Shown here piece by piece: positions 1 through 64,000 of a stretch of DNA of 64,000 nt. The notes beneath the pieces are model-generated. The model did not search any database, was not told the origin of the DNA, and saw nothing but the letters and a program-made list of their open reading frames with translations. The translations under genes and the position numbers were made by a program. Source of the DNA: Nocardioides marmoriginsengisoli (lineage in GTDB: Bacteria; Actinomycetota; Actinomycetes; Propionibacteriales; Nocardioidaceae); the NCBI RefSeq assembly GCF_003725695.1, contig NZ_RJSE01000002.1, forward strand, positions 1 through 64,000, read 5' to 3'. Each line of letters starts with the position of its first letter. Within the stretch, counting starts at the first letter, position 1.

Positions 1-320
1 TCGACCTGAGGCGTTCCGCTGATCGTCGGCGTCGTCCCGGTGACCGGGGGAACCGGAGCGGCGGTCACGGCGGTGGTGGGCGAGGAGGTCTTCACGGTCG
101 TGGTGTGTCCGGCCAGGGTGCGGGTGACCTCGACGGTGATGGCCTCGCCGATGTCACCGGTGACAGGCGTGTAGGTCGGGTTGGTGGCACCGGTGATCTC
201 GTCGGCACCGGCGAACCACTGGTACGCGAGCGAGACCCCGGACGGTCCCCAGGCCCCAGGTGTCGCGGTGAGGACCTGGTCGACCTGAGGCGTTCCGCTG
301 ATCGTCGGCGTCGTCCCGGT
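1..320 (-). repeat. 279-bp direct repeat encoding tandem Ig-like domains
   Basis: Positions 1-41 and 280-320 are identical over 41 nt and are spaced 279 nt apart, exactly 93 codons in the frame of the surviving surface-protein gene. The identity at the DNA level suggests recent duplication or gene conversion of the domain. Confidence 0.8.
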
Positions 321-1406
321 CACCGCGGGAGCAGGACCGAGCTTGATCTCGATGATGACGACCTGCCCGTGCGCGGTCGCGGAGACCTCGCTCGCGGTGG
401 CTTCGGTGTAGGCGTTGTCGTACCACTCCTTGACGCCGCCGACACCTGCCGGCGGGTCGATGAAGAACTTGAAGCGGTCGCCGATGCGCAGGTTGCGGCG
501 GTAGATCCCGTCGTCGTCGGTCAGGTTCGGGCCGGCCTGGTAGGGACCCCAGGCGCCGTCGTAGAAGACCCAGATGCCGACGCCGGCGTTGGGGACGGGG
601 TTGCCGTCCGGGTCCTTGACCGTGAGCCGGAGACGGGGCGCGACGTCGAGCGTGAAGTCGATGCTTCCGGTGGTCGCGCCGGGGCTGACCGTTACCGGCG
701 TCGCGGTGTCGTAGGACGTCGCGTTGTTCCAGTACTCGAGCTCGTGGGACGCAGCGTCGGGGTCCGAGTAGTCGTCGTGCCGGGCCGAGACCCGGAAGTC
801 GCCCTTGACCAGACCTCCGCCGAAGACGGTCGTCGTGGAGTAGTAGCCGTTGGCGTCGGTCTGGACGCCGAACGATCCGCCGAACTTGGTGCGCTCGAAG
901 GAGACGCTGGCGTTCGCGAGCGGCGTCCCGGCCGTGTCGGTGACCCGCCCCGAGATCTGCCCGGCGGGCTCGATCACCATGTCGTCGGCCTGGACCGGCC
1001 CCGACCCGACCTGGATGGGCGTCGCGTCGGCGAGGTATGCGGCATCGTTGTAGTACTCGCGCTGGTAGCCGGCGATCCCGACACCGGCGACCTCGAACTT
1101 GTAGTAGCCCGCGTCGAGACCTGTGAGTGCGTAGGTGCTGCCGTCGAAGAAGAATCCGTCGGTGCCAGGGGTGGACGGGTCCGAGTCGACGTTGTCGTAG
1201 TGGCCGTCCGGGGTCGCGGAGTACGCGACGTAGAGGTACGTGGTCTCGGCGGGAACGGCGCTCGCGCCGAGCGCCTTGGTGAAGACCTGGCCGGTGATCG
1301 ACCCGGTGCCCGCGGCCTGTGCCGACCCCATCGTGAGGCCGGTGACCGCCAGGCAGATCGCGATCACCACCGAGACGGCAGAACGCTTGGACACAGGACC
1401 GTTCAT
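1..1406 (-). CDS. Secreted surface protein with carboxypeptidase-regulatory-like and Ig-like repeats (3' end outside window)
   Basis: The ATG at 1406 is preceded by GGGAGG on the minus strand. It opens with a signal peptide (KRSAV..VIAICLAVTGL..GSAQA). Then come several beta-sandwich repeats of the CarboxypepD_reg type, each with an 'ADDMVIEPAGQISGRV' or 'DVAPRLRLTVKDPDGNPVP' style strand and YYN/YWN (once YDN) motifs. The part nearest the window edge is a roughly 93-residue Ig-like repeat (TPTISGTPQVD ... YQWFAG ... ITGATNPTYTP) found in many actinobacterial surface proteins. Likely exported and cell-wall associated, in adhesion or matrix binding; the exact ligand is not inferable. The gene runs off the left edge, so total length and any C-terminal anchor are unknown. 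Confidence 0.85.
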   Translation of the reverse strand, partial: MNGPVSKRSAVSVVIAICLAVTGLTMGSAQAAGTGSITGQVFTKALGASAVPAETTYLYVAYSATPDGHYDNVDSDPSTPGTDGFFFDGSTYALTGLDAGYYKFEVAGVGIAGYQREYYNDAAYLADATPIQVGSGPVQADDMVIEPAGQISGRVTDTAGTPLANASVSFERTKFGGSFGVQTDANGYYSTTTVFGGGLVKGDFRVSARHDDYSDPDAASHELEYWNNATSYDTATPVTVSPGATTGSIDFTLDVAPRLRLTVKDPDGNPVPNAGVGIWVFYDGAWGPYQAGPNLTDDDGIYRRNLRIGDRFKFFIDPPAGVGGVKEWYDNAYTEATASEVSATAHGQVVIIEIKLGPAPAVTGTTPTISGTPQVDQVLTATPGAWGPSGVSLAYQWFAGADEITGATNPTYTPVTGDIGEAITVEVTRTLAGHTTTVKTSSPTTAVTAAPVPPVTGTTPTISGTPQV

Positions 1407-1558
1407 CGTGGCCTCCCGAGGGCAACGTCGACAGGTCTCCGACGAGACCGGTGAGTTCCGAATCCTAGGCCGGGGCAGGTGGACCGGTGACGGCGGGGCC
1501 GCGCAGGGGCCGGGTACGTGATGCTCGTGGCGCGTCGGCTCCGCGGCTCCGGCACGGA

Positions 1559-1564
1559 TAGGGT
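1559..1564 (+). promoter_or_regulatory. -10 element TAGGGT, near-leaderless promoter of the CDP-alcohol transferase
   Basis: TAGGGT ends 9 nt before the ATG at 1574, with no Shine-Dalgarno in between. It fits a leaderless or very short-leader transcript. Confidence 0.5.
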
Positions 1565-1573
1565 TGCCCCGAC

Positions 1574-2236
1574 ATGAGCGAGACCAGGGGTGCCCGGATG
1601 ACGACCGACGACGAGCAGCGTGCCGCCGTCTGGACGCTGCCCAACGCGATCAGCGGCCTCCGGCTCCTCGGCGTCCCGCTCTTCCTCTGGCTGGTGCTCG
1701 GACCGGAGGCTGACGTCTGGGCGCTGGTCGTGCTGATGATCTCCGGCTTCACCGACTGGCTCGACGGCTACCTGGCCCGGCGCCTCAACCAGACCTCCAA
1801 GCTCGGCGAGATCCTGGACCCGGTGGCCGACCGGCTCTACATCCTGGCCGTGGTCATCGGTCTCGGCGTCCGCGAGATCGTGCCCTGGTGGGTGGTGGTG
1901 ATCCTGCCGGCCCGGGACCTCTTCCTCTGGTGCCTGGTCCCGTTCCTGCGCACCCGCGGGTACAGCGCACTGCCGGTGCACTTCCTCGGCAAGGCGGCGA
2001 CGGCGAACCTGTTGTACGCATTCCCGCTGCTCTTCGTCGGCGACGGGGTCAGCACCTTCGAGACGCTGGCGAAGGTCTTCGGGTGGGCGTTCGCGATCTG
2101 GGGGATCGGTCTGTACTGGTGGGCCGGGCTCCTCTACGCCTGGCAGGTCCGCAAGCTACTGGCCGACCGCGACCGCCGGGCACCGGACCTGAACGCGCCG
2201 AGCAAGCCCGCCGATCCCGGAGCCGGGGCGGCCTGA
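1574..2236 (+). CDS. CDP-alcohol phosphatidyltransferase family protein (PgsA-like)
   Basis: 220 aa polytopic membrane enzyme that transfers a phosphatidyl group from CDP-diacylglycerol to an alcohol, typically glycerol-3-phosphate or phosphatidylglycerol. The family signature DG-x2-AR-x8-G-x3-D-x3-D is complete (DGYLARR ... GEILDPVADR, about residues 61-85). At least four hydrophobic helices follow (LYILAVVIGL, VVVILPARDLF, IWGIGLYWWAG). It heads a compact cluster with DUF881/Sbp/DUF881 and gcvH, the same order as Rv1822-Rv1826 (pgsA2 upward), so it is probably the PgsA2-type paralogue. Substrate is not proved by the sequence. The start is tied to the -10 element 9 nt upstream. Confidence 0.85.
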   Translation: MSETRGARMTTDDEQRAAVWTLPNAISGLRLLGVPLFLWLVLGPEADVWALVVLMISGFTDWLDGYLARRLNQTSKLGEILDPVADRLYILAVVIGLGVREIVPWWVVVILPARDLFLWCLVPFLRTRGYSALPVHFLGKAATANLLYAFPLLFVGDGVSTFETLAKVFGWAFAIWGIGLYWWAGLLYAWQVRKLLADRDRRAPDLNAPSKPADPGAGAA

Positions 2237-2237
2237 C

Positions 2238-3095
2238 GTGTCCGGCCCCGATCCGGTGGAGCGCCCGCTGCCCGAGCGGGTCACGATGGGGCTGCTGCCG
2301 TACCTGAACGCGCACGCCCTCGACGAGGACTACGCCCAGGCGGCGGCACGCCGCTACGGGATCGTCCCCGGCAAGCGCCGCCGGGTCGGCAAGGGCGGCG
2401 CGGCCGTGCTCGCCGTGTTCGCGATCCTGGCGATCACCGCGGCGGTCCAGACGAACAAGGACGCGGCCTCCGAGGAGAAGGAGCGCCGGGCGCTGATCAG
2501 CCAGGTGTCGGCCGGACGCGACTCGGTGTCGGCGCAGCGCCGCACGATCGCGAGTCTGCTGGCCGAGAACCGCCGGCTCGAGACCGCGCTGCTGGCGACG
2601 AACGACGACTCCACGGGAGTCCTCGGGGACCTCGCCCTGCTCGGCCTGCGCAGCGGTACGACGCCCGCGCGCGGTCCCGGGGTCGAGGTGGTCGCCGACG
2701 ACGCCCCCAACGCGACCAGCGATCGGCAGAAGGTCCTCGACAGCGACCTGCAGAAGCTGGTCAACGGTCTCTGGCACGCGGGGGCCGAGGCGATCTCGAT
2801 CAACGGCCAGCGGCTCACCGCACTGAGCGCGATCCGGTTCGCCGGCTCGGCGATCGCGGTCAACTTCGTCTCGCTGAGCCCGCCGTACCGGGTGCTCGCG
2901 ATCGGGAACCCGGACACCATGCCCAGCCGTTTCCTCGCGTCCACCAGCGGGCAAGCATGGTTGGATCTGAAATCACAGGTCGGCCTGAAGTTCTCGATGC
3001 GGACCCAGTCCTCGCTCCGGTTGCCGGGGCGGGCGGTGCCGACGCTGAGGTACATCGAGGACGACGCCCCGGAGACAAGGAAGGAAAGCCCGTGA
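2238..3095 (+). CDS. DUF881 family membrane-anchored protein (first copy)
   Basis: 285 aa, GTG start one base after the previous stop. The cytoplasmic N-terminus is basic (GKRRRVGKGG). One transmembrane helix lies near residue 55 (AVLAVFAILAITAAV), followed by a coiled coil (about residues 75-125) and an extracellular DUF881 domain with 'GPGVEVVADD', 'EAISINGQRLT' and 'AIGNPDTM'. The resemblance is to Rv1823. Function is unknown; context with Sbp and a second DUF881 protein suggests an envelope complex. The stop overlaps the next start as GTGA. Confidence 0.85.
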   Translation: MSGPDPVERPLPERVTMGLLPYLNAHALDEDYAQAAARRYGIVPGKRRRVGKGGAAVLAVFAILAITAAVQTNKDAASEEKERRALISQVSAGRDSVSAQRRTIASLLAENRRLETALLATNDDSTGVLGDLALLGLRSGTTPARGPGVEVVADDAPNATSDRQKVLDSDLQKLVNGLWHAGAEAISINGQRLTALSAIRFAGSAIAVNFVSLSPPYRVLAIGNPDTMPSRFLASTSGQAWLDLKSQVGLKFSMRTQSSLRLPGRAVPTLRYIEDDAPETRKESP

Positions 3096-3424
3096 TCGCG
3101 ATCATCGGCCTGCTGGTCGGAGTCGGCCTGGGTCTGATCCTGAAGCCCGACGTACCGATCGGCCTCGAGCCGTACCTGCCGATCGCCGTGGTCGCCGCGC
3201 TGGACGCCGTCTTCGGCGCGTTGCGGGCGTTCCTCGACGGGCTCTTCGACGACAAGGTCTTCGTGGTCTCGTTCATCAGCAACGTCTTCATCGCGGCGCT
3301 GATCGTCTTCCTCGGTGACAAGCTCGGTGTCGGCGCGCAGCTGTCCACCGGCGTGATCGTGGTCCTGGGCATCCGGATCTTCGCCAACGTCGCCGCCATC
3401 CGACGGCACATCTTCCACGCATGA
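3092..3424 (+). CDS. sbp: Small basic protein Sbp (DUF1290 family)
   Basis: 110 aa with GTG start overlapping the previous stop (GTGA). Three hydrophobic helices (IAIIGLLVGVGLGLIL, VAALDAVFGALRAFL, FIAALIVFLGDKLG) and a conserved end 'GIRIFANVAAIRRHIF'. This is the Rv1824 / B. subtilis Sbp family. It is always sandwiched between DUF881 genes in actinobacteria, as here. Integral membrane protein of unknown biochemical role. Confidence 0.85.
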   Translation: MIAIIGLLVGVGLGLILKPDVPIGLEPYLPIAVVAALDAVFGALRAFLDGLFDDKVFVVSFISNVFIAALIVFLGDKLGVGAQLSTGVIVVLGIRIFANVAAIRRHIFHA

Positions 3425-4221
3425 CCAGCGACCAGCCGTTCGACGACGACGATCCGATCGTCGATCCGGCCGCCGCGGCGGCAGGGGAGTCCCCGGTCGA
3501 GCCGTCGCCGCACCAGCGGATCGTCCGGGCGCTGCTCAAGCCCGGCCGGGGCCAGATCTCGGCCGCGGTGCTCCTGGTCGTGCTCGGCGTCGCCGGTGTC
3601 ACCCAGGTACGCCTGGCCGGCAGCGACGACGAGTACGCCGGGATGCGGCAGGCCGACCTGATCCAGGCGCTCAACGGTCTGCAGGCCGCCTCACGCCGCA
3701 ACGAGCAGGACATCCGCGACCTGGAGACCACCCGAGACGCGCTGCGGGACAACAACGACAAGACCGCCACCGCGCTCGAGCAGGCCCGCAACGAGATCGG
3801 CGCACTCGGCGTGCTCGCCGGGACCCTGCCGGCCACCGGACCCGGCGTTCGGATCACCGTGACCATCCCGGACTCGGAGATCAGCCTCAACTACCTCCTC
3901 GACGGGATCGAGGAGCTCCGTGACGCCGGCGCCGAGGCGATGGAGATCAACGACCAGGTCCGAGTGGTGGCGCAGACGTCGTTCGAGAACGCCGAGGGCG
4001 GGATCAGCGTGGACGGCCGGGTGCTCACCGCGCCGTTCACGATCGACGCCATCGGTGACCCGGACGGGCTGACCACGGCGCTGCGGTTCCCGGGCGGATT
4101 CGTCGACGACCTGGCCCTGGACGACGGCAAGGTCAGCATCAAGCGGAGCCAGAAGATCGAGGTCACCGTCCTCCGCAAGATCACCAAGCCCCGATATGCG
4201 GAGTCGACCGGAGGGAGCTGA
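3421..4221 (+). CDS. DUF881 family membrane-anchored protein (second copy)
   Basis: 266 aa starting on an ATGA overlap with sbp. A disordered acidic N-terminus (DDDDPIVDP) leads into one transmembrane helix (ISAAVLLVVLGVAGVTQV, about residues 43-60), a coiled coil (residues ~70-125) and the extracellular DUF881 domain (TGPGVRITVTIPD ... AMEINDQVRV). Counterpart of Rv1825. Tight overlaps imply translational coupling of the DUF881-sbp-DUF881 unit. Confidence 0.85.
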   Translation: MTSDQPFDDDDPIVDPAAAAAGESPVEPSPHQRIVRALLKPGRGQISAAVLLVVLGVAGVTQVRLAGSDDEYAGMRQADLIQALNGLQAASRRNEQDIRDLETTRDALRDNNDKTATALEQARNEIGALGVLAGTLPATGPGVRITVTIPDSEISLNYLLDGIEELRDAGAEAMEINDQVRVVAQTSFENAEGGISVDGRVLTAPFTIDAIGDPDGLTTALRFPGGFVDDLALDDGKVSIKRSQKIEVTVLRKITKPRYAESTGGS

Positions 4222-4231
4222 TCGCGGACGA

Positions 4232-4237
4232 TAGGGT
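4232..4237 (+). promoter_or_regulatory. -10 element TAGGGT upstream of gcvH
   Basis: TAGGGT lies 40 nt before the gcvH GTG, and a GAGGAG ribosome site precedes that GTG. This is a leadered promoter, unlike the leaderless ones elsewhere in the window. Confidence 0.45.
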
Positions 4238-4277
4238 CACAGCGATCAGTTGCCCACGCACACCCCGAGGAGCGCCC

Positions 4278-4664
4278 GTGTTTCCCGATGACTTGAAGTA
4301 CACCGCCGAGCACGAGTGGGTGCGCACCCCGGGCGAGGCCGCTGGTTCGGTCCGGATCGGCATCACCGACTACGCCCAGGACGCCCTCGGCGACATCGTC
4401 TACGTGCAGCTGCCCGACGTCGGTGACGCAGTGGCCGCGGGCGCGGCGATCGGCGAGCTCGAGTCGACCAAGTCGGTCAGCGACGTGTACTCGCCGGTGA
4501 CCGGCCAGGTAGTGGCCCGCAACGACGCGCTGGACGCGACGCCCGAGCTCGTGAACAGCGACCCGTACGGCGCAGGCTGGCTCTTCGAGGTCGTTCCGGA
4601 CGAGGGTGCCGCCACCTCCGAGCTGATGGATGCGGCGACCTACGAATCCACCGTTGCTTCCTGA
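4278..4664 (+). CDS. gcvH: Glycine cleavage system H protein
   Basis: 128 aa lipoyl carrier that shuttles the aminomethyl group between GcvP and GcvT. The lipoylated lysine is in ELESTKSVSDVYSPV (Lys63). The N-terminal YTAEHEWV and the GWLF near the C-terminus are typical of the family. GTG start after GAGGAG. gcvP is 3 kb downstream with three regulator genes, garA and a nuclease between; gcvT is not in the window. Confidence 0.95.
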   Translation: MFPDDLKYTAEHEWVRTPGEAAGSVRIGITDYAQDALGDIVYVQLPDVGDAVAAGAAIGELESTKSVSDVYSPVTGQVVARNDALDATPELVNSDPYGAGWLFEVVPDEGAATSELMDAATYESTVAS

Positions 4665-4698
4665 CCGATTCGGGCTCAATCTGGTTGTCCGACGCTGG

Positions 4699-4704
4699 TA
4701 GGTT
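4699..4704 (+). promoter_or_regulatory. -10 element TAGGTT for the garA-merR transcript
   Basis: TAGGTT lies 95 nt before the garA ATG. The intervening leader contains a 7-bp inverted repeat ACGAACT/AGTTCGT (from 4711) that could fold just ahead of the GGGAGG ribosome site. Confidence 0.4.
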
Positions 4705-4798
4705 GGCCGCACGAACTTTGAACCTCCACTGAGCGTTGAGAGTTCGTCCAGGCCCAACGCAGGCGAGAATGCGGAACGTGACACGGGAGGCGCACCAG

Positions 4799-5308
4799 AT
4801 GCAGATGTGCTCGCAATGCGGGAGTCAGAACGTTGACGAAGCGCGATTCTGCTCGCACTGCGGCCATGCCCTGGAGTCGGCCTCGGTGCCGGCGGAGACC
4901 ACCGCGACGATCACCTTCGGCTCGGCGGTCCCGCGCCCGGATGCCGACGAGCGCGGGACGCTGAACGAGGCCGACGCGGCCGCCGCCGACGCGCTCCCGG
5001 TCGGGAGCGCGCTGCTGATCGTGCAGCGCGGCCCGGGGGCCGGCAGCCGGTACCTGCTGGACACCGAGCTGGTCAGCGCCGGGCGGCACCCCGAGGCGGA
5101 CATCTTCCTCGACGACATCACCGTCTCGCGGCGCCACGTCGAGTTCCGCCGCGAAGGCACGACGTACAGCGTGCACGACGTCGGCAGCCTGAACGGGACC
5201 TACGTCAACCGGGACCGGATCGACGACGCACTGCTCCAGAACGGTGACGAGGTCCGGATCGGCAAGTTCCGGTTGGTCTTCTTCGCCAGCGCCGCGGCGG
5301 AGGACTGA
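4799..5308 (+). CDS. garA: GarA/OdhI-type FHA regulator with N-terminal zinc ribbon
   Basis: 169 aa; this ATG has GGGAGG eight bases upstream. Order of parts: zinc ribbon with two CxxC pairs (CSQCGSQN ... CSHCGHAL), then the phospho-switch motif VPAETTATITF (the ETT threonines phosphorylated by PknB/PknG in GarA), then an FHA domain with GRHPEADIFLDD, SRRHVEF and SLNGTYVNRD. In mycobacteria and corynebacteria the unphosphorylated protein inhibits 2-oxoglutarate dehydrogenase and steers glutamate metabolism; phosphorylation makes the FHA bind its own tail. The zinc ribbon is absent from mycobacterial GarA. Neighbours match Rv1826-Rv1828. Confidence 0.9.
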   Translation: MQMCSQCGSQNVDEARFCSHCGHALESASVPAETTATITFGSAVPRPDADERGTLNEADAAAADALPVGSALLIVQRGPGAGSRYLLDTELVSAGRHPEADIFLDDITVSRRHVEFRREGTTYSVHDVGSLNGTYVNRDRIDDALLQNGDEVRIGKFRLVFFASAAAED

Positions 5309-5309
5309 G

Positions 5310-6026
5310 GTGCGGCAGACTGCCCGGAAGAGCATCGGGCAGGCGCTCGCCGACCTCTCGGCGGAGTTCCCCGAGGAGGAGATCAAGGAGTCCAAGCTCC
5401 GCTTCCTCGAGGCCGAAGGACTGGTCGAGCCCGAGCGCAGCCCCTCGGGGTACCGGAAGTACTCGGTCGAGGACATGGAGCGGCTCCGCTACATCATCCG
5501 GGCGCAGCGGGAGTACTACCTGCCGCTGAAGGTGATCCGGGAGCACCTCGACGCGATCGACCGCGGGCTGGAGCCGCCGGCGCTGAGCGGGGGACCGACG
5601 GTTCCCACCGGTGTCCGCAACGACACCGCTGCCGATCTGCTCCGCAGCGACCGCAGCGACGTCCGGGTCTCCCGGCGCGAGCTGATCAAGACCGCGCAGA
5701 TCACCGAGGAGCTGCTGGTCCAGCTGGAGGGGTTCGGCCTGGTCCGGACCCGGTCCGGTTCGAAGCACTACGACGCCGACGCGGTAGTCGTCGCCCAGGC
5801 CGCGGGGGAGCTGGCCGCTTTCGGGATCGAGCCGCGGCACCTGCGCGCGTTCAAGACCGCCGCCGACCGGGAGATCGGTCTCGTCGAGCAGGTGGTGTCG
5901 CCGATCCGGCGCAGCCGCGAGGACGGTGCCGAAGGGCGGGCGGCCCAGGCGGTCGAGGAGATCGCCGCGCTGTCGTTGCGCCTGCACGCGACCCTGGTCC
6001 GTACGGGTCTGCGGTCCTTGCGTTGA
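5310..6026 (+). CDS. MerR-family regulator, FtsR / Rv1828 type
   Basis: 238 aa with GTG start one base after garA. The N-terminal winged helix begins 'SIGQALADLSAEFPEEEIKE' and continues 'RFLEAEGLVEPERSPSGYRKYS', the MerR recognition unit. The C-terminal half lacks metal-binding cysteines and has a second winged-helix-like part (SRRELIKTAQITEELLVQLE). The corynebacterial homologue FtsR activates ftsZ; assigning the same role here is by homology and synteny. No drug- or metal-sensor signature is visible. Confidence 0.85.
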   Translation: MRQTARKSIGQALADLSAEFPEEEIKESKLRFLEAEGLVEPERSPSGYRKYSVEDMERLRYIIRAQREYYLPLKVIREHLDAIDRGLEPPALSGGPTVPTGVRNDTAADLLRSDRSDVRVSRRELIKTAQITEELLVQLEGFGLVRTRSGSKHYDADAVVVAQAAGELAAFGIEPRHLRAFKTAADREIGLVEQVVSPIRRSREDGAEGRAAQAVEEIAALSLRLHATLVRTGLRSLR

Positions 6027-6110
6027 TCGGACTAGGCTGACTCCGTGATCGTCGCTTCGCTCCTCAACGCTGCTCCGCCGACTCGGCCTCGAGCAAGCTC
6101 GGGCACTCGG

Positions 6111-6116
6111 TAGGCT
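6111..6116 (+). promoter_or_regulatory. -10 element TAGGCT, leaderless promoter of the bifunctional nuclease gene
   Basis: TAGGCT ends 6 nt before the GTG at 6123 and there is no ribosome site. Confidence 0.55.
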
Positions 6117-6122
6117 CGCACC

Positions 6123-6596
6123 GTGATCGCTGTCGAGGTCGTCGGAGTCCGGGTCGAGATGCCCTCGAACCAACCCATCGTGCTGCTGCGCGAGGTGGAC
6201 GGGGAGCGCTACCTGCCGATCTGGATCGGCGCGGTCGAAGCCACCGCGATCGCCTTCGCCCAGCAGGGCGTCGTACCGCCGCGCCCGCTCACCCACGACC
6301 TGTTGAAGCTGCTCCTGGAGGGCACCGGGAACACGCTGGACGAGGTCCGGATCACCGAGATGAACGACGGCGTGTTCTTCGCGGTGATCGCGCTCTCCTC
6401 CGGAGTGGAGATCGAGGCGCGTCCGTCGGACTCGATCGCGCTCGCGATGCGCACCGGCGCCCGGATCGTCTGCGCCGAGGAGCTGCTCGACGAGGCGGGG
6501 ATCGCCGTACCGGACGAGCGCGAGGAGGAGGTCGAGAAGTTCCGCGAATTCCTCGACCACGTGTCACCGGAAGACTTCGAGTCCCCGGATTCCTGA
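6123..6596 (+). CDS. Bifunctional nuclease (BFN) domain protein
   Basis: 157 aa, counterpart of Rv1829. A DUF151/BFN core runs from 'VEVVGVRVEMPSNQPIVLL' through 'YLPIWIGAVEATAIA' to 'ARPSDSIALAMRTGARI', with an acidic C-terminal tail. Plant and bacterial relatives have been reported to have nuclease activity; the physiological substrate is unknown. The start is set by the -10 element six bases upstream. Confidence 0.88.
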   Translation: MIAVEVVGVRVEMPSNQPIVLLREVDGERYLPIWIGAVEATAIAFAQQGVVPPRPLTHDLLKLLLEGTGNTLDEVRITEMNDGVFFAVIALSSGVEIEARPSDSIALAMRTGARIVCAEELLDEAGIAVPDEREEEVEKFREFLDHVSPEDFESPDS

Positions 6597-6610
6597 CGCC
6601 GGGTGCCGGC

Positions 6611-6683
6611 AAACCCTCAAGTTGATATTTAAGGTTCCGCGACACGCCGAGAGCGTCTTTGCCAAACCCTCAACCTGAGGTTT
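6611..6683 (+). promoter_or_regulatory. Two dyad operator candidates ahead of the second merR gene
   Basis: Site 1 (6612-6635) reads AACCcTcAA...TTtAAGGTT. Site 2 (6664-6683) is AAACcCTCAacctGAGGTTT, an imperfect palindrome. Both share the half-site AAACCCTCAA and begin 53 bp apart. They lie in the 197-bp leader of the next MerR-family gene, so autoregulation or control by the FtsR-type regulator is the natural reading. Confidence 0.5.
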
Positions 6684-6793
6684 ACCTTTCAGGTGTCTTC
6701 GCTGTAACTCCACCGGTGAAACTTCTGTCCCGCAGAGGCCTCACCACCCTTCCCCAGGGGTTACGCTCAGTGAAGCGAGACTTGGAGGTCGTA

Positions 6794-7420
6794 GTGGGCA
6801 CCAACAATGGAGACGGCAAGTCCGTGGCCGAGATCGACGCGGCTGCGCTGCACGCCGCCGAACAGGCCGCGGAAGCGGCGGACCAGCAAGGTCTGCTGTT
6901 CAGCGACGACGTGTCGCCGCTGCCCGACGACCAGGGCTATAGGGGTCCGACCGCGTGCAACGCGGCCGGCATCACCTACCGGCAGCTCGACTACTGGGCC
7001 CGTACCGGCCTGGTGGAGCCCACCGTGCGGAGCGCCACCGGCTCCGGCACGCAGCGCCTCTACGGCTTCCGCGACATCCTGCTGCTCAAGGTGATCAAGC
7101 GGCTGCTCGACGCCGGTGTCTCCCTCCAGCAGATCCGTACGGCGGTCGCCCACCTCCGCGCCCGGGGCACCGACGACCTGACCCGGGTCACGCTGATGAG
7201 CGACGGCGCCTCGGTCTACGAGTGCACCACCAACGACGAGGTCATCGACCTGCTCCAGGGCGGCCAGGGCGTCTTCGGCATCGCGATCGGCGGCGTCTGG
7301 CGCGAGATCGAGGGGTCGCTCTCCGAACTGCCCTCCGAGCGCACCGCCGAGGACCTCACGGCCCGCAACGACGCCAGCGACGAGCTCGCGGCACGCCGGC
7401 AGGCCCGCCTCTCCGGCTGA
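6794..7420 (+). CDS. MerR-family regulator, Rv1830/McdR type
   Basis: 208 aa when started at the GTG with GGAGG five bases upstream; a longer in-frame start exists but would cover the operator region. The winged helix is GYRGPTACNAAGITYRQLDYW ... QRLYGFRDILLLKVIK (around residues 45-100). A coiled-coil and a compact C-terminal domain follow (DDLTRVTLMSDGASVYEC). It matches Rv1830, a cell-division-linked regulator in mycobacteria, in both sequence type and location between the BFN gene and gcvP. Ends at a clear terminator. Confidence 0.85.
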   Translation: MGTNNGDGKSVAEIDAAALHAAEQAAEAADQQGLLFSDDVSPLPDDQGYRGPTACNAAGITYRQLDYWARTGLVEPTVRSATGSGTQRLYGFRDILLLKVIKRLLDAGVSLQQIRTAVAHLRARGTDDLTRVTLMSDGASVYECTTNDEVIDLLQGGQGVFGIAIGGVWREIEGSLSELPSERTAEDLTARNDASDELAARRQARLSG

Positions 7421-7441
7421 TTTCAGCCTCTCCAGTCTCAA

Positions 7442-7490
7442 CCAGCCCCGTTCCGGCCCTGCGGCCGGGCCGGGGCTGGTATTTTTGGTC
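7442..7490 (+). terminator. Rho-independent terminator after the second merR gene
   Basis: ACCAGCCCCG pairs with CGGGGCTGGT around an inner GGCC-rich stem, followed by ATTTTT. It separates the merR transcript from the riboswitch-gcvP unit. Confidence 0.85.
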
Positions 7491-7516
7491 TGCACGAATT
7501 GAAGAATGCTGACAAT

Positions 7517-7640
7517 CCCGCATGGGAGAGCCTTCGGCGGTGACCACCTGGTGGGCACCGAGCCGGAGCGCCGAAGGGGCAATTCCTCCCCGGAACCTCT
7601 CAGGCGCAAGGACCATGCGGATCAGGCAACTCTGGAGGAC
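7517..7640 (+). ncRNA. Glycine riboswitch (single aptamer) in the gcvP leader
   Basis: The region has the conserved glycine-aptamer blocks in order: GGGAGAG (7524-7530), GCGCCGAAGGGGCAA near 7567-7582, CCGGAACCTCTCAGGC near 7590-7605, AAGGACCATGC and the closing ACTCTGGAG near 7629-7637. It lies about 60 nt ahead of gcvP, which fits ON-switch control of glycine cleavage by glycine. Only one aptamer is apparent; the stretch up to the ATG also has a repeat of GCATGGGAG (7520 and 7691) that could form the alternative pairing with the ribosome site. Confidence 0.88.
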
Positions 7641-7703
7641 ACGTGTCCGACAGAGGGGGAGGTGACCCGCCACCTGCAATTGCAGATATCGCATGGGAGC
7701 CTC

Positions 7704-10528
<2,825 letters not shown>

Positions 10529-10556
<28 letters not shown>

Positions 10557-11812
10557 CGACCACGGACGCCCCGCGCCGGCAGGCGGTCCTCGACCGGGCC
10601 CAGGCCGAGGGCCGGCTGCCGTCCGTCGTCGGCGCGCTCAGCCACGCAGGTGAGCTCACCTGGCACGGCGTGGCCGGGGACGCCGGCGCGGTCGACGCGC
10701 AGTACCGGATCGGCTCGATCACCAAGACGCTGACCGCGGTGCTGGTGCTCCAGTGCCGCGACGACGGCCTGCTCGACCTGGACGATCCGCTGTCCCGGCA
10801 CCTTCCGGGGAGCGGGTACGGCGCGGCGACGATCCGCACGCTGCTCGGCCACGCCTCGGGGATGCAGGCCGAACCGGTCGGGCCGTGGTGGGAGCGCTCG
10901 CCGGGTGTCGACCTGCCGGCCCTGCTCGCCGCGAACGACGGCAGCGGCCAGGTCCTCCCGGCCGGGGTGGCGTTCCACTACAGCAACCTGGCGTTCGCGC
11001 TCCTGGGCGAGGTCGTCAGCCGGTGCCGCGGTGCGTCCTGGACGGATCTCGTCCAGGACCGGCTGCTCACGCCGCTGGGCATGTCCAGGACGGGCTACCA
11101 GCCGACCGGTGAGCACGCCCAGGGCTACAGCGTCGGCCACTTCGCCGGCACCCTCACCCGGGAACCGCACGAGGACACCGGAGCGATGGCGCCGGCCGGA
11201 CAGCTGTGGAGCACGCTCGCCGACCTCGCCCGCTGGGTCGACTTCCTGGCGGTTGGACACCCGGAGATCCTGAGCGCGGCGACGCTGACCGAGATGAGCG
11301 AACCGGCGCCGTTCCCGGAGTACGGGCTCGGCCTGCGACGCCTGGCCGCAGGCGGCCGGCTGCTGATCGGGCACACCGGCTCGATGCCCGGGTTCCAGGC
11401 CTGCGCGTTCGTCGACCGCGGGACCCGCGAGGGCGGGATCGTGCTGGCGAACGCCACCACCGGCCTGCGCTCGGACCAGATCGCGCTCGATCTTCTCGCC
11501 GGCCAGGACCCGTACGACGGGGAGCGCTGGAGCCCGTCGTACGAGGTCCCCGAGCGGGCCCGGGAGCTGCTCGGACTCTGGTTCTGGGGCAACACCGCGC
11601 ACGAGCTCCGCTGGACGAACCAGCAGCTCGAGCTGCGCACCCTGCAACCGGCCGAGCTCTCCGACAGGTTCGTGATCGAGCCGGACCGGATCCGCGGCGT
11701 CGAGGGCTACCTGCTGGGGGAGACCCTGCAGGTACGACGTGCGGGCGACGGGTCCGTCGACTCCTGGGAGTGCGCGACCTTCCGCTTCACCCGCACGCCG
11801 TACGACGCCTAG
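10529..11812 (+). CDS. Serine hydrolase of the beta-lactamase / penicillin-binding fold
   Basis: About 427 aa. Motifs: SITK (SxxK nucleophile), YSN (YxN) and HTGSMPG (HxG), with the family's 'LGHASGMQ'. A small C-terminal beta domain follows (about residues 320-427). No signal peptide, so probably cytoplasmic esterase or peptidase rather than a secreted beta-lactamase. The start is uncertain: a GTG at 10529 overlaps gcvP by 28 bp, or a CTG at 10553 overlaps the gcvP stop as CTGA. The stop lies in CTAG, shared with the convergent tldE stop. Confidence 0.8.
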
Positions 11813-13188
11813 AGGGCCTGCGACACCGAGCTCATGTTGAAGTCCGGCACCCGGAGTGCCGGCGTCGCCGTCCGCGAGAAGTAGTCGTCGCCCCACTCGC
11901 GGGAGAAGCTCGGCACGGTCGCCGAGGCCGCGGTGAACCGGCGCAGCAGCTCAACGGGGCTCTCGTTGAAGCGGAAGTTGTTCACCGCGCCGGTGATCTC
12001 GCCGCCCTGCACCCGATAGACCCCGTCGCGGGTCAGCCCGGTGAGCAGCAGCGTCTGGGGATCGACCTCCCGGATGTACCAGAGGCAGGTCAGCAGCAGT
12101 CCGTCGTCCATGCCGGCGACCAGGTCGAGCGTCGAGCCGTCCCCGCCGGTGACGTCCAGGACCAGGTTGTCGATGCTCGGCGTCGTGGGCTGTCCGGTGA
12201 GCCCGGCCGTCTGCCGGGTCTGGATCAGCGAGGTGAGGACGCCGTCCTTGATCCACGGGGTCGAGCCCAGGGCGATCCCGTTGTCGTAGACGCTGCTCTC
12301 GTTCGAGGACCCGCTGGCGACGACGAACGGCGCGCACTCCAGGCCGGCGCGGGCCGGGTCGGAGGAGAGGTTCACCGCCGGGGCGACGATCGTCTCGCCG
12401 ATCCGGGTACCGCCGCCCGGACGCGAGTAGACCGACTGGCCCTCGTGCGCGACCCGGGCTCCGGCGCTCCAGTAGACGTCGATCATCAGGTCCGCCACCG
12501 CGGTCGGCGGCAGAACCGTGTCGTACCGTCCTGCCGGCAGGTCGAACCGCCGGGCACCCCACCCGAGCCGGGTGGTCAGCTCGGCGGCCATCGACCGGGC
12601 GGAGACGTCGCTGAAGTCGCGGGTCGCGCCACCCACCCAGGCGCTGTTGGTCAGGTCGGCGGTCTTGCCGGTGCAGCCGTAGTGACCGGTCGGCTGGACG
12701 TGCCGCAGCCGCAGGCCGGTGCTGGAACCGAGGTACGTCGTGGTGACGTCGTGGCTGACGAACCCGTAGAGGATCCGGCTCTCCGCCTCGGCCTGGTCGA
12801 ACGCATCACCGAGCTCGCCGGCGAAGTCCCGGAAGACCTCGATCGACGTCGACTCCGCGGCTGCCTCCCAGTCGGCGGACACCTGGTCGGCGAGCAGGTC
12901 CGCACGGTCCTCGGCCGCGTCGGCGACACGGGCGGCTGCGTCGGCCTGCTCGACCAGCGCGGTGACCTGCTCGGGCGAGGCCGCGGTCCCGCTCACCGAG
13001 GCGTTCGCGGCGCCCTGGAACGCGATCACCGTGACGCCGACGCCGTGCATGACGCCGTTCGTGGTCAGGGTGTTGTTGGCCCACCGGAGGTTCGTCGTCG
13101 TCGAGTCCTGGACGATCACGACGCAGGCGTCCGAGGTCGACTTCGCCAGGCCGTGCTCGACCAGCTGGTACGGGCGGACGGTCGCCAT
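11809..13188 (-). CDS. TldD/PmbA family protein, E subunit type
   Basis: 459 aa. It starts on an ATGA overlap with the upstream tldD-like gene and lacks the HExxxH motif, as expected for the partner subunit. Recognisable stretches are '[16 protein letters not shown]', '[24 protein letters not shown]' and '[29 protein letters not shown]' (family C-terminal domain). With its partner it forms the TldD/E metalloprotease that degrades unfolded or ribosomally made peptides inside a closed cavity. No peptide precursor gene is nearby. Confidence 0.9.
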
Positions 13189-14717
13189 CAGAGCTCCTCT
13201 CCTTCGGTGGCTTCCTGGGTCACGTTGAGGACCCGGATGTCGCGGAACAGCGCGCTGGGACAGCCGTGGGAGACGGCAGCGACCTGTCCCGGCTGGGCCT
13301 TGCCGCAGTTGAACGCCCCGCCGAGCACGTACGTCTCGGGTCCGCCGACCGCGCTCATCGAGTTCCAGAAGTCGGTGGTCGTCGCCTGGTAGGCCACGTC
13401 GCGGAGCTGACCGGCGAGCCGGCCGTTCTCGATCGCGTAGAAGCGCTGGCCGGTGAACTGGAAGTTGAACCGTTGCATGTCGATCGACCAGGACTTGTCG
13501 CCGACGATGTAGATGCCGCGCTCGACCTGGCTGATCAGGCCGTCCGTGTCCGGGCCGTCCGGATCGGGTTGCAAGGACACGTTGGCCATCCGCTGGATCG
13601 GGATGTGCCCGGGGGAGTCCGCGTAGGCGCAGCCGTTGGAGCGGCCGCCGTTCAAGGACCCGAAGTTGTGGGCCATCGGCCGGTCGAGCTGGTAGCCGAC
13701 GAGGACCCCGTCCCGGACGATGTCCCAGCTCTGTCCGGCGACGCCTTCGTCGTCGTACCCGACGGTGGCAAGGCCGTGCGGCGTGGTCCGGTCACCGGTG
13801 ACGTGCATGATCGGGGAGCCGTACTGGAGCCGGTCGAGGTTGTCCGGGGTCGCGAACGAGGTGCCGGCGTAGTTCGCCTCGTAGCCGAGGGCCCGGTCCA
13901 GCTCGGTGGCGTGCCCGATCGACTCGTGGATGGTCAGCCAGAGGTTGGAGGGGTCGATCACCAGGTCGTAGGTGCCGGCCCGGACGCTGGGCGCGGCCAG
14001 CTTCTCCGCCAGCAGGCCCGGCAGCTGGTCCAGCTCGGCGTCGAAGTCGTAGCTCCCGTCGACGAGGTACTCCCAGCCCCGGGCGACCGGGGGAGCGATC
14101 GAGGCCATCGAGTCGAACTTGTCCCCGAGGGAACCGTGCGCCTCGACGCTCGGCATCAGCCGGACCCGCTGCTGGGTGGTCGTGGTGCCGTTCAGGTCCG
14201 CGTAGAACTTGTTCTCCTGGACCTGCTGGAGGCTGGCGCTCGCGTGCTCGACCGCGTCGGAGCGCAGCAGCCGGGAGGTCCAGTCGCAGAGCAGCCGGGT
14301 CTTGTCGGCGAGCGGCACCTCGAACGGGTTGGTGACGTACTCCGAGGACCAGACCGCGTCGGGGTAGATCGGTTCCGGGGCCAGCGCGATCGGGGTCCGG
14401 GTCATCTCGGCGGCGACCAGCGCGACGTTGACTGCCTGCTCGGTCACCGTGACGGCCTCCGACGCGCTGAGCAGGACGCCGGAGGCGAACCCCCACGCAC
14501 CGCGGTGGATCACCCGGACGGCGAACCCGAGGTCCTCGGCGTCCTCGGCCCCCTGGAGCAGGCCGTCGCGCACCGAGAAGTGCTGGTACCGGACGCGCTC
14601 GAACCGGAAGTCCGCGTGGGTGACTCCGAGGTCACGAGCACGGGAGAGCGCGGCTTCGGCCAGGCGGCGGTACGGGAGGGCGGTGAAGGTCGGGTCAATG
14701 CGATCGGCGTCGGCCAT
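13188..14717 (-). CDS. tldD: TldD family metallopeptidase, catalytic subunit
   Basis: 509 aa. The zinc site HESIGHATELD (HExxxH, about residue 263) lies in 'NLWLTIHESIGH'; downstream 'GVAGQSWDIVRDGVLVGYQLDRP' and 'SNGCAYADSPGHIPIQRM' are family hallmarks. Heads a two-gene operon with the E-type subunit. The ATG is 7 nt after TAGGGT and has no ribosome site, so it is read as leaderless. Confidence 0.93.
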   Translation of the reverse strand: MADADRIDPTFTALPYRRLAEAALSRARDLGVTHADFRFERVRYQHFSVRDGLLQGAEDAEDLGFAVRVIHRGAWGFASGVLLSASEAVTVTEQAVNVALVAAEMTRTPIALAPEPIYPDAVWSSEYVTNPFEVPLADKTRLLCDWTSRLLRSDAVEHASASLQQVQENKFYADLNGTTTTQQRVRLMPSVEAHGSLGDKFDSMASIAPPVARGWEYLVDGSYDFDAELDQLPGLLAEKLAAPSVRAGTYDLVIDPSNLWLTIHESIGHATELDRALGYEANYAGTSFATPDNLDRLQYGSPIMHVTGDRTTPHGLATVGYDDEGVAGQSWDIVRDGVLVGYQLDRPMAHNFGSLNGGRSNGCAYADSPGHIPIQRMANVSLQPDPDGPDTDGLISQVERGIYIVGDKSWSIDMQRFNFQFTGQRFYAIENGRLAGQLRDVAYQATTTDFWNSMSAVGGPETYVLGGAFNCGKAQPGQVAAVSHGCPSALFRDIRVLNVTQEATEGEEL

Positions 14718-14724
14718 GCGATCG

Positions 14725-14730
14725 ACCCTA
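14725..14730 (-). promoter_or_regulatory. -10 element TAGGGT, leaderless promoter of tldD
   Basis: On the minus strand TAGGGT ends 7 nt before the ATG at 14717. It lies just outside the sbcC stop (14742). Confidence 0.55.
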
Positions 14731-14741
14731 TCCAGCCGGCC

Positions 14742-17738
14742 TCACATCGTCGTGAAGGCTGTCCGGACGGTCGATCCGTTCCGGGCCTTGGTCACCTCGA
14801 GCTGGGTGGTGATACGGCTGCGCAGTTCCGGCACGTGGCTGACCAGTCCCACGACCCGGCCGCCGTCGCGCAGGCTGTCGAGCGTGTCCATCACGTCCTC
14901 GAGGGTGTCCGCGTCGAGTGATCCGAAGCCCTCGTCGATGAACAGGGTGTCGATATCGGCACCGCCGGCCTCGTGCGCGACGGTGTCGGCCAACCCCAGG
15001 GCGAGCGCGAGGGAGACCACGAAGGTCTCGCCGCCGGACAGCGTCGCGGGGTCGCGCTGGACACCGTTCCAGTCGTCGCGGACCCGGAGGCTGAGACCTC
15101 CCCGCTGCTCGCCGTACGCCCGGTCCTCGGAGTGCTCCAGGGCGTAGCGCTGGTCGGTCATCCGGGCCAGGCGCTCGTTGGCCGCCGCCACCACCTGGCG
15201 CAGGCGCTCCGCGAGCACGTACGCCGCCAGCCGCATCCGGAGCGGGTTGTCCAGGCTCTTGCCCTCGACCAGCGCGGCGAGCTCGGCCACCGTACGGTGC
15301 CGCTCGCGCAGCGGCGCCCAGGCGGCAAGCTGTCGATCCAGCTGCTCCACCAGCGCAGCGACGCGTTCCTGGCGCGCGAGCGCGGCATCGTGCGCGGAGG
15401 TCGCCGCGCGGGCCGCGTCGTCCGCTTGTCGTGCCACCGCCGCCAACCCCACGAGGTCGGGTTCGGCGACGGCCAGCGCGGCGACCACCTCGGGGTCCGA
15501 CGTGGTCAGGGTGGCCGCATGGGCACGCAGCTCGGCGTCCCGGACCTCCTCGCTCACGACGGTCGCGGTCGTGTCGTCGAGCAGTGCCGCCGCAGCCGCG
15601 TCGACGTCCGCGAACCCAGCGCGGGACGCTGCTGTGCGCAGGTCCTGATCTGCGCGGTGGGCGCTCGTTGCGGTCCGGGAGGCCGTCTCGAGGACGCCCA
15701 GGGCCGAGTCGAGCAGGGCGGCTCGGCGGGCACGCAGTCCGATCAGGTCGGCGAGCTCCAGGTCCGGGCTCTCGCCGGGTCCGGCGCCGGGGACCTCCTG
15801 CAGCGCCGCGCGCTCGCTGTGGACCGCAGCGGCGAGCTCCTGGGTCTGGTCGATCTCGGCGTTGAGCGCGGCCCGCTCGAGGAGTGCCGCCGTGCGGGCC
15901 GCTTCAGCGGCGACGAGCCGTTCCCGGCACTCATGCTCGCGGGTCACCAGGACGTCGAGCGCCGCCACCAGCGGCTCCAAGCGCTCCACGTCGAGCTGCG
16001 CCAGGTCCGCACGCGCCGGGAGGCCGGCCCGGTCGACGCCGGCGAGCTGCTCCTCGAGACGGATCAGCTCGCCTTCGAGCGTGGCCAGACCTACCTTGCG
16101 GGCCTGGACCTCGAAGGCGGCGTCCTCGCTGCTCCTGCGGGCCTCGTCCTCGTCGGCGCGCCCCACGGCGCTCTGCGGCTGGACCGCCGGAGCCGGGTGC
16201 TCGGCGCTCCCGCAGACCGGGCAGGAGCAGCCGCTGGCCAGCTGACCGGCGAGCTCACCGGCCATCCCGTTGATCCGGGTCTCGCGGACGTCCAGGTAGT
16301 GCTCCTTGGCGGTCTGGGCCGCGTCGGTCGCGGTCAGGACGTCGGTCCGGGCGGCCACCAGCTCCAGGGTGACGACCTCTGCTCGTTCCGCGACCTTGAT
16401 CAGCTGGTCCCAGCGCGCCACCGCAGCGAGTGCCTGGGGGAGTCGGGCCGCGGCGTCCCGGGCTTCCTGGACGGCCGCTGCGGCCTCGGCGATGACCGCC
16501 GGTTGCGCAGCGATGGTCAGGTCGAGCTCGGCGACACTCGTCTCCAGTGCCTGGAGCGCGGTGCGCCCGGTGGCGAGGCGCGCGACCGCCTGCCGGTAGG
16601 TCTCGGCCCGCGGCTCGAACGCAACAGCGAGGGTGTGCGCCGCGCGCGCGTCCCTGGCCGCACCGGGGAGCTGCTCAGCGAGCTCGTCGGCACTAGCCTC
16701 CAGGAGCTCGGTGAGCCCGCGGCAGGTCGCCACCCACTCGTCCTGAGCCGTGGCTGCGTCGGCGACGGCGGCTGCCCGTCCAGCGACCAGGCCGGAGAGC
16801 GGGAGCGCCAGCTGGTGGGCACGGAGTTGCTCCCGGCGTCGGGCGAGCACGGGTTCCTGCTCGGCGAGCGCGTCGAGGTCCGCCCGTGCGGCGGCGCCGC
16901 GGGTCCGGCGCTCCCAGGTGAGCCGCCCGGCGAGGAGGCCCTGCTGGGCACCGGCGAGGACGCGATCCGCGGCGATCACCTGCTGCTCGCTCGTCACCGC
17001 GGCCGCGGCGGTGCTCGCGCTGACCTCCTCGATCCAGCGGCGGAGGTCGTCGGTATCGGCGGGACGATCCAGGGCCGATGCCTCGTGGAGCCGGTGCACC
17101 GTCTCGGCGACCACCGCCTCGGCTGCCTCGGCAGCCCGCCGGGTCTCGGTACGACGCTCCACGAGCCAGTGCTCGACCCGCTCGAACCGATCGGTCCGGA
17201 AGAGCTGCTGGAGCACCGCGTGCCGCTCGGCGGAGGTCGCCCGCAGGAAGGCCTGAAACCGGCCCTGCGGCAGCATCGCCACCTGGGTGAACTGGGTGCT
17301 GGTCATCCCGAGCAGCCGGGTCACGAAGAGACCGGCGTCGTCGAGACGGTTGGTCAGGGTGGTCCAGGTGCCGTCCGTGAGCTCCTCGACCAGGACGTGG
17401 GCCTGCACCTTCGTCTCACCGTGGCCGCGCAGCTTCGGCCGCGTCCACGAGGGCGAGCGGGTGAACACGAGCTGACGCTCGCCGACGCTGAACCGCAGCC
17501 GGACCGACGGCGGCGTCTGCGGGGAGGCGTGGTCGCTGCGCAGGTGCTTGGCGCCGGCGCGATCGCCGGGGACGACGCCGTACAGGGCGAAGCAGACGGC
17601 GTCGAGCACGCTGGTCTTGCCGGACCCGGTCGCTCCGGTGAGCAGGAAGAGTCCGCTCGCCGAGAGCTCGTCGAAGTCGACCTCCACGGTGGAGGCGAAC
17701 GGTCCGAACGCGGTGACCTGCAGCTCGTGGAGGCGCAT
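14742..17738 (-). CDS. sbcC: SbcC exonuclease subunit (Rad50-like SMC ATPase)
   Basis: 998 aa. Begins MRLHELQVTAFGPF on an ATGA overlap with sbcD; a longer frame upstream is only the shadow of sbcD. Walker A is GATGSGKT (about residue 36). Long coiled coils flank a zinc-hook CSCPVCG near the middle. The signature LSGGETF and Walker B TLFIDEGFGSLD sit at the C-terminus. With SbcD it forms the ATP-dependent nuclease that cleaves hairpins and DNA ends. Confidence 0.95.
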   Translation of the reverse strand: MRLHELQVTAFGPFASTVEVDFDELSASGLFLLTGATGSGKTSVLDAVCFALYGVVPGDRAGAKHLRSDHASPQTPPSVRLRFSVGERQLVFTRSPSWTRPKLRGHGETKVQAHVLVEELTDGTWTTLTNRLDDAGLFVTRLLGMTSTQFTQVAMLPQGRFQAFLRATSAERHAVLQQLFRTDRFERVEHWLVERRTETRRAAEAAEAVVAETVHRLHEASALDRPADTDDLRRWIEEVSASTAAAAVTSEQQVIAADRVLAGAQQGLLAGRLTWERRTRGAAARADLDALAEQEPVLARRREQLRAHQLALPLSGLVAGRAAAVADAATAQDEWVATCRGLTELLEASADELAEQLPGAARDARAAHTLAVAFEPRAETYRQAVARLATGRTALQALETSVAELDLTIAAQPAVIAEAAAAVQEARDAAARLPQALAAVARWDQLIKVAERAEVVTLELVAARTDVLTATDAAQTAKEHYLDVRETRINGMAGELAGQLASGCSCPVCGSAEHPAPAVQPQSAVGRADEDEARRSSEDAAFEVQARKVGLATLEGELIRLEEQLAGVDRAGLPARADLAQLDVERLEPLVAALDVLVTREHECRERLVAAEAARTAALLERAALNAEIDQTQELAAAVHSERAALQEVPGAGPGESPDLELADLIGLRARRAALLDSALGVLETASRTATSAHRADQDLRTAASRAGFADVDAAAAALLDDTTATVVSEEVRDAELRAHAATLTTSDPEVVAALAVAEPDLVGLAAVARQADDAARAATSAHDAALARQERVAALVEQLDRQLAAWAPLRERHRTVAELAALVEGKSLDNPLRMRLAAYVLAERLRQVVAAANERLARMTDQRYALEHSEDRAYGEQRGGLSLRVRDDWNGVQRDPATLSGGETFVVSLALALGLADTVAHEAGGADIDTLFIDEGFGSLDADTLEDVMDTLDSLRDGGRVVGLVSHVPELRSRITTQLEVTKARNGSTVRTAFTTM

Positions 17739-18895
17739 CAGGCACCCACCACGACATCGACCTCGGGGTCGCGGGCGGCGCACTCGCAGGCGTCGCGGAG
17801 CAGGTCGCTCTCCTCGTCGGTGGCCGGCTCGGACCGCATCGCCGCGACGAACTGCAGGGCGACCTCGTGGTCGGTGCGACCCTCCAGCAGGGTGCGTGCG
17901 GCCCGCTCGCGCTCGCCGGCCGGCGCGAACTGCAGCGCGATCGCGTGCGGGAAGCGGGCCTGCAAGCGGATCATCGCCTGGACCGGTCGCACCGGGTCGG
18001 TCAGGGTGGCCTGGACCCAGGAGTCCTCGTGGTCGGCGTACCGCGGGTCGTGCAGGAGCTCGTCGATGGTGCCGGTCAGCCGCGCCAGGCGGCGGGGAAC
18101 GGGCGCCTCGATGAACGAGGCGGCCGTGATCCCGTCGGCGCCGAGGTCGATCAGCCAGCACCCCTTGACGTGAGCAGCCTCGGAGAACGAGTAGGCGAGC
18201 GGCGACCCGGAGTAGCGGATCGACTCGGTCAGCGTGTGCCGCCCGTGCAGGTGGCCGAGCGCGACGTAGTCGATCCCGTCGAAGGTGCCGGTGGGCACGG
18301 CCGAGACGCCACCGACGGCGATGTCGCGCTCGCTGTCGCTGGCGCTGCCGCCGATCACGAAGGCATGGGCCAGCACGACCGATCGGGTGCCGTCGGGGCG
18401 CGCGGCGAAGTCGGCCCGGATCAGGTCCATCGCCGCGGACAGCGCTGCGTGGTGAGATCGAGCGGGCAGGTCCCAGGCGCGCTTGACCTGGTCGGGCTCG
18501 AGGTACGGGATGCCGTACACGGCGACCTGGCCGTGCTCGTCCGGGATCAGGACCGGCTCGGCGATCCGATCGAGGTGGGTGCGCAGGTGGAAGCCGGCCG
18601 CGTCGGCCAGCCGGGCGTTGAAGCCGAGACGCTGGGCGGAATCGTGGTTGCCGCTGGTGAGGACGACCCGGGCGCGGGACGCGGCGAGCCGGGTGAACGC
18701 GTCGTCCGCGAGCGCGACGGCGTCGACCGGTGGCAGCGCGCGGTCGTAGACGTCCCCGGCGACGACGACCAGGTCGACCTGCTCGCGCTCGACGACCTCG
18801 AGCAGGTGGTCGACGAAATCGGCCTGGTGGGTGAGCATCCCCTGACCGTGGAACTGCCGTCCCAGGTGCCAGTCGGAGGTATGGAGGATGCGCAC
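17738..18895 (-). CDS. sbcD: SbcD exonuclease subunit (Mre11-like)
   Basis: 385 aa. Metallophosphoesterase motifs: TSDWHLG (I), VVAGDVYD (II), SGNHDS (III), and GHLHGRH near residue 215. The start GTG (MRILHTSD) is 6 nt after TAGCGT on the minus strand, with no ribosome site. Heads the sbcDC operon. Confidence 0.95.
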   Translation of the reverse strand: MRILHTSDWHLGRQFHGQGMLTHQADFVDHLLEVVEREQVDLVVVAGDVYDRALPPVDAVALADDAFTRLAASRARVVLTSGNHDSAQRLGFNARLADAAGFHLRTHLDRIAEPVLIPDEHGQVAVYGIPYLEPDQVKRAWDLPARSHHAALSAAMDLIRADFAARPDGTRSVVLAHAFVIGGSASDSERDIAVGGVSAVPTGTFDGIDYVALGHLHGRHTLTESIRYSGSPLAYSFSEAAHVKGCWLIDLGADGITAASFIEAPVPRRLARLTGTIDELLHDPRYADHEDSWVQATLTDPVRPVQAMIRLQARFPHAIALQFAPAGERERAARTLLEGRTDHEVALQFVAAMRSEPATDEESDLLRDACECAARDPEVDVVVGA

Positions 18896-18901
18896 GTCCC
18901 C

Positions 18902-18907
18902 ACGCTA
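18902..18907 (-). promoter_or_regulatory. -10 element TAGCGT, leaderless promoter of sbcDC
   Basis: TAGCGT on the minus strand ends 6 nt before the GTG at 18895. Confidence 0.55.
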
Positions 18908-18932
18908 GGAGAGGGGCCCGACAAACCCCGGC

Positions 18933-19763
18933 TCACACGCCGAATCGATCGCTTCCGGCGTAGATGACGCACCGTTCCGGGCGGGTGAACCCGGCCAGTC
19001 CGATGCCGGCCTCGGCAGCCAGCCCGACCGCCAGCGAGGACGGAGCCCCGACGGCCACGACAGCGGCGACGCCCGCTGCGGCGGCCTTGTGCACGAGTTC
19101 GAAGCCGACCCGCCCGGAGAGCACCAGGATCGGGGCGACCGGCATCCGTCCGAGTACCCCGGCCCCGATCACCTTGTCGACCGCGTTGTGCCGGCCGACG
19201 TCCTCGCGGACCGCCTGCGGCACGCCGTCGAGGTCGAAGAGCCCGGCGGCGTGCAACCCGCCGGTGCGGGCGAACCCGGGCTGCCCCTGCTCCAGCAGTG
19301 CCGGCAGGCTGCGGACCAGGTCCAGCGGTACGACGACGCCGCTCGTCGGAGCCGGCACCGACCGGAGCGCCTCGTCGATCGAGGTGGTGCCGCAGACGCC
19401 GCAGGCCGAGTTCATCAACCGCGGCTGCGGCAGGTACGCCGGGGGAGCGGTCGCCTCGACGGTGACCACGTTGAACTCCTCGTCGGGGGCCAGGTCCTCG
19501 TCGGTGCAGTACCGGACCGCAGCGACCTGCTCGCGTCCGAGGATCTGCTCGCCGACGAGCCAGCCGGCCGCGAGCTCGAAGTCGTGACCCGGCGTCCGCA
19601 TCGTGACGACCACCCGCTGAGCAGGCGAACCCGGCCAGGCCAGCCGGATCTCCAGGGGCTCCTCGGTGGCGAGCCGGTCCTCGTGCCGGAGGATCTCAGT
19701 GCCGCGCACCTCGATGACGTCGGTGCGGACCGTCGGGCCCGGGCGGCGGGTCTTCGCGGTCAC
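18933..19763 (-). CDS. fdhD: Formate dehydrogenase accessory sulfurtransferase FdhD
   Basis: 276 aa. The sulfur-carrying CxxC is in SACGVCGTTS; 'REDVGRHNAVDKVIG' and 'VLSGRVGFELVHKAA' bind bis-MGD. FdhD moves sulfur from a cysteine desulfurase to the molybdenum cofactor of formate dehydrogenase-type enzymes. The GTG start overlaps the pepN stop as GTGA, an unexpected partner. No formate dehydrogenase gene is in the window. Confidence 0.95.
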   Translation of the reverse strand: MTAKTRRPGPTVRTDVIEVRGTEILRHEDRLATEEPLEIRLAWPGSPAQRVVVTMRTPGHDFELAAGWLVGEQILGREQVAAVRYCTDEDLAPDEEFNVVTVEATAPPAYLPQPRLMNSACGVCGTTSIDEALRSVPAPTSGVVVPLDLVRSLPALLEQGQPGFARTGGLHAAGLFDLDGVPQAVREDVGRHNAVDKVIGAGVLGRMPVAPILVLSGRVGFELVHKAAAAGVAAVVAVGAPSSLAVGLAAEAGIGLAGFTRPERCVIYAGSDRFGV

Positions 19764-22231
19764 GACGCGCCGTACCGTTCCCGGGTCCGCAACCGCGAAC
19801 GCACCTCGTCCCCGGCGTCGACCAGGACCCGGCGGATGCTCAGGTTGAGCTCCGGATCGCCGATCAGCTGCTCGGTCCCGGCGAGCAGGTCCGGCCCGGC
19901 CATCGTGATCGGGTAGAAGAACAACGCCCCGTCGGCCAGGCCCCAGCCCGATCGTACCGCCGTGGTGCCCTTAACCTCGGCGAGGTAGCGGTCGACGTAC
20001 GGCATCAGCAGCTCGTCCTGGCCGCTCGCCCAGAAGCCGGTCCCGATGGCCTCGATCTCGTAGTTCGACGCGGCCGCCTCGCCGGTGAAGCGCTGCCAGG
20101 CCCAGGCCTTCGCGTCCGGATCGGGCAATCGGGCGTGCGACCAGGCGTGCGCGATCTGCGTCTTGGCGTCGTTCTCGCGCGCCAGCTCGCGATCCAGCTC
20201 GTCCAGGTCGGTCGCTCCCAGGGAGGCGAGCCGCTTGAGGACCCGCCAGCGCATCCCGGCGTCGACCTCGAGGCCGGGCGTCTCGGTGCCGGCGAGCAGG
20301 GCCCGCAACCAGTCCGTGGACGTCGCCGTCCCGGTGGCGGCCTGGTAGGCGGCCAGTTGGAGGTCGGAGCCGGCCGGTGCCGTGGCGGCGCGCGCGAGGA
20401 AGGTCTGGTGCACGTCGGCGCGGGAGCGTTCCGGATCGCGCACCGTGGCGAGCAGCTTCTCGTGGACGACGCCACGGGCCCCTTCGCCGTCGTCGCCGAC
20501 CCAGACGCCGAGCGTGCCGACGGCCGCGTCCTGGTCCTCGGCCGGGACACCTGCGCAGATCATCGCGACCGCCGCGTCGGGGTCCAGTCGCGCGTGGTGG
20601 ACGCCGTTGCGCAGGGTGATCCAGGTCGTGGCGCGCAGCAGCGGGTCGGTCATCGTGGGCAGCAGGCCGGGCAATGCCGCCGCGGTGACCGGGTCGATCG
20701 TCAGATCGGCCCAGGCGGTGTCGTCGGGGTCGAGGATCACCGGAGTTCCCGGGGCGACCACGTACGGCGTCCGCTCGGTCTCGACCCGGACCTCGCCGCG
20801 CTCCCAGGCGGTGCCGTTCCAGGCAGCGACCCCGAGCACGTGGGTCCGGTCCGCGGGGTCGGCCGGGGGAGTGCGGACCACGGCGCCGGCCTGCCGGTCG
20901 AGCTCGATCCGATCGAGCCCGGCCTTGCGCAACCAGGCGGCCGTCCACGGCTCGAGGTCGCCGGCGCCTGCCGCCTCCCAGGAGCCGAACAGGTCGCGCA
21001 TGGTGGCGTTCCCGAACCGGTGCCGGGTGAAGTGGTCGCGGACGCCCCCGAGGAAGACGTCGTCACCGACTTGGTGAGCGAGCTGGGTCAGGACCGCATG
21101 GCCCTTGGAGTACGAGATGCCGTCGAAGTCCTGGAGCGCCGCGTCGGCGTCCAGGGCTCCGTTGCCCGCCACCGGGTGGGTGGACGGGCGCGAGTCCGCC
21201 GTCAGGCCCCAGTTCTTCCGGGCGACCGCGGCCCAGACGAGGGCGTCGTCGAACTCGGTGACCTCGGCCGTGACCCGGTTGCCCATGTACTCGGCGAAGG
21301 CCTCGTTGAGCCAGAGGTCGTCCCACCACTTCGGGGTCACCAGGTTGCCGAACCACTGATGCGCCATCTCGTGCGCGACGGTGGTAGCGCGCTGGATCCG
21401 CATGCTCCGCGGGACCCTGGTCGAGAAGAGCAACGGGTCCCGGAACGTCACGCAGCCCGGGTTCTCCATCGCGCCGGCGTTGAACTCCGGCACGAAGGCC
21501 TGGTCGTACTTGCCGAAGGCGTACCGGATGCCGAAGAGCCGGTGGAACTCGTCGAAGCACTGGCGGGTGAGGGTGAGCAGCTCCTCGGCGTCCTTCTCCA
21601 GGGCCGGCGCGAGCGACCGACGCGCCAGCAACCCCAGGTCGATGCCGTCGTGGTGGTCGGCGATCCGGTGGTAGGGACCGGCGACCAGGCTGACGAAGTA
21701 CGTCGACAGCGGCTGGCTCTGCTCGAACTCCCAGCGGCCGCGGTCGACCTCGGTGCCGGCTGCGTTCGCGACCACGATCCAGTCGTCCGGAGCAGCGACC
21801 CGCAGCGTGTACGGCGCCTTGAGGTCGGGCTGGTCGAAGCACGCGAACACCGACGGAGCGGCGCTCATGAAGCTCATCTGGTAGACGTACGGGCGTCCGT
21901 CGGCAGGATCAACCGCCCGGTGCAGGCCCTCGCCGTCGTTGCGGAACGGCATCGCGGACTCGACCACGATCCGGTGCTCGCCCGCGGGGAGAGTCAGCGG
22001 GTAGCGGCCGTCGTCGAGGGCGTCGACCGGGAGGTCGGTGCCGTCGAGCTCGATGCGCCCCAGGGCCACCGGCTTCAGGTCGAGGAAGGTGTCCCCGCCC
22101 TTCGAGGTCACCTCGATCACGGTGGTGCTGGCGAAGGTGGTCTCCTCGCGCAGGTCGAGCGTGACGTCGTACGACGTGATCTCGAGCAGGTCGAAACGGT
22201 CCCGGGCCTCGTTCAGCTGCAGACTGCGCAC
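19760..22231 (-). CDS. pepN: Aminopeptidase N (M1 zinc metallopeptidase)
   Basis: 823 aa. Substrate-binding GAMENPG and zinc site HEMAHQWFGNLVTPKWWDD with the third ligand in NEAFAEY are intact. The N-terminal beta domain (LDLREETTFASTTVIEV) precedes the thermolysin-like core and an ERAP1-like C-terminal domain. The GTG start is set by the -10 element TAGTGT ending 7 nt upstream; the in-frame extension beyond it is antisense to osmC. Followed in operon by fdhD. Confidence 0.95.
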   Translation of the reverse strand: MRSLQLNEARDRFDLLEITSYDVTLDLREETTFASTTVIEVTSKGGDTFLDLKPVALGRIELDGTDLPVDALDDGRYPLTLPAGEHRIVVESAMPFRNDGEGLHRAVDPADGRPYVYQMSFMSAAPSVFACFDQPDLKAPYTLRVAAPDDWIVVANAAGTEVDRGRWEFEQSQPLSTYFVSLVAGPYHRIADHHDGIDLGLLARRSLAPALEKDAEELLTLTRQCFDEFHRLFGIRYAFGKYDQAFVPEFNAGAMENPGCVTFRDPLLFSTRVPRSMRIQRATTVAHEMAHQWFGNLVTPKWWDDLWLNEAFAEYMGNRVTAEVTEFDDALVWAAVARKNWGLTADSRPSTHPVAGNGALDADAALQDFDGISYSKGHAVLTQLAHQVGDDVFLGGVRDHFTRHRFGNATMRDLFGSWEAAGAGDLEPWTAAWLRKAGLDRIELDRQAGAVVRTPPADPADRTHVLGVAAWNGTAWERGEVRVETERTPYVVAPGTPVILDPDDTAWADLTIDPVTAAALPGLLPTMTDPLLRATTWITLRNGVHHARLDPDAAVAMICAGVPAEDQDAAVGTLGVWVGDDGEGARGVVHEKLLATVRDPERSRADVHQTFLARAATAPAGSDLQLAAYQAATGTATSTDWLRALLAGTETPGLEVDAGMRWRVLKRLASLGATDLDELDRELARENDAKTQIAHAWSHARLPDPDAKAWAWQRFTGEAAASNYEIEAIGTGFWASGQDELLMPYVDRYLAEVKGTTAVRSGWGLADGALFFYPITMAGPDLLAGTEQLIGDPELNLSIRRVLVDAGDEVRSRLRTRERYGAS

Positions 22232-22238
22232 ACCACAC

Positions 22239-22248
22239 ACACTAAGGT
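22239..22248. promoter_or_regulatory. Overlapping bidirectional leaderless promoter, pepN / osmC
   Basis: The 24-bp gap between the two divergent genes holds TAAGGT (22243-22248, plus) and TAGTGT (22239-22244, minus), which share the base pairs 22243-22244. Each ends exactly 7 nt before its start codon (ATG 22256; GTG 22231). Neither gene has a ribosome site. Confidence 0.65.
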
Positions 22249-22255
22249 CCGAGTC

Positions 22256-22684
22256 ATGACCGCTGAACGTGAGACCCTGCGCTCCATCGACCTCACCCGG
22301 ATCGGTGAGGGCCGCTACAAGGCCACCAACGCCCGGGGCGGCGTGCTCCCGGTGGGGAGCGGCAGCGACCCGGACTTCACGCCGGTGGAGCTGCTCCTGA
22401 CCGCGATCGCCGGCTGCAGCGCCATCGACGTCGACCTGATCACCGGCAAGCGGGCTCAGCCGACGTCGTTCGAGGTCCATGCCGAGGGCGACAAGATCCG
22501 CGACGACCAGGGCAACCGGATGACCAACCTCCGGGTCACCTTCGACCTGGTCTTCCCCGACGGCGAGGGCGGCGACGCGGCCCGGGACGTGCTGCAACGG
22601 GCGATCGAGCAGTCCCGCGACCGGCTCTGCACCGTCAGCCGCACGGTGGCGGTAGCGTCGCCGGTCGAGATGGAGAAGAAGTAG
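22256..22684 (+). CDS. OsmC family peroxiredoxin-like protein
   Basis: 142 aa. The two redox cysteines of the OsmC/Ohr fold are present in 'TAIAGCSAIDVDL' and 'RDRLCTVSRTV'; 'FTPVELLLTA' is typical. Likely a thiol-dependent peroxidase, although the subgroup (YhfA-like) is less characterised than Ohr. Leaderless start. Confidence 0.85.
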   Translation: MTAERETLRSIDLTRIGEGRYKATNARGGVLPVGSGSDPDFTPVELLLTAIAGCSAIDVDLITGKRAQPTSFEVHAEGDKIRDDQGNRMTNLRVTFDLVFPDGEGGDAARDVLQRAIEQSRDRLCTVSRTVAVASPVEMEKK

Positions 22685-22687
22685 CCG

Positions 22688-23371
22688 CTACTTGACGCTG
22701 GTGATGGTGACCGGCTCGATCGGCGCGCCGTCCGGGGCCCCGCCCGCGGTGCCCTTGGCACCGATTGCCTTGAGCACCTTGAGGCCGCTCGCGTTGGTCC
22801 GCCCGAAGACGGTGTAGTTCGGCGGGAACGGCGAGTCCTCGTACATCAGGAAGAACTGCGAACCACCGGTGTCGGGCTGGGAGCGGTTGGCCATCGCGAT
22901 GGTGCCGCCGGGATAGGTGCAGGTCCCGCCGGCGTCGCACGGCTGCAGCCGGGGATCGTTGGCCACCAGCTCGTCCGGGATCGTGTAACCGGGACCACCG
23001 CGGCCGTCCCCGTTGGGGTCGCCGCACTGCAGGATGTAGTCGCCGACGGTGAGCATCCGGTGGCAGCTGGTGTTGTCGTAGAAGCCCTGCTGGGCGAGCG
23101 AGACGAACGAGTTCACCGTGCACGGAGCCAGGTCGGGTTCCAGGGTCAGCGGGATCACGCCGCTGTTCGTGGTGATCGTGATCGTCGTCGGCGCCGGACT
23201 CGGAGGATCGGCCGGCGGTGCCTTCACCGACTTCGCGGCGTCGTCGAACGCCGGGTACGAGCACGAGCCCGCCGCCTGGGTGTCCGGGTCGGAGGAGTCG
23301 TCGGTGGAGCCGCAGCCGCTGAGGACGAGTGCGGCCAGGGTCAGCACGAGAGCGGTACGCATCCGAATCAC
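22688..23371 (-). CDS. Cyclophilin-type peptidyl-prolyl isomerase lipoprotein
   Basis: 227 aa. Lipobox LVLSGC after a hydrophobic signal (TALVLTLAALVL) makes it an extracytoplasmic lipoprotein. A cyclophilin domain follows: 'VNSFVSLAQQGFYDNTSCHRML', 'LQCGDPNGDGRGGPGY', 'IAMANRSQPDTGGSQFFLMY', 'YTVFGRTNASGLKVL'. The catalytic Arg of FHR is in 'CHRM', as in many actinobacterial secreted forms. The GTG at 23371 is 6 nt after TACGCT. Confidence 0.92.
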   Translation of the reverse strand: MIRMRTALVLTLAALVLSGCGSTDDSSDPDTQAAGSCSYPAFDDAAKSVKAPPADPPSPAPTTITITTNSGVIPLTLEPDLAPCTVNSFVSLAQQGFYDNTSCHRMLTVGDYILQCGDPNGDGRGGPGYTIPDELVANDPRLQPCDAGGTCTYPGGTIAMANRSQPDTGGSQFFLMYEDSPFPPNYTVFGRTNASGLKVLKAIGAKGTAGGAPDGAPIEPVTITSVK

Positions 23372-23377
23372 CGGGAG

Positions 23378-23383
23378 AGCGTA
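23378..23383 (-). promoter_or_regulatory. -10 element TACGCT, leaderless promoter of the cyclophilin lipoprotein
   Basis: Minus-strand TACGCT ends 6 nt before the GTG at 23371. Its upstream region lies within the hairpin that ends the preceding gene. Confidence 0.5.
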
Positions 23384-23384
23384 G

Positions 23385-23422
23385 CGAGAAGGGCCACGGA
23401 CATCGGTCCGTGGCCCTTCTCG
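23385..23422 (-). terminator. 17-bp perfect hairpin between aldo-keto reductase and cyclophilin genes
   Basis: CGAGAAGGGCCACGGAC and its exact complement flank the loop ATCG. There is no U-tract, as is common for actinobacterial terminators. It follows the aldo-keto reductase stop (23445) in the reading direction. Confidence 0.75.
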
Positions 23423-23444
23423 TGGAACATCGACTGACGCAGCG

Positions 23445-24281
23445 TCACATCTCGTAGTGCTCGTTGGGATCGCCGTCGAAGAGGCGCCCGTCCTCGCGGC
23501 CGAGCGCGGTGATCGCGTCGACCTGCTCGTCGCTGAGCTCGAACTCGAAGATGTCGCCGTTGGTCAGCTGGTGGTCCGGCGCGGTCGCCTTCGGGATCGG
23601 CACCGAGCCGAGCTGGAAGTGCCAGCGCAGGACGACCTGGGCGGGGGAGACCCCGTGCGCCTCGGCCGCGTTGCGGACCGCGTCCTCCTCGAAGAGTCCC
23701 TTCGCGCGGGCCAGCGGGCTCCATGCGATGGTCCGGATGCCGAGCGAGTCGTGGACCGCGCGCAGCTCGTCCTGCGGGAAGTACGGGTGCATCTCGATCT
23801 GGTTCACGGCTGGGACGACGCCGCTGGTGTCCATGATCCGGTCGAGGTGCTCGGCGGTGAAGTTCGAGACCCCGATCGTGGTGACCAGGCCGTCGCGCTG
23901 CAGGTCGACCAGGGCGCGCCAGGCCTCGCTGTACTCGTCGCGCTTCGGGTTCGGCCAGTGGATCATGTGCAGGTCGATGTGGTCGAGGCCGAGACGGCCG
24001 ATCGACTCGTGCGTTGAGACGATCGCGTCGTCGTACGCGTGGTGGCGCCCGGGCAGCTTGCTGGCGACGCGGAACTCCGGACGCGGGACGCCGGAACGGC
24101 GGATCGCCTCGCCGACGGTCATCTCGTTGCCGTAGTTCACGGCCGTGTCGATCAGCCGGTAGCCGGACTCGACGGCGCTCAGGAGGGCGTCGAGGCCGTC
24201 GGCGCCCTGGAGACCGGTGGTGCCGAAGCCGACTGCGGGCAGCTCGGTGCCGTCATTGAGGTCATAAATCGGGATATCCAT
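23445..24281 (-). CDS. Aldo/keto reductase
   Basis: 278 aa when begun at 'MDIPIYDLNDGTELP'; weak GAGAG precedes it. Catalytic tetrad: Asp in LIDTAVNYGNE, its Tyr, Lys in VASKLPG and His in DLHMIHWPNP. NADPH-binding end 'GSVPIPKATAPDHQ' is typical. 2,5-diketo-D-gluconate-reductase-like group; actual substrate unknown. A TAGGGT -10 (24373-24378) would give a leader of about 85 nt. Confidence 0.9.
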   Translation of the reverse strand: MDIPIYDLNDGTELPAVGFGTTGLQGADGLDALLSAVESGYRLIDTAVNYGNEMTVGEAIRRSGVPRPEFRVASKLPGRHHAYDDAIVSTHESIGRLGLDHIDLHMIHWPNPKRDEYSEAWRALVDLQRDGLVTTIGVSNFTAEHLDRIMDTSGVVPAVNQIEMHPYFPQDELRAVHDSLGIRTIAWSPLARAKGLFEEDAVRNAAEAHGVSPAQVVLRWHFQLGSVPIPKATAPDHQLTNGDIFEFELSDEQVDAITALGREDGRLFDGDPNEHYEM

Positions 24282-24555
24282 CGAACTCTCACGTTTCTGC
24301 TCGCGGGCAACAACACGGTTTCGCTCGGCCACTTCGTGGTGCTCTCTCCCCGGTGGCCGGGCTCAGGATCAAACCCTAGCGAGATTGGCGGCTCCTGACA
24401 CGCATTCAAGAACGGAGAATTCGGAATTCTTGGACATTGCGCCGAACGAGGGTGGGGAGTCCTGGGCACGTGAAGGCGGTGGAACCAGCCGGAGGTGCCG
24501 TCGATCGGCACCTCCGGGGGAGTGCTGGGCGGAAGTCGCTGCCTAGCGTCGAAGC
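24282..24555. promoter_or_regulatory. Divergent intergenic region with minus-strand -10 TAGGGT and a strong hairpin
   Basis: Contains TAGGGT (24373-24378, minus) for the aldo-keto reductase and, nearer vanZ, a perfect 12-bp hairpin CCGGAGGTGCCG / CGGCACCTCCGG with a 5-nt loop (24489-24517). The hairpin ends 27 nt before the vanZ -10 element. No gene is evident in this stretch. Confidence 0.5.
24544..24549 (+). promoter_or_regulatory. -10 element TAGCGT, leaderless promoter of the VanZ gene
   Basis: TAGCGT ends 6 nt before the ATG at 24556. Confidence 0.55.
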
Positions 24556-24966
24556 ATGCGCTGCTTTGCTCTCGTCCTCCTCGGTCTCTACCTCGTCTTC
24601 GTCGCACGGCTCACCCTGGCCGACCCGTCCGCCGGACAGTCCGTGTTCTCCTTGGCGGATTCGCTGGCGACCCGGTACTCGGGCGGTGAGCTCGACTGGA
24701 GCGAGACGGAGGTGCTGGCGAACGTGGCCCTGTTCGTGCCGATCGGATTCCTCCTCACGGTGGTCCTGGGCCGGCCGGTGATGAGCATCGTGCTGTGCGT
24801 GCTCGGGTCCGCGTGCATCGAGCTGGCGCAGCAGCAGTGGCTTCCGAGCAGGGTGCCGACGATCGCCGATGTCCAGCACAACAGCCTCGGTGGGCTGATC
24901 GGATCGCTGGTCGCATGGCCGTTGCTCTGGCTGTCGAGGCCCTTGAAGCAACCAAAGGTTGCGTAA
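24556..24966 (+). CDS. VanZ family membrane protein
   Basis: 136 aa with hydrophobic segments at residues 2-18, 51-70, 74-86 and 111-127. The VanZ core 'EVLANVALFVPIGFLL', 'ACIELAQ' and 'ADVQHNSLGGLIGSL' is intact. VanZ in enterococci gives low-level teicoplanin resistance; in actinobacteria the role is undefined. Its last codons overlap the first operator of the ArsR cassette. Confidence 0.88.
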   Translation: MRCFALVLLGLYLVFVARLTLADPSAGQSVFSLADSLATRYSGGELDWSETEVLANVALFVPIGFLLTVVLGRPVMSIVLCVLGSACIELAQQQWLPSRVPTIADVQHNSLGGLIGSLVAWPLLWLSRPLKQPKVA

Positions 24967-25005
24967 AGACAGAACAGGGGTTAGCGTTACGCAACCAAAC
25001 GTTGC
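24948..25005 (+). promoter_or_regulatory. Promoter with two ArsR-type operators ahead of the SRPBCC/ArsR cassette
   Basis: -35 TTGCGT (24959-24964), 17-bp spacer, -10 TAGCGT (24982-24987). Two dyads bracket it: GCAACC-aaa-GGTTGC (24948-24962) covers the -35, and GCAACcaaacGTTGC (24991-25005) covers the expected transcription start. Their spacing is 43 bp, about four helical turns, so one repressor could lock both ends of the promoter. The natural ligand protein is the ArsR regulator two genes down. Confidence 0.7.
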
Positions 25006-25020
25006 GAAAGGCTGGATCCC

Positions 25021-25476
25021 ATGGAATACGCAAGCATCGAGCGCGAGCTCTACGTCGAGGCCAGCCCGGAGATCACGTTCGAGGTGGTCAGCCGACCCGA
25101 GCACCTGAAGGAGTGGTGGCCGGACGAGGCGGACTTCTCGGGAGAGCCGGGGGAGAGCGGCACGATCGGCTTCCGCCAGGACGGGGAGACCTTCCAGGTG
25201 CCGCTGACGGTGATCGTCTCGGATCCGCCCCGGACGTTCACGTTCCGCTGGACCCAGGACGCCGGCACGGAAGCGATCACCGGCAACTCGTTGCTGGTCA
25301 CCTTCGAGCTGGTGCCGCAGGGGAGCGGAACGCTGGTGAAGCTCACCGAAACCGGATTCCGGGAGATGGGCTGGGAGGCCGCGAAGGTGGCTGCCGAGTA
25401 CGCCGACCACGTCAGCGGCTGGGACTTCTTCCTCCCGCGCCTGGACACCTACGTGACCCGGCTGGTCGCGTCGTGA
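25021..25476 (+). CDS. SRPBCC (AHSA1-like) domain protein
   Basis: 151 aa, START/Bet v1-type fold with 'IERELYVEASPEITFEVVSRPEHLKEWW' and 'SGWDFFLPRLDTYV'. Commonly found coupled to ArsR regulators, as here, where its stop overlaps the regulator start (GTGA). Role probably ligand binding; the ligand is unknown. Confidence 0.85.
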   Translation: MEYASIERELYVEASPEITFEVVSRPEHLKEWWPDEADFSGEPGESGTIGFRQDGETFQVPLTVIVSDPPRTFTFRWTQDAGTEAITGNSLLVTFELVPQGSGTLVKLTETGFREMGWEAAKVAAEYADHVSGWDFFLPRLDTYVTRLVAS

Positions 25477-25823
25477 GCGTCCAGGTCGACGACGACCTCT
25501 GGTCCGCGATCGGCGACCCGACCCGGCGCCGAATGCTCGACCTGCTCCTCGCCGACGGCGGCGGGACCGCGACCAGCCTGAGCGGCCGGCTGCCGGTGAC
25601 CCGGCAAGCGGTCTCGAAGCACCTCGGCGTCTTGGACCGGGTCGGACTGGTCACGGTCACGCCGTCCGGCAGGGAGAGGCGGTACGTCGTGGACGACGAG
25701 CAGTTCGCCCGCGCGGTCGCGCAGCTCACGGCGGTCGGATCCGCCTGGGATGCCCGTCTGCAGCGGATCAAGACGATCGCAGAAGCGATCCAGGCAGAAG
25801 TCAATCAACGCGAAGGGAACTGA
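25473..25823 (+). CDS. ArsR-family transcriptional regulator
   Basis: 116 aa, GTG start. Winged helix 'AIGDPTRRRMLDLLLADGGGTATSL' and recognition helix 'VTRQAVSKHLGVLDRVGLV'. No CxC metal site, so not a metal sensor; it belongs to the SRPBCC-linked ArsR group. Probably binds the two GCAACC operators in the cassette's promoter. Confidence 0.9.
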   Translation: MSVQVDDDLWSAIGDPTRRRMLDLLLADGGGTATSLSGRLPVTRQAVSKHLGVLDRVGLVTVTPSGRERRYVVDDEQFARAVAQLTAVGSAWDARLQRIKTIAEAIQAEVNQREGN

Positions 25824-25825
25824 CC

Positions 25826-26266
25826 ATGGACATCGTGCACAGGATCGGCGTCAAGGACGCCACCACCGAGGACGTCTACGCGGCACTGACCACGATCGAA
25901 GGTCTGGCCGGCTGGTGGACGACGGACACCACCGGAGATGCCGAGGTCGGCGGCGTCATCGCCTTCCGCTTCATCCCCGGAGGGTTCGACATGAAGGTCA
26001 AGGAGCTGGTGCCGGGCAAGGCAGTGCTGTGGGAGGTCGTCGAGGGACCGCCGGAGTGGCTCGGCACGGAGGTGTCGTTCGAGCTCAAGCAGGAAGGGGA
26101 GTACGCGATCGTGCTCTTCGAGCACCGCGGCTGGGCGGACCAGGTCGAGTTCATGTACCACTGCAGCACCAAGTGGGCGTCGTACCTGCTCAGCCTGAAG
26201 CAGCTCGTGGAGACCGGGAAGGGTGCCCCGGCGCCGTACGACGTGATGATCAGCGACTGGCACTGA
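25826..26266 (+). CDS. SRPBCC (AHSA1-like) domain protein, second in cassette
   Basis: 146 aa, begins two bases after the arsR stop with GAAGGGA upstream. Core 'TTIEGLAGWWTTDTTGDA' and 'FMYHCSTKWASYLLSLKQLVE'. Same fold as the first gene but a different subgroup, so the cassette is SRPBCC-ArsR-SRPBCC. Confidence 0.85.
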   Translation: MDIVHRIGVKDATTEDVYAALTTIEGLAGWWTTDTTGDAEVGGVIAFRFIPGGFDMKVKELVPGKAVLWEVVEGPPEWLGTEVSFELKQEGEYAIVLFEHRGWADQVEFMYHCSTKWASYLLSLKQLVETGKGAPAPYDVMISDWH

Positions 26267-26285
26267 CTCGCCCCGGGCCGATTGC

Positions 26286-26291
26286 TAAGGT
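26286..26291 (+). promoter_or_regulatory. -10 element TAAGGT, leaderless promoter of the third SRPBCC gene
   Basis: TAAGGT ends 7 nt before the ATG at 26299; the hexamer and spacing are the same as at osmC. Confidence 0.55.
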
Positions 26292-26298
26292 CCCGCCC

Positions 26299-26727
26299 AT
26301 GTCGACGGTGACGATCAGTCGCGAGATTCGGATCCCCGCGCCACCTGCGGTCGTTTGGTCAGTCCTGGCGACACCCAGCCAGCAGTCGGTAGTGGATCAG
26401 CGGGTTCGACTGATCAGCGAATGGGGTGAGCCGGGGACGGTGGATTCGGGCTACGAGCTGTCGATGCGTGGACGGCTGCCGATGCGTCTGCACGTCACCG
26501 ATGCGGTAGCAGGCGAGCGGCACGTCGTGGCCATCGAGTGGAACGGCCGCACACGAGGTTCGCAGGAAGCGCACCTCGAGCCTGACGGCGTGGGTTGCGT
26601 CCTGATGTACACGATGTCGATCGAAGTGCCGCTCGGCCTGAGGTCGCTTCAGCGCATCTACGGCGAGAAGAGACTGGGCAAGTGGCTCGACGCCGTGGCT
26701 CGGGTGAGCACAGCAGTGGGCGAGTGA
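26299..26727 (+). CDS. SRPBCC family protein (polyketide cyclase/dehydrase-like)
   Basis: 142 aa. 'ISREIRIPAPPAVVWSVLATPSQQ' and 'EAHLEPDGVGCVLMYTMSIEVPLGL' indicate the START-like fold. Separately transcribed from the ArsR cassette. It is the last chromosomal gene before the phage insertion; its stop is 24 bp from the dif-like site. Confidence 0.8.
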   Translation: MSTVTISREIRIPAPPAVVWSVLATPSQQSVVDQRVRLISEWGEPGTVDSGYELSMRGRLPMRLHVTDAVAGERHVVAIEWNGRTRGSQEAHLEPDGVGCVLMYTMSIEVPLGLRSLQRIYGEKRLGKWLDAVARVSTAVGE

Positions 26728-26751
26728 CCTTCTCGGCTTCCGGGCTACATT

Positions 26752-26779
26752 CGTTGACATAATGTTCCTTATCGGCGCT
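26752..26779 (-). other. Left dif-like XerC/XerD recombination site (prophage left junction)
   Basis: Read on the minus strand: XerC arm AGCGCCGATAA, 6-nt centre GGAACA, XerD arm TTATGTCAACG. The XerD arm matches the E. coli dif arm TTATGTTAAAT at 8 of 11 positions and the XerC arm ends in the expected ATAA. The 17-bp core (26761-26777) recurs at the right end, 8,950 bp away. Confidence 0.75.
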
Positions 26780-26799
26780 TCATGCTCGTACTCGTCTGG

Positions 26800-27219
26800 C
26801 TAATCCGCGCGGTGTTTGCCCCGTGGCTTCGCCAGCATCCCGGACCCGACGCGCACCGTGTAGCCCTCCCACACGCCCCGAACGTCCTCGACCTGGAGAC
26901 CCGTCGTCCCCGCGAACCACTCCCGACGCCAGTCAGCCACGTGCGCCTCACGACGACGAACCGCGCCCGCGTAACGCTGCTGCGCCGCCTGCCGAGAAAC
27001 CCCCAACGCCTCCGCAATCACGGCCCACGAGCAGCCGCGATCACGCGCCGCCGCCACGTACAGAACCGCTGCGCTCTCTAACTCGTTCGTTGCGTAGACA
27101 ACGGCCCGCAGCTCGTTGATCGGATCCGCCGGCCCGCGTCCCCAGCCGTCCAACCGCTGACGAGCCCACCGAACGCGCACCCGCGCGTTCGACCCAGCCT
27201 CCGCAGCCTCACGACTCAT
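26800..27219 (-). CDS. Phage HTH protein (homeodomain-like / sigma-like helix-turn-helix)
   Basis: 139 aa from the ATG at 27219; earlier in-frame TTG/GTG starts exist and no ribosome site decides. The helix-turn-helix is GCSWAVIAEALGVSRQAAQQRY (about residues 61-82), followed by a basic stretch VRRREAHVADWRREW. Its C-terminal 28 codons recur, diverged, just outside the right end of the prophage. Differences between the copies fall mostly at minus-strand third codon positions, which confirms the coding strand. Likely phage regulatory gene; target unknown. Confidence 0.7.
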   Translation of the reverse strand: MSREAAEAGSNARVRVRWARQRLDGWGRGPADPINELRAVVYATNELESAAVLYVAAARDRGCSWAVIAEALGVSRQAAQQRYAGAVRRREAHVADWRREWFAGTTGLQVEDVRGVWEGYTVRVGSGMLAKPRGKHRAD

Positions 27220-27299
27220 CTGGAGATGGTCGCGCACGTCAACGCCTCTTGTCGTCAAAACGACCCCTAGAGGTCTCGCAAACGACAACACTCGTTGAC

Positions 27300-27644
27300 A
27301 TGGACAACAACACCGGCGGCGGCGTCGTCATGCTGGCCGTCTTCACCTGGTTCGTGATCTGGCTCGTCACAACGCTCTACAACCTCGTCACTACCCGTCG
27401 CGCCGCAGAGCGGCGCGAGCGCGACTTCGCCGCCCGACCCCTGCTGACGCCACGAGCGGGCGCATCCCGCGACGAGGTCATGGTCGCCCTGGAAACCACC
27501 CTCGCGACCTACGTCGAGCACGCACACGTATGCCGGAAACTCACAACCGGCGCTCTCGTCGAAGCGCACTCCCGCGAGACCGCCCGCCTCGCTGCGCACT
27601 ACCAGATCCTTCGGGCTCAACTACTTTCGATGAGCGCCACCTAG
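27300..27644 (+). CDS. Phage membrane protein, unknown function
   Basis: 114 aa with one transmembrane helix (VVMLAVFTWFVIWLVTTLY, residues ~9-27), a basic RRAAERRERD stretch on the cytoplasmic side and a helical tail. The first of three plus-strand genes opposite to the structural operon. Start not backed by a ribosome site. No recognised family. Confidence 0.55.
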   Translation: MDNNTGGGVVMLAVFTWFVIWLVTTLYNLVTTRRAAERRERDFAARPLLTPRAGASRDEVMVALETTLATYVEHAHVCRKLTTGALVEAHSRETARLAAHYQILRAQLLSMSAT

Positions 27645-27972
27645 GACTGCGCGGAAAGTTACGACACATATGACAAGCCCAGCGCCGCCAGCCGCCGCAC
27701 CCGACTCGAATCGGCTCCGCCGACTAACCGACATTCACGGCATTCCGGACTCTGCCGGACCCACCTAGGCCAGTGCCACCCCGACCGGGCCGCGTCAAGG
27801 GCACACAAACAACTTCGGGCGCGCTCCTGCGTCGCTTATTTCGCCCAAAGTTCTTTGCTCTCCGGCCCTTGACCCACCCCGGACGGGGCAGTAGCTCCGC
27901 GGCTGCGCCGAACGAGGCGCGACTCCGTCGAAACCTCGTTCGACCCACCACCAACAAGCCACCGGAGGAACC
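27645..27972. other. Phage intergenic region with nested hairpins, candidate replication origin / packaging signal
   Basis: No coding signal. It holds an 80-nt imperfect stem-loop: GTCAAGGGC (27794-27802) pairs with GCCCTTGAC (27865-27873), and inside it AACTTcGGGCG (27811-27821) pairs with CGCCCaAAGTT (27842-27852) around a 20-nt loop. Two more hairpins are TCCGG/CCGGA (27744-27759) and CGAACGAGG/CCTCGTTCG (27909-27942). Filamentous phages carry their plus and minus origins and packaging hairpin in such a region; the nick site is not identified. Confidence 0.5.
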
Positions 27973-28122
27973 ATGGCCACCACGACCATCGACATCGCAA
28001 CAACCAGCGTCAACGACGTCCAGAAGGCGCTCGGCGCCGCAGGAGCTCGGATCACGGACAAGCAGGTCACACCTGGCGCCTGCGGCTACACCACCATCAC
28101 CATCGTCACCAAAAGCGCCTAA
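27973..28122 (+). CDS. Small phage protein (49 aa), unknown
   Basis: Strong ribosome site CCGGAGGAA just before ATG. Product MATTTIDIATTSVNDVQ... is alternating beta-strand/helix (TTIDI ... GYTTITIVTK) with no membrane segment. First of a pair with the next gene, 20 bp apart. Function unknown. Confidence 0.65.
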   Translation: MATTTIDIATTSVNDVQKALGAAGARITDKQVTPGACGYTTITIVTKSA

Positions 28123-28142
28123 GAATAAGGGGAAAGTCCACC

Positions 28143-28325
28143 ATGATCGCCTACGGCGCAAACGCCTCGGACACCACCGTTCACAGCGACGGCCACAACG
28201 TTGACGTCTTCCTCGGCAGTACCTGCGTACTCTCCTTCAGGCACGAGAACGCCGACGAGGCCGCGTGGCAGTTGATCCAGATGCTCACGACCGAGTTGGG
28301 GCGCTCCTTCGATCGGATCGATTGA
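28143..28325 (+). CDS. Small acidic phage protein (60 aa), unknown
   Basis: Ribosome site GGGGAAAG before ATG. Product is soluble, with beta-rich N-half (HNVDVFLGSTCVLSF) and a helix (DEAAWQLIQMLTTEL). Follows the 49-aa gene; both end before a terminator. No recognised family. Confidence 0.65.
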   Translation: MIAYGANASDTTVHSDGHNVDVFLGSTCVLSFRHENADEAAWQLIQMLTTELGRSFDRID

Positions 28326-28454
28326 CCACGCGCCTTCGTACGGGGCCAGGAAGCCGCCATACACGGCCCCCGAGGTGCTTCCACAACGAACATCAGCGTC
28401 CGAGAACGCCACTAAGCCCGCTCACCCAAACGGGCGACGGGCTGTGTTTTCCGT

Positions 28455-28476
28455 GCAAGATCTTGCGCGCGTTTTT
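28455..28476 (+). terminator. Terminator between the plus-strand small genes and rep
   Basis: Palindrome GCAAGATCTTGC (28455-28466) followed by GCGCGTTTTT. A second GCCCG/CGGGC hairpin lies just upstream (28415-28443). It ends the plus-strand transcript at the convergent rep stop (28477). Confidence 0.6.
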
Positions 28477-30021
28477 CTACGGGGGTAAGAACCCCACCGG
28501 TCCGAGACCTGAAGTTCCCTTCGACCTGATGCCGCTCGCAGTCGTGTAGTACCGGTCTGGTCTCCCCTGCACCTGGTCAGCGACGCGGGCAAGGTCAGCC
28601 GCGAGCGACGGTGCATCGTTGACGAGCACGAACCCTGCCGAGCCCTTGAAGCGCTGCACGGTGACCGACGTCGATCGGAAGCAGCCGCGGCTGTGCTCGT
28701 GCAGCAGCTCGCCGGTGTTCGGATCCACCTCGTTCCGAACACACCGCAGGACGCGAACGCGCTTCTGGAACCGCTGGGTTCGCTGGTAGCCGCGTAGCGC
28801 CCTGGCAACGGCCAGGGCCACATCTGGCGAGAGTCCGACGGTCGCCACCGCCCTACGCAGGCCCCAGACGCCCCAGAAGCGCCCTACGCCGCCGCGCGCC
28901 AGCCACTCGGCGGGCGCGTCGTTCTGGTAGTCCTTGGCCGCGTAGCCGCCGTGCTTCGAGAAGTAGATCGCGAGACGTCGCGGGTCCGTCGCCCGCGCAC
29001 CTTCGCGGAAGTCGACACCCGTGCCGACAGCGACGTGACGGCCCCGTTCGCAGCACGCACCACCCTTGATGGTGCGCCCGTGCTCGTCCTCCCAGCACCG
29101 TTCTCCGCACCACTCGGCCGAGACGATGTCCGCCCACGTCTCCGAGAGCCACTGCTGGAAACCCGGCATCGCCGGCGGCACACACAAGATGTGAAAGTGC
29201 GGCGCGCCGCGTTCCTGGAACTCGCGCTTCCAGACCCCCACAAGGGGAAACCCCCAGAACGCGTACTCCCGATCCCAGCGCTTGCGCAGCTGCTCGACAT
29301 GTCGGCGGACGGCCCGGTTCGTCGGCGCGACAGCGAGCCAGTCCCCCGGGTACGTCAGCGTCACCATCGCTGGGACCGTCTGCTCGCCCATCGCGTTGAC
29401 GAACAACGGCGCGTAGTCGAGCGTCGCCAGCCGCAGCGTCATCATCCGCCGGCTCGACCTCGAGAAGCACCGGATCTTGCCTGCCGGCGGCACGTCGTAG
29501 CGACGACAGCCCTCACAGTTCACACGGAAGCAGCCGTCCCAGCACGGTTCGAACTGCTCGCGCCGCTGCCGATCCCGTTCCTTCAGCGCCGCGGCCACAC
29601 GTGCACGAGCTAGAGCCCGTTCGCGCTTCACCGGGTCCGTTGCTGCGATCCGCACGGTCCCCGGGCTGATCTCGATGCGCCACCGCGGGCCCTCGACAGT
29701 CGTGCGGACCGTCTGCTCCTGGCCCTCGAACTCCCCCAGCCACGGCAACACCTCCGGGACGTCCACGTAGCTACCCGTCGCGCTGTCGCGGACCTTGGTG
29801 ATCCGATGCTCTGATCGGAACCACTCCACCCGGCGTAGCTCGTGACTCGCGATCGCATCGACCCCGACGCGCGTGCGCTCGAACCGGTCAGGCTGCCGGT
29901 ACCCGGCGAACATCGACGCAGCCGACGACACCAACTCGCTCGACCGGTAGCCGATCCGAACCGAGCGCCCCGCCTCGATCGGCCCCAGCGTCCGGGAGCC
30001 GACCTCAACGACCGCGGTCAA
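28477..30021 (-). CDS. HUH-family replication initiator (pII-like Rep)
   Basis: 514 aa if started at the TTG that overlaps the zot-like stop (TTGA); an open frame continues 70 codons further but would lie inside the zot gene. Rolling-circle motifs in order: VTLTYPGDW (motif I, ~220), GAPHFHILC (HUH, ~274), IYFSKHGGYAAKDY with YxxK (catalytic tyrosine, ~352). Several Cys pairs upstream (CWDGCFRVNCEGC) may bind zinc. It would nick the phage origin and drive single-strand synthesis. Last gene of the structural operon. Confidence 0.88.
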   Translation of the reverse strand: MTAVVEVGSRTLGPIEAGRSVRIGYRSSELVSSAASMFAGYRQPDRFERTRVGVDAIASHELRRVEWFRSEHRITKVRDSATGSYVDVPEVLPWLGEFEGQEQTVRTTVEGPRWRIEISPGTVRIAATDPVKRERALARARVAAALKERDRQRREQFEPCWDGCFRVNCEGCRRYDVPPAGKIRCFSRSSRRMMTLRLATLDYAPLFVNAMGEQTVPAMVTLTYPGDWLAVAPTNRAVRRHVEQLRKRWDREYAFWGFPLVGVWKREFQERGAPHFHILCVPPAMPGFQQWLSETWADIVSAEWCGERCWEDEHGRTIKGGACCERGRHVAVGTGVDFREGARATDPRRLAIYFSKHGGYAAKDYQNDAPAEWLARGGVGRFWGVWGLRRAVATVGLSPDVALAVARALRGYQRTQRFQKRVRVLRCVRNEVDPNTGELLHEHSRGCFRSTSVTVQRFKGSAGFVLVNDAPSLAADLARVADQVQGRPDRYYTTASGIRSKGTSGLGPVGFLPP

Positions 30022-30965
30022 CGGCTCAGGCCCCTCGGGCCGACACCTGCCGATTCTACGTGGTGCTGGTCCTCGCCCGCCCCGAGTTCCTGCAACACCT
30101 GTCCGACACTCCGAAGCGGCAGCCGGTCGGGCTGCTCCGCAACGCCCTCCCCGGCCACCGCCACCGCAGACACCGCACCAGGAGGACACGAGCACTTCGG
30201 CCTGGGCCGCTGACCCCCACACCGGTAGCACGCGCCCGAGTCCGACACCGTCCCGATGCTCATCACCGAGTCATAGGTGTCGTACGCGTCGAACACCGGG
30301 GACTTCGGCCCGTAGTGCCAGTCCGTCAACCACGCTTCGAGCTGCTCGCGCTTGCCCTGCTGGAAGTCATCGAAATCGTTCGCGTCGTACGTCTTCCACT
30401 TGAACAACCGTCGCTGCGACCACGCCAACTCCTGACCATCCTCGGCCTCGACCCGCTTCGGCATGAAGCCTCGACAGAACGTCGCGGCCTGCGTGCACTC
30501 CCGGATGATGATGTCCGCCCGACGCCAGTTCGGGGCCGTCCACCGAACCACCAGATCCGAGCGCCGCAACTGGTTCAGAACGTTGCCCACGACGCCCGGC
30601 ATCGACATCGACTCCCGCGACGAGGCGACGCCGGTGACCTCGTCCATCAGCACGTCGGTGTGCTCAGCGTCCAGCAGCTGCTGCCAGTCCGTGAACGGCA
30701 CCCACAACGGGTGCGCGGCCAGATGCTTCACCTGGCCGTGCGCACCAAGCCCGTCGTGCTCCGGGTGGTCGCATTCCTCGTCGTCGCACGGACGCGGGTT
30801 CTCGAAGTCCAACAGCCGCACCGTCGAGAGGACCGCCCTGCCGGCAAGCAGCGACGGGATCGTGTCCCACACCATCGCCGCCGTCTTGCCGCCACCATTC
30901 GCACCCACGTACGCGTGGATCGGCCAGCCCCTGCGACTGGCCCGCTTCTTGGGGTTCTGGAACAT
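30018..30965 (-). CDS. Zot/pI-family assembly ATPase
   Basis: 315 aa, ATG inside TGATG of the upstream gene. Walker A GANGGGKT (about residue 24), Walker B TDVLMDEVTG (about 105) and the inovirus pI context 'NQLRRSDLVVRWTAPNWRRAD'. It powers virion assembly and extrusion in filamentous phages. Unusually there is no transmembrane helix; the C-terminal part holds a CYRCGG ... KCSC zinc-ribbon-like cluster instead. The 76-aa membrane protein just upstream may supply the anchor. Last 4 bases overlap rep. Confidence 0.88.
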   Translation of the reverse strand: MFQNPKKRASRRGWPIHAYVGANGGGKTAAMVWDTIPSLLAGRAVLSTVRLLDFENPRPCDDEECDHPEHDGLGAHGQVKHLAAHPLWVPFTDWQQLLDAEHTDVLMDEVTGVASSRESMSMPGVVGNVLNQLRRSDLVVRWTAPNWRRADIIIRECTQAATFCRGFMPKRVEAEDGQELAWSQRRLFKWKTYDANDFDDFQQGKREQLEAWLTDWHYGPKSPVFDAYDTYDSVMSIGTVSDSGACYRCGGQRPRPKCSCPPGAVSAVAVAGEGVAEQPDRLPLRSVGQVLQELGAGEDQHHVESAGVGPRGLSR

Positions 30966-31195
30966 CACCAGTGGTCCCGATCGCGCTCGGCGGCATTCTT
31001 GTAGCCAGCCCGACGCGCCTCAGCCTCGAAGTCCGTCGTCATGTCCTGGAAGACCCCCCAGAGCCAGCCGACGAAGACCGTGATCATCCAGATCGAGATG
31101 CCCAGCGCGGAGAGCACCAGCAGCCACTCCAGGACCGGTGCCGATGCGTCGCGGATCATCTCTACAACCGGCGCGTCTTCTGTTAGTGCCTTCAC
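30965..31195 (-). CDS. Phage single-span membrane protein (76 aa), possible Zot anchor
   Basis: GTG start overlapping the stop of the preceding reading frame (GTGA), with GAGGAAG ahead. A long hydrophobic span VLEWLLVLSALGISIWMITV continues to FVGWLWGVF (residues ~20-48), then an acidic/basic cytoplasmic tail (DFEAEARRAGYKNAAERDRDHW). Coupled to the membrane-less Zot-like ATPase by TGATG, which suggests the two work as a split pI. Confidence 0.65.
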   Translation of the reverse strand: MKALTEDAPVVEMIRDASAPVLEWLLVLSALGISIWMITVFVGWLWGVFQDMTTDFEAEARRAGYKNAAERDRDHW

Positions 31196-31527
31196 GACGT
31201 TGACTTCCTCTCGCTTGTCAGTAGCCCGTGTACTGCACGAACGCCCGCACCCCGGCGTCGTAGGCCGCCTGACGGCCCCACCGCCGCCCCAGCAGCATCC
31301 CCGCCAGCATCAGTGCCGCTCCGATCAGCAAGTCGCTGTGCCTCGATCGCTCCATCTGCCCATCTCCCCATCCGCTCGTACCACGTCCAACCCAGCCAGA
31401 TCCCGTAGCCCACGCCGACGATCACCCAGAACGCAGACCAGCAGATGACGACCAGCACCTCCGGGTACTGGTCCGTCTGCATCCAGCCCTGCACCTGCTC
31501 GACGCGGTCGCCGTACCACCCCGGCAT
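31192..31527 (-). CDS. Phage membrane protein; C-terminal half doubtful
   Basis: 111 aa in the open frame, ATG inside TGATG. The first ~57 residues (MPGWYGDRVEQ ... VICWSAFWVIVGVGYGIWLGW) have the expected G/C third bases and one or two membrane segments. After 'WYERM' the codon pattern collapses to A/T-rich third positions, exactly where a 45-codon gene starts in another frame. So either the tail is tolerated noncoding sequence, or the two frames were once one protein joined by a frameshift. Confidence 0.5.
   Translation of the reverse strand: MPGWYGDRVEQVQGWMQTDQYPEVLVVICWSAFWVIVGVGYGIWLGWTWYERMGRWADGAIEAQRLADRSGTDAGGDAAGAAVGPSGGLRRRGAGVRAVHGLLTSERKSTS
31218..31355 (-). CDS. Small phage membrane protein (45 aa) nested in an overlapping frame
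   Basis: MERSRHSDLL... with one membrane helix LLIGAALMLAGMLLG and a basic RRWGRQ tail, ending VQYTGY. Nearly every third base is G or C, unlike the overlapping frame. Ribosome site GGGGAG about 10 nt upstream. Size and shape resemble a minor inovirus coat protein. Confidence 0.6.
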   Translation of the reverse strand: MERSRHSDLLIGAALMLAGMLLGRRWGRQAAYDAGVRAFVQYTGY

Positions 31528-31688
31528 CACAACCGCCGGTCCTTCGGGCGACCGACCCGTCCTGGTGCTGGCTCGCGCCAGATCGCCGGACGGTCGAGCC
31601 CAGCGACGAGTGCTCGCTTGCTGCGCCGGCGCAGCCGCAGCAGCCCGACGACGGCGAGCAGGCTGCCGACTCCGATCAGGACCGTCAT
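31527..31688 (-). CDS. Small phage membrane protein (53 aa)
   Basis: ATGA overlap with the pVI-like gene. MTVLIGVGSLLAVVGLL forms one membrane segment, followed by RLRRRSKR and a basic tail to PKDRRL. Topology inward-positive. Function unknown; structural module. Confidence 0.6.
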   Translation of the reverse strand: MTVLIGVGSLLAVVGLLRLRRRSKRALVAGLDRPAIWREPAPGRVGRPKDRRL

Positions 31689-31972
31689 CAGTCGGCCACC
31701 GCTCCGCCGCCGAGCGTGGCGTAGGAGGCCGCCACCCGGGTCAGTCGCATGATCGCCGCGATCGCATGTGCAGCGAGGATCCACCCGACCAGCGTCAGCG
31801 CGAGCGCGACCGGGATCCACGTGTCGAACAGGCCAGCCTTGTCGTAGACATTCGCGAGTTGCGCCATGCCCGACGACACCCACCCGGGAGGGTCGGGAAC
31901 CAGCGCTTCGAGACCGCTCAGGATGCCCCCGAGGACGATCGTGAACGCGTCCAAGAGCCACTTGATGATCAC
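31688..31972 (-). CDS. pVI-like minor coat protein (94 aa)
   Basis: GTG start overlapping the pIII-like stop (GTGA). Amphipathic/hydrophobic N-terminus (WLLDAFTIVLGGILSGLEAL) and a second membrane helix (WIPVALALTLVGWILAAHAI), then a basic RLTR. Its position directly after the pIII-like gene and its length match gVI of filamentous phages; sequence similarity itself is not visible by eye. Confidence 0.65.
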   Translation of the reverse strand: MIIKWLLDAFTIVLGGILSGLEALVPDPPGWVSSGMAQLANVYDKAGLFDTWIPVALALTLVGWILAAHAIAAIMRLTRVAASYATLGGGAVAD

Positions 31973-33792
31973 GCCGCCTGCCCCTTCCCGTAGATCGGCA
32001 CACCGCTGCTCAGACCCAGACCGGACTGCACCAGCGAGATCGTCTTCACCACCGTCAACACGACCAGTCCCGCGGTCGCGAGCATCCGCGAATATCCGGC
32101 CGCGGTCGCCGCCGCCCCCGAGCACGCCTTCACCGGATAGAACGTGGACGGCATGCCCGCATCCGTCATCACCGCGGGCATCGAGAACCCGGGTCCGTTG
32201 CACCCGCCCGATGCGCCCGGATTCACCGACGTCCAACCGTCACCGATCGCGTCCGTCCACGGCCCCACCGCGCCGTCGAGAGGGTCCGTAATCCGGTCCA
32301 TCGCCGCCTCCCACGTACCAGGTGGAGGGATGAAGGCCCACTTGAAAGCACACTTCACCGGCACGTAGACCCAGTCGATCGGGTTCAACGAGAACGCGTC
32401 CGAGATGCACGACTCTTCACCCTCGGTGGGGATGCCAGGCCCTGGCGGGATCGAGGGTCGAGTGCAGCCGTTGTAGCAAGGCCTGTTCGGATCGACCGGG
32501 TCCACCGGCGCCGTCGGCGGGCGTTCACCATCGGTGAAGAACTTCGGCTTGTAGGCGTCCGTGCAGAACGACATCGGCACCCGATACGTGCCCCAGTAGC
32601 ACCGCCAGGCCGACGGGTTCCTCTCCCGGTCCGGCCAGTAGTCAACGCAGTCGTCCGACGGACTCGCGGTCTCGCCGTCGAAGCACCTCGTGTTCGTCGG
32701 CACGTACAACGGGGTCAGCAAGCACTTCGCGCTCGCGCAATCCGGGTACTTCGTTGCAATGCCCGGATCGACCATCGGGACCGTCGCAGTCTCGATCACC
32801 TGACCCGTGCCCGTCGTCACCCCGACACCCACCTGGGTCTTCACCGCACCCGGCTCGATGTCCCAGCAGCTCGGCAAGGTGACGTCCGGCGACTTCATCC
32901 CCGGCACCGGCGTGTACGTCACCGAACCGCTGGTCGTGAAGGTCGTGCCCGTCGAGCTCTTGCACGTCTGGGTGAACGTCGCCGTCACCGGCACCGCTGG
33001 CCCGTAGCCCGTCGTCCACTGCGAATAGCAGCCGTCCATCAGCCCGTACGCCAGGTGATCCGAGCAGAGACCAGACTGCACCAGCACCCACTTCTCCGAG
33101 CCGGTAAGCACTTCCTCATAGCCCACGACGGGCGCACCACCTGGGATCGCGACCTTGAGGTTGTAAGCATCAACCGCCGACGCCGGGTCGTTCGCATTCG
33201 GGATCACCAGCGTCTTGAGGTTCTGGTACCACTCCCAGATGTTCGACGGGAGGACCACGTTGGCCGTGTAGCCGTTCACGTTCGACCGGTAGATCAGCCG
33301 CCACTGGTACGTCGGCGGTGTCGGCAGTGCCGTCTGGAACAGCCTCAGCGGCGACGTCGTCGACGTCGGTGACCACGTCGCTGCGTCGTGCCCGACGATG
33401 CTCGCCGGACCCTCGTACGACGGAATCCGGCCCTGCCACGAGCCCGTCGTCAACAGGTTGTAGATCGACTCCACCGCACTGCCAGCGTCGCACTCGCCCT
33501 CAAACCCGAGGACCTGCGCGGCCCCCTCCAACGCCATACACGTGCCCTGGTACGCACCAGCACCGGCTTGGACCAAGATCAGCCCGTCGCCCACCGCCGC
33601 ACCAGCAGGCAACGCATAGACCCCGGACCCGCTGAGCAGCTGCGTCAAGAACGTCGGCAACGGCGGCTTCGGCGGGACGTAAGCGACCGCCGGAGTCGGC
33701 GCGACCAGCACCATGCTCAGCGCGAAGACACCGACCGCCCCCGACCCGGCCAACGCTCGCCGGAACGGCAGCCGCGCTAGGAGCCAGCGCAC
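31969..33792 (-). CDS. pIII-like adsorption protein (607 aa, secreted, C-terminal membrane anchor)
   Basis: GTG start; signal peptide RWLLARLPFRRALAG ... SMVLVAPTPAVA. Large cysteine-containing ectodomain with Pro-rich stretches (PTAPVDPVDPNRP, PGPGIPTEGEE) and one C-terminal transmembrane helix (LATAGLVVLTVVKTISLV) before a short tail. Layout of the receptor-binding tip protein of inoviruses. The middle is rich in Thr/Ser/Tyr/Trp and has no family recognised by eye. Starts inside the 36-codon gene upstream. Confidence 0.75.
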   Translation of the reverse strand: MRWLLARLPFRRALAGSGAVGVFALSMVLVAPTPAVAYVPPKPPLPTFLTQLLSGSGVYALPAGAAVGDGLILVQAGAGAYQGTCMALEGAAQVLGFEGECDAGSAVESIYNLLTTGSWQGRIPSYEGPASIVGHDAATWSPTSTTSPLRLFQTALPTPPTYQWRLIYRSNVNGYTANVVLPSNIWEWYQNLKTLVIPNANDPASAVDAYNLKVAIPGGAPVVGYEEVLTGSEKWVLVQSGLCSDHLAYGLMDGCYSQWTTGYGPAVPVTATFTQTCKSSTGTTFTTSGSVTYTPVPGMKSPDVTLPSCWDIEPGAVKTQVGVGVTTGTGQVIETATVPMVDPGIATKYPDCASAKCLLTPLYVPTNTRCFDGETASPSDDCVDYWPDRERNPSAWRCYWGTYRVPMSFCTDAYKPKFFTDGERPPTAPVDPVDPNRPCYNGCTRPSIPPGPGIPTEGEESCISDAFSLNPIDWVYVPVKCAFKWAFIPPPGTWEAAMDRITDPLDGAVGPWTDAIGDGWTSVNPGASGGCNGPGFSMPAVMTDAGMPSTFYPVKACSGAAATAAGYSRMLATAGLVVLTVVKTISLVQSGLGLSSGVPIYGKGQAA

Positions 33793-33887
33793 AACGCCAC
33801 CAGCATCACGATGTCGTACGTCCAGACCGCGACCGCGACCAGCACGACGAACCCGACCAGTGTGTACGACCAAGCGTCCTCAATCAT
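33777..33887 (-). CDS. Small phage membrane protein (36 aa)
   Basis: MIEDAWSYTLVGFVVL... one membrane helix (YTLVGFVVLVAVAVW), ends LVALCAGS within the start of the adsorption protein. GAGAGG precedes. First gene after the gVIII-type terminator. Confidence 0.55.
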   Translation of the reverse strand: MIEDAWSYTLVGFVVLVAVAVWTYDIVMLVALCAGS

Positions 33888-33916
33888 CCTACTCACAACC
33901 TCTCGTCCTCGACCGC

Positions 33917-33957
33917 TCCGGCGCGGCCACCCCGGCAAACAAGGTGACCGCGCCGGA
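33917..33957 (-). terminator. Strong hairpin directly after the major coat gene
   Basis: On the minus strand TCCGGCGCGGTCACC pairs with GGTGGCCGCGCCGGA (15-bp stem, one G-U) around an 11-nt loop, six bases after the pVIII-like stop. In Ff phages a terminator sits at the same place, after gene VIII, and lets coat mRNA be made in excess. Confidence 0.8.
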
Positions 33958-33962
33958 CGGAC

Positions 33963-34115
33963 TCAGGACGTGAAGCCCTTGAGCAGACGCCAGCCCTTCC
34001 GGAGGACGAAGATCGTCGCCCCGATGCCGAGACCGACCCCGGCAACGCCGAGCAGGTCCGAGGACATGCCGTCCGCGGCGTCCGAGACCACGGACACGGG
34101 AGTGGGAGTACTCAT
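33963..34115 (-). CDS. pVIII-like major coat protein (50 aa)
   Basis: MSTPTPVSVVSDAADGMSS, then membrane helix LLGVAGVGLGIGATIFVL, then basic RKGWRLLKGFTS. Acidic surface segment, single helix, basic DNA-facing C-terminus: the full plan of filamentous-phage coat protein. The end GATI-x5-K-x4-LKGFTS resembles the Ff coat end GATIGIKLFKKFTSKAS. No cleavable signal peptide is apparent. Ribosome site AGGGGGTG before the ATG; followed by a strong terminator. Confidence 0.82.
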   Translation of the reverse strand: MSTPTPVSVVSDAADGMSSDLLGVAGVGLGIGATIFVLRKGWRLLKGFTS

Positions 34116-34120
34116 GTGAA

Positions 34121-34201
34121 TCACCCCCTCCCCTGCGTCAGGGCCGCAAGCAGCCCAACCGCGACGCCGCCGGCAAGGCACTCGAAGATGAACGTCACCA
34201 T
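34121..34201 (-). CDS. Tiny phage membrane protein (26 aa), pVII/pIX-like
   Basis: MVTFIFECLAGGVAVGLLAALTQGRG: almost entirely one membrane helix. Its 3' end (GGGGAGGGGGTGA) doubles as the ribosome site of the coat gene. Position just before gVIII is where Ff phages encode pVII and pIX (about 32 aa). Too short for confident homology. Confidence 0.55.
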   Translation of the reverse strand: MVTFIFECLAGGVAVGLLAALTQGRG

Positions 34202-34206
34202 CCGAG

Positions 34207-34299
34207 TCACCCCCGCCCGAGGTGCGTCATCAACTGCCAGCACCGGATAACCCCGAGGGCCCCGACCAGCAGAGTCCAAACATTCGCCAGGTCAACCAC
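34207..34299 (-). CDS. Tiny phage membrane protein (30 aa), pVII/pIX-like
   Basis: VVDLANVWTLLVGALG... with helix VWTLLVGALGVI then RCWQLMTHLGRG. GTG start overlaps the end of the previous gene; its GGGGGTGA end supplies the ribosome site for the 26-aa gene. Same logic as pVII/pIX. Confidence 0.55.
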   Translation of the reverse strand: MVDLANVWTLLVGALGVIRCWQLMTHLGRG

Positions 34300-34660
34300 G
34301 CGACCACCCCGACACCAACCGGGCAGCGCTCAACGCGACCAACAGGCCAAGGCCCGCGAGCAGCAACGCCCGGTCATCGGTCGACAACTCCAGCGGACCC
34401 GCCTCCGGCGTCTCCCCCGACCCCGCCGCCGCTGGGTTGTCGAGCTGCACCACCGAGAGCACCGGATACACGCAATCCGGCATGTCCGCCCACACCACCC
34501 CCGGCGGCACAACCCAGCCCGCCGGAGGCTCCGCAGGAGTACTCACATACCCCGGCGACAACGCCGAACACGGGTCGTCCTCGTACGACGCGTACGAAGC
34601 CACGTCCGAGCAGACGACGCACCCCAGCGCCATGACCAAGGCCACCAGGAAGCGCTTCAC
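34292..34660 (-). CDS. Phage secreted protein with C-terminal membrane anchor (122 aa)
   Basis: GTG start (GTGA overlap). Signal peptide KRFLVALVMALGCVVCSDVASYA, short ectodomain with three cysteines (CSALSPG, DMPDCVYP), C-terminal membrane helix LLLAGLGLLVALSAARLV. It resembles a small second adsorption or virion-tip protein. No recognised family. Confidence 0.6.
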   Translation of the reverse strand: MKRFLVALVMALGCVVCSDVASYASYEDDPCSALSPGYVSTPAEPPAGWVVPPGVVWADMPDCVYPVLSVVQLDNPAAAGSGETPEAGPLELSTDDRALLLAGLGLLVALSAARLVSGWSRG

Positions 34661-34755
34661 CGAAGCCACCCCGACCCATACAGCAGCCTCGCCACCGCGA
34701 CCATCAAGAACGCGACACCCAGCCACGTCACACGACCACGCGGACGAAGACCCAT
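34657..34755 (-). CDS. Tiny phage membrane protein (32 aa)
   Basis: MGLRPRGRVTWLGVAF... with helix WLGVAFLMVAVARLLY. Starts in TGATG and ends in GTGA, so translation is coupled on both sides. Confidence 0.55.
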   Translation of the reverse strand: MGLRPRGRVTWLGVAFLMVAVARLLYGSGWLR

Positions 34756-34949
34756 CACGCGCTGCCGACCTCAGCCAAGGCCTGACCGAGCACGCGACCC
34801 ACCGGCTTGCAGAGCGCGTCATGCAACTCCGCCGCGACCCGGACGTCCTCGTTGGAGTACGCCTCGTCCAGGTCCCACACGCCGCGGCAGGCGTCGCAGT
34901 CCAGCCGGGCACCCCAGCCGAACAACGACGCCTGCACAACAACCGACAT
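34755..34949 (-). CDS. Small phage protein with CxxC (64 aa)
   Basis: Soluble; LDCDACRGVWDLDEAY suggests half a zinc ribbon, followed by a helix (DVRVAAELHDALC). Lies between the ssDNA-binding candidate and the tiny membrane genes. Function unknown. Confidence 0.6.
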   Translation of the reverse strand: MSVVVQASLFGWGARLDCDACRGVWDLDEAYSNEDVRVAAELHDALCKPVGRVLGQALAEVGSA

Positions 34950-34955
34950 GGCCGT

Positions 34956-35243
34956 CTACCAGGCCACGCCGAGCGGCTGGTGCACCTGGTGCATCTCCGG
35001 GTCCGGAAGGACGGCGCGAAGGTTGTACGACGGGAAGTTGCCCCGCGCCGACACCTTCACGGCCACCGCCACGAGCTCGCCGATCGCGGGCCACGGCGCC
35101 TTCTCGTCGCCGTCCCCGAGAAGCACCTCGCAGACCTCGCCGTCGATCTCGACGCCCGCGAAGTCCATCGACCACGACTTGTCGTTCTTCACGCCCGACC
35201 GGTTCTTGAACCCCCGGAACTTCCCGCACAACACTGCCGCCAT
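34956..35243 (-). CDS. Candidate phage ssDNA-binding protein (pV-like, 95 aa)
   Basis: First gene of the structural operon, with a perfect AGGAGG ribosome site. Small, soluble, beta-rich protein (VCEVLLGD, ELVAVAVKVSAR, NLRAVLPD) with basic/aromatic N-terminus (GKFRGFKNRSGVK). Filamentous phages encode their ssDNA-binding pV exactly here; the functional call rests on position, size and fold type only. Confidence 0.5.
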   Translation of the reverse strand: MAAVLCGKFRGFKNRSGVKNDKSWSMDFAGVEIDGEVCEVLLGDGDEKAPWPAIGELVAVAVKVSARGNFPSYNLRAVLPDPEMHQVHQPLGVAW

Positions 35244-35280
35244 GTCACTACCTCCTGCTCACCGTGCAGCCTCTTTGACT

Positions 35281-35294
35281 GTTTCACGTGGAAC
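35281..35294. promoter_or_regulatory. parS-like palindrome in the phage divergent control region
   Basis: GTTTCACGTGGAAC differs at one base from the GTTTCACGTGAAAC core of the ParB-binding parS site. It lies 38 bp upstream of the first structural gene, right after a minus-strand -35/-10 pair (TTGCAC, 17 bp, CATTGT), so it may also serve as an operator. It is between the structural operon and the repressor gene. Confidence 0.5.
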
Positions 35295-35356
35295 GACAAT
35301 GACAGTGATTTGGAACCAGTGCAACAGGCAACGCTGATGTCGGCGGCCTAGAGACG

Positions 35357-35362
35357 TACGCT
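35357..35362 (+). promoter_or_regulatory. -10 element TACGCT, leaderless promoter of the phage repressor
   Basis: TACGCT ends 6 nt before the ATG at 35369. The phage uses the same leaderless layout as host genes. Confidence 0.5.
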
Positions 35363-35368
35363 CGACGC

Positions 35369-35899
35369 ATGAACGCCATCAACGACAGGATCGCCGCCAA
35401 CGTCGCCACACTGCTCCACCTGGCCGACTGGAGCCAGCGCGAACTGGGGCGTCAGACCGGCCTCGCTGCAACCACGATCACGCACAAGATGCGCGGTCGG
35501 AACGACTGGACAACCTCCGACCTCGACCTGATCGGGGCCGCTCTCTCGGTCTCAGCAGTCGAGCTCGTTGGCGACCTTCCGACCATCTCCGTGTGGCGCG
35601 CGCGGCGCGAGCCAGCAGCCCTCGCCCGGGGCCCGCGCTACCTCGTCGAACCCGACCCCCCGTTCGACCGCATCCGTCCGCCGCTATCGCCCAATTTCGA
35701 CACGCCCGACAATGTTCCTTATCGGCGATATGGAACCTGCTTTGGTGGCTACTCCGCACGCTGTTCGCCCCGTGGCTTAACCAGCATCTCCGAACCGACC
35801 CTCACCGTGTGGCCCTCCCGAACGCCCACGCACGAGAGCTACGCGCCGACGCGCCGCGCCGTCCAGTTCGCCTTGCGGGAGCAGCTGCCGATGTCGTAG
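35369..35899 (+). CDS. XRE-family phage repressor, reading through the right junction
   Basis: 176 aa frame. Helix-turn-helix: NVATLLHLADWSQRELGRQTG (residues ~11-31) and AATTITHKMRGRNDW. It is divergent from the structural operon, the classical place of a lysogeny repressor. From about residue 115 the frame crosses the right dif-like site, so the last ~60 residues come from flanking DNA; in the excised circle the tail would be different. The true functional protein may be the first ~110 residues. The tail also lies antisense to the next gene. Confidence 0.72.
   Translation: MNAINDRIAANVATLLHLADWSQRELGRQTGLAATTITHKMRGRNDWTTSDLDLIGAALSVSAVELVGDLPTISVWRARREPAALARGPRYLVEPDPPFDRIRPPLSPNFDTPDNVPYRRYGTCFGGYSARCSPRGLTSISEPTLTVWPSRTPTHESYAPTRRAVQFALREQLPMS
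35702..35729 (-). other. Right dif-like site (prophage right junction), degenerate XerD arm
   Basis: Minus strand: XerC arm ATCGCCGATAA and centre GGAACA as in the left site, but the XerD arm is TTGTCGGGCGT and no longer matches the consensus. Expected if the arm comes from phage DNA. It is embedded in a 23-bp near-palindrome GTTCCTTATCG-g-CGATATGGAAC (35714-35736). Confidence 0.65.
35749..35835 (-). pseudogene. Relic 3' end of a second phage HTH gene outside the right junction
   Basis: Minus-strand translation GVREGHTVRVGSEMLVKPRG..RAE-stop matches the C-terminus of the HTH gene at the left end (TVRVGSGMLAKPRG..RAD-stop), including the stop. Most base differences are at minus-strand third codon positions. 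It abuts the next gene's stop. Best read as the remnant of an earlier, related prophage in the same site. Confidence 0.65.
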
Positions 35900-36291
35900 T
35901 TGATCCGACCCTTGGTGACGCGCTTGCCGCGAAGTTGACCAGTCACGGTCAACTTGAGCACCTTGCCGTTGTGCGTCGTGCGGACGACTCCGCGGAACGT
36001 GCCGTCGCGCCTGATCTTGGTGGTTGGCAGCGTCACCGTCGTCAGGGCGACGTACGGGTCGTAGTTGCAGACGGCCGTGAAGGTGGCGCGCCACTTGGTG
36101 AGCCGTTTCCCGTCCCGAGCGATCCTGAAGGTCACGGGTCCGCTGTCGACGGCCAACGGGTAGCTGAGCGAGCCCTTGTAGCGGCCGTCCGGGTCCCGCC
36201 GGGCTGCCTGGGCCGGGCCGGTGAGCAGGGTCATGGCCAGGGTCACGACTAGGAGCGCGATCGCGCCAGTCATGGGTCGCCTTCTCAACAT
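35839..36291 (-). CDS. Secreted protein of unknown function
   Basis: 150 aa from the ATG with GGAGG five bases ahead. Signal peptide GAIALLVVTLAMTLLTGPAQA-A. Mature part is beta-rich with repeated 'GRYKGSLSYPL', 'GTFRGVVRTTHNGKVLKLTVTGQL' strands and two cysteines (CNYDPY, GSCSRKA). Resembles small actinobacterial exported proteins of no known role. A TACTGT -10 is visible about 50 nt upstream on the minus strand. Confidence 0.75.
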   Translation of the reverse strand: MLRRRPMTGAIALLVVTLAMTLLTGPAQAARRDPDGRYKGSLSYPLAVDSGPVTFRIARDGKRLTKWRATFTAVCNYDPYVALTTVTLPTTKIRRDGTFRGVVRTTHNGKVLKLTVTGQLRGKRVTKGRINYDIGSCSRKANWTARRVGA

Positions 36292-36419
36292 CGAACCTCC
36301 GAGAATCGGTTCGCGGGGCATGACCCCACGAGAATCGAGACCGACAGTATCAACAGGTATCGGGAGGGCCTACCTCGTGCGTTGGGGTCGACTTCAACCA
36401 CGTAGCGTTCCACCCCTTC
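36292..36419. other. Short intergenic stretch, no gene seen
   Basis: Holds the promoter of the secreted protein (minus-strand TACTGT at 36341-36346) and GGGGCATGACCCC, a small hairpin. Nothing else recognised. Confidence 0.4.
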
Positions 36420-37187
36420 TCACAGGTCCACGGTGAAGTCGGCGAAGAAGCCCCCTCTGACCGCGTCCACGGCCCGATCCCACAGGCCGGTGACCAGGAG
36501 CAGACCAACCGCGATCAGCATGACGCCGCCCGAGGTGCTCACGATCCTTTGGTGCCGCCGTACCCAGGAGATGGCGCCGAGCATGCGCTGGTAGGCGACT
36601 GCTGCCGCGATGAAGGGAAGCCCTAGTCCCAGGCAGTAGGCCAATCCCAAAGCAGCTCCTCGTTGCGCACTGCCTTCGTTCATCGCCAGCCAGGTGATGG
36701 CGCTGAGAGTTGGGCCGATGCACGGCGTCCATCCCAATCCGAAGAGCACGCCCAGCAACGGGGCTGCGGCGACTCCGACTGCGGGTAGGCGGTGGAACCG
36801 GACGTCTCGTTGGAGCCAGCTGAGCCTGCCAAGGAAGGCAACGCCGACCAGCACTGTCATTGCGCCGAGAACGACCGAGATCGTGTCCTGAAAGCGCCAG
36901 AGCCAGGCTCCCAACGATCCGAAGGCGGCGCCGTAGGAGACGAACACGACTGAGAAGCCGAAGACGAACAACGTTGACCCGGCAAGCATCCGACCGCGGT
37001 TCGCTGAGTTGAGGTCAAGACCCGCAAGTCCGGTCATGTACGACAAGTAGCCAGGCAGTAGCGGAACCACGCAAGGGCTCAGGAACGAGACCAGGCCAGC
37101 TGCAACAGCGACCGGAACTGCCAGCAGCATCGAACCGCTCAACGCTATGTCGCGGAACGAGGTTCCGAGGCTGTCAGCCACGAGCAC
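36420..37187 (-). CDS. CcdA-type cytochrome c biogenesis / thiol-electron transporter
   Basis: 255 aa, six membrane helices. The redox cysteines are in LSPCVVPLLPGYLSYM (helix 1) and WTPCIGPTLSA (helix 4). CcdA carries electrons from cytoplasmic thioredoxin to extracytoplasmic thiol proteins. No resB, resC or thioredoxin partner is adjacent. The GTG start overlaps the stop of a tiny upstream frame (TAGTG). An alternative start is the GTG two codons in. Confidence 0.88.
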   Translation of the reverse strand: MLVADSLGTSFRDIALSGSMLLAVPVAVAAGLVSFLSPCVVPLLPGYLSYMTGLAGLDLNSANRGRMLAGSTLFVFGFSVVFVSYGAAFGSLGAWLWRFQDTISVVLGAMTVLVGVAFLGRLSWLQRDVRFHRLPAVGVAAAPLLGVLFGLGWTPCIGPTLSAITWLAMNEGSAQRGAALGLAYCLGLGLPFIAAAVAYQRMLGAISWVRRHQRIVSTSGGVMLIAVGLLLVTGLWDRAVDAVRGGFFADFTVDL

Positions 37188-37264
37188 TACGCGACCCCGA
37201 CGAGAACGGCGGCACTCGTCATGACGGGAATGACAACCATGGGCCGGCAGTAGCGAATGAGCAT
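37187..37264 (-). CDS. Possible tiny membrane leader peptide ahead of ccdA (25 aa)
   Basis: MLIRYCRPMVVIPVMTSAAVLVGVA with GGAGAG four bases before the ATG and a stop overlapping the ccdA start. One hydrophobic stretch. Might couple translation of ccdA or be chance. Confidence 0.35.
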   Translation of the reverse strand: MLIRYCRPMVVIPVMTSAAVLVGVA

Positions 37265-37401
37265 GATCTCTCCGGTGTGGATGGGCATGTCCTTACATGC
37301 CTAGGGACACCGGTGTCGCCTAAACGTCACGCAAGCTGGTCGACGTCGGTGGCGTTCGTCGACGAGAAACGGCACCAAAGCCAAGGTGTCGACGTACAGG
37401 A
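37265..37401. promoter_or_regulatory. Intergenic region with the perfect palindrome GACACCGGTGTC
   Basis: The 12-bp palindrome at 37306-37317 lies just upstream of the ccdA unit in its reading direction, flanked by CATG repeats. A regulator-binding site is plausible. No gene is seen. Confidence 0.35.
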
Positions 37402-38574
37402 TCAGCGCGGCTCGGGCGCCACCGCTGCGCTCTGCGGGTCGATCAGGATCTTTGCGTGCGTCTCGGGGTCCTTCAGGGCGTCGAACGCTCCGGCCACTCC
37501 CCCCAGGCCGACTACGCCGGTCACCAGCGGTTCCGGGTCGGCCTTGCCGTCGGCGAGCAGCATCAGTGCGTCGTGGAACTCCAGCGGCGTGTAGCCGAGG
37601 ACGAAACGCAGGTCGATCTCCTTGTTGATCGCCATCGCCGGCCGGAACTTGTCCGGCTCCATGCAGACGCCGACCACTACCACGCGGGAGAAGACCGGGG
37701 CGGTGCTGATGATCTCCTCGATCACGCCCGGCACGCCGACGCACTCGAAGATCACCGGGTGCTTGGGGTCGGCGGCCCCGACCTTGTCGGCCGCCCGCCA
37801 GACCGCGTGCCACGGCAGCACCGGCACCTTGCGGAGCTTCTCCACGGTCGAGACCCCGAGCTCGAAGACGTCCTGGGCGGCCGTCAGGTGGCCGTGACCG
37901 AGCCCGTTGGCGGCCGAGTACGGCGACTCGGTGGCCGGGTCCACCACCACATCTGCTCCGGAGACCTTCGCGAGCGCGCGCCGACCCGCGGAGAAGTCGC
38001 TCGCCACGACCGTCTTCACGCCCTGGGCTTTGAGCATCGAGATCACTGACAGGCCGACCGGACCGCAACCGATCACGATCGCCACCTGGCCCTTGCCGAC
38101 CTCGCCGCGCCGTACGGCGTGCAGGCCGACCGCCATCGGCTCGGTGAGCGCCGCCAGGTCCGTCGGCAGGCCGTTCGGGATCTCCAGGGTGAGCGCGTCT
38201 TGGACCAGGACTTTCTCGGCGTACCCGCCGGGTGCGTGCACGGACAGACCCGTTGTGTGCACCTCCTTGCCGCGCCGCAGCAGCGGGAACGAGACCACCG
38301 GGGTGCCTTCAGCCAACCGGGTGCCCTTGCCGCGCTCGGTCACGATGCCCGAGAACTCGTGCCCGAGGACGATCCGCTCGCTCGAGCGCATCAGGCCGTC
38401 GTACCCGATCTCGCCGGCGATGTCGGCCAACGCATCAGCGTGGTGCCGGGCGTGCAGGTCGGAGCCGCAGATGCCGCACCGGACCACGTCGAGCACCAGC
38501 TGGCCCCGCTCGGGCGTCGGCAGGTCGACCTCCCCGACACTCAGCTCGGCGTTCGAGACCGTGACTGCCTTCAT
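37402..38574 (-). CDS. Zinc-dependent alcohol dehydrogenase (MDR superfamily)
   Basis: 390 aa; ATG overlaps the GNAT stop (ATGA). Catalytic zinc ligands in CGICGSDLHARHH and GHEFSG, Rossmann motif GCGPVGL, 'DFSAGRRALA'. A GxxAxAL-like loop in the C-half is longer than usual. The structural-zinc four-cysteine lobe is missing. Substrate unknown. Third gene in an SRPBCC-GNAT-ADH operon. Confidence 0.88.
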   Translation of the reverse strand: MKAVTVSNAELSVGEVDLPTPERGQLVLDVVRCGICGSDLHARHHADALADIAGEIGYDGLMRSSERIVLGHEFSGIVTERGKGTRLAEGTPVVSFPLLRRGKEVHTTGLSVHAPGGYAEKVLVQDALTLEIPNGLPTDLAALTEPMAVGLHAVRRGEVGKGQVAIVIGCGPVGLSVISMLKAQGVKTVVASDFSAGRRALAKVSGADVVVDPATESPYSAANGLGHGHLTAAQDVFELGVSTVEKLRKVPVLPWHAVWRAADKVGAADPKHPVIFECVGVPGVIEEIISTAPVFSRVVVVGVCMEPDKFRPAMAINKEIDLRFVLGYTPLEFHDALMLLADGKADPEPLVTGVVGLGGVAGAFDALKDPETHAKILIDPQSAAVAPEPR

Positions 38575-39062
38575 GACTGCTCCCATTCGTTGCGCAGGAT
38601 CGAGTACAGGTATCCGTCGTGGTAGGCGCCGTTGCGCCACTGGCTCCCCCGGACGACGCCCTCCTGGGTGAAGCCGGCCTTCTCCAGGGCACGTTGCTCG
38701 GCGACGTTGGTGACGTCGGTGTGCGCCTCGATCCGGTTCGACGTGGTGTGCCGGAACAGCAGGTCGACGGCGAGCACCTGGGCCCGGGTGCCGATGCCTC
38801 TCCCCCGGGCCTCGGGTACCAGCGAGATGCCGAGCATCGGGCAGTGCGAGCCCTGGCTCGGGCCCCACTGCACCCAGTGCCAGCCGACGGTCCCGACGAC
38901 CTGGTCGTCGACGACGATGCCGACCGAACCGTCCGCGTCCACCCGGCAGGGCGGCGGATCGCTCGGCTCGTACGGACCGAAGTCGTCGTACTCCGAGTGC
39001 GGCGTCCGGCTGTTCGGGTTCTCGCCTGCCTCGAGCGGACGGAGGTGGATCTCCATGCTCAC
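38571..39062 (-). CDS. GNAT family N-acetyltransferase (RimJ/RimL-like)
   Basis: 163 aa with GTG start overlapping the SRPBCC stop (GTGA); ATG three codons in is the alternative. Acetyl-CoA loop 'VPEARGRGIGTRAQ' and 'NRIEAHTDVTNVAEQRALEKAGFTQEG' are clear. Confidence 0.88.
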   Translation of the reverse strand: MSMEIHLRPLEAGENPNSRTPHSEYDDFGPYEPSDPPPCRVDADGSVGIVVDDQVVGTVGWHWVQWGPSQGSHCPMLGISLVPEARGRGIGTRAQVLAVDLLFRHTTSNRIEAHTDVTNVAEQRALEKAGFTQEGVVRGSQWRNGAYHDGYLYSILRNEWEQS

Positions 39063-39514
39063 GCAGCCTCTGCGATCGCCTTGATGCGTTCCAGCGTCTG
39101 CCGCATGCCGCGCTCGTTCGTCTTGCCCCGGCGCCGGCCGAGCAGCGCCCAGTACGCCCGGGTGATCGGGTTCGGTTGCAAGGAGTACGACTCGGTGACC
39201 GCGGTGCCGCCGTCCTTCGCCACGAGCTCGTAGCACCAGGTGTTGACCTTCTCGTCCTTGATCACCACCGCGAACTCGAAGCGTTCCAGCGGCTTGGCGT
39301 CGAGCACCTCGCAGACGGTCCAGTAGATCGGACCGACCCCGTTGCGCTTCACGTGGCCCTTGAACCGGGCGCCGGCCACCGGGCCGGTGGCGTCACCCAG
39401 CCAGACCGCCTCGAACGTCTCCGGGGAGAACTCGCCGATCCGGGTCACGTCGCTGACCAGGTCCCAGACGACGTCGGGACTGGCGGCCATCTGGACGGTC
39501 ACGGATCCACGCAT
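39059..39514 (-). CDS. SRPBCC family protein
   Basis: 151 aa: 'VTVQMAASPDVVWDLVSDVTRIGEFSPE' and 'SYSLQPNPITRAYWALLGRRRGK' of the polyketide-cyclase-like group. First gene of the three-gene operon. Start ATG is 7 nt after TAGGTT, no ribosome site. Confidence 0.85.
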   Translation of the reverse strand: MRGSVTVQMAASPDVVWDLVSDVTRIGEFSPETFEAVWLGDATGPVAGARFKGHVKRNGVGPIYWTVCEVLDAKPLERFEFAVVIKDEKVNTWCYELVAKDGGTAVTESYSLQPNPITRAYWALLGRRRGKTNERGMRQTLERIKAIAEAA

Positions 39515-39521
39515 GCTCGCG

Positions 39522-39527
39522 AACCTA
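39522..39527 (-). promoter_or_regulatory. -10 element TAGGTT, leaderless promoter of the SRPBCC-GNAT-ADH operon
   Basis: Ends 7 nt before the ATG at 39514 on the minus strand, in the 24-bp gap to vapC. Confidence 0.55.
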
Positions 39528-39538
39528 GCAGCGGCGAC

Positions 39539-39943
39539 TCACCGCAGGGAACGGGCTCGGAGGGTGGTCACCCGGGTGATCGTCTCGAAGTCGCCGTCCT
39601 TGTGCAGAAGCTCGACGTCGTGACGTATCGCGACCGCGGCAATGAGGCAGTCGATTATGCTGCGCACGACGTGGCCCTCCGCCCGCGCTGCTCGTTGTAC
39701 GGCGGCAGCGCTGCGGAAGTCGACCACCGGGTCGAGCCGAAGCGACGGAAGTCCGTTGACGAGCTGTTCGACCCGGGCATTCACCTGCGGCGACGTCGTC
39801 CCCGCCAGCAGCTCCATCGCGACTGGCTCGCAGGTGACCACGCTCCCGAGATCCTCGGTGATCAGTCTCCGTACTTCGGTCCGCGCCGGGGTGTCGTTGC
39901 TCCGGAGGTAGTCGACCCAGCAGGACGTGTCGACCAGGATCAT
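39539..39943 (-). CDS. vapC: VapC-type PIN-domain ribonuclease toxin
   Basis: 134 aa. PIN acidic residues: Asp5 (ILVDTSCWVDYLR), Glu near 39-44 (CEPVAMELLAG), Asp98 (SIIDCLIAAVA) and the terminal 'HKDGDFETI'. Degrades RNA when free of antitoxin. ATGA overlap with vapB. Confidence 0.92.
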   Translation of the reverse strand: MILVDTSCWVDYLRSNDTPARTEVRRLITEDLGSVVTCEPVAMELLAGTTSPQVNARVEQLVNGLPSLRLDPVVDFRSAAAVQRAARAEGHVVRSIIDCLIAAVAIRHDVELLHKDGDFETITRVTTLRARSLR

Positions 39944-40152
39944 CAGAAGGTCTCGACCGGCGAGTCGCGCAGGGCGTCTAGGTCGCCGTCCCAGCCGATC
40001 CCCTCCAAACCCAGCACGAAGTCGACCGTCAGCGGCGTTCCCACCAGGCGGCGGAGCGCGAGGTCCACCGCGTCCTTCTTGGTGGTCACGCCGAACCGGC
40101 GCATGACCTCGTTGACGAGGCTCTCGTCAAGATCGATGTTTGTGCGTGCCAT
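39943..40152 (-). CDS. vapB: VapB-type antitoxin
   Basis: 69 aa. N-terminal ribbon-helix-helix-like part [19 protein letters not shown]; '[14 protein letters not shown]' is the type-II vapB signature (DUF2191). Acidic C-terminal tail ([10 protein letters not shown]) for toxin binding. The ATG is chosen because TATTCT ends 6 nt before it; an in-frame GTG upstream overlaps the promoter. Confidence 0.9.
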
Positions 40153-40158
40153 ACACCA

Positions 40159-40164
40159 AGAATA
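40159..40164 (-). promoter_or_regulatory. -10 element TATTCT, leaderless promoter of vapBC
   Basis: Ends 6 nt before the vapB ATG (40152) on the minus strand. Confidence 0.55.
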
Positions 40165-40171
40165 CACCTCC

Positions 40172-40627
40172 CTAGCGAGGTCGCCAGCGCTTCCAGAGCG
40201 CGCTGGCAGCGGCCCGCTCCTTGCCGTCCCACTCGATCCAGACCTCGGCGGTGATCTCGGCCTCCGACGCCGCGGTGACCCGGGCTCCCAGGGTGACGGT
40301 GGCGTCCAACGGCGCCGGTCGGAGGTAGCGCACCTCCAGGCCGGCGGTGACGTACGGCAGCGCAGCCCCCGGCAGCGGCGGCCAGCCGCGGGAGAACGCT
40401 TCGTGGGTCACTGCGGCCGCACTGTGGCAGTCCAGGATGGTGGCGATGATGCCGCCGTTCAGGAAGCCGAGGCCGTTGTCGTGCTCGGGCCACGGCGTGA
40501 ACGATGCCCGGACCAGGCCGTCGTCGGCGACCCGACTGCGCAGCTGGAGGCCCTTCTCGTTGGCGGGCCCGCACCCGAAGCACGGCAGGTTCGGGAAGTA
40601 GGTCTCCTGGAGGCTCGGTGAATCCAT
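40172..40627 (-). CDS. Hotdog-fold thioesterase (PaaI-like)
   Basis: 151 aa. '[23 protein letters not shown]' is the hotdog helix with the G-G-x2-A-T-x2-D pattern; '[18 protein letters not shown]' the core strand. N-terminal CFGCGPAN cysteines may bind metal. Likely acyl-CoA thioesterase; substrate unknown. The ATG lies 7 nt after TAGATT. Confidence 0.88.
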
Positions 40628-40633
40628 GGTCGG

Positions 40634-40640
40634 TAATCTA
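40634..40640. promoter_or_regulatory. Overlapping bidirectional leaderless promoter, thioesterase / LEH
   Basis: TAATCT (40634-40639, plus) and TAGATT (40635-40640, minus) overlap by five base pairs within a 19-bp gap. Each ends exactly 7 nt before its ATG (40647 and 40627). Confidence 0.65.
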
Positions 40641-40646
40641 CGGCCC

Positions 40647-41039
40647 ATGACCGACGCCGCCGTGATCGTGGAATCGTTCCTGACCCTGCTCGAGCACGGT
40701 GAGGCCGAGGCTGCCTGCGAGCTGCTCGCCCCCGACGTCGAGTGGCGCAACACGGGCATGCCGACCTTCCGCGGTCACAAGGTCCGCGGGATGCTCCGCG
40801 ACATGGAGCGGCGCAGCATCGGCTTCCGTGTCGACATGCACCACATCGCCGCCAACGGGCCGATCGTGCTGACCGACCGCATCGACTACCTCTCCTACAA
40901 GCGCTGGGAGTCGGCCTTCTGGGTCTGCGGGACGTTCGAGGTGCGAGACGGCCTGATCACGTTGTGGGACGACCACTTCTCGATGGGCAACCTGCTCGCC
41001 GGGTCGATCCGCGGACTCCTCGGGATGCGACGCGCCTAG
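40647..41039 (+). CDS. Limonene-1,2-epoxide hydrolase-family protein (SnoaL-like)
   Basis: 130 aa cone-shaped fold. The LEH catalytic set is present: Asn in VEWRNTGMP, Arg and Asp in VLTDRIDYL, Asp in LITLWDDHFSM. An epoxide hydrolase function is plausible for a short-chain or terpene epoxide. The stop is in CTAG, shared with the convergent gene. Confidence 0.88.
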   Translation: MTDAAVIVESFLTLLEHGEAEAACELLAPDVEWRNTGMPTFRGHKVRGMLRDMERRSIGFRVDMHHIAANGPIVLTDRIDYLSYKRWESAFWVCGTFEVRDGLITLWDDHFSMGNLLAGSIRGLLGMRRA

Positions 41040-41794
41040 CGCCAGCGCGCCAGCCAGTCCGCCGAGATCTTCGCCAGCGACATCTGCCAGATCGGACCGA
41101 AGCTGATCCGGCCGGCACCGGCCCGGGCGTACATCGCCAGGTCCCCGTCGACCGGGTTCGCGATCGCGTTCACCGGCAACGGCAACGCGTCGCAGATCCG
41201 CTTCAACGTCTCCTCGTCGTGGAAGCCCACCGGGTAGAGCGAATCCGCCCCGGCCTCGGCGCAGGCGATCATCCGGGCGATCGCCAGGTCGACGCGCTCC
41301 GCGTCCTCGCCGAGCTTGTTCTTGAAGGTGTCGGTGCGGGCGTTCAGGACGACGTGCACGCCCGCCGCATCGGCGGCCGCCCGCAGCTCGCCGATCAGAG
41401 CAGCGTGCTCCTCCGACGAGCGCATCCGGCCGCCCTCGCTGTGCACGGTGTCCTCGATGTTCAGACCGACCGCACCGGCGGCGAGCAACCCGTCGATCAG
41501 GGTGCCGGCCGATTCGCCGTACCCGGACTCGATGTCCACCGACACCGGTACGTCGACCGACTCGGTGATTTGCGCGACCCGGGTGGTCAGCTCGGTGAAG
41601 GTCATCCCCTCGCCGTCCGGCCGGCCGATCGAGTCGGCCAGCGGGTGGCTCCCGACGGTCAGCCCGGTGAAGCCGGCGGAGACGGCCACGTTCGCGCTCC
41701 AGGCATCCCATACCGTCGGCAGCACGCCGGGCGTTCCGGGGACGTGCAGCGCGAGCAGCGCCCGGGCCTTGGTCTTGAGATCTGCGTTCGTCAC
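41036..41794 (-). CDS. Isocitrate lyase / PEP mutase superfamily protein
   Basis: 252 aa from the GTG with GAGGAG ahead. TIM-barrel motifs 'PTVWDAWSANVAVSAGFTGL', 'PVSVDIESGYG' (metal site) and 'VGLNIEDTVHSEGGRM'. The lyase cysteine (KKCGH) is replaced: 'NARTDTFKN' region has no Cys, so oxaloacetate-decarboxylase- or phosphonomutase-like activity is more likely than isocitrate lyase. Confidence 0.85.
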   Translation of the reverse strand: MTNADLKTKARALLALHVPGTPGVLPTVWDAWSANVAVSAGFTGLTVGSHPLADSIGRPDGEGMTFTELTTRVAQITESVDVPVSVDIESGYGESAGTLIDGLLAAGAVGLNIEDTVHSEGGRMRSSEEHAALIGELRAAADAAGVHVVLNARTDTFKNKLGEDAERVDLAIARMIACAEAGADSLYPVGFHDEETLKRICDALPLPVNAIANPVDGDLAMYARAGAGRISFGPIWQMSLAKISADWLARWR

Positions 41795-41805
41795 GGTTTC
41801 TCTCC

Positions 41806-42822
41806 TCACGGTTGGAGCAGGACTTTGATCGCGCGCCGCTCGTCCATCGCGCGGTACCCCTCGGCGACGTCCGCCAGGGGCATCACCGAGTCGAACACCA
41901 GGCCGGGGTTGACCGTTCCCGAGGTCACCAGGTCGAGCAGCTCGGGCAGGTAGCGGCGTACCGGAGCCACGCCGCCGGCGAGGCCGACGTTCTTGGCGAA
42001 CATCCGCTCGACCGGCAGCTTCACGCCGTGCGGTACGCCGACGAACCCGACCATCGCGCCCGGTCGCGCCGCCTGGAACGCCATCCGCATCGCGTCGTCG
42101 GTACCCACGCACTCGAGGACCGCGTCGGCACCGACCCCGTCGGTGATCTCCTTGATCCGCTTCGCGCCGTCGGCACCCCGTTCGGCGACGATGTGGGTCG
42201 CGCCGAACGCGCGGGCGATCTCCTGACGCGACTCGTGCCGCGACATCGCGATCACCTTCTCCGCGCCGAGCTGCACCGCCGCCAACACGCCGCACAGGCC
42301 GACGGCACCGTCGCCGACGACCACCGCCGTGTGCCCCTTCCGCACTCCTGCCGACACGGCGCAGTGCCAGCCGGTCGGGAAGACGTCGGAGAGCGTCAGC
42401 AAGGACGGGATCATCGAGGGGTCCGGCATCCCGTCGGTCTTGACCAGGCTTCCGTCGGCCTGGCCGACCAGGCCGTACTCCCCCTGGCCGCCGGTGGTGA
42501 AGCCGCCGTTGACGCACGCCGAGTGTGCGCCGTTGTCGCAGTTCGGACAGGTGTTGTCGCAGGTGCAGAAGGGCACGATCACGAAGTCACCGGGCTTGAA
42601 CGACCGGACCTCGGAACCGACCTCCTCGATCACGCCAACCATCTCGTGGCCGATCGTGGAGCCCGCGGTGATCGGGTTCTCGCCCCGGTACGGCCACAGG
42701 TCCGAGCCGCAGATGCAGCCGGCAGTGATCTTGATGACAGCGTCGGTCGGTGCACCGATGACCGGCACCGGGCGCTCCTCGAGGCGGATGTCCCCGGCGG
42801 CGTGGATGGTGGTGACTCGCAT
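41806..42822 (-). CDS. Zinc-dependent alcohol dehydrogenase with structural zinc lobe
   Basis: 338 aa. Catalytic zinc: CICGSD and GHEMVG; structural zinc: CTCDNTCPNCDNGAHSAC, complete. Rossmann motif GDGAVGLCGV. Group of NAD-dependent alcohol or formaldehyde-type dehydrogenases. Divergent from the XRE-MurA gene; its own -10 is weak (CAGGAT 6 nt before the start). Confidence 0.88.
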   Translation of the reverse strand: MRVTTIHAAGDIRLEERPVPVIGAPTDAVIKITAGCICGSDLWPYRGENPITAGSTIGHEMVGVIEEVGSEVRSFKPGDFVIVPFCTCDNTCPNCDNGAHSACVNGGFTTGGQGEYGLVGQADGSLVKTDGMPDPSMIPSLLTLSDVFPTGWHCAVSAGVRKGHTAVVVGDGAVGLCGVLAAVQLGAEKVIAMSRHESRQEIARAFGATHIVAERGADGAKRIKEITDGVGADAVLECVGTDDAMRMAFQAARPGAMVGFVGVPHGVKLPVERMFAKNVGLAGGVAPVRRYLPELLDLVTSGTVNPGLVFDSVMPLADVAEGYRAMDERRAIKVLLQP

Positions 42823-42872
42823 GGGTCGATCCTGCCAGCACGCGCCGCGTTGGCTTCATCTCATATCTGAGA

Positions 42873-42878
42873 TAGCGT
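42873..42878 (+). promoter_or_regulatory. -10 element TAGCGT, leaderless promoter of the XRE-MurA gene
   Basis: Ends 7 nt before the GTG at 42886. Just upstream is the near-palindrome CTCATATCTGAGAT (42860-42873), a possible site for the protein's own XRE domain. Confidence 0.55.
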
Positions 42879-42885
42879 CCGCCGG

Positions 42886-44415
42886 GTGACTGTCGACTAC
42901 CTGAGCCAGATCGGGACCCTGATCCGCAGCGCACGCCGGCACCGGGGCTGGACCCAGCAGCAGCTCGCCGACGCGCTGAGCACGAGCCAGAGCGCGGTCA
43001 ACCGTATCGAACGCGGCCACCAGAACGTCTCCATGGAGATGCTGGCCCGGATCGGCGAGGCTCTCGACGAGCAGCTCGTCAGCATCGGCGCCGGACCCGT
43101 GCACCTGCGGGTGACCGGCCCGACCACCCTGACCGGCAGCATCGACGTGAAGACCTCGAAGAACGCCGGCGTCGCGCTGCTGTGCGCCGCCCTGCTCAAC
43201 AACGGCCGCACGGTCCTGCGCAAGGTCGCCCGGATCGAGGAGGTCAACCGGCTGCTCGAGGTCCTCGGCAGCATGGGCGTCCGGACCCGGTGGCTCAACG
43301 AGGAGAACGACCTCGAGATCGTCCCGCCGGCCACGCTCGACCTGGCGGCGATCGACGACGAGGCGGCCCGCCGTACCCGGTCGATCATCATGTTCCTCGG
43401 CCCGCTGCTGCACCGCAGCAACGATTTCGAGCTCCCGTACGCCGGCGGCTGCGACCTCGGCACCCGCACCGTCGAGCCGCACCTGACCGCGCTACGGCAC
43501 TTCGGCCTCGAGGTGAAGGCGACCGAGGGCAGCTACCACGCGGTGGTCGCCGAGGACTCCGCGCCGAAGCGTCCGATCGTGCTGACCGAGCGCGGCGACA
43601 CCGTGACCGAGAACGCCCTGATGGCCGCCGCCCTGTACGACGGCACCACCGTGATCCGCAACGCCAGCCCGAACTACATGGTCCAGGACCTCTGCTTCTA
43701 CCTGCAGAAGCTCGGCGTGGTGATCGAGGGGATCGGCAGCACCACCCTCACCGTCACCGGCTGCGCCGTGATCGACGTCGATGTCGAGTACTCCCCCAGC
43801 GAGGACCCGATCGAGGCGATGTCGCTGCTGGCCGCCGCGATCGTCACCGGCTCCGAGATCACCATCCGCCGGGTCCCGATCGAGTTCCTGGAGATCGAGC
43901 TCGCCCTGCTCGAGGAGATGGGTTTCCGCTACGAGCGCTCCGAGGAGTACCGGGCGGCCAACGGGCACACCCGGTTGCTGGACCTGACCACCGCGGTCTC
44001 GGCGCTGCACTCCCCCATCGACAAGATCCACCCGATGCCGTTCCCCGGCCTCAACATCGACAACCTGCCGTTCTTCGCGGTGATCGCCGCGGTGGCCACC
44101 GGCCAGACGATGCTGCACGACTGGGTCTACGAGAACCGGGCGATCTACCTCACCGAGCTCAGCAAGCTCGGGGGGAAGGTCACCCTCCTGGACCCGCACC
44201 GGGTGATGATCGACGGCCCCACGCACTGGTCCGGCGCCGAGATCGTCTGCCCGCCCGCGCTCCGGCCGGCGGTAGTGATCCTGCTCGCGATGCTCGCCTC
44301 CAAGGGAACCTCGGTGCTGCGCTCGGTCTACGTGATCAACCGCGGCTACGAGGACCTCGCCGAGCGGCTGAACCAGCTCGGCGCGAAGATCGAGACCTTC
44401 ACCGACCTGCGCTGA
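42886..44415 (+). CDS. XRE HTH domain fused to UDP-GlcNAc 1-carboxyvinyltransferase (MurA-like)
   Basis: 509 aa. Residues ~8-66: XRE helix-turn-helix (LIRSARRHRGWTQQQLADAL ... TSQSAVNRIERG). Residues ~75-509: EPSP-synthase fold with the MurA lysine in TSKNAGVALLC, catalytic Cys in AGGCDLGTRTVEPH (Cys115 of E. coli MurA, sensitive to fosfomycin) and 'EDPIEAMSLLAAAIVTG'. Likely a second MurA paralogue combining peptidoglycan-precursor chemistry with DNA binding. Role of the fused domain is unknown. Leaderless start. Confidence 0.9.
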   Translation: MTVDYLSQIGTLIRSARRHRGWTQQQLADALSTSQSAVNRIERGHQNVSMEMLARIGEALDEQLVSIGAGPVHLRVTGPTTLTGSIDVKTSKNAGVALLCAALLNNGRTVLRKVARIEEVNRLLEVLGSMGVRTRWLNEENDLEIVPPATLDLAAIDDEAARRTRSIIMFLGPLLHRSNDFELPYAGGCDLGTRTVEPHLTALRHFGLEVKATEGSYHAVVAEDSAPKRPIVLTERGDTVTENALMAAALYDGTTVIRNASPNYMVQDLCFYLQKLGVVIEGIGSTTLTVTGCAVIDVDVEYSPSEDPIEAMSLLAAAIVTGSEITIRRVPIEFLEIELALLEEMGFRYERSEEYRAANGHTRLLDLTTAVSALHSPIDKIHPMPFPGLNIDNLPFFAVIAAVATGQTMLHDWVYENRAIYLTELSKLGGKVTLLDPHRVMIDGPTHWSGAEIVCPPALRPAVVILLAMLASKGTSVLRSVYVINRGYEDLAERLNQLGAKIETFTDLR

Positions 44416-44430
44416 CGGGAGCGCCCGCGC

Positions 44431-44685
44431 TCAGGACTTGAAGAGCGTCTCGACGAAGGCGCGGCTGCGCTCCGGGACGACAGGCGGCCGGGACATCTCC
44501 GAGGTGATCCGCGGCAGCGCCGCGGTGTTGGCCGACTGGTGGGCGTGCCAGTCGTTCTCGGCCTCGATCAGCGCTCCCAGGTCGGCGCGACCGAGGAAGA
44601 CCCCGGAGCAGCCGGTGCACCGCTGGATCGTCACGTGACCGAGAGTCCGCTCGGCCATCGATTCCCCGCACTGCGGGCAGGTCAT
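44431..44685 (-). CDS. TFIIB-type zinc-ribbon protein
   Basis: 84 aa. Two CxxC pairs, MTCPQCGESM and IQRCTGCSGVFLG, of the zf-TFIIB (DUF2387-like) family, followed by a helix with Asp/Glu. GAGAGG before the ATG. Small cytoplasmic protein of unknown role. Confidence 0.85.
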   Translation of the reverse strand: MTCPQCGESMAERTLGHVTIQRCTGCSGVFLGRADLGALIEAENDWHAHQSANTAALPRITSEMSRPPVVPERSRAFVETLFKS

Positions 44686-44823
44686 GTCGTCCACCTCTCG
44701 AAGGTACTCCCCGCAGGACCCGCTCCCCCGGACCGGGGTCGCTTTCTCTCCGTGTCGGATGCCCGACTTGCCCCGAAACGGAGTCGGCCGGTGAATACTG
44801 TCCCGCAGGGGGATGGAGGAGCC
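44686..44823. promoter_or_regulatory. Divergent intergenic region, glycerophosphodiesterase promoter
   Basis: Contains a TACTGT -10 (44796-44801) about 23 nt before the glycerophosphodiesterase ATG, then GGAGG. No other signals recognised. Confidence 0.4.
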
Positions 44824-45633
44824 ATGGATCGACCGACGACCGGCCACGCCTATCTCGACGACGCGGTGTCGTCGGGCGGGGTGATCGCGATGGCGCACCG
44901 CGGCGGTGCCCGGCACCCCGACCTGCTCGGGACCGAGAACACCGCGCACGCCTTCCGCCATGCTGTGGGCCTCGGCTACCGCTACCTGGAGACCGACGTG
45001 CACGCCACCCGCGACGGCGGGCTGATCGCCTTCCACGACGACGTGCTGGACCGGGTCACCGACCAGAGCGGCCCGGTGGCCACGGCTTCCGAGGCGACCT
45101 TGCGCCGAGCCCGGATCGGTGGCGCGCACGCGATCCCGACGATGGCCGACCTGCTCGACGAGTTCGCGCACTGCCGCTTCAACATCGACCTGAAGGGCGA
45201 CGGCGCCGGGAACGCGCTGGCGGACCTGCTCGACGCCACCGGGGCGCACGACCGGGTCTGCGTCGGGTCCTTCTCGCGGGCCCGGATCCAGGAGTTCCGT
45301 CGCCGTACCGCCGGAGCCGTGGCGACCTCGGCCGCACCGGTCGAGGTGGCGGCGTACCTGGCGGCTCCGACGGCGGAGATCGCCCGCCGGCTCACCGGAG
45401 GACGGGTCGCCGCCCTCCAGGTGCCGCACCGCCGCGGGCCGTTGCCGGTGGTGACCGACGCCCTCGTACGCCGGGCGCACCGTGCGGGCGTCCAGGTGCA
45501 CGTCTGGACGATCGACGAGCGAGCCGAGATGGAGGAGCTCCTCGACCTCGGCGTCGACGGGCTGATCACCGACCGCACCGACGTCCTCAAGGACCTGCTC
45601 GTCACCCGCGGACTCTGGAGGGACCACCCATGA
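44824..45633 (+). CDS. Glycerophosphodiester phosphodiesterase
   Basis: 269 aa. 'AHRGGARHPDLLGTENTAHAF', 'YLETDVHATRDGGLIAFHDD' and 'VHVWTIDERAEMEELLDLGVDGLITDRTD' carry the GDPD His/Glu/Asp metal set. No signal peptide, so it hydrolyses cytosolic glycerophosphodiesters to glycerol-3-phosphate. ATGA-overlaps the MFS transporter, a likely permease partner. Confidence 0.92.
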   Translation: MDRPTTGHAYLDDAVSSGGVIAMAHRGGARHPDLLGTENTAHAFRHAVGLGYRYLETDVHATRDGGLIAFHDDVLDRVTDQSGPVATASEATLRRARIGGAHAIPTMADLLDEFAHCRFNIDLKGDGAGNALADLLDATGAHDRVCVGSFSRARIQEFRRRTAGAVATSAAPVEVAAYLAAPTAEIARRLTGGRVAALQVPHRRGPLPVVTDALVRRAHRAGVQVHVWTIDERAEMEELLDLGVDGLITDRTDVLKDLLVTRGLWRDHP

Positions 45634-46991
45634 GCCTCGACGAGATCCAAGCCGACCGGCTCCGGCAGCAGCGTGCCTGGAACTGGTACGACTGGGCGAA
45701 CTCGGCGTTCTACACGACCGTGCTCTCGGTGATGTTCGCGCCGTACATGATCACCGTCGCAGGCAAGGCGGCCGGCTGCGTCGACGCCGACGAGACCTGC
45801 AAGAAGACCGTCGAGGTGCTCGGTCTGCACCTGGCCGCCGGCTCGCTGCCGAGCTACCTGACCAGCTTCGCCACGATCAGCAGCGCGTTCCTGCTGCCGA
45901 TCGTGGGCGCCTACGTGGACCGGTCCGCGCACAAGAAGCGGCACATGGCCGGGTACGCCTGGGCAGGGGCCGCCGTCGGCTCGCTGCTCTTCTTCGTCGC
46001 CGGCGACAACTGGCAGCTCGGCGCCGTCGCCGTGGTGCTGGCCAGCATCCTGGCCGGTTGCTCGCTGGTCAGCTACTACGCGATCCTCGCCGACATCTCC
46101 ACCGAGGACGAGCGGGACCGGGTCTCCTCGCGCGGGTGGGCCTGGGGCTACCTCGGCGGCGGCGTGCTGCTGGCGCTGAACCTGGTGCTCTTCCTCGGTC
46201 ACGACGCCTTCGGGCTCTCCAAGGGGATGTCGGTCCGGATCTCGCTGCTCTCGGCCGCGATCTGGTGGGCGGCATTCACGATCATCCCGTTCGTCAAGCT
46301 CCGCGACTACGCGCCGGTCGCCGTCGAGGAAGTCCCCGGGAGCGTCGTGGCGCGGAGCTTCGGCCAGCTCTTCCGCACCCTGAAGGACCTGCGGAACTAC
46401 CCGATGACGCTGACCTTCCTGCTGGCGTACCTGTTCTACAACGACGGCATCCAGACGGTGATCTACGCGGCGTCGACGTACGGCGAGAAGCAGCTCGGCT
46501 TCGGCACCTCAGTGCTGATCGGGACGATCCTGCTGATCCAGTTCGTCGCGTTCGGCGGTGCCCTGGTCTTCGGCCGGCTCGCCGCCCGTCACGGGGCCTA
46601 CCGCTGCATCCTGTGGGGCACCTACGCCTGGATGGCGATCGTCGTCGCCGCGCTGGTCCTGCCCCGGAAGAACGTGTTCCTGTTCATCGCGGTCGCGATC
46701 GCCATCGGCGTGGTGATGGGCGGCACCCAGGCGCTCTCCCGGTCGTTCTTCAGCCTGCTGATCCCCCGGGGTCGCGAGGGCGAGTACTTCGCGCTCTACG
46801 GCGCCGCAGAGCGCGGTACGTCGTGGTTCGGGACCCTGCTCTTCGGGGTGACGTTCCAGCTCACCGGCTCCTACCGCCCGGCGATCCTGGCGCTGATCGT
46901 CTTCTTCGTCCTCGGAGCCTTCTTCCTGCTCCGATTGGACCCGGAGCGCGGTATCCGGGACGCTGGTAACCAGGTACCCGCCGCAGTGTGA
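45630..46991 (+). CDS. MFS transporter, UMF1/Atg22-like
   Basis: 453 aa with about 12 helices. 'QRAWNWYDWANSAFYTTV' is the hallmark of the UMF1 subfamily. Context with GDPD suggests export or uptake of phosphodiester products; substrate is not certain. An in-membrane motif 'GGTQALSRSFFSLLIPRGREGEYFALYG' is conserved. Confidence 0.9.
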   Translation: MSLDEIQADRLRQQRAWNWYDWANSAFYTTVLSVMFAPYMITVAGKAAGCVDADETCKKTVEVLGLHLAAGSLPSYLTSFATISSAFLLPIVGAYVDRSAHKKRHMAGYAWAGAAVGSLLFFVAGDNWQLGAVAVVLASILAGCSLVSYYAILADISTEDERDRVSSRGWAWGYLGGGVLLALNLVLFLGHDAFGLSKGMSVRISLLSAAIWWAAFTIIPFVKLRDYAPVAVEEVPGSVVARSFGQLFRTLKDLRNYPMTLTFLLAYLFYNDGIQTVIYAASTYGEKQLGFGTSVLIGTILLIQFVAFGGALVFGRLAARHGAYRCILWGTYAWMAIVVAALVLPRKNVFLFIAVAIAIGVVMGGTQALSRSFFSLLIPRGREGEYFALYGAAERGTSWFGTLLFGVTFQLTGSYRPAILALIVFFVLGAFFLLRLDPERGIRDAGNQVPAAV

Positions 46992-47020
46992 CGTGAGACC
47001 CGTCTCCTGCCCGGGTTCCG

Positions 47021-47046
47021 GGAATCCTCAGGGTGGGTCGTTCGTT
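47021..47046 (+). promoter_or_regulatory. SigR-type promoter of rbpA
   Basis: GGAAT (47021-47025), 18 bp, GTT (47044-47046): the -35/-10 pair of SigR/SigH ECF promoters. Streptomyces rbpA is a known SigR target. It leaves a leader of about 135 nt to the rbpA ATG. Confidence 0.6.
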
Positions 47047-47186
47047 GTCGATCCTGAGGGACAAACCCACCGGATCTCACGTCCGGCCGGCAGCAATGGC
47101 ATCATGTTCGGCTTGCGTGAGCGTCCTTGAGGTTGTACGCATGAGGAGAGCCACGATCTGGCTCACCCAGACATTTGGAGGATTCC

Positions 47187-47576
47187 ATGGGAGACCGCAC
47201 CCTGCGAGGCGCACGCCTCGGTGGACAGAGCTTCGAGGACGAGCGCGGGATCGAGTTCGCTGCTCGTCAGCAGGTCGGCTACCAGTGCACCCGCGGACAC
47301 AAGTTCGAGATCACGATGTCCGTCGAGGCGGACGTCCCGGCGAACTGGGAGTGCCCGCGATGCGGCGCCGAGGGCCTGAGCGTCGACGGCATCCTCCCGG
47401 AGCAGAAGGTCGAGAAGCCGGCCCGCACGCACTGGGACATGCTGCTGGAGCGGCGCTCGATCAGTGAGCTCGAGGACATCCTCACCGAGCGGCTCGAGCT
47501 GCTCCGCGGCGGCGAGATCGGCCCGGCGCACCTGCACCGTCCGGCGAAGAAGACCAAGAAGAAGGCGACTGCCTAG
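47187..47576 (+). CDS. rbpA: RNA polymerase-binding protein RbpA
   Basis: 129 aa; GGAGG five bases before the ATG. Beta-barrel core 'YQCTRGHKFEITMSVEADVPANWECPRCG' (CxxxH..CxxC), basic linker and sigma-interaction domain 'THWDMLLERRSISELEDILTERLELLRGG'. It stabilises the open complex with the primary sigma factor. Stop in CTAG, shared with fxsA. Confidence 0.97.
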   Translation: MGDRTLRGARLGGQSFEDERGIEFAARQQVGYQCTRGHKFEITMSVEADVPANWECPRCGAEGLSVDGILPEQKVEKPARTHWDMLLERRSISELEDILTERLELLRGGEIGPAHLHRPAKKTKKKATA

Positions 47577-48091
47577 TCGCTCTCGATCACGTCGCCCTGG
47601 ACCACGTCACCCGACGGTCCGGGGCGTTGTGCATTTCCGGGTGCATTTCTGGGTGCACTTCCGGGAGCATTCCTGGGCATCCCCGGCACCCCGCTGACCA
47701 CCAGTCGCTTGCTGATGAACCCGGCCAGCACCTTCCGGCCCAGCGGCCTGGTCAGCGGCAGGATCGCCAGCACCCCGAAGATGTCGGTGACGAACCCGGG
47801 GCTGATCATCAGGGTGCCGCCGAGCACGATCAGGATGCCGTCGGCCAGCTCGCGCGCCGGCATCCTGCCCTCGGCCAGCGCCACCTGCAGCGCCCGCCAG
47901 GCTCGCGCCCCTTCGCGCTTGAGCAACCACGAGCCCAAGATGCTGTCGGCGATCAGCAGCAGGATCGTCCACCACGGCCCGATGACCTGGCCGACCTGGA
48001 TCAGGACGTAGATCTCGACGATCGGGATGCCGATGAACGCGACCAGCAGCAACCACCACGGGAACCGGCGGCGCCGCACCTGACCTGACAT
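47573..48091 (-). CDS. fxsA: FxsA family membrane protein
   Basis: 172 aa, membrane protein: 'IPIVEIYVLIQVGQVIGPWWTILLLI' and 'ILIVLGGTLMISPGFVTDIFGVLAILPLTRP' are the FxsA core. C-terminal tail is built from four 12-nt repeats. Function unknown; the E. coli protein relieves exclusion of phage T7 when overproduced. The ATG is 7 nt after TAGCGT. Confidence 0.9.
   Translation of the reverse strand: MSGQVRRRRFPWWLLLVAFIGIPIVEIYVLIQVGQVIGPWWTILLLIADSILGSWLLKREGARAWRALQVALAEGRMPARELADGILIVLGGTLMISPGFVTDIFGVLAILPLTRPLGRKVLAGFISKRLVVSGVPGMPRNAPGSAPRNAPGNAQRPGPSGDVVQGDVIESD
47631..47678 (-). repeat. Four tandem 12-nt units in the fxsA tail
   Basis: Units GCATTTCCGGGT, GCATTTCTGGGT, GCACTTCCGGGA, GCATTCCTGGGC follow without gaps. 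They encode a Pro/Asn/Ala/Gly-rich tail (PRNAPGSAPRNAPGNAQ), likely variable in length among strains. Confidence 0.75.
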
Positions 48092-48098
48092 GCGACCA

Positions 48099-48104
48099 AC
48101 GCTA
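48099..48104 (-). promoter_or_regulatory. -10 element TAGCGT, leaderless promoter of fxsA
   Basis: Ends 7 nt before the ATG at 48091 on the minus strand. Confidence 0.55.
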
Positions 48105-48528
48105 GCCGTCCGGGTCAACCGCACGCGGTGCGGGACCCGCCGAGGAAGGCGGCGGGGGGAGGAACGGGACCTTCGGACCGCCCGCTCGATGGCTGGATGT
48201 CACCGAACGACCGTTGTCTACTGGTGCCGCACTCCCCCCGTGTTCTCCCACCCTCGACGCGGGACTCCGACTCAGCCGTTGGGGTCGGCCCACACCGCGG
48301 CGGTCGGTGAGGCTTTACCCCTCATGTCGGAGACCGTGACGAGGACGATCTGCCTGGAGGAACGAGGTAACCCAACCCATCATCAAGGCTTCTGTCAACC
48401 GGCCCGTGACCTGCGCAGACGCTGCAAATACGCAGGTCAACGCGATGGCCCGAGAACCAATTTTCGGTGAAAGAATTCTTGCTTCCCGGCGTGTCCCCGA
48501 TGACACGCTTGAAGTGCTGCTTGAGGGT
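48105..48528. other. 424-bp gap between fxsA and kal
   Basis: No convincing gene. Holds a hairpin GACCTGCG/CGCAGGTC (48408-48415 and 48431-48438), a G-rich run near 48152-48158, a C-rich run near 48232-48237, and a 48-codon plus-strand frame from an ATG at 48324 (MSETVTRTICLEERG...) without family resemblance. GAATTCTTGC near 48475 marks an A/T-rich patch. A small RNA is possible. Confidence 0.4.
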
Positions 48529-48918
48529 TCAGGCCGGTACGACGCAGGTCCCCGTCGCAGTGGTCGCCAGCAGCGGCTCGGCGAGCATCCGCGAGGACGA
48601 CCCGTCGCCGTCACCCCGGGCCACGACCGTCGCGGTGAAGTCGATGACCCGCGAGCGCGCACCGACCCGGACCAGCTCGGCGACGACCTCGATCACGTCG
48701 CCGGCACGCACCGGTGCGCGGAACTGGACGTCCGAGTACGACGCGAACAAGCCCTCGTCCTCGTCGGTGGCGATGCAGAGCTCGGTGGCGACGTCCCCGA
48801 ACAGGCCGAGGCTGTAGGCGCCGTCGACCAGGTTCCCGGCATAGTGCGCGTGCGAGTACGGGACGTAGCGGCGATGGGTGATCCTCAACCCGGGCTCGCA
48901 AGCAGACGTGCGGCTCAT
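48529..48918 (-). CDS. kal: 3-aminobutyryl-CoA ammonia-lyase (beta-lysine pathway)
   Basis: 129 aa, hotdog fold: 'RRYVPYSHAHYAGNLVDGAYSLGLFGDVATEL' and 'VQFRAPVRAGDVIEVVAELVRVG'. Removes ammonia from 3-aminobutyryl-CoA to give crotonyl-CoA. Last gene in the kdd-kamD-kamE-kal operon, ATGA-coupled. Confidence 0.85.
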   Translation of the reverse strand: MSRTSACEPGLRITHRRYVPYSHAHYAGNLVDGAYSLGLFGDVATELCIATDEDEGLFASYSDVQFRAPVRAGDVIEVVAELVRVGARSRVIDFTATVVARGDGDGSSSRMLAEPLLATTATGTCVVPA

Positions 48919-49667
48919 GAGGCTCTCCTCTCGATCAGGCGGTGCACCAGGTAGCTGGCGACCTCGCCGGGCGTGGTCCCGCGGGTGAAGATCCGGTCGA
49001 CGCCGAGCTCGGCCGACTTCGACTCGTCGAAGCGCGGGCCGCCGACGACGAGGAGCGGGCGCCTGGCCGCCGGGAAGGCTTCGCGGAACGCCGCGGACAT
49101 CTCCCGGGTGTTGAGCAGGTGCGCGTCCCGCTGCGTGACGACCTGGCTGACCAGGACGGCATCGGCCTTCTCCGCGAGCGCCTGCTCGACGAGGTCCGGC
49201 ACCGACACCTGGGCGCCCAGGTTCACCACCTTGAGCTCGCGGTAGTACTCCAGGCCCTTCTCCCCCGCGAAGCCCTTGATGTTCAGGATCGCGTCGATGC
49301 CGACGGTGTGCGCGTCGGTGCCGATACAGCCGCCGACGACCACCAGGCGGCGGCGCAGGCCGGTCTTCACCGCGGCGTTGACCTCCTTCGGCGTCAGCAG
49401 CGGGTAGTCCCGCTCGACCACCTCGACCACGCTCGGGTCCACGGTGTGGTTGACCCGGCCGTAGACGACGAAGAAGGTGAAGTCCGGGCCCATCGGCTTG
49501 GCGTGCACCACCAGGGCAGGGTCGATGCCCATCTTCTGGGCGAGCTGGGCCGCGGTCCCCTCGGCAACCTTGGAGTGCGCCATCGGCAGCGTGAACGACA
49601 CCTGGACCATCCCGTCGCCGGTGGTGTCGCCGTACGGGACCAAGAGGCGCTTCGGCTCGCTTGTCAT
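48915..49667 (-). CDS. kamE: Lysine 5,6-aminomutase, beta subunit
   Basis: 250 aa. B12-binding DxHxxG in GTDAHTVGID; the N-terminal part contains the PLP-lysine region (GDTTGDGMVQVSFTLPMAHSKVAEG). With KamD it moves the terminal amino group of beta-lysine from C6 to C5 using adenosylcobalamin and PLP. Confidence 0.93.
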   Translation of the reverse strand: MTSEPKRLLVPYGDTTGDGMVQVSFTLPMAHSKVAEGTAAQLAQKMGIDPALVVHAKPMGPDFTFFVVYGRVNHTVDPSVVEVVERDYPLLTPKEVNAAVKTGLRRRLVVVGGCIGTDAHTVGIDAILNIKGFAGEKGLEYYRELKVVNLGAQVSVPDLVEQALAEKADAVLVSQVVTQRDAHLLNTREMSAAFREAFPAARRPLLVVGGPRFDESKSAELGVDRIFTRGTTPGEVASYLVHRLIERRAS

Positions 49668-51229
49668 GACGTCGCCTCCAGCAGCTCGCTCGCCGGGTTG
49701 CAGTACCCCGCTGACTTCTTCACCACGCCGTCCATTCCGCGCCCGGCGTCCGCTGGGCGCTTCATCAACCCGAAGGTGCCGTCGGCGATCGCGTCGAGCA
49801 GCCCGTGCTCGTGGTCGGCGATCGCCTGGAGCAGGTCCACGGTCTCCTCCAGCACAGCGGACGCTCGGCGCTGCAGGAATCCCCCCGGGGCCGGCTGGAG
49901 ATCCTCGTGCAGGTCACCGGTGGCATTCAGCACGTACCGGACGTTCTGCAGCGCGAGGTCGCGGTCCGAGAGCCACGGCGTCACCACGGCTTCGGTCATC
50001 ATCCCGACCAGCAGGATGCCCTGGCCGGTCAGCGAGCCGATCAGGTTGAAGAACCCGTCGAGCAGGTAGCCGCGGAAGACGTCTCCGGTCATGTGCCGGG
50101 TGGGCGGCATCCACTTCAGCGGTGCCTGGGGGAACAGCTCCCGGGCCAGCATCGCGTGCGCCAGCTCGAGGCGGAACGAGTCGGGCACGTCCGGGTCGAT
50201 CTCGAAGGCGTGCCCCAGGCCGAGCTGCCAGTCCGCGAGCCCCGCCTCCTTGGCGAAGTACTCGTTGAGCAGCTGGCTGGTGGTCACCGTGTGCGCGGCC
50301 TCGACCGCGTCCGCGGTGGTCAGGTAGTTGTCCTCGCCGGTGTTGATGATGATCCCGGCGCGCGCGTGCACCTGCCGGCTGAAGCGCTGGTCGACGAAGG
50401 TCCGGATCGGGTTGATGTCGCGGAAGAGGATCCCGTACATGGAGTCGTTGAGCATCATGTCGAGCCGTTCCAGCCCGGCCATCGCCGCCATCTCCGGCAT
50501 GCAGAGGCCGGAGGCGTAGTTGGTGAGCCGGATGTAGCGACCGAGCTCTCGGCTGGTCTCGTCCAGGGCGGCGCGCATCAGCCGGAAGTTCTCCTGGGTC
50601 GCGTAGGTGCCCGCGAACCCCTCCCGGGTCGCGCCCTCGGGCACGTAGTCGAGCAGCGACTGCCCGGTCGAGCGGATCACCGCGATCACGTCGGCACCCG
50701 CGCGGGCCGCCGCCTGAGCCTGCGGGATGTCCTCGTAGATGTCGCCGGTGGCCACGATCAGGTAGATCCACGGCGTCCGCGGCGCGTCGCCGATGCGCGC
50801 GACCATCCGTTCCCGGGTACGGCGCTGCGCATCGATCCGTCGTACGCCGGCGCCGATCTGCTTGCGGGCCGCTGACCGGGCCCGCACCAGGTCGCGACCC
50901 TCCGGCAGCCGGAAACGGACAGAGCCGGCAGCGGCCTTCCGGGCCAGGGTGACCAGGTCCTCGGCCTCGCCGCGGACCAGCGCGTCCCAGGCGGGAAGCG
51001 CGACCCCGTGCTCCAGGCCGACGTCACCCTGGACGGCGTCGGTGAGCCGGTTGACCCACGGCGTGCCGTCCGGGTCGGCGCCGGTGACCCCGCCGAGCCG
51101 GAGGGTGGCTCGTTCGACCGAGGTGGTGGTGTGCGCCTTCGCCGTCCGGACGATCGGCCTGCCGATGCTGCGCGCCAGGGTGCGCGCCTTGCGCACCACC
51201 ACCGGGTCGAGGTCGAGCTTGCCCGTCAT
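49664..51229 (-). CDS. kamD: Lysine 5,6-aminomutase, alpha subunit
   Basis: 521 aa TIM-barrel subunit. 'DVIAVIRSTGQSLLDYVPEGATREGFAGTYATQENFRLMRAALDE' and 'RLTNYASGLCMPEMAAMAGLERLDMMLNDSMYGILFRDIN' are strongly conserved in the family. ATGA overlaps at both ends. Confidence 0.93.
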   Translation of the reverse strand: MTGKLDLDPVVVRKARTLARSIGRPIVRTAKAHTTTSVERATLRLGGVTGADPDGTPWVNRLTDAVQGDVGLEHGVALPAWDALVRGEAEDLVTLARKAAAGSVRFRLPEGRDLVRARSAARKQIGAGVRRIDAQRRTRERMVARIGDAPRTPWIYLIVATGDIYEDIPQAQAAARAGADVIAVIRSTGQSLLDYVPEGATREGFAGTYATQENFRLMRAALDETSRELGRYIRLTNYASGLCMPEMAAMAGLERLDMMLNDSMYGILFRDINPIRTFVDQRFSRQVHARAGIIINTGEDNYLTTADAVEAAHTVTTSQLLNEYFAKEAGLADWQLGLGHAFEIDPDVPDSFRLELAHAMLARELFPQAPLKWMPPTRHMTGDVFRGYLLDGFFNLIGSLTGQGILLVGMMTEAVVTPWLSDRDLALQNVRYVLNATGDLHEDLQPAPGGFLQRRASAVLEETVDLLQAIADHEHGLLDAIADGTFGLMKRPADAGRGMDGVVKKSAGYCNPASELLEATS

Positions 51230-52269
51230 CGCCGGCTCGCGAACAGCGCGCGGACCCCGGGTGAGGACCGGTACAGGTCCAGCGCCAGGTCGGCGTGACC
51301 GGGCACGTAGCCGTTGCCGACCAGCATGGTGACGTCGGCGGCCAGACCCTCCGCCCCGAGCGCGGCGGCGGAGAACGAGGTGGCCATCGAGAAGAAGATC
51401 ACGGTGCCGCCGGCGCGGGTGGCGAGGATCGCCCCGCCCTCGCAGCCGGGCACGTCCACGCAGACGACGGTCACCTGCCCGGGCCCCCCGGCCATCGCGA
51501 CGCCCGCGCGCAGTCCCTGCGGATCCCGGGCGTCGGCGACCACGATCTCGTCGGCCAGGCCGCTGGCGCGCAACGCGGCCGCCTCGGCCTCGTGCGGAAC
51601 GACCCCGATCAGGCGGGTGGCGCCGGCAGCCCGCGCCGCCGCCAGGCTCAGCGACCCGGACTTACCTGCCGCACCGATCACGGTGACGACGGCGTCCCCT
51701 TCCGCATACTGGGCGACGACCCGTGCGGTGAGCGCGGGCGCGCCGCAGACGTCCATCACCGAGAGCGCGTCCTCGGTGGCGAGGTCGGCAGGCAGGACTG
51801 CGGCGATCGAGCGGCCGAAGAGGATCGCGTGCCCGGCGGTCGGGACCTGCTCCCCCGCTCCGTCCCAGGCGGTGAGCCCGTCGGTGATCACCAACGGCGT
51901 CAGCGTCAGCGAGACGAGGGTGGCGACCCGGTCGCCGACCGAGAGTCCCAGCGGCGAGCTGGGGCCGACCTCCTCGACGACGCCGATCAGCATCCCGCCG
52001 GATCCGGTGACCGGGTTCTGCATCTTGCCGCGGGTGGCCACGATGTCGAGCACCTCGGCACGCAGCGCGTCGCGGTCCTCGCCGTGCTTCTCGGCGAGCT
52101 GCCGGTACGACGCTGCGTCCAGGTTGAGGCGTTCGACCCGGATCCGGACCTCGTCGGGCCAGAGCTCCGGGCGGGCGTCCAGGCGGGCAGCAGCCTGCGG
52201 CAGGGCGCCGCGCGGCTCCAGGACACGGTGCGTCCCGACTGGATCACTTTCGACGAGTACGCCCACCAC
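51226..52269 (-). CDS. kdd: L-erythro-3,5-diaminohexanoate dehydrogenase
   Basis: 347 aa from GTG (GAAGGGA 9 nt ahead; an in-frame TTG two codons earlier is possible). 'HRVLEPRGALPQAAARLDA' N-terminus, Rossmann motif 'VIGAAGKSGSLSLAAARAAGATRLIG', 'MLIGVVEEVGP'. Oxidises 3,5-diaminohexanoate to 5-amino-3-oxohexanoate. First gene of the operon, divergent from kamA. Confidence 0.9.
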   Translation of the reverse strand: MVGVLVESDPVGTHRVLEPRGALPQAAARLDARPELWPDEVRIRVERLNLDAASYRQLAEKHGEDRDALRAEVLDIVATRGKMQNPVTGSGGMLIGVVEEVGPSSPLGLSVGDRVATLVSLTLTPLVITDGLTAWDGAGEQVPTAGHAILFGRSIAAVLPADLATEDALSVMDVCGAPALTARVVAQYAEGDAVVTVIGAAGKSGSLSLAAARAAGATRLIGVVPHEAEAAALRASGLADEIVVADARDPQGLRAGVAMAGGPGQVTVVCVDVPGCEGGAILATRAGGTVIFFSMATSFSAAALGAEGLAADVTMLVGNGYVPGHADLALDLYRSSPGVRALFASRR

Positions 52270-52390
52270 GCTCAAACATCCCTTCTAGTGCCACCTCAGC
52301 CGTAAGACTTCCTGTTGAGAGGTGGATTTGCCGAACAGTTTCTCCTACTCTGGCACTTGAGACCGGCGTCACACAACTGACGGAGGAATG
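52270..52390. promoter_or_regulatory. Divergent control region kdd / kamA
   Basis: Inverted repeat CCACCTC (52291-52297) / GAGGTGG (52318-52324) and a plus-strand -10 TACTCT (52346-52351) about 40 nt before kamA. GTGCCAC (52289-52295) and TGGCAC (52351-52356) add a second dyad. Candidate operator for a lysine-responsive regulator. Confidence 0.45.
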
Positions 52391-53845
52391 ATGACTCTGG
52401 ACACCATGCCCGAGATCGCCGGCGGCCAGCCGTACCGGTACCGCCACGTCGAGCTGGTCGAACCGGACTGGCGGCGCTTCCCGGGCTGGCGCGACGTCAG
52501 CGCCGCCGACTGGGAATCGGCCCAGTGGCAGCGCTCGCACTGCGTGAAGACCGTCCAACAGCTCAAGGACCTCCTCGGTGATCTCGTCGACGACCGGTTC
52601 TACGCGGACCTCGAACGGGATCAGGCCGAGCGCGCCACGATGTCGATGCTGGTGCCGCCGCAGATGCTCAACACGATGATGTCCGGGGTCCAGGCGGGCG
52701 GCGCCGGTTCGCTCACCGAGGCGCTGTACGCCGACCCGGTACGTCGCTACATGCTGCCGGTCTTCTCGGACCGCCGTACCGACTGGCCGTCCCACCCGCA
52801 CGCCACCCGGGACTCGCTGCACGAGCACGACATGTGGGCGGCCGAGGGGCTCACCCACCGCTACCCCACCAAGGTCCTCGCCGAGCTGCTGCCGACCTGC
52901 CCCCAGTACTGCGGGCACTGCACCCGGATGGACCTGGTCGGGAACTCGACGCCGCAGGTCACCAAGCTCAAGTTCGCCGCGAAGCCCAACGACCGGCTCG
53001 ACGCGATGCTCGACTACCTGCGGGGCACGCCGGAGGTCCGCGACGTCGTGGTCTCCGGCGGAGACGTCGCGAACATGCCGATCGCCCGGCTCGAGGACTT
53101 CCTGACCAAGCTCCTGGAGATCGAGAACATCCGTGACATCAGGCTCGCCACCAAGGCACTGATGGGACTCCCCCAGCACTGGCTCCAGGACGACGTCCGC
53201 GCCGGCATCGAGCGGGTGGCAACCCTGGCCCGCAGCCGGAACGTCTCGCTGGCCATCCACACCCACGTCAACCACGCGAGCTCGGTGACGCCGCTGGTGG
53301 CCCGGGCGACCGCGGCGATGTTCGAGGCCGGGGTCCGCGACGTGCGCAACCAGGGCGTGCTGATGGAGGGCGTCAACGCCGATCAGCACACCCTGCTGGA
53401 CCTCTGCTTCGCCCTGCTCGACGGCGCCGGGGTGATGCCGTACTACTTCTACATGTGCGACCTGATCCCGTACTCGGAGCACTGGCGGGTCTCGGTGGCG
53501 AAGGCGCAGCGACTGCAGCACGACCTGATGGGCTACCTGCCCGGTTTCGCCACCCCCAGGATCGTCTGCGACGTGCCGTTCGTCGGCAAGCGCTGGGTGC
53601 ACCAGGTGGCCGAGTACGACGCCGAGCGCGGCATCTCCTACTGGACCAAGAACTACCGGACCTCGATCGAGGCCGCGGACGCCGACGCGCTGACCCGCTT
53701 CTACGAGTACTACGACCCGATCCACACCCTGCCCGAGGCCGGGCAGGACTGGTGGCGCACGCACGGCTCGCTGGACGAGACCGCGCTCAAGGCCGCCGAG
53801 ATGGCCGAGGCGTCACGCCGGCTGGCGGCCCTGCAGGCTCACTGA
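52391..53845 (+). CDS. kamA: L-lysine 2,3-aminomutase (radical SAM)
   Basis: 484 aa. Iron-sulfur motif CPQYCGHC (CxxxCxxC) in the barrel; GGDVANM for SAM. Converts L-lysine to L-beta-lysine with PLP. ATG at 52391 has GGAGG at a normal distance; the overlapping ATG at 52388 is too close. Ends 7 bp into the convergent exonuclease gene. Confidence 0.93.
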   Translation: MTLDTMPEIAGGQPYRYRHVELVEPDWRRFPGWRDVSAADWESAQWQRSHCVKTVQQLKDLLGDLVDDRFYADLERDQAERATMSMLVPPQMLNTMMSGVQAGGAGSLTEALYADPVRRYMLPVFSDRRTDWPSHPHATRDSLHEHDMWAAEGLTHRYPTKVLAELLPTCPQYCGHCTRMDLVGNSTPQVTKLKFAAKPNDRLDAMLDYLRGTPEVRDVVVSGGDVANMPIARLEDFLTKLLEIENIRDIRLATKALMGLPQHWLQDDVRAGIERVATLARSRNVSLAIHTHVNHASSVTPLVARATAAMFEAGVRDVRNQGVLMEGVNADQHTLLDLCFALLDGAGVMPYYFYMCDLIPYSEHWRVSVAKAQRLQHDLMGYLPGFATPRIVCDVPFVGKRWVHQVAEYDAERGISYWTKNYRTSIEAADADALTRFYEYYDPIHTLPEAGQDWWRTHGSLDETALKAAEMAEASRRLAALQAH

Positions 53846-54768
53846 CGATTGTTGTCGGTCAACACGTTGACCAGCCGGGCGATCGGGGTGTCCAGCCCCC
53901 ACCGCTCGGCGAGCACCTTGAGGCCGTCGATGTCGGCGGGGACCGACGGCAGCGCGAGCTCCGGGGAGCCCAGGTCGATCGTCCGCGCCACCGCGACCAC
54001 CTCGGGCGCGACGTCCAGGTAGGGAGCGGCGTCCAGGAGCTTGCGGCGCGGCCCCGGACCGAGGTCGCTCTCCGGGTCCAGCGCGGCAGCCCTGATCCCG
54101 TCGAGGTCCCCGAACCGGTTCAGCAGGGTGGCGGCGGTCTTCTCCCCCACGCCCGCGACGCCGGGCAGGCCGTCGGAGTTGTCGCCGCGCAGGGTGGCGA
54201 AATCGGCGTACTGGTCTGCCCGGACGGCGTACTTCTCCAGGATCACGTCCTCGGTGACGCGCTCGTGCTTGCCGACACCGCGCGCGGTGTAGAGCACCCG
54301 GACCCCCGCGGTGTCGTCGACGAGCTGGAACAGGTCCCGGTCACCGGTGACGATCTCGACCGGCATCCCGGCCCCGGTCGCCAGGGTGCCGATCACGTCG
54401 TCGGCCTCGTACTCGTCCGCCCCCACGACGGCGATCCCGAACGCCGCGAGCACGTCCACGATGATCGGGATCTGCACCTGCAGCGGGTCGGGCACCTCCT
54501 CGACGTCCGAACCGCCCGGCACCTCCTCCTCGACCCGGTGCGCCTTGTACGTCGGGATCAGGTCCACCCGCCACTGCGGCCGCCAGTCGTTGTCCCAGCA
54601 GCAGGCCAGGTGCGTCGGCTCGTACTCCTCCACCAGCCGGCTGATGAAGTCGAGCAGCCCGCGGACCGCGTTGACCGGTGTGCCGTCGGGTGCGCGCATG
54701 GTGTCCGGCACCCCGTAGAAGGCCCGGAAGTACAGCGAGGCGGTGTCCAGCAGCATCAGGGAGCTCAC
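53839..54768 (-). CDS. 5'-3' exonuclease (PIN/H3TH, Pol I-like)
   Basis: 309 aa, Rv2090 type. 'LLDTASLYFRAFYGVP', 'CCWDNDWRPQWR', 'GADEYEADDVIGTLA', 'VTGDRDLFQLVDD' hold the acidic metal ligands; helix-hairpin-helix 'GDNSDGLPGVAGVGEKTAATLL'. Removes RNA primers or flaps. GTG start 6 nt after TATGTT. Confidence 0.92.
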   Translation of the reverse strand: MSSLMLLDTASLYFRAFYGVPDTMRAPDGTPVNAVRGLLDFISRLVEEYEPTHLACCWDNDWRPQWRVDLIPTYKAHRVEEEVPGGSDVEEVPDPLQVQIPIIVDVLAAFGIAVVGADEYEADDVIGTLATGAGMPVEIVTGDRDLFQLVDDTAGVRVLYTARGVGKHERVTEDVILEKYAVRADQYADFATLRGDNSDGLPGVAGVGEKTAATLLNRFGDLDGIRAAALDPESDLGPGPRRKLLDAAPYLDVAPEVVAVARTIDLGSPELALPSVPADIDGLKVLAERWGLDTPIARLVNVLTDNNRQ

Positions 54769-54774
54769 CGGACC

Positions 54775-54780
54775 AACATA
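54775..54780 (-). promoter_or_regulatory. -10 element TATGTT, leaderless promoter of the exonuclease
   Basis: Ends 6 nt before the GTG at 54768 on the minus strand. Confidence 0.55.
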
Positions 54781-54831
54781 GGGCCTGGAGTGCGCTGTGG
54801 AACAAACAGGCGCGACGTCGGCTCGCCGCAG

Positions 54832-54837
54832 TAGGCT
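54832..54837 (+). promoter_or_regulatory. -10 element TAGGCT, leaderless promoter of the Lrp regulator
   Basis: Ends 7 nt before the GTG at 54845. Confidence 0.55.
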
Positions 54838-54844
54838 CGGCGCC

Positions 54845-55282
54845 GTGGAGAAGATCGATCGAAAGATCCTGCGCCTGCTCGCCGACGATGGCCGGATGTC
54901 CTACACCGATCTCGGCAAGGCCACCGGGTTGTCGACCTCGGCCGTCCACCAGCGCGTCAAGCGTCTCGAGGAGCGCGGCCTGATCACCGGGTACGGCGCC
55001 TCGATCGACCACGCCCAGGCCGGGCGCCCGCTGACCGCGTTCATCTCGATCACCCCCTTCGACCCGGCTGCGCCGGACGACTACCCGGACCGGCTCGCCG
55101 ACGTCGAGGAGATCGAGAGCTGCTGGTCGGTGGCTGGTGACGAGTCGTACATCCTCAAGGTCCGGGTCGCCACCCCGGCCGACCTGGAGGCGCTGCTCGC
55201 CCGGGTCCGGACGATGGCGAACGTCTCGACGCGGACCACGATCGTGCTCTCGACGGCGTACGAGAACCGGCCGATCGGCTGA
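54845..55282 (+). CDS. Lrp/AsnC family transcriptional regulator
   Basis: 145 aa: HTH 'DRKILRLLADDGRMSYTDLGKATGLSTSAVHQRVKRLEERGLITGYGASID' and RAM ligand domain 'SCWSVAGDESYILKVRV'. The ligand is an amino acid in this family; it lies close to the lysine cluster, which makes lysine or a pathway intermediate a possible effector. Convergent with helY (1 nt gap). Confidence 0.9.
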   Translation: MEKIDRKILRLLADDGRMSYTDLGKATGLSTSAVHQRVKRLEERGLITGYGASIDHAQAGRPLTAFISITPFDPAAPDDYPDRLADVEEIESCWSVAGDESYILKVRVATPADLEALLARVRTMANVSTRTTIVLSTAYENRPIG

Positions 55283-55283
55283 G

Positions 55284-58082
55284 TCAGTCCGTCACGGACG
55301 TGTAGGAGACGACTCCGCGTCGCAGCCGGACGACCGCCTCCCGGGCGTTGTCGCGGACGACCGCGTCGCCGGTGGCGTCGGCCACCTGACCGGCCAGGTC
55401 CAGCAGCTGCTTGATCCACCGGACGAAGTCGCCGGCCGCCAGCCCGGTCGCGTCCAGGACCTCGTCGAGGTCGTCGCCCTCGGCCCACCGGTACGCCGCC
55501 CAGCAGAACCCGAAGTCCGGCTCGCGGAGCTGCTCCAGCTTGTGCTGCCGCTCGAGGGCGTCCAGGTCGGACCAGACCGACGTCATCTCCTTGAGCACGT
55601 CGCGGACCGGACCGCCGGGCAGCTTCGGGGAGGCCGCGTCGTCGGCCTTGCGGGACTCGAAGACCAGGCTGGAGAGCACCGCCGCCAGCTGGCTGGGGTC
55701 GAGGCCCTTCCAGAGCCCGAGTCGCAGCGACTCCGCGGTGAGCAGGTCCATCTCGTTGTAGATCCGCATCAGCGCGCGCCCGCGCTTGGTCACGGTCGGG
55801 TTCGCCGGGTCGCCGTCCAGGTACTCCAGCGCGGTGAGCACCTCGCAGACCCGGTCGAACTGCCGGGCGATCGTGTTGGTGCGCTGCTCGATCCGGCGGC
55901 GCAGCGTCCGGGAGTCCCGGTCGAGCTTGTACCACCGCTCCATCCAGCGGGCGTGGTCCTCCCGGTCCGGGCACGCGTGGCAGGGGTGCTGGCGCAGCTC
56001 CTTGCGGAGCCGATCGATCTGCTCGGAGCCGTCGCTGCCGGCGGCGCTGCGGGAGGTCGGGTTGGTACCTCCCGGCGGCGGGGTGAACCCGTGCGTCTTG
56101 ATCTTCAGGGTGCTGGCCAGGTCCCGGCGCGACTGCGGGTTGCGGCCGTTGAAGCTCTTCGGGATCCGCATCCGGGTGAACGGCACTACCGGCGTCGGGA
56201 AGTCGGTGAGGCTCAGTCGGCGGGCGCTCCGGTCCTGGGTGAGTACGTAGGGCCGCGGGCCCTCCCGGTCCGAGCTGTGCCCGGGGTCGATCACGACGGC
56301 CATCCCCGAATAGCGCCCGGACGGGACGTCGATCACGTCACCGGGCTTGAGGGCGTCCAGCGAGGCGAGCACGTCGGCCCGGCGATCCTGCCGGCGGGAC
56401 TTGGCCAGACCGGCCTCGGTGTCGGAGAGCTCGCGGCGCAACCGGGCGTACTCGGCGAAGTCGCCCAGGTGGCAGGACGCTGACGCGGCGTAGCCGTCCA
56501 GCGCGTCGTCGCTCTTCCGCAGCTGGCGGGCCAGGCCGACCACGGCCTTGTCGGCCTGGAACTGCGCGAACGACGACTCCAGCAGCTCGCGGGCGCGTTC
56601 CCGGCCGAACTGGTGCACCAGGTTCACCGCCATGTTGTACGACGGCGCGAACGACGACTTGAGCGGGTACGTTCGCGTCGAGGCCAGGCCGGCCACCGAC
56701 TTGGGCTCCAGGCCCGGCTGCCAGAGGACGACACCATGCCCTTCGACGTCGATCCCGCGGCGACCGGCCCGGCCGGTGAGCTGCGTGTACTCCCCCGGCG
56801 TGATGTCGGCGTGGGTCTCGCCGTTCCACTTGGACAGCTTCTCGATCACCACGGACCGGGCCGGCATGTTGATGCCCAGCGCCAGCGTCTCGGTGGCGAA
56901 GACGACCCGGCAGAGCCCGCGGAGGAACAACTCCTCGACGCACTCCTTGAAGGTCGGCAGCATCCCGGCGTGGTGGGCCGCGATCCCGCGGGTGAGCCCG
57001 TCCAGGAACTCGTGGTAGCCCAGCACCTGGAGATCCTCGTCGGGCAGGTGCGAGCAGTGGTCCTGGACGAAGGCGCGGATCTCGTCGCGCTCCTCGGGGG
57101 TCGTGAGCTTGAGGTTGGCGTTGAGGCACTGCTGGACCGCCGCGTCGCACCCGACGCGGCTGAAGATGAAGACGATCGCGGGGAGCAGACCGGCGCGGTC
57201 CAGCTGCTCGACGACGTCGGCACGGCTGGGCACCCAGACCCGGCGCCCGTTCCCGGACTGTCGCGACCGGTCCGGGCGGCGCTGGCCCTTGGGTGATCGG
57301 CGGTCGCGCATCCGGCCGGACATGTGGTCGTCACGGGCGACCCGGAGCAGCTCGGGGTTGACGGTGCCCTCGTCGGGAGCGGGCGCCCCGTCGCCACGGT
57401 GCTCGCTGGAGAACAGGTCGAGCATCTTCCGGCCGACCAGCACGTGCTGGTAGAGCGGTACCGGCCGCTTCTCCTCGACGATGGTGACCGTCTCGCCGCG
57501 CACCGTCCCGAGCCACTCGCCGAACTCCTCGGCGTTGCTGACCGTGGCGGAGAGGGAGACCAGACCCACCGACTCGGGCAGGTGGATGATCACCTCCTCC
57601 CAGACCGCGCCGCGGGAACGATCGGCGAGGTAGTGCACCTCGTCCATCACGACGAAGCCAAGACCGGTGAGGGCCCGCGAACCGGCGTACAGCATGTTGC
57701 GGAGGACCTCGGTGGTCATCACGACGACCGGGGCGTCACCGTTGATGCTGTTGTCCCCGGTCAGCAGACCGACGTTCTCCGCGCCGTACCGGTCGACGAG
57801 GTCGTTGAACTTCTGGTTGGACAGCGCCTTGATCGGGGTCGTGTAGAAGCACTTCCGGCTGCTCTCCAGCGCCAGGTGCACTGCGAACTCGCCGACGATG
57901 GTCTTGCCCGATCCGGTCGGCGCGGCGACCAGCACCGACCGGCCCTCCTCGAGCACCCGGCAGGCACGCAGCTGGAAGTCGTCGAGGCCGAAGTCGTAGT
58001 GCGCCGCGAAGTCGGCCACCTGCGGGTGGTCCTTGTTGCGCCGGTACCGGGCGTACTGCTCGGCCGGGCCCGGCTCGCTCAT
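55284..58082 (-). CDS. helY: Ski2/Mtr4-like superfamily II helicase HelY
   Basis: 932 aa. Motif I APTGSGKT, motif II DEVHYL, motif III SATVSN, motif VI 'GEYTQLTGRAGRRGID'. The C-terminal DSHCT part is present. Likely RNA helicase; matches Rv2092c in position. ATGA overlaps the lipid kinase. Confidence 0.94.
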   Translation of the reverse strand: MSEPGPAEQYARYRRNKDHPQVADFAAHYDFGLDDFQLRACRVLEEGRSVLVAAPTGSGKTIVGEFAVHLALESSRKCFYTTPIKALSNQKFNDLVDRYGAENVGLLTGDNSINGDAPVVVMTTEVLRNMLYAGSRALTGLGFVVMDEVHYLADRSRGAVWEEVIIHLPESVGLVSLSATVSNAEEFGEWLGTVRGETVTIVEEKRPVPLYQHVLVGRKMLDLFSSEHRGDGAPAPDEGTVNPELLRVARDDHMSGRMRDRRSPKGQRRPDRSRQSGNGRRVWVPSRADVVEQLDRAGLLPAIVFIFSRVGCDAAVQQCLNANLKLTTPEERDEIRAFVQDHCSHLPDEDLQVLGYHEFLDGLTRGIAAHHAGMLPTFKECVEELFLRGLCRVVFATETLALGINMPARSVVIEKLSKWNGETHADITPGEYTQLTGRAGRRGIDVEGHGVVLWQPGLEPKSVAGLASTRTYPLKSSFAPSYNMAVNLVHQFGRERARELLESSFAQFQADKAVVGLARQLRKSDDALDGYAASASCHLGDFAEYARLRRELSDTEAGLAKSRRQDRRADVLASLDALKPGDVIDVPSGRYSGMAVVIDPGHSSDREGPRPYVLTQDRSARRLSLTDFPTPVVPFTRMRIPKSFNGRNPQSRRDLASTLKIKTHGFTPPPGGTNPTSRSAAGSDGSEQIDRLRKELRQHPCHACPDREDHARWMERWYKLDRDSRTLRRRIEQRTNTIARQFDRVCEVLTALEYLDGDPANPTVTKRGRALMRIYNEMDLLTAESLRLGLWKGLDPSQLAAVLSSLVFESRKADDAASPKLPGGPVRDVLKEMTSVWSDLDALERQHKLEQLREPDFGFCWAAYRWAEGDDLDEVLDATGLAAGDFVRWIKQLLDLAGQVADATGDAVVRDNAREAVVRLRRGVVSYTSVTD

Positions 58083-58954
58083 GGCACCAGGACCCGCAGC
58101 GCCCCGGGCACGACCTCAACGGTGAGCGGGAGCGCGGCGATCCGCTCGCCGTCCGCGTAGGCGACGATCCCGGGGGCCGCCACCGTGACGGTGCGGCCGG
58201 AGAAGTGGTGCACCTTCGGGTGCCCGATGTGGCTCCCGGTGCGGAGCTTCGGGAAGGTCCGGATCAGGTCGAGCTTGCTCATCGGGTCGATGGCGATCAC
58301 GTCGAGCAGGCCGTCGTCCATCAGCGCGCCCTTGGTGATCTGCATGCCGCCGCCGAAGGAGGGCCCGTTGCTGACGGCCACCATCATCGCGTCGAAGCGG
58401 TGCTGGACCCCGTCGACCTCGAGCACGTACGGGATCGGGGTGAAGGTGCGCAGCTCGGCCAGGGTGGCGAGGTTGTAGCGCATCTGGCCCTTCGGCCAGG
58501 ACATCTCGTTGGCCCGCTCGTTGACGATCGCGTCGAACCCGGCGGCGAGCACGGTCACGTAGTACCGGTGCCCGATCCGGGCCAGGTCGATCTGGCGTTC
58601 CCGCCCGCCGATGATCACGTCGGTGGCCGCGGCCGGGTCCTTCCGGGGCAGGTCCAGGTTGCGGGCCACGTCGTTCCCGGTGCCGGCCGGGACCAGTCCG
58701 AGTCGCGTGTCGCTGCCGGCGAGCGCCTGGACGGCCAGGTGCACCATCCCGTCGCCGCCGACGACCACCAGCGTCTCCAGGTCGTCCGCGACCGCCTTCC
58801 GCGCCAGGTCGAGCGCCTCGTCCCCGTCGCGCCCGACGAGCTCGGTGACGTCGTACCCGGCGTCGCGGAGGCGCGGCGTCACCTGGTCGGTGATCCGGCT
58901 CCCCTTGCCCTTGCCCGACGTCGGGTTCGTGAGGACGGCGATCTGCTTGCGCAC
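58079..58954 (-). CDS. Diacylglycerol / lipid kinase (YegS-DagK family)
   Basis: 291 aa. 'VLTNPTSGKGKG', 'VVGGDGMVHLAVQAL', 'GLVPAGTGNDVARNL' (nucleotide site) and a C-terminal beta domain with 'GALMDDGLLDVIAIDPMSK'. Phosphorylates diacylglycerol or a related lipid. GTG start 6 nt after TAGGGT. Co-transcribed with helY. Confidence 0.92.
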   Translation of the reverse strand: MRKQIAVLTNPTSGKGKGSRITDQVTPRLRDAGYDVTELVGRDGDEALDLARKAVADDLETLVVVGGDGMVHLAVQALAGSDTRLGLVPAGTGNDVARNLDLPRKDPAAATDVIIGGRERQIDLARIGHRYYVTVLAAGFDAIVNERANEMSWPKGQMRYNLATLAELRTFTPIPYVLEVDGVQHRFDAMMVAVSNGPSFGGGMQITKGALMDDGLLDVIAIDPMSKLDLIRTFPKLRTGSHIGHPKVHHFSGRTVTVAAPGIVAYADGERIAALPLTVEVVPGALRVLVP

Positions 58955-58960
58955 GGTTCG

Positions 58961-58966
58961 ACCCTA
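58961..58966 (-). promoter_or_regulatory. -10 element TAGGGT, leaderless promoter of the lipid kinase-helY unit
   Basis: Ends 6 nt before the GTG at 58954 on the minus strand. Confidence 0.55.
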
Positions 58967-58983
58967 TCGGGAGAGGACGCCGG

Positions 58984-59823
58984 CTAGAGCGGCGACGCGG
59001 TGTCGTCGTCCAGGGCAGCCTCGGCCGCGCTCCGGCCGCGGCGCCGGTCGATGGTCCGGGCGATCACCTCGGAGAAGATGAACAGCCCGGTCATCGGTAC
59101 CGCCAGGAACAGCATCGAGATCGGGTCGGTCGACGGCGTCGCCACGGCGGCGAAGATGAAGGTGCCGACGATGATCCAGGATCGGTGCTGGCCCAGGGTC
59201 GATCCCTTGACCACGCCCGCGAGGTTGAGCAGGACGACGAAGAGCGGGATCTCGAAGGCGATGCCGAACACCAGCAGCATCCGGGTCAGGAAGCTGAAGT
59301 ACTCGCCGAACTCGACCAGGTTGTCCAGACCGCTCGGCGTGAAGCCGATCAGCACCTCGAGGCCCTTCGGCAGGACGTAGTAGCCGACGCCGACGCCGCC
59401 CAGGAAGAGCGGGCCCGCGATCGCGACGAACACCCGGGTCCAGCGCTTCTCGTTGGAGTGCAGTCCCGGCAGGATGAACGCCCAGATCTGGTACAGCCAG
59501 AACGGGGCCGAGACCACCAGGGCGGCCATCGAGCAGAGCTTCAGGTTGAGCATCAACGGGCCGGTGGCACCCTTGATGTAGGCCTTGGTCTGAACGTCGG
59601 CGCCCAGTGCCTTGCGCGCGTCGTTGTACGGGTTCATGACCAGGTCGAGCAGCCGGTCGTAGAAGAAGAACGACACGATCAGCAGGACCAGGAAGACGGC
59701 CAAGGACCGCATCAGCCGTCCGCGCAGCTCCCGGAAGTGATCCGCGAGCGCCATCCGGCCGCCTTCGCCGGAACCGGTGCTGGTCCTGACCTGAAACAGG
59801 CGTGCGGCACCGACTAGAGACAC
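58984..59823 (-). CDS. tatC: Sec-independent protein translocase TatC
   Basis: 279 aa; six membrane helices and the signal-binding glutamate in 'LADHFRELRGRLMRSL' and 'FGIAFEIPLFVVLLNLAG'. Binds twin-arginine signals. GTG start 12 bp after tatA; an ATG at 59754 (AAGGCGG upstream) is the alternative, and mycobacterial TatC also has a longer N-terminus. Confidence 0.93.
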   Translation of the reverse strand: MSLVGAARLFQVRTSTGSGEGGRMALADHFRELRGRLMRSLAVFLVLLIVSFFFYDRLLDLVMNPYNDARKALGADVQTKAYIKGATGPLMLNLKLCSMAALVVSAPFWLYQIWAFILPGLHSNEKRWTRVFVAIAGPLFLGGVGVGYYVLPKGLEVLIGFTPSGLDNLVEFGEYFSFLTRMLLVFGIAFEIPLFVVLLNLAGVVKGSTLGQHRSWIIVGTFIFAAVATPSTDPISMLFLAVPMTGLFIFSEVIARTIDRRRGRSAAEAALDDDTASPL

Positions 59824-59835
59824 GGGTGCGCCGAC

Positions 59836-60084
59836 TCAGTCGGTCTTGTCGGCCTGGCGCTCCGCTTCGGCGCGAGCAGCATCCGCCTCACGTCCCTCGA
59901 GCGGCTTGGCCTCGGCCGGGGTCTCGTCGTCATCGTCGATCAGGCCCTTGGTCTCGGCCTTGAAGATGCGCAGCGCCCGGCCGGAGCCGCGGGCGAGCTC
60001 AGGGAGCTTCTTGGCACCGAACAGGAGGACCACCACGGCCAGAACCAGGATGATCTCGGGGGCGCCGATTCCGCCTCTGAACAC
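59836..60084 (-). CDS. tatA: Sec-independent protein translocase TatA
   Basis: 82 aa: 'GIGAPEIILVLAVVVLLFGAKKLPELARGSGRAL' is the TatA helix-hinge-amphipathic helix with FGxKKLPELAR, followed by an acidic tail. GTG start with GAGG upstream. Forms the transport pore with TatC. Confidence 0.95.
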   Translation of the reverse strand: MFRGGIGAPEIILVLAVVVLLFGAKKLPELARGSGRALRIFKAETKGLIDDDDETPAEAKPLEGREADAARAEAERQADKTD

Positions 60085-60093
60085 TGTGCTGCC

Positions 60094-61113
60094 TCATTCC
60101 GCTCGGCTGGTGGTGCTGTCGGTTTCATCGTACGCCGTGGCTCGCTGCAACCGGAGCGCATCCTGGGCAACGCCCCGAATCCGGTCGCTGAGCTCCGCAG
60201 GCTCGAGGACGGTCAGCCCGTGCCCGAAGCGCATCGCCAGGCGCAGCAACCACAGCTCGTCGGAGACCGCCAGGGTGACCTCGAGGCCGTCGTCAGGGGT
60301 GTCGGTGACGCTGAGCACCGGGTAGTACTCGGCGAACCACCGCATCCGGGCGGTTAGCCGGAGCCGGACCACCAGGTCGTCGGGGCTCGACTCGAACAAC
60401 CCCTCCGCGAGGTCCCGCGGGGTCAGGTCGTGGCGCTCGCGATCGGTCTCCAGGACGCTGACCGAGCTGATCCGGTCCACCCGGAAGAGCCGGCGGGCCT
60501 CGGCCTGGTGGCACCAGGCGTCCAGGTAGGTCTTGCCGTCCTGCAGCAGCAGGGCGATCGGGTCGACCACCCGGTCGGTGGTCTCGTCGCGACTCGGGAC
60601 GACGTACTGGATCCGGGCCTGCTTGTTGGTGCGCAGCGCCCACTCGAGCTCGTTGCGCGCCTTGGTCAGCGCCGGCCGCTGCTCGGGGACCCGTACGTCG
60701 ACCAGGGGCAGCGCCCCCGCCTCGGTGGCCGCCTCGAGCTTGGCGAGCGTGCGCTCGACGACCTCGCGGGAGGCCACTGTGCTGGAGTCCAGCAGCGCCC
60801 GTAGCGCGACGATCAGCGCGGACGCCTCGTTGCTGCCCAGGCGAAGCGGCCGCGCCAGGTACTCGGCGTTGTCGATCCGGACCAACCCGTCGGGGTCGTC
60901 CAGCAGCGCCTCGACGTTGATGTCGATCAGCTCGCCGGGACCGAACCCGGGCAGACCGCACATGTACAGAACCCGCAGGTCCTTGAGGATCTGGTCGGGG
61001 CTGACCGAGAAGTCGGCGGCCACCTCGCGCAGGGGGACCTCTCCCCGCGCCTGCAGGTACGGCGCCAGCGCCAGCAGCCGGGCCAGCTGGTCCTTGGTCG
61101 ACGCGCTGCTCAT
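60094..61113 (-). CDS. pafC: WYL-domain regulator PafC
   Basis: 339 aa. N-terminal winged helix 'LARLLALAPYLQARGEVPLREVAADFSVSPDQILKDLRVLY' and WYL-type domain with 'LLQDGKTYLDAWCHQAEARRLFRVDRI'. Forms the PafBC heterodimer that activates RecA/LexA-independent DNA-damage genes in mycobacteria. ATGA overlap with pafB. Confidence 0.93.
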   Translation of the reverse strand: MSSASTKDQLARLLALAPYLQARGEVPLREVAADFSVSPDQILKDLRVLYMCGLPGFGPGELIDINVEALLDDPDGLVRIDNAEYLARPLRLGSNEASALIVALRALLDSSTVASREVVERTLAKLEAATEAGALPLVDVRVPEQRPALTKARNELEWALRTNKQARIQYVVPSRDETTDRVVDPIALLLQDGKTYLDAWCHQAEARRLFRVDRISSVSVLETDRERHDLTPRDLAEGLFESSPDDLVVRLRLTARMRWFAEYYPVLSVTDTPDDGLEVTLAVSDELWLLRLAMRFGHGLTVLEPAELSDRIRGVAQDALRLQRATAYDETDSTTSRAE

Positions 61114-62090
61114 CGCTCGACCCCCGCCAGCAGCGACAACCGGCTCAGCACCAGGTCGCGAAGTTCCGGCGGATCGACCGCGACCACGTCACCCAGGTGC
61201 GAGACGACGTCGCCGGCCAGCTGCTCGTAGGAGAACGTGGAGACCCGCAGCCGGTCCCAGGCGCTGGCCTCGTCCGGGCCGGGCACGGGACCCTCCACGG
61301 CGACGGCCAGGCGACGCAGCAGGACCGCCGTCCCGTGCCGGGCGAGCACGGTGGCCTCGACGGTCGGCCGGACCGGGGTGAGGTTGGCGGTCAGTGCCCG
61401 GATGTCGGTCCCGGGCGGCACCTCGAACGATCCGGGGCGGCCGTCGGCGACGACCTCGCCCTCGACCCGACTGAGCCGGAAGAGTCGCGGCGCCTGCCGA
61501 TCTCGGTCGAAACCGAGCACGTACCAGCGCTCCCGCGAGGTGACGACGCCCCACGGTTCCAGGTGCCGCAGCAGCGGTTCGGTGTCCTTCGGGCGCCGGT
61601 ACTGGAAGCGGACCGGCGTCCGGCTGATCGTGCTCGACCACATCGCGTCGAAGGAGGGCTCCTCCGCCTCGACCCGCGGCTGCAGCACGTCCAGCGCGCG
61701 GCGGTCGACCTCGTGGCCGGCGGCGCGCAGCTTCACCAGCGCCTGGGAGGTGGCGGAGGCCAGTCCGGCGTGCTGCCAGACCCGGGCCGCCAGTCCGAGG
61801 ACGGCGACCTCGTCGGGCTCCAGGGCGAGATCGGGGAGCTCGAAGGCGTCCCGCGCGATCCGGTAGCCCTGCTCGTCCTCGAAGAACTTGTCGACATGAC
61901 CGAGCTCGAGCGGGATGCCGAGGGCGCGCAGCTCCGCCTTGTCGCGCTCGAACATCTTCTCGAACGCCTCGTCCTCGGAGCCGCGGTAGCCCTCGATGAC
62001 CTCGCGGATGCGCTCCTTGGTCACGTAGTTGCGCGAGACCAGCAGCATGATCACGAGGTTCAACAGGCGTTCCGACTTGGTCGCGGTCAT
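61110..62090 (-). CDS. pafB: WYL-domain regulator PafB
   Basis: 326 aa from MTATKSERLLNLVIML. Winged helix 'RNYVTKERIREVIEGYRGSEDEAFEKMFERDKAELRALGIPLE' and WYL 'ERWYVLGFDRDRQAPRLFRLSRV'. Partner of PafC. GGAGAGGAG upstream. Confidence 0.93.
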   Translation of the reverse strand: MTATKSERLLNLVIMLLVSRNYVTKERIREVIEGYRGSEDEAFEKMFERDKAELRALGIPLELGHVDKFFEDEQGYRIARDAFELPDLALEPDEVAVLGLAARVWQHAGLASATSQALVKLRAAGHEVDRRALDVLQPRVEAEEPSFDAMWSSTISRTPVRFQYRRPKDTEPLLRHLEPWGVVTSRERWYVLGFDRDRQAPRLFRLSRVEGEVVADGRPGSFEVPPGTDIRALTANLTPVRPTVEATVLARHGTAVLLRRLAVAVEGPVPGPDEASAWDRLRVSTFSYEQLAGDVVSHLGDVVAVDPPELRDLVLSRLSLLAGVER

Positions 62091-62124
62091 GCTGCTCCTC
62101 TCCTGCTGCCCCGGGATCTCGGAA

Positions 62125-63066
62125 TCAACTGACGCCCAGCACGTCAACGACCCAAGCGACTATTTCATTCTCGGCGACCCGCGGACCGGTCGCCACGCTG
62201 GGCGGTCCGGCTCGGCCGATCACCAGCACCCTGCTCCCCTGCCGGACGCCCACCAGGGCGTCGTCCCAGGCGGCGGCCGAGCCCTCGGCCCCGATCGGGA
62301 CCACCACCGGCTCCTTGAAGTACGTGTCCGCGTACGGCGCTCCGGCGCCCCACACCTGGCCGAGGAAGTGCAGCGTCACCAGGCTGTGGTCGCGCACCCG
62401 CGGACCCTCCCCGGTGATCAGCGGTACCACCCGGGTCGCGGTGGGCCGCTTCCCGCCGGGGAAGAGCACCCCGACCGGGAGATCCTCGACCGTCTGCACC
62501 TGCGGAGCGTCGGCCACCGGTCCCTCGACCTTGCCGTTCGCCAGGGTCAGAGCCTTCGACGGAGGCACCGAGACCACGTCGGCCACCACGACCAGGTCGT
62601 CCTCGGCGCGGACACCCTCCGGCGGTACTCCGCCCGCGCCGTAGGCATCGGCGCCGGTCAGGGCGACCACGATCCTGCTGCCCTGGCGCTGGCCGACGAT
62701 CGCGTCGGTGAGCGCCGGGAACAGGGTGTCGTCGGAGCTCTTCGCGACCACCGGAGCGGTCCTGCCGTCGTAGGTGGAGAGGACCCGCTCGCCGGTACGG
62801 GCGTCGTACAGGGAGAGCTGGAGCACGAACAGCTGGTCGATCTGGACGGCCGGGCCGTTCCCGGTCACGACCACCTCGCTTCGCGTCCGCGGCACGTCCA
62901 GCGGGGCGGCGATCCGGACGCCGGGCATGGTGCCGACCGCGCCGCTCACGCCGAGCCCCGGGAGCGAACGATCGCCGTGCTTGCCGCTCACCGTGCCGGA
63001 GCAGCCGGCCAGCAGAGCCAGGGTGCCCAGCACCGCGGCGGCGCGGAGCAGGGACGGTCGAGGCAC
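62125..63066 (-). CDS. FKBP-type peptidyl-prolyl isomerase lipoprotein (two domains)
   Basis: 313 aa. Signal and lipobox ALLAGC; two FKBP-like halves ('LYDARTGERVLSTYDG ... ALTDAIVGQRQGSRIVVALTG' and 'VTLHFLGQVWGAG ... WDDALVGVRQGSRVLVIG'). Exported folding factor. Lies between pafA and pafB, breaking the paf cluster. The GTG at 63066 is chosen over that at 63072, because TAACCT ends 6 nt before it. Confidence 0.9.
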   Translation of the reverse strand: MPRPSLLRAAAVLGTLALLAGCSGTVSGKHGDRSLPGLGVSGAVGTMPGVRIAAPLDVPRTRSEVVVTGNGPAVQIDQLFVLQLSLYDARTGERVLSTYDGRTAPVVAKSSDDTLFPALTDAIVGQRQGSRIVVALTGADAYGAGGVPPEGVRAEDDLVVVADVVSVPPSKALTLANGKVEGPVADAPQVQTVEDLPVGVLFPGGKRPTATRVVPLITGEGPRVRDHSLVTLHFLGQVWGAGAPYADTYFKEPVVVPIGAEGSAAAWDDALVGVRQGSRVLVIGRAGPPSVATGPRVAENEIVAWVVDVLGVS

Positions 63067-63072
63067 CGGCAC

Positions 63073-63078
63073 AGGTTA
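63073..63078 (-). promoter_or_regulatory. -10 element TAACCT, leaderless promoter of the FKBP lipoprotein
   Basis: Ends 6 nt before the GTG at 63066 on the minus strand. Confidence 0.55.
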
Positions 63079-63107
63079 GCGAGATCGGGCCGAGATGCGA
63101 ACCGGAT

Positions 63108-64000
63108 TCACATGCCCTCGATCAGCCGCTCCACCCGCTCGTCGTGGGACCGGAACGGGTCCTTGCACAGGACGGTGCGCTGGGCCTGGTCGTTCAGCTT
63201 CAGGTGCACCCAGTCGACGGTGAAGTCGCGCCGGCGCTCCTGGGCACGCTTGATGAAGTTGCCGCGCAGCCGGGCCCGGGTGCTCTGCGGCGGGATCGAC
63301 TTGGCCGCGAAGACGTCCAGGTCGTTGGTGACCCGGGCGACCGCCCCGCGCTTCTCCAGCAGGTAGTAGAGCCCGCGGTCGCGGTGGATGTCGTGGTACG
63401 CGAGGTCGAGCTGGGCGATCCGCGGGTGGCCCAGCGACAGGTCGTGCTGGGCTCGGTACCGCTCGATCAGCTTCCACTTGATCACCCAGTCGATCTCGCG
63501 CTCGACGAGCGACAGGTCGCCGGACTCGACGGCCTTGAGGCCGCGCTCCCACAGGTCCAGCGCCCGCTCGATGGTCGGCGTGTGCAGCTCACGACGGTCG
63601 ACGAAGTCGCGCGCCCGGGACAGGTACTCGGACTGGATCTCCAGCACGCTGGCCTCGCGGCCGTTGGCGAGCAGGACCTTCTTCCGGCCGGTCATGTCGT
63701 GCGAGATCTCCCGGATCGCCCGGATCGGGTTCTCCATCGTGAGGTCGCGCATCACCACGCCCTCCTCGATCATCCGCAGCACCAGGTCGCAGCTGGCCAC
63801 CTTGAGCAACGTGGTCGTCTCGGACATGTTCGAGTCGCCGACGATCACGTGCAGCCGGCGGAACCGCTCGGCATCGGCGTGCGGCTCGTCGCGGGTGTTG
63901 ATGATCGGGCGCGACCGGGTGGTGGCGCTGGAGACGCCCTCCCAGATGTGCTCGGCGCGCTGGCTCAGCGAGTACGACGCTCCGCGCGGGGTCTGGATCA
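63108..64000 (-). CDS. pafA: Pup-protein ligase PafA (5' end outside window)
   Basis: C-terminal 297 codons. '[28 protein letters not shown]' and '[21 protein letters not shown]' are the glutamine-synthetase-like core; '[24 protein letters not shown]' is near the C-terminus. It attaches Pup to lysines of proteins for the proteasome. Frame is open to the right edge. Confidence 0.95.

Follow-up and report, generated by a model that had tools for sequence, protein, structure and literature searches.

A gap of only 19 bp separates the divergent start codons of a hotdog thioesterase gene and a limonene epoxide hydrolase (LEH)-type gene in Nocardioides marmoriginsengisoli, and we consider it likely that this gap is one bidirectional promoter, predicted to give two leaderless mRNAs and to have arisen through the loss of a regulator gene. 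The LEH half of this reading is near certain and the thioesterase half is probable. The site lies in a stretch of 64,000 nucleotides (contig NZ_RJSE01000002.1, positions 1 to 64,000), referred to below as the window. Bidirectional promoters and leaderless genes are each already well described. Bidirectional promoters, as reported by Warman, Grainger and co-workers, share a symmetric -10 element whose A and T are reciprocally paired, and their start sites are most commonly 18 bp apart, with separations of 10 and 23 bp also common and small shifts allowed (PMC12825309, PMC10268837). Actinobacterial leaderless promoters are described as carrying TANNNT just upstream of the start codon in genes without an SD sequence (Cortes et al. 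2013, PMC3898074; Zheng et al. 2011, PMC3160421). Judged by its sequence, the present site has the features of both kinds.

The plus strand at 40625-40649 reads CATGGTCGGTAATCTACGGCCCATG, in which the left CAT is the reversed thioesterase start and the right ATG is the LEH start. The thioesterase ATG occupies 40627-40625 on the minus strand and the LEH ATG 40647-40649 on the plus strand. Between them, TAATCT (+) and TAGATT (-) overlap by 5 bp, and the heptamer TANNNTA can be read as TANNNT on both strands, a shared symmetric -10 with reciprocal A and T of the kind reported for bidirectional promoters (PMC12825309, PMC10268837). The coordinates, the 19-bp gap, the 5-bp overlap and the 7 nt on each side given in the initial annotation all proved exact. 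A C precedes each ATG and an A is the first base at both starts, in keeping with the preferences that M. tuberculosis start sites are reported to show (PMC3898074). Counted from the ATGs, the predicted start sites are 20 bp apart, where 18, 10 or 23 bp is preferred and small variation is allowed. The features are collected in the table.

Table. Coordinates of the features in the window and the basis on which each was assigned.
Feature	Positions	Strand	Basis
Hotdog thioesterase gene, 151 aa, predicted leaderless	40172-40627	-	Pfam 4HBT, 33.6 bits; no SD core in the 25 nt upstream
LEH / SnoaL-like gene, 130 aa, predicted leaderless	40647-41039	+	Pfam LEH, 82.9 bits; no SD core in the 25 nt upstream
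19-bp intergenic candidate bidirectional promoter	40628-40646		Sequence
Shared symmetric -10 core TANNNTA (TAATCTA / TAGATTA)	40634-40640		Sequence and family-wide pattern enrichment
LEH -10 hexamer TAATCT, 7 nt to ATG	40634-40639	+	In 15 of 17 relatives, TANNNT precedes an in-frame start by 6-7 nt
Thioesterase -10 hexamer TAGATT, 7 nt to ATG	40635-40640	-	Sequence; 11 of 12 relatives lack TANNNT at 5-8 nt upstream of the start
Companion site: M1 peptidase (-, GTG) / OsmC (+, ATG), gap 24	22229-22258		Sequence; Pfam

Mirror symmetry scarcely reaches past the heptamer. Given one TANNNT, a mirrored hexamer with a 5-bp overlap needs a single further base, A40640, which composition alone would supply in about 15% of cases (a rough estimate). 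The symmetry of the -10 by itself is weak evidence; what matters is where the -10 lies with respect to the second ATG.

Gene calling by codon usage, which took in no promoter or ribosome-site information, set both starts at the ATGs at 40627 (-) and 40647 (+), and the Pfam match to LEH (limonene epoxide hydrolase; 4HBT is the thioesterase superfamily) begins at residue 4. Because CATG is palindromic, each strand also has an in-frame ATG 21 nt upstream (40626 on the plus strand, 40648 on the minus strand). The longer proteins that these would encode were rejected, as the LEH domain already begins at residue 4 of the shorter form and several relatives share its start. TANNNT 6-7 nt before the start and the lack of an SD sequence are found on the plus side (LEH), where they are also conserved, and on the minus side (thioesterase). 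A consensus scan of 40500-41150 on both strands gave no match to a two-hexamer sigma-70-type promoter, so that any promoter here would depend on the -10 alone. A -35 element on either side was accordingly set aside; M. tuberculosis promoters likewise are reported to have no conserved -35 (PMC3898074). In having TANNNT near the start codon and no SD sequence, the site resembles the leaderless promoters described in actinobacteria (PMC3898074, PMC3160421).

Leaderless initiation is a real signal in this genome. The same codon-usage calling yielded 351 genes in 424 kb (the window and 18 further stretches), and among the 342 usable starts 21 have TANNNT at a spacer of 6 nt and 12 at 7 nt (33/342 together), compared with 22 in all at spacers 8-29 and 1 at spacers 0-5. 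An SD core accompanies 2 of the 33 starts with TANNNT 6-7 nt away and 135 of 314 other starts. Spacers 6 and 7 are both normal here, 6 being the commoner. Elsewhere in the window, another divergent called pair (54768 on the minus strand, 54845 on the plus strand) has leaderless signals on both sides; its starts are 76 bp apart and its -10 elements are separate.

The LEH promoter is conserved among relatives. A TANNNT was found 6-7 nt before an in-frame start of LEH orthologues in 15 of 17 relatives, from Nocardioides to Nocardia, the misses being L011 and L067. Nine of these relatives came from the family search and eight from a search of genome contigs; weak family matches (L012-L014), Altererythrobacter/Erythrobacter loci (L071-L074) and duplicates (L061, L062) had been left out beforehand. 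In-frame ATG, GTG and TTG codons were all admitted as starts within a span beginning about 90 nt upstream of the aligned start and ending 12 nt past it, and the start used was the aligned one in 5 of the 15, lying 42 nt upstream to 3 nt downstream of it in the remainder. The symmetric A after the T of the LEH -10, which the mirror needs, is present in 0 of the 15. Of 12 relatives with a thioesterase orthologue, 1 has TANNNT 5-8 nt upstream of its start, in a non-mirror form, so that this promoter is not conserved among them. The lone exception is G053 (L018), whose thioesterase gene carries a TAGGCT of its own, of leaderless type, 6 nt ahead of a GTG.

Such one-sided conservation is also what would be seen if only the LEH promoter were real and TAGATT were a chance by-product of its symmetry, for which one added base suffices. 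The thioesterase gene would then be served by read-through from the PEP mutase-like gene or by a promoter inside the LEH gene, or would be poorly expressed. Read-through is possible and is the main rival: a PEP mutase-like gene (41036-41794) and a zinc dehydrogenase gene (41806-42822) lie beyond LEH, upstream of the thioesterase gene and in its direction, no terminator-like site was found between the PEP mutase-like gene and the thioesterase gene in the scan of 40500-41150, and in relatives the thioesterase start follows closely behind a regulator gene, as in an operon. Exactly 7 nt nevertheless separate the thioesterase start from the mirrored hexamer, and the same gene in G053 has a leaderless-type hexamer of its own; moreover, as the thioesterase gene has no SD sequence, a long read-through message would offer it no obvious ribosome site. 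We therefore regard the explanation by a lone LEH promoter as unlikely and prefer a promoter read in both directions.

Comparison of the locus among relatives suggests how such a promoter could have formed. The thioesterase/LEH arrangement was not seen in the 23 other genomes of the genus that were searched. In four relatives (G078, G084, G110 and G053), the two genes are divergent with a response-regulator gene between them, which is receiver-only in the first three and has PAS and receiver domains in G053 (Pfam on one example per form, L016 and L019). Gene order there is thioesterase, regulator, LEH, PEP mutase-like and zinc dehydrogenase, the same as here minus the regulator. No orthologue of the regulator is evident in this genome, the best match elsewhere being 36% identical compared with 67-94% among relatives. 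The most economical reading of these sequences is a deletion that removed the response-regulator gene and left the start codon of the thioesterase 6 bp upstream of the LEH -10. The plus half (LEH) is an old conserved promoter, and the minus half was found only here, where the intervening gene is missing. The full PAS form of the regulator adjoins the thioesterase gene in relatives where no LEH gene was found (L017, L019-L021), which hints at stepwise erosion.

The flank on the thioesterase side also varies. It holds a polyketide-cyclase-like (SRPBCC) gene and then a second dehydrogenase-like gene (assigned by eye) in three of the four relatives, and in G078 the second gene follows directly. 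Here, a PIN-domain gene (39539-39943) and a likely antitoxin gene are inserted downstream of the thioesterase gene, and a relative of the PIN gene occupies the same place in G101 (L019). The antitoxin-like gene, recognized by position and by eye, precedes the PIN-domain gene and starts at 40152 on the minus strand, with TATTCT 6 nt before the start and an SD-like GGAGG farther up. Leaderless toxin-antitoxin genes have been reported in M. tuberculosis (PMC3898074).

The 40625-40649 site had been annotated as the second of two cases of one architecture in the window. The first case is present, but it joins a GTG to an ATG. Its sequence, ACACTAAGGT, gives TAGTGT on the minus strand (22244-22239) and TAAGGT on the plus strand (22243-22248), each 7 nt from its start codon; the hexamers overlap by 2 bp, in the order opposite to that at 40634-40640, and the separation counted from the start codons is 25 bp. 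The window's pair represents two different geometries. Compared with the published 18-bp and 23-bp classes, the predicted separations of 20 bp and 25 bp amount to one extra nucleotide per side (PMC12825309, PMC10268837).

Chance was assessed by counting, in the window and in 200 first-order Markov resamples of it, the sites at which each strand has a start codon with TANNNT at a distance of 6-7 nt, the gap being 12-30. The window holds 2 sites compared with a resampled mean of 0.07 when ATG and GTG are allowed, and 1 compared with 0.005 for ATG only; in each case, 1 of 200 resamples reached the real count. Under the same criteria, the other 360 kb sampled from this genome gave 0 sites, with resampled means of 0.2 (ATG/GTG) and 0 (ATG only). 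Divergent pairs with a gap of at most 40 bp numbered 3 of 46 in the 424-kb sample, two of them from the window. The exact ATG/ATG pattern of the site occurs once in the 4.46-Mb genome. The 18-bp-class ATG/ATG pattern has zero matches genome-wide here at spacings of 6 nt and 8 nt, and the 23-bp class, with 6 nt to each ATG, has 2, one of which (L153) has on one side a frame of just 12 aa. Such an architecture is rare in this genome, and luck partly accounts for the presence of two in one window. Its rarity, with one exact match in this genome and none in the other 360 kb, would suit mere coincidence, that is, two starts flanking an AT-rich heptamer that has no promoter function; given the conserved LEH half, the low resampled mean for the window and the family-wide enrichment, we hold coincidence to be very improbable.

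That enrichment was measured against a control consisting of the same pattern read backwards, uncomplemented, with totals summed from the result tables; as related genomes share sites, the counts are not independent. The 18-bp class with 6-nt spacing occurs at 74 sites in 67 of 195 family genomes (20 in the control). At 7 nt, the spacing of the present site, there are 20 sites in 17 of 197 genomes (control 7), and at 8 nt 4 sites in 4 of 195 (control 6), which is no excess. The 23-bp class at 6 nt gives 91 sites in 69 of 193 genomes, compared with 9 in the control. Together with the placement of TANNNT at spacers 6-7 in this genome, these figures support the initial annotation in combining a leaderless signature with a shared mirror-symmetric -10. 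Its emphasis on a spacing of exactly 7 nt is true of the site, but the family optimum is 6 nt. Its view that the architecture is recurrent and no coincidence is borne out across the family at 6 nt in both classes and, less strongly, at the 7 nt of this site, although the density of two per window was overstated. Counting against the bidirectional reading are the 7-nt spacing on both sides, one over the family optimum, and the symmetric A, which could have arisen by chance. Beyond the family, the 23-bp class gave summed counts of 8 compared with 2 in 11 other genomes of the class, and outside the class 87 compared with 63 in 137 genomes of the phylum, many of the listed matches being AT-rich; the case for its generality across the phylum is weak.

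Twenty of the 74 six-nt sites, picked for variety, were fetched with their loci. In 13, each side opens into a frame of 100 aa or longer, and 2 more are cut by contig ends (L083, L090). Frames of this length on both sides also occur at 9 of the 17 seven-nt sites with loci (of 20). Judged by their N-termini, 10 of the 20 six-nt sites join an AidB-like acyl-CoA dehydrogenase to a BrkB/YihY-like membrane protein, 4 join hemolysin III to a prenyltransferase, 4 are others, and two (L076, L080) have a YihY-like gene facing just a 39-aa frame; for each of the two named pairs, one example was confirmed by Pfam. As a few conserved pairs dominate these picked sites, the enrichment at 6 nt stems partly from those pairs. 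By eye, gene pairs are more varied in the 23-bp class.

The AidB-like // BrkB/YihY-like pair keeps a 17-bp gap with TAC(C/G)GTA across several genera of the family (L075, L079, L085, L087, L089-L094). Within the genus, conservation of the recurrent pairs is mixed. Upstream of the yihY-like gene, a mirror -10 (spacers 3-9 allowed) occurs in 10 of 24 genomes and is absent within 190 bp in 14, including this genome, where the gene has only a one-way TACGGT 7 nt before its ATG. At the uppS-like prenyltransferase gene (L095-L117), TANNNT precedes an in-frame GTG by 6-7 nt in 15 of 23 genomes of the genus, and none of the 23 showed a mirror partner within 75 bp; the signal is one-way here and two-way in some other family genomes.

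A longer palindrome, GGAA..TANNNTA..TTCC, surrounds five of the 7-nt sites (L048, L051, L054, L057, L060). Their neighbours include EamA transporters at L051 and L057 (Pfam) and, by N-terminus, similar genes at L048 and L054, with a MarR gene opposite at L057 and an Rv2466c-like gene at L060. These sites are probably operator and promoter combined. By analogy, the heptamer at 40634-40640 might be a palindromic operator for a regulator, with the promoters elsewhere, but its symmetry barely passes the heptamer and neither adjoining gene is a regulator, so we give this alternative hardly any credence.

Nine genomes carry, at a 23-bp-class mirror promoter, a very short frame (MLxFYS..., 11-13 aa) that looks leaderless and has a conserved start region (L153:1970-2030, L178-L185). 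At L153, it overlaps a 202-aa frame (from 2030; a TetR-type regulator by eye), and the opposite gene encodes an MpaB-type oxygenase. The sequence CTACTCGCGTTC is present twice in both L181 and L182. This region may encode a leader peptide or act as an operator.

In the mechanism that we propose for the thioesterase/LEH gap, RNA polymerase with the main sigma factor would bind the TANNNTA core facing either way. In both hexamers the key A and T would be A40635 and T40639, with T40634 specific to the plus direction and A40640 to the minus direction. Initiation would fall at the A of each ATG and give two leaderless mRNAs, LEH to the right and thioesterase to the left; the start sites and the promoter activity on the thioesterase side are predicted from the sequence. 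One bound polymerase is predicted to exclude the other, so that LEH and thioesterase should be coupled and possibly compete. The ancestral state would have been a one-way leaderless LEH promoter. After deletion of the regulator gene, A40640 would have made the LEH -10 readable backwards.

This proposal differs from the bidirectional promoters described so far in that both products are predicted leaderless mRNAs of real genes, with start codons at the promoter edge and a gap of just 19 bp (PMC12825309, PMC10268837). The passages considered on actinobacterial leaderless promoters concern single starts and mention no shared -10 (PMC3898074, PMC3160421). Cortes et al. do report leaderless transcripts for both prpD and its divergent regulator, and describe divergent promoters in close juxtaposition as common (PMC3898074); the relevant portions of PMC5741613 contain nothing on shared promoters. 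Among mostly top-ranked matches in the open-licence literature, we found no description of bidirectional and leaderless initiation combined on one shared -10.

Whether Nocardioidaceae hold distinct "zero-leader" divergent pairs is, in our judgement, evenly balanced. In such pairs, start codons, start sites and one symmetric -10 would be fused into 17-24 bp; new ones would form through a deletion beside a leaderless promoter and a single base change, and the aidB-like//yihY-like and hemolysin III//uppS-like pairs would keep the arrangement in several genomes or genera. If bidirectional and leaderless initiation are indeed combined on one -10, the overlap of promoter, start site and start codon is so close that a single base can determine whether a gene is expressed, and the thioesterase/LEH locus would offer a before-and-after comparison of a one-way promoter becoming two-way.
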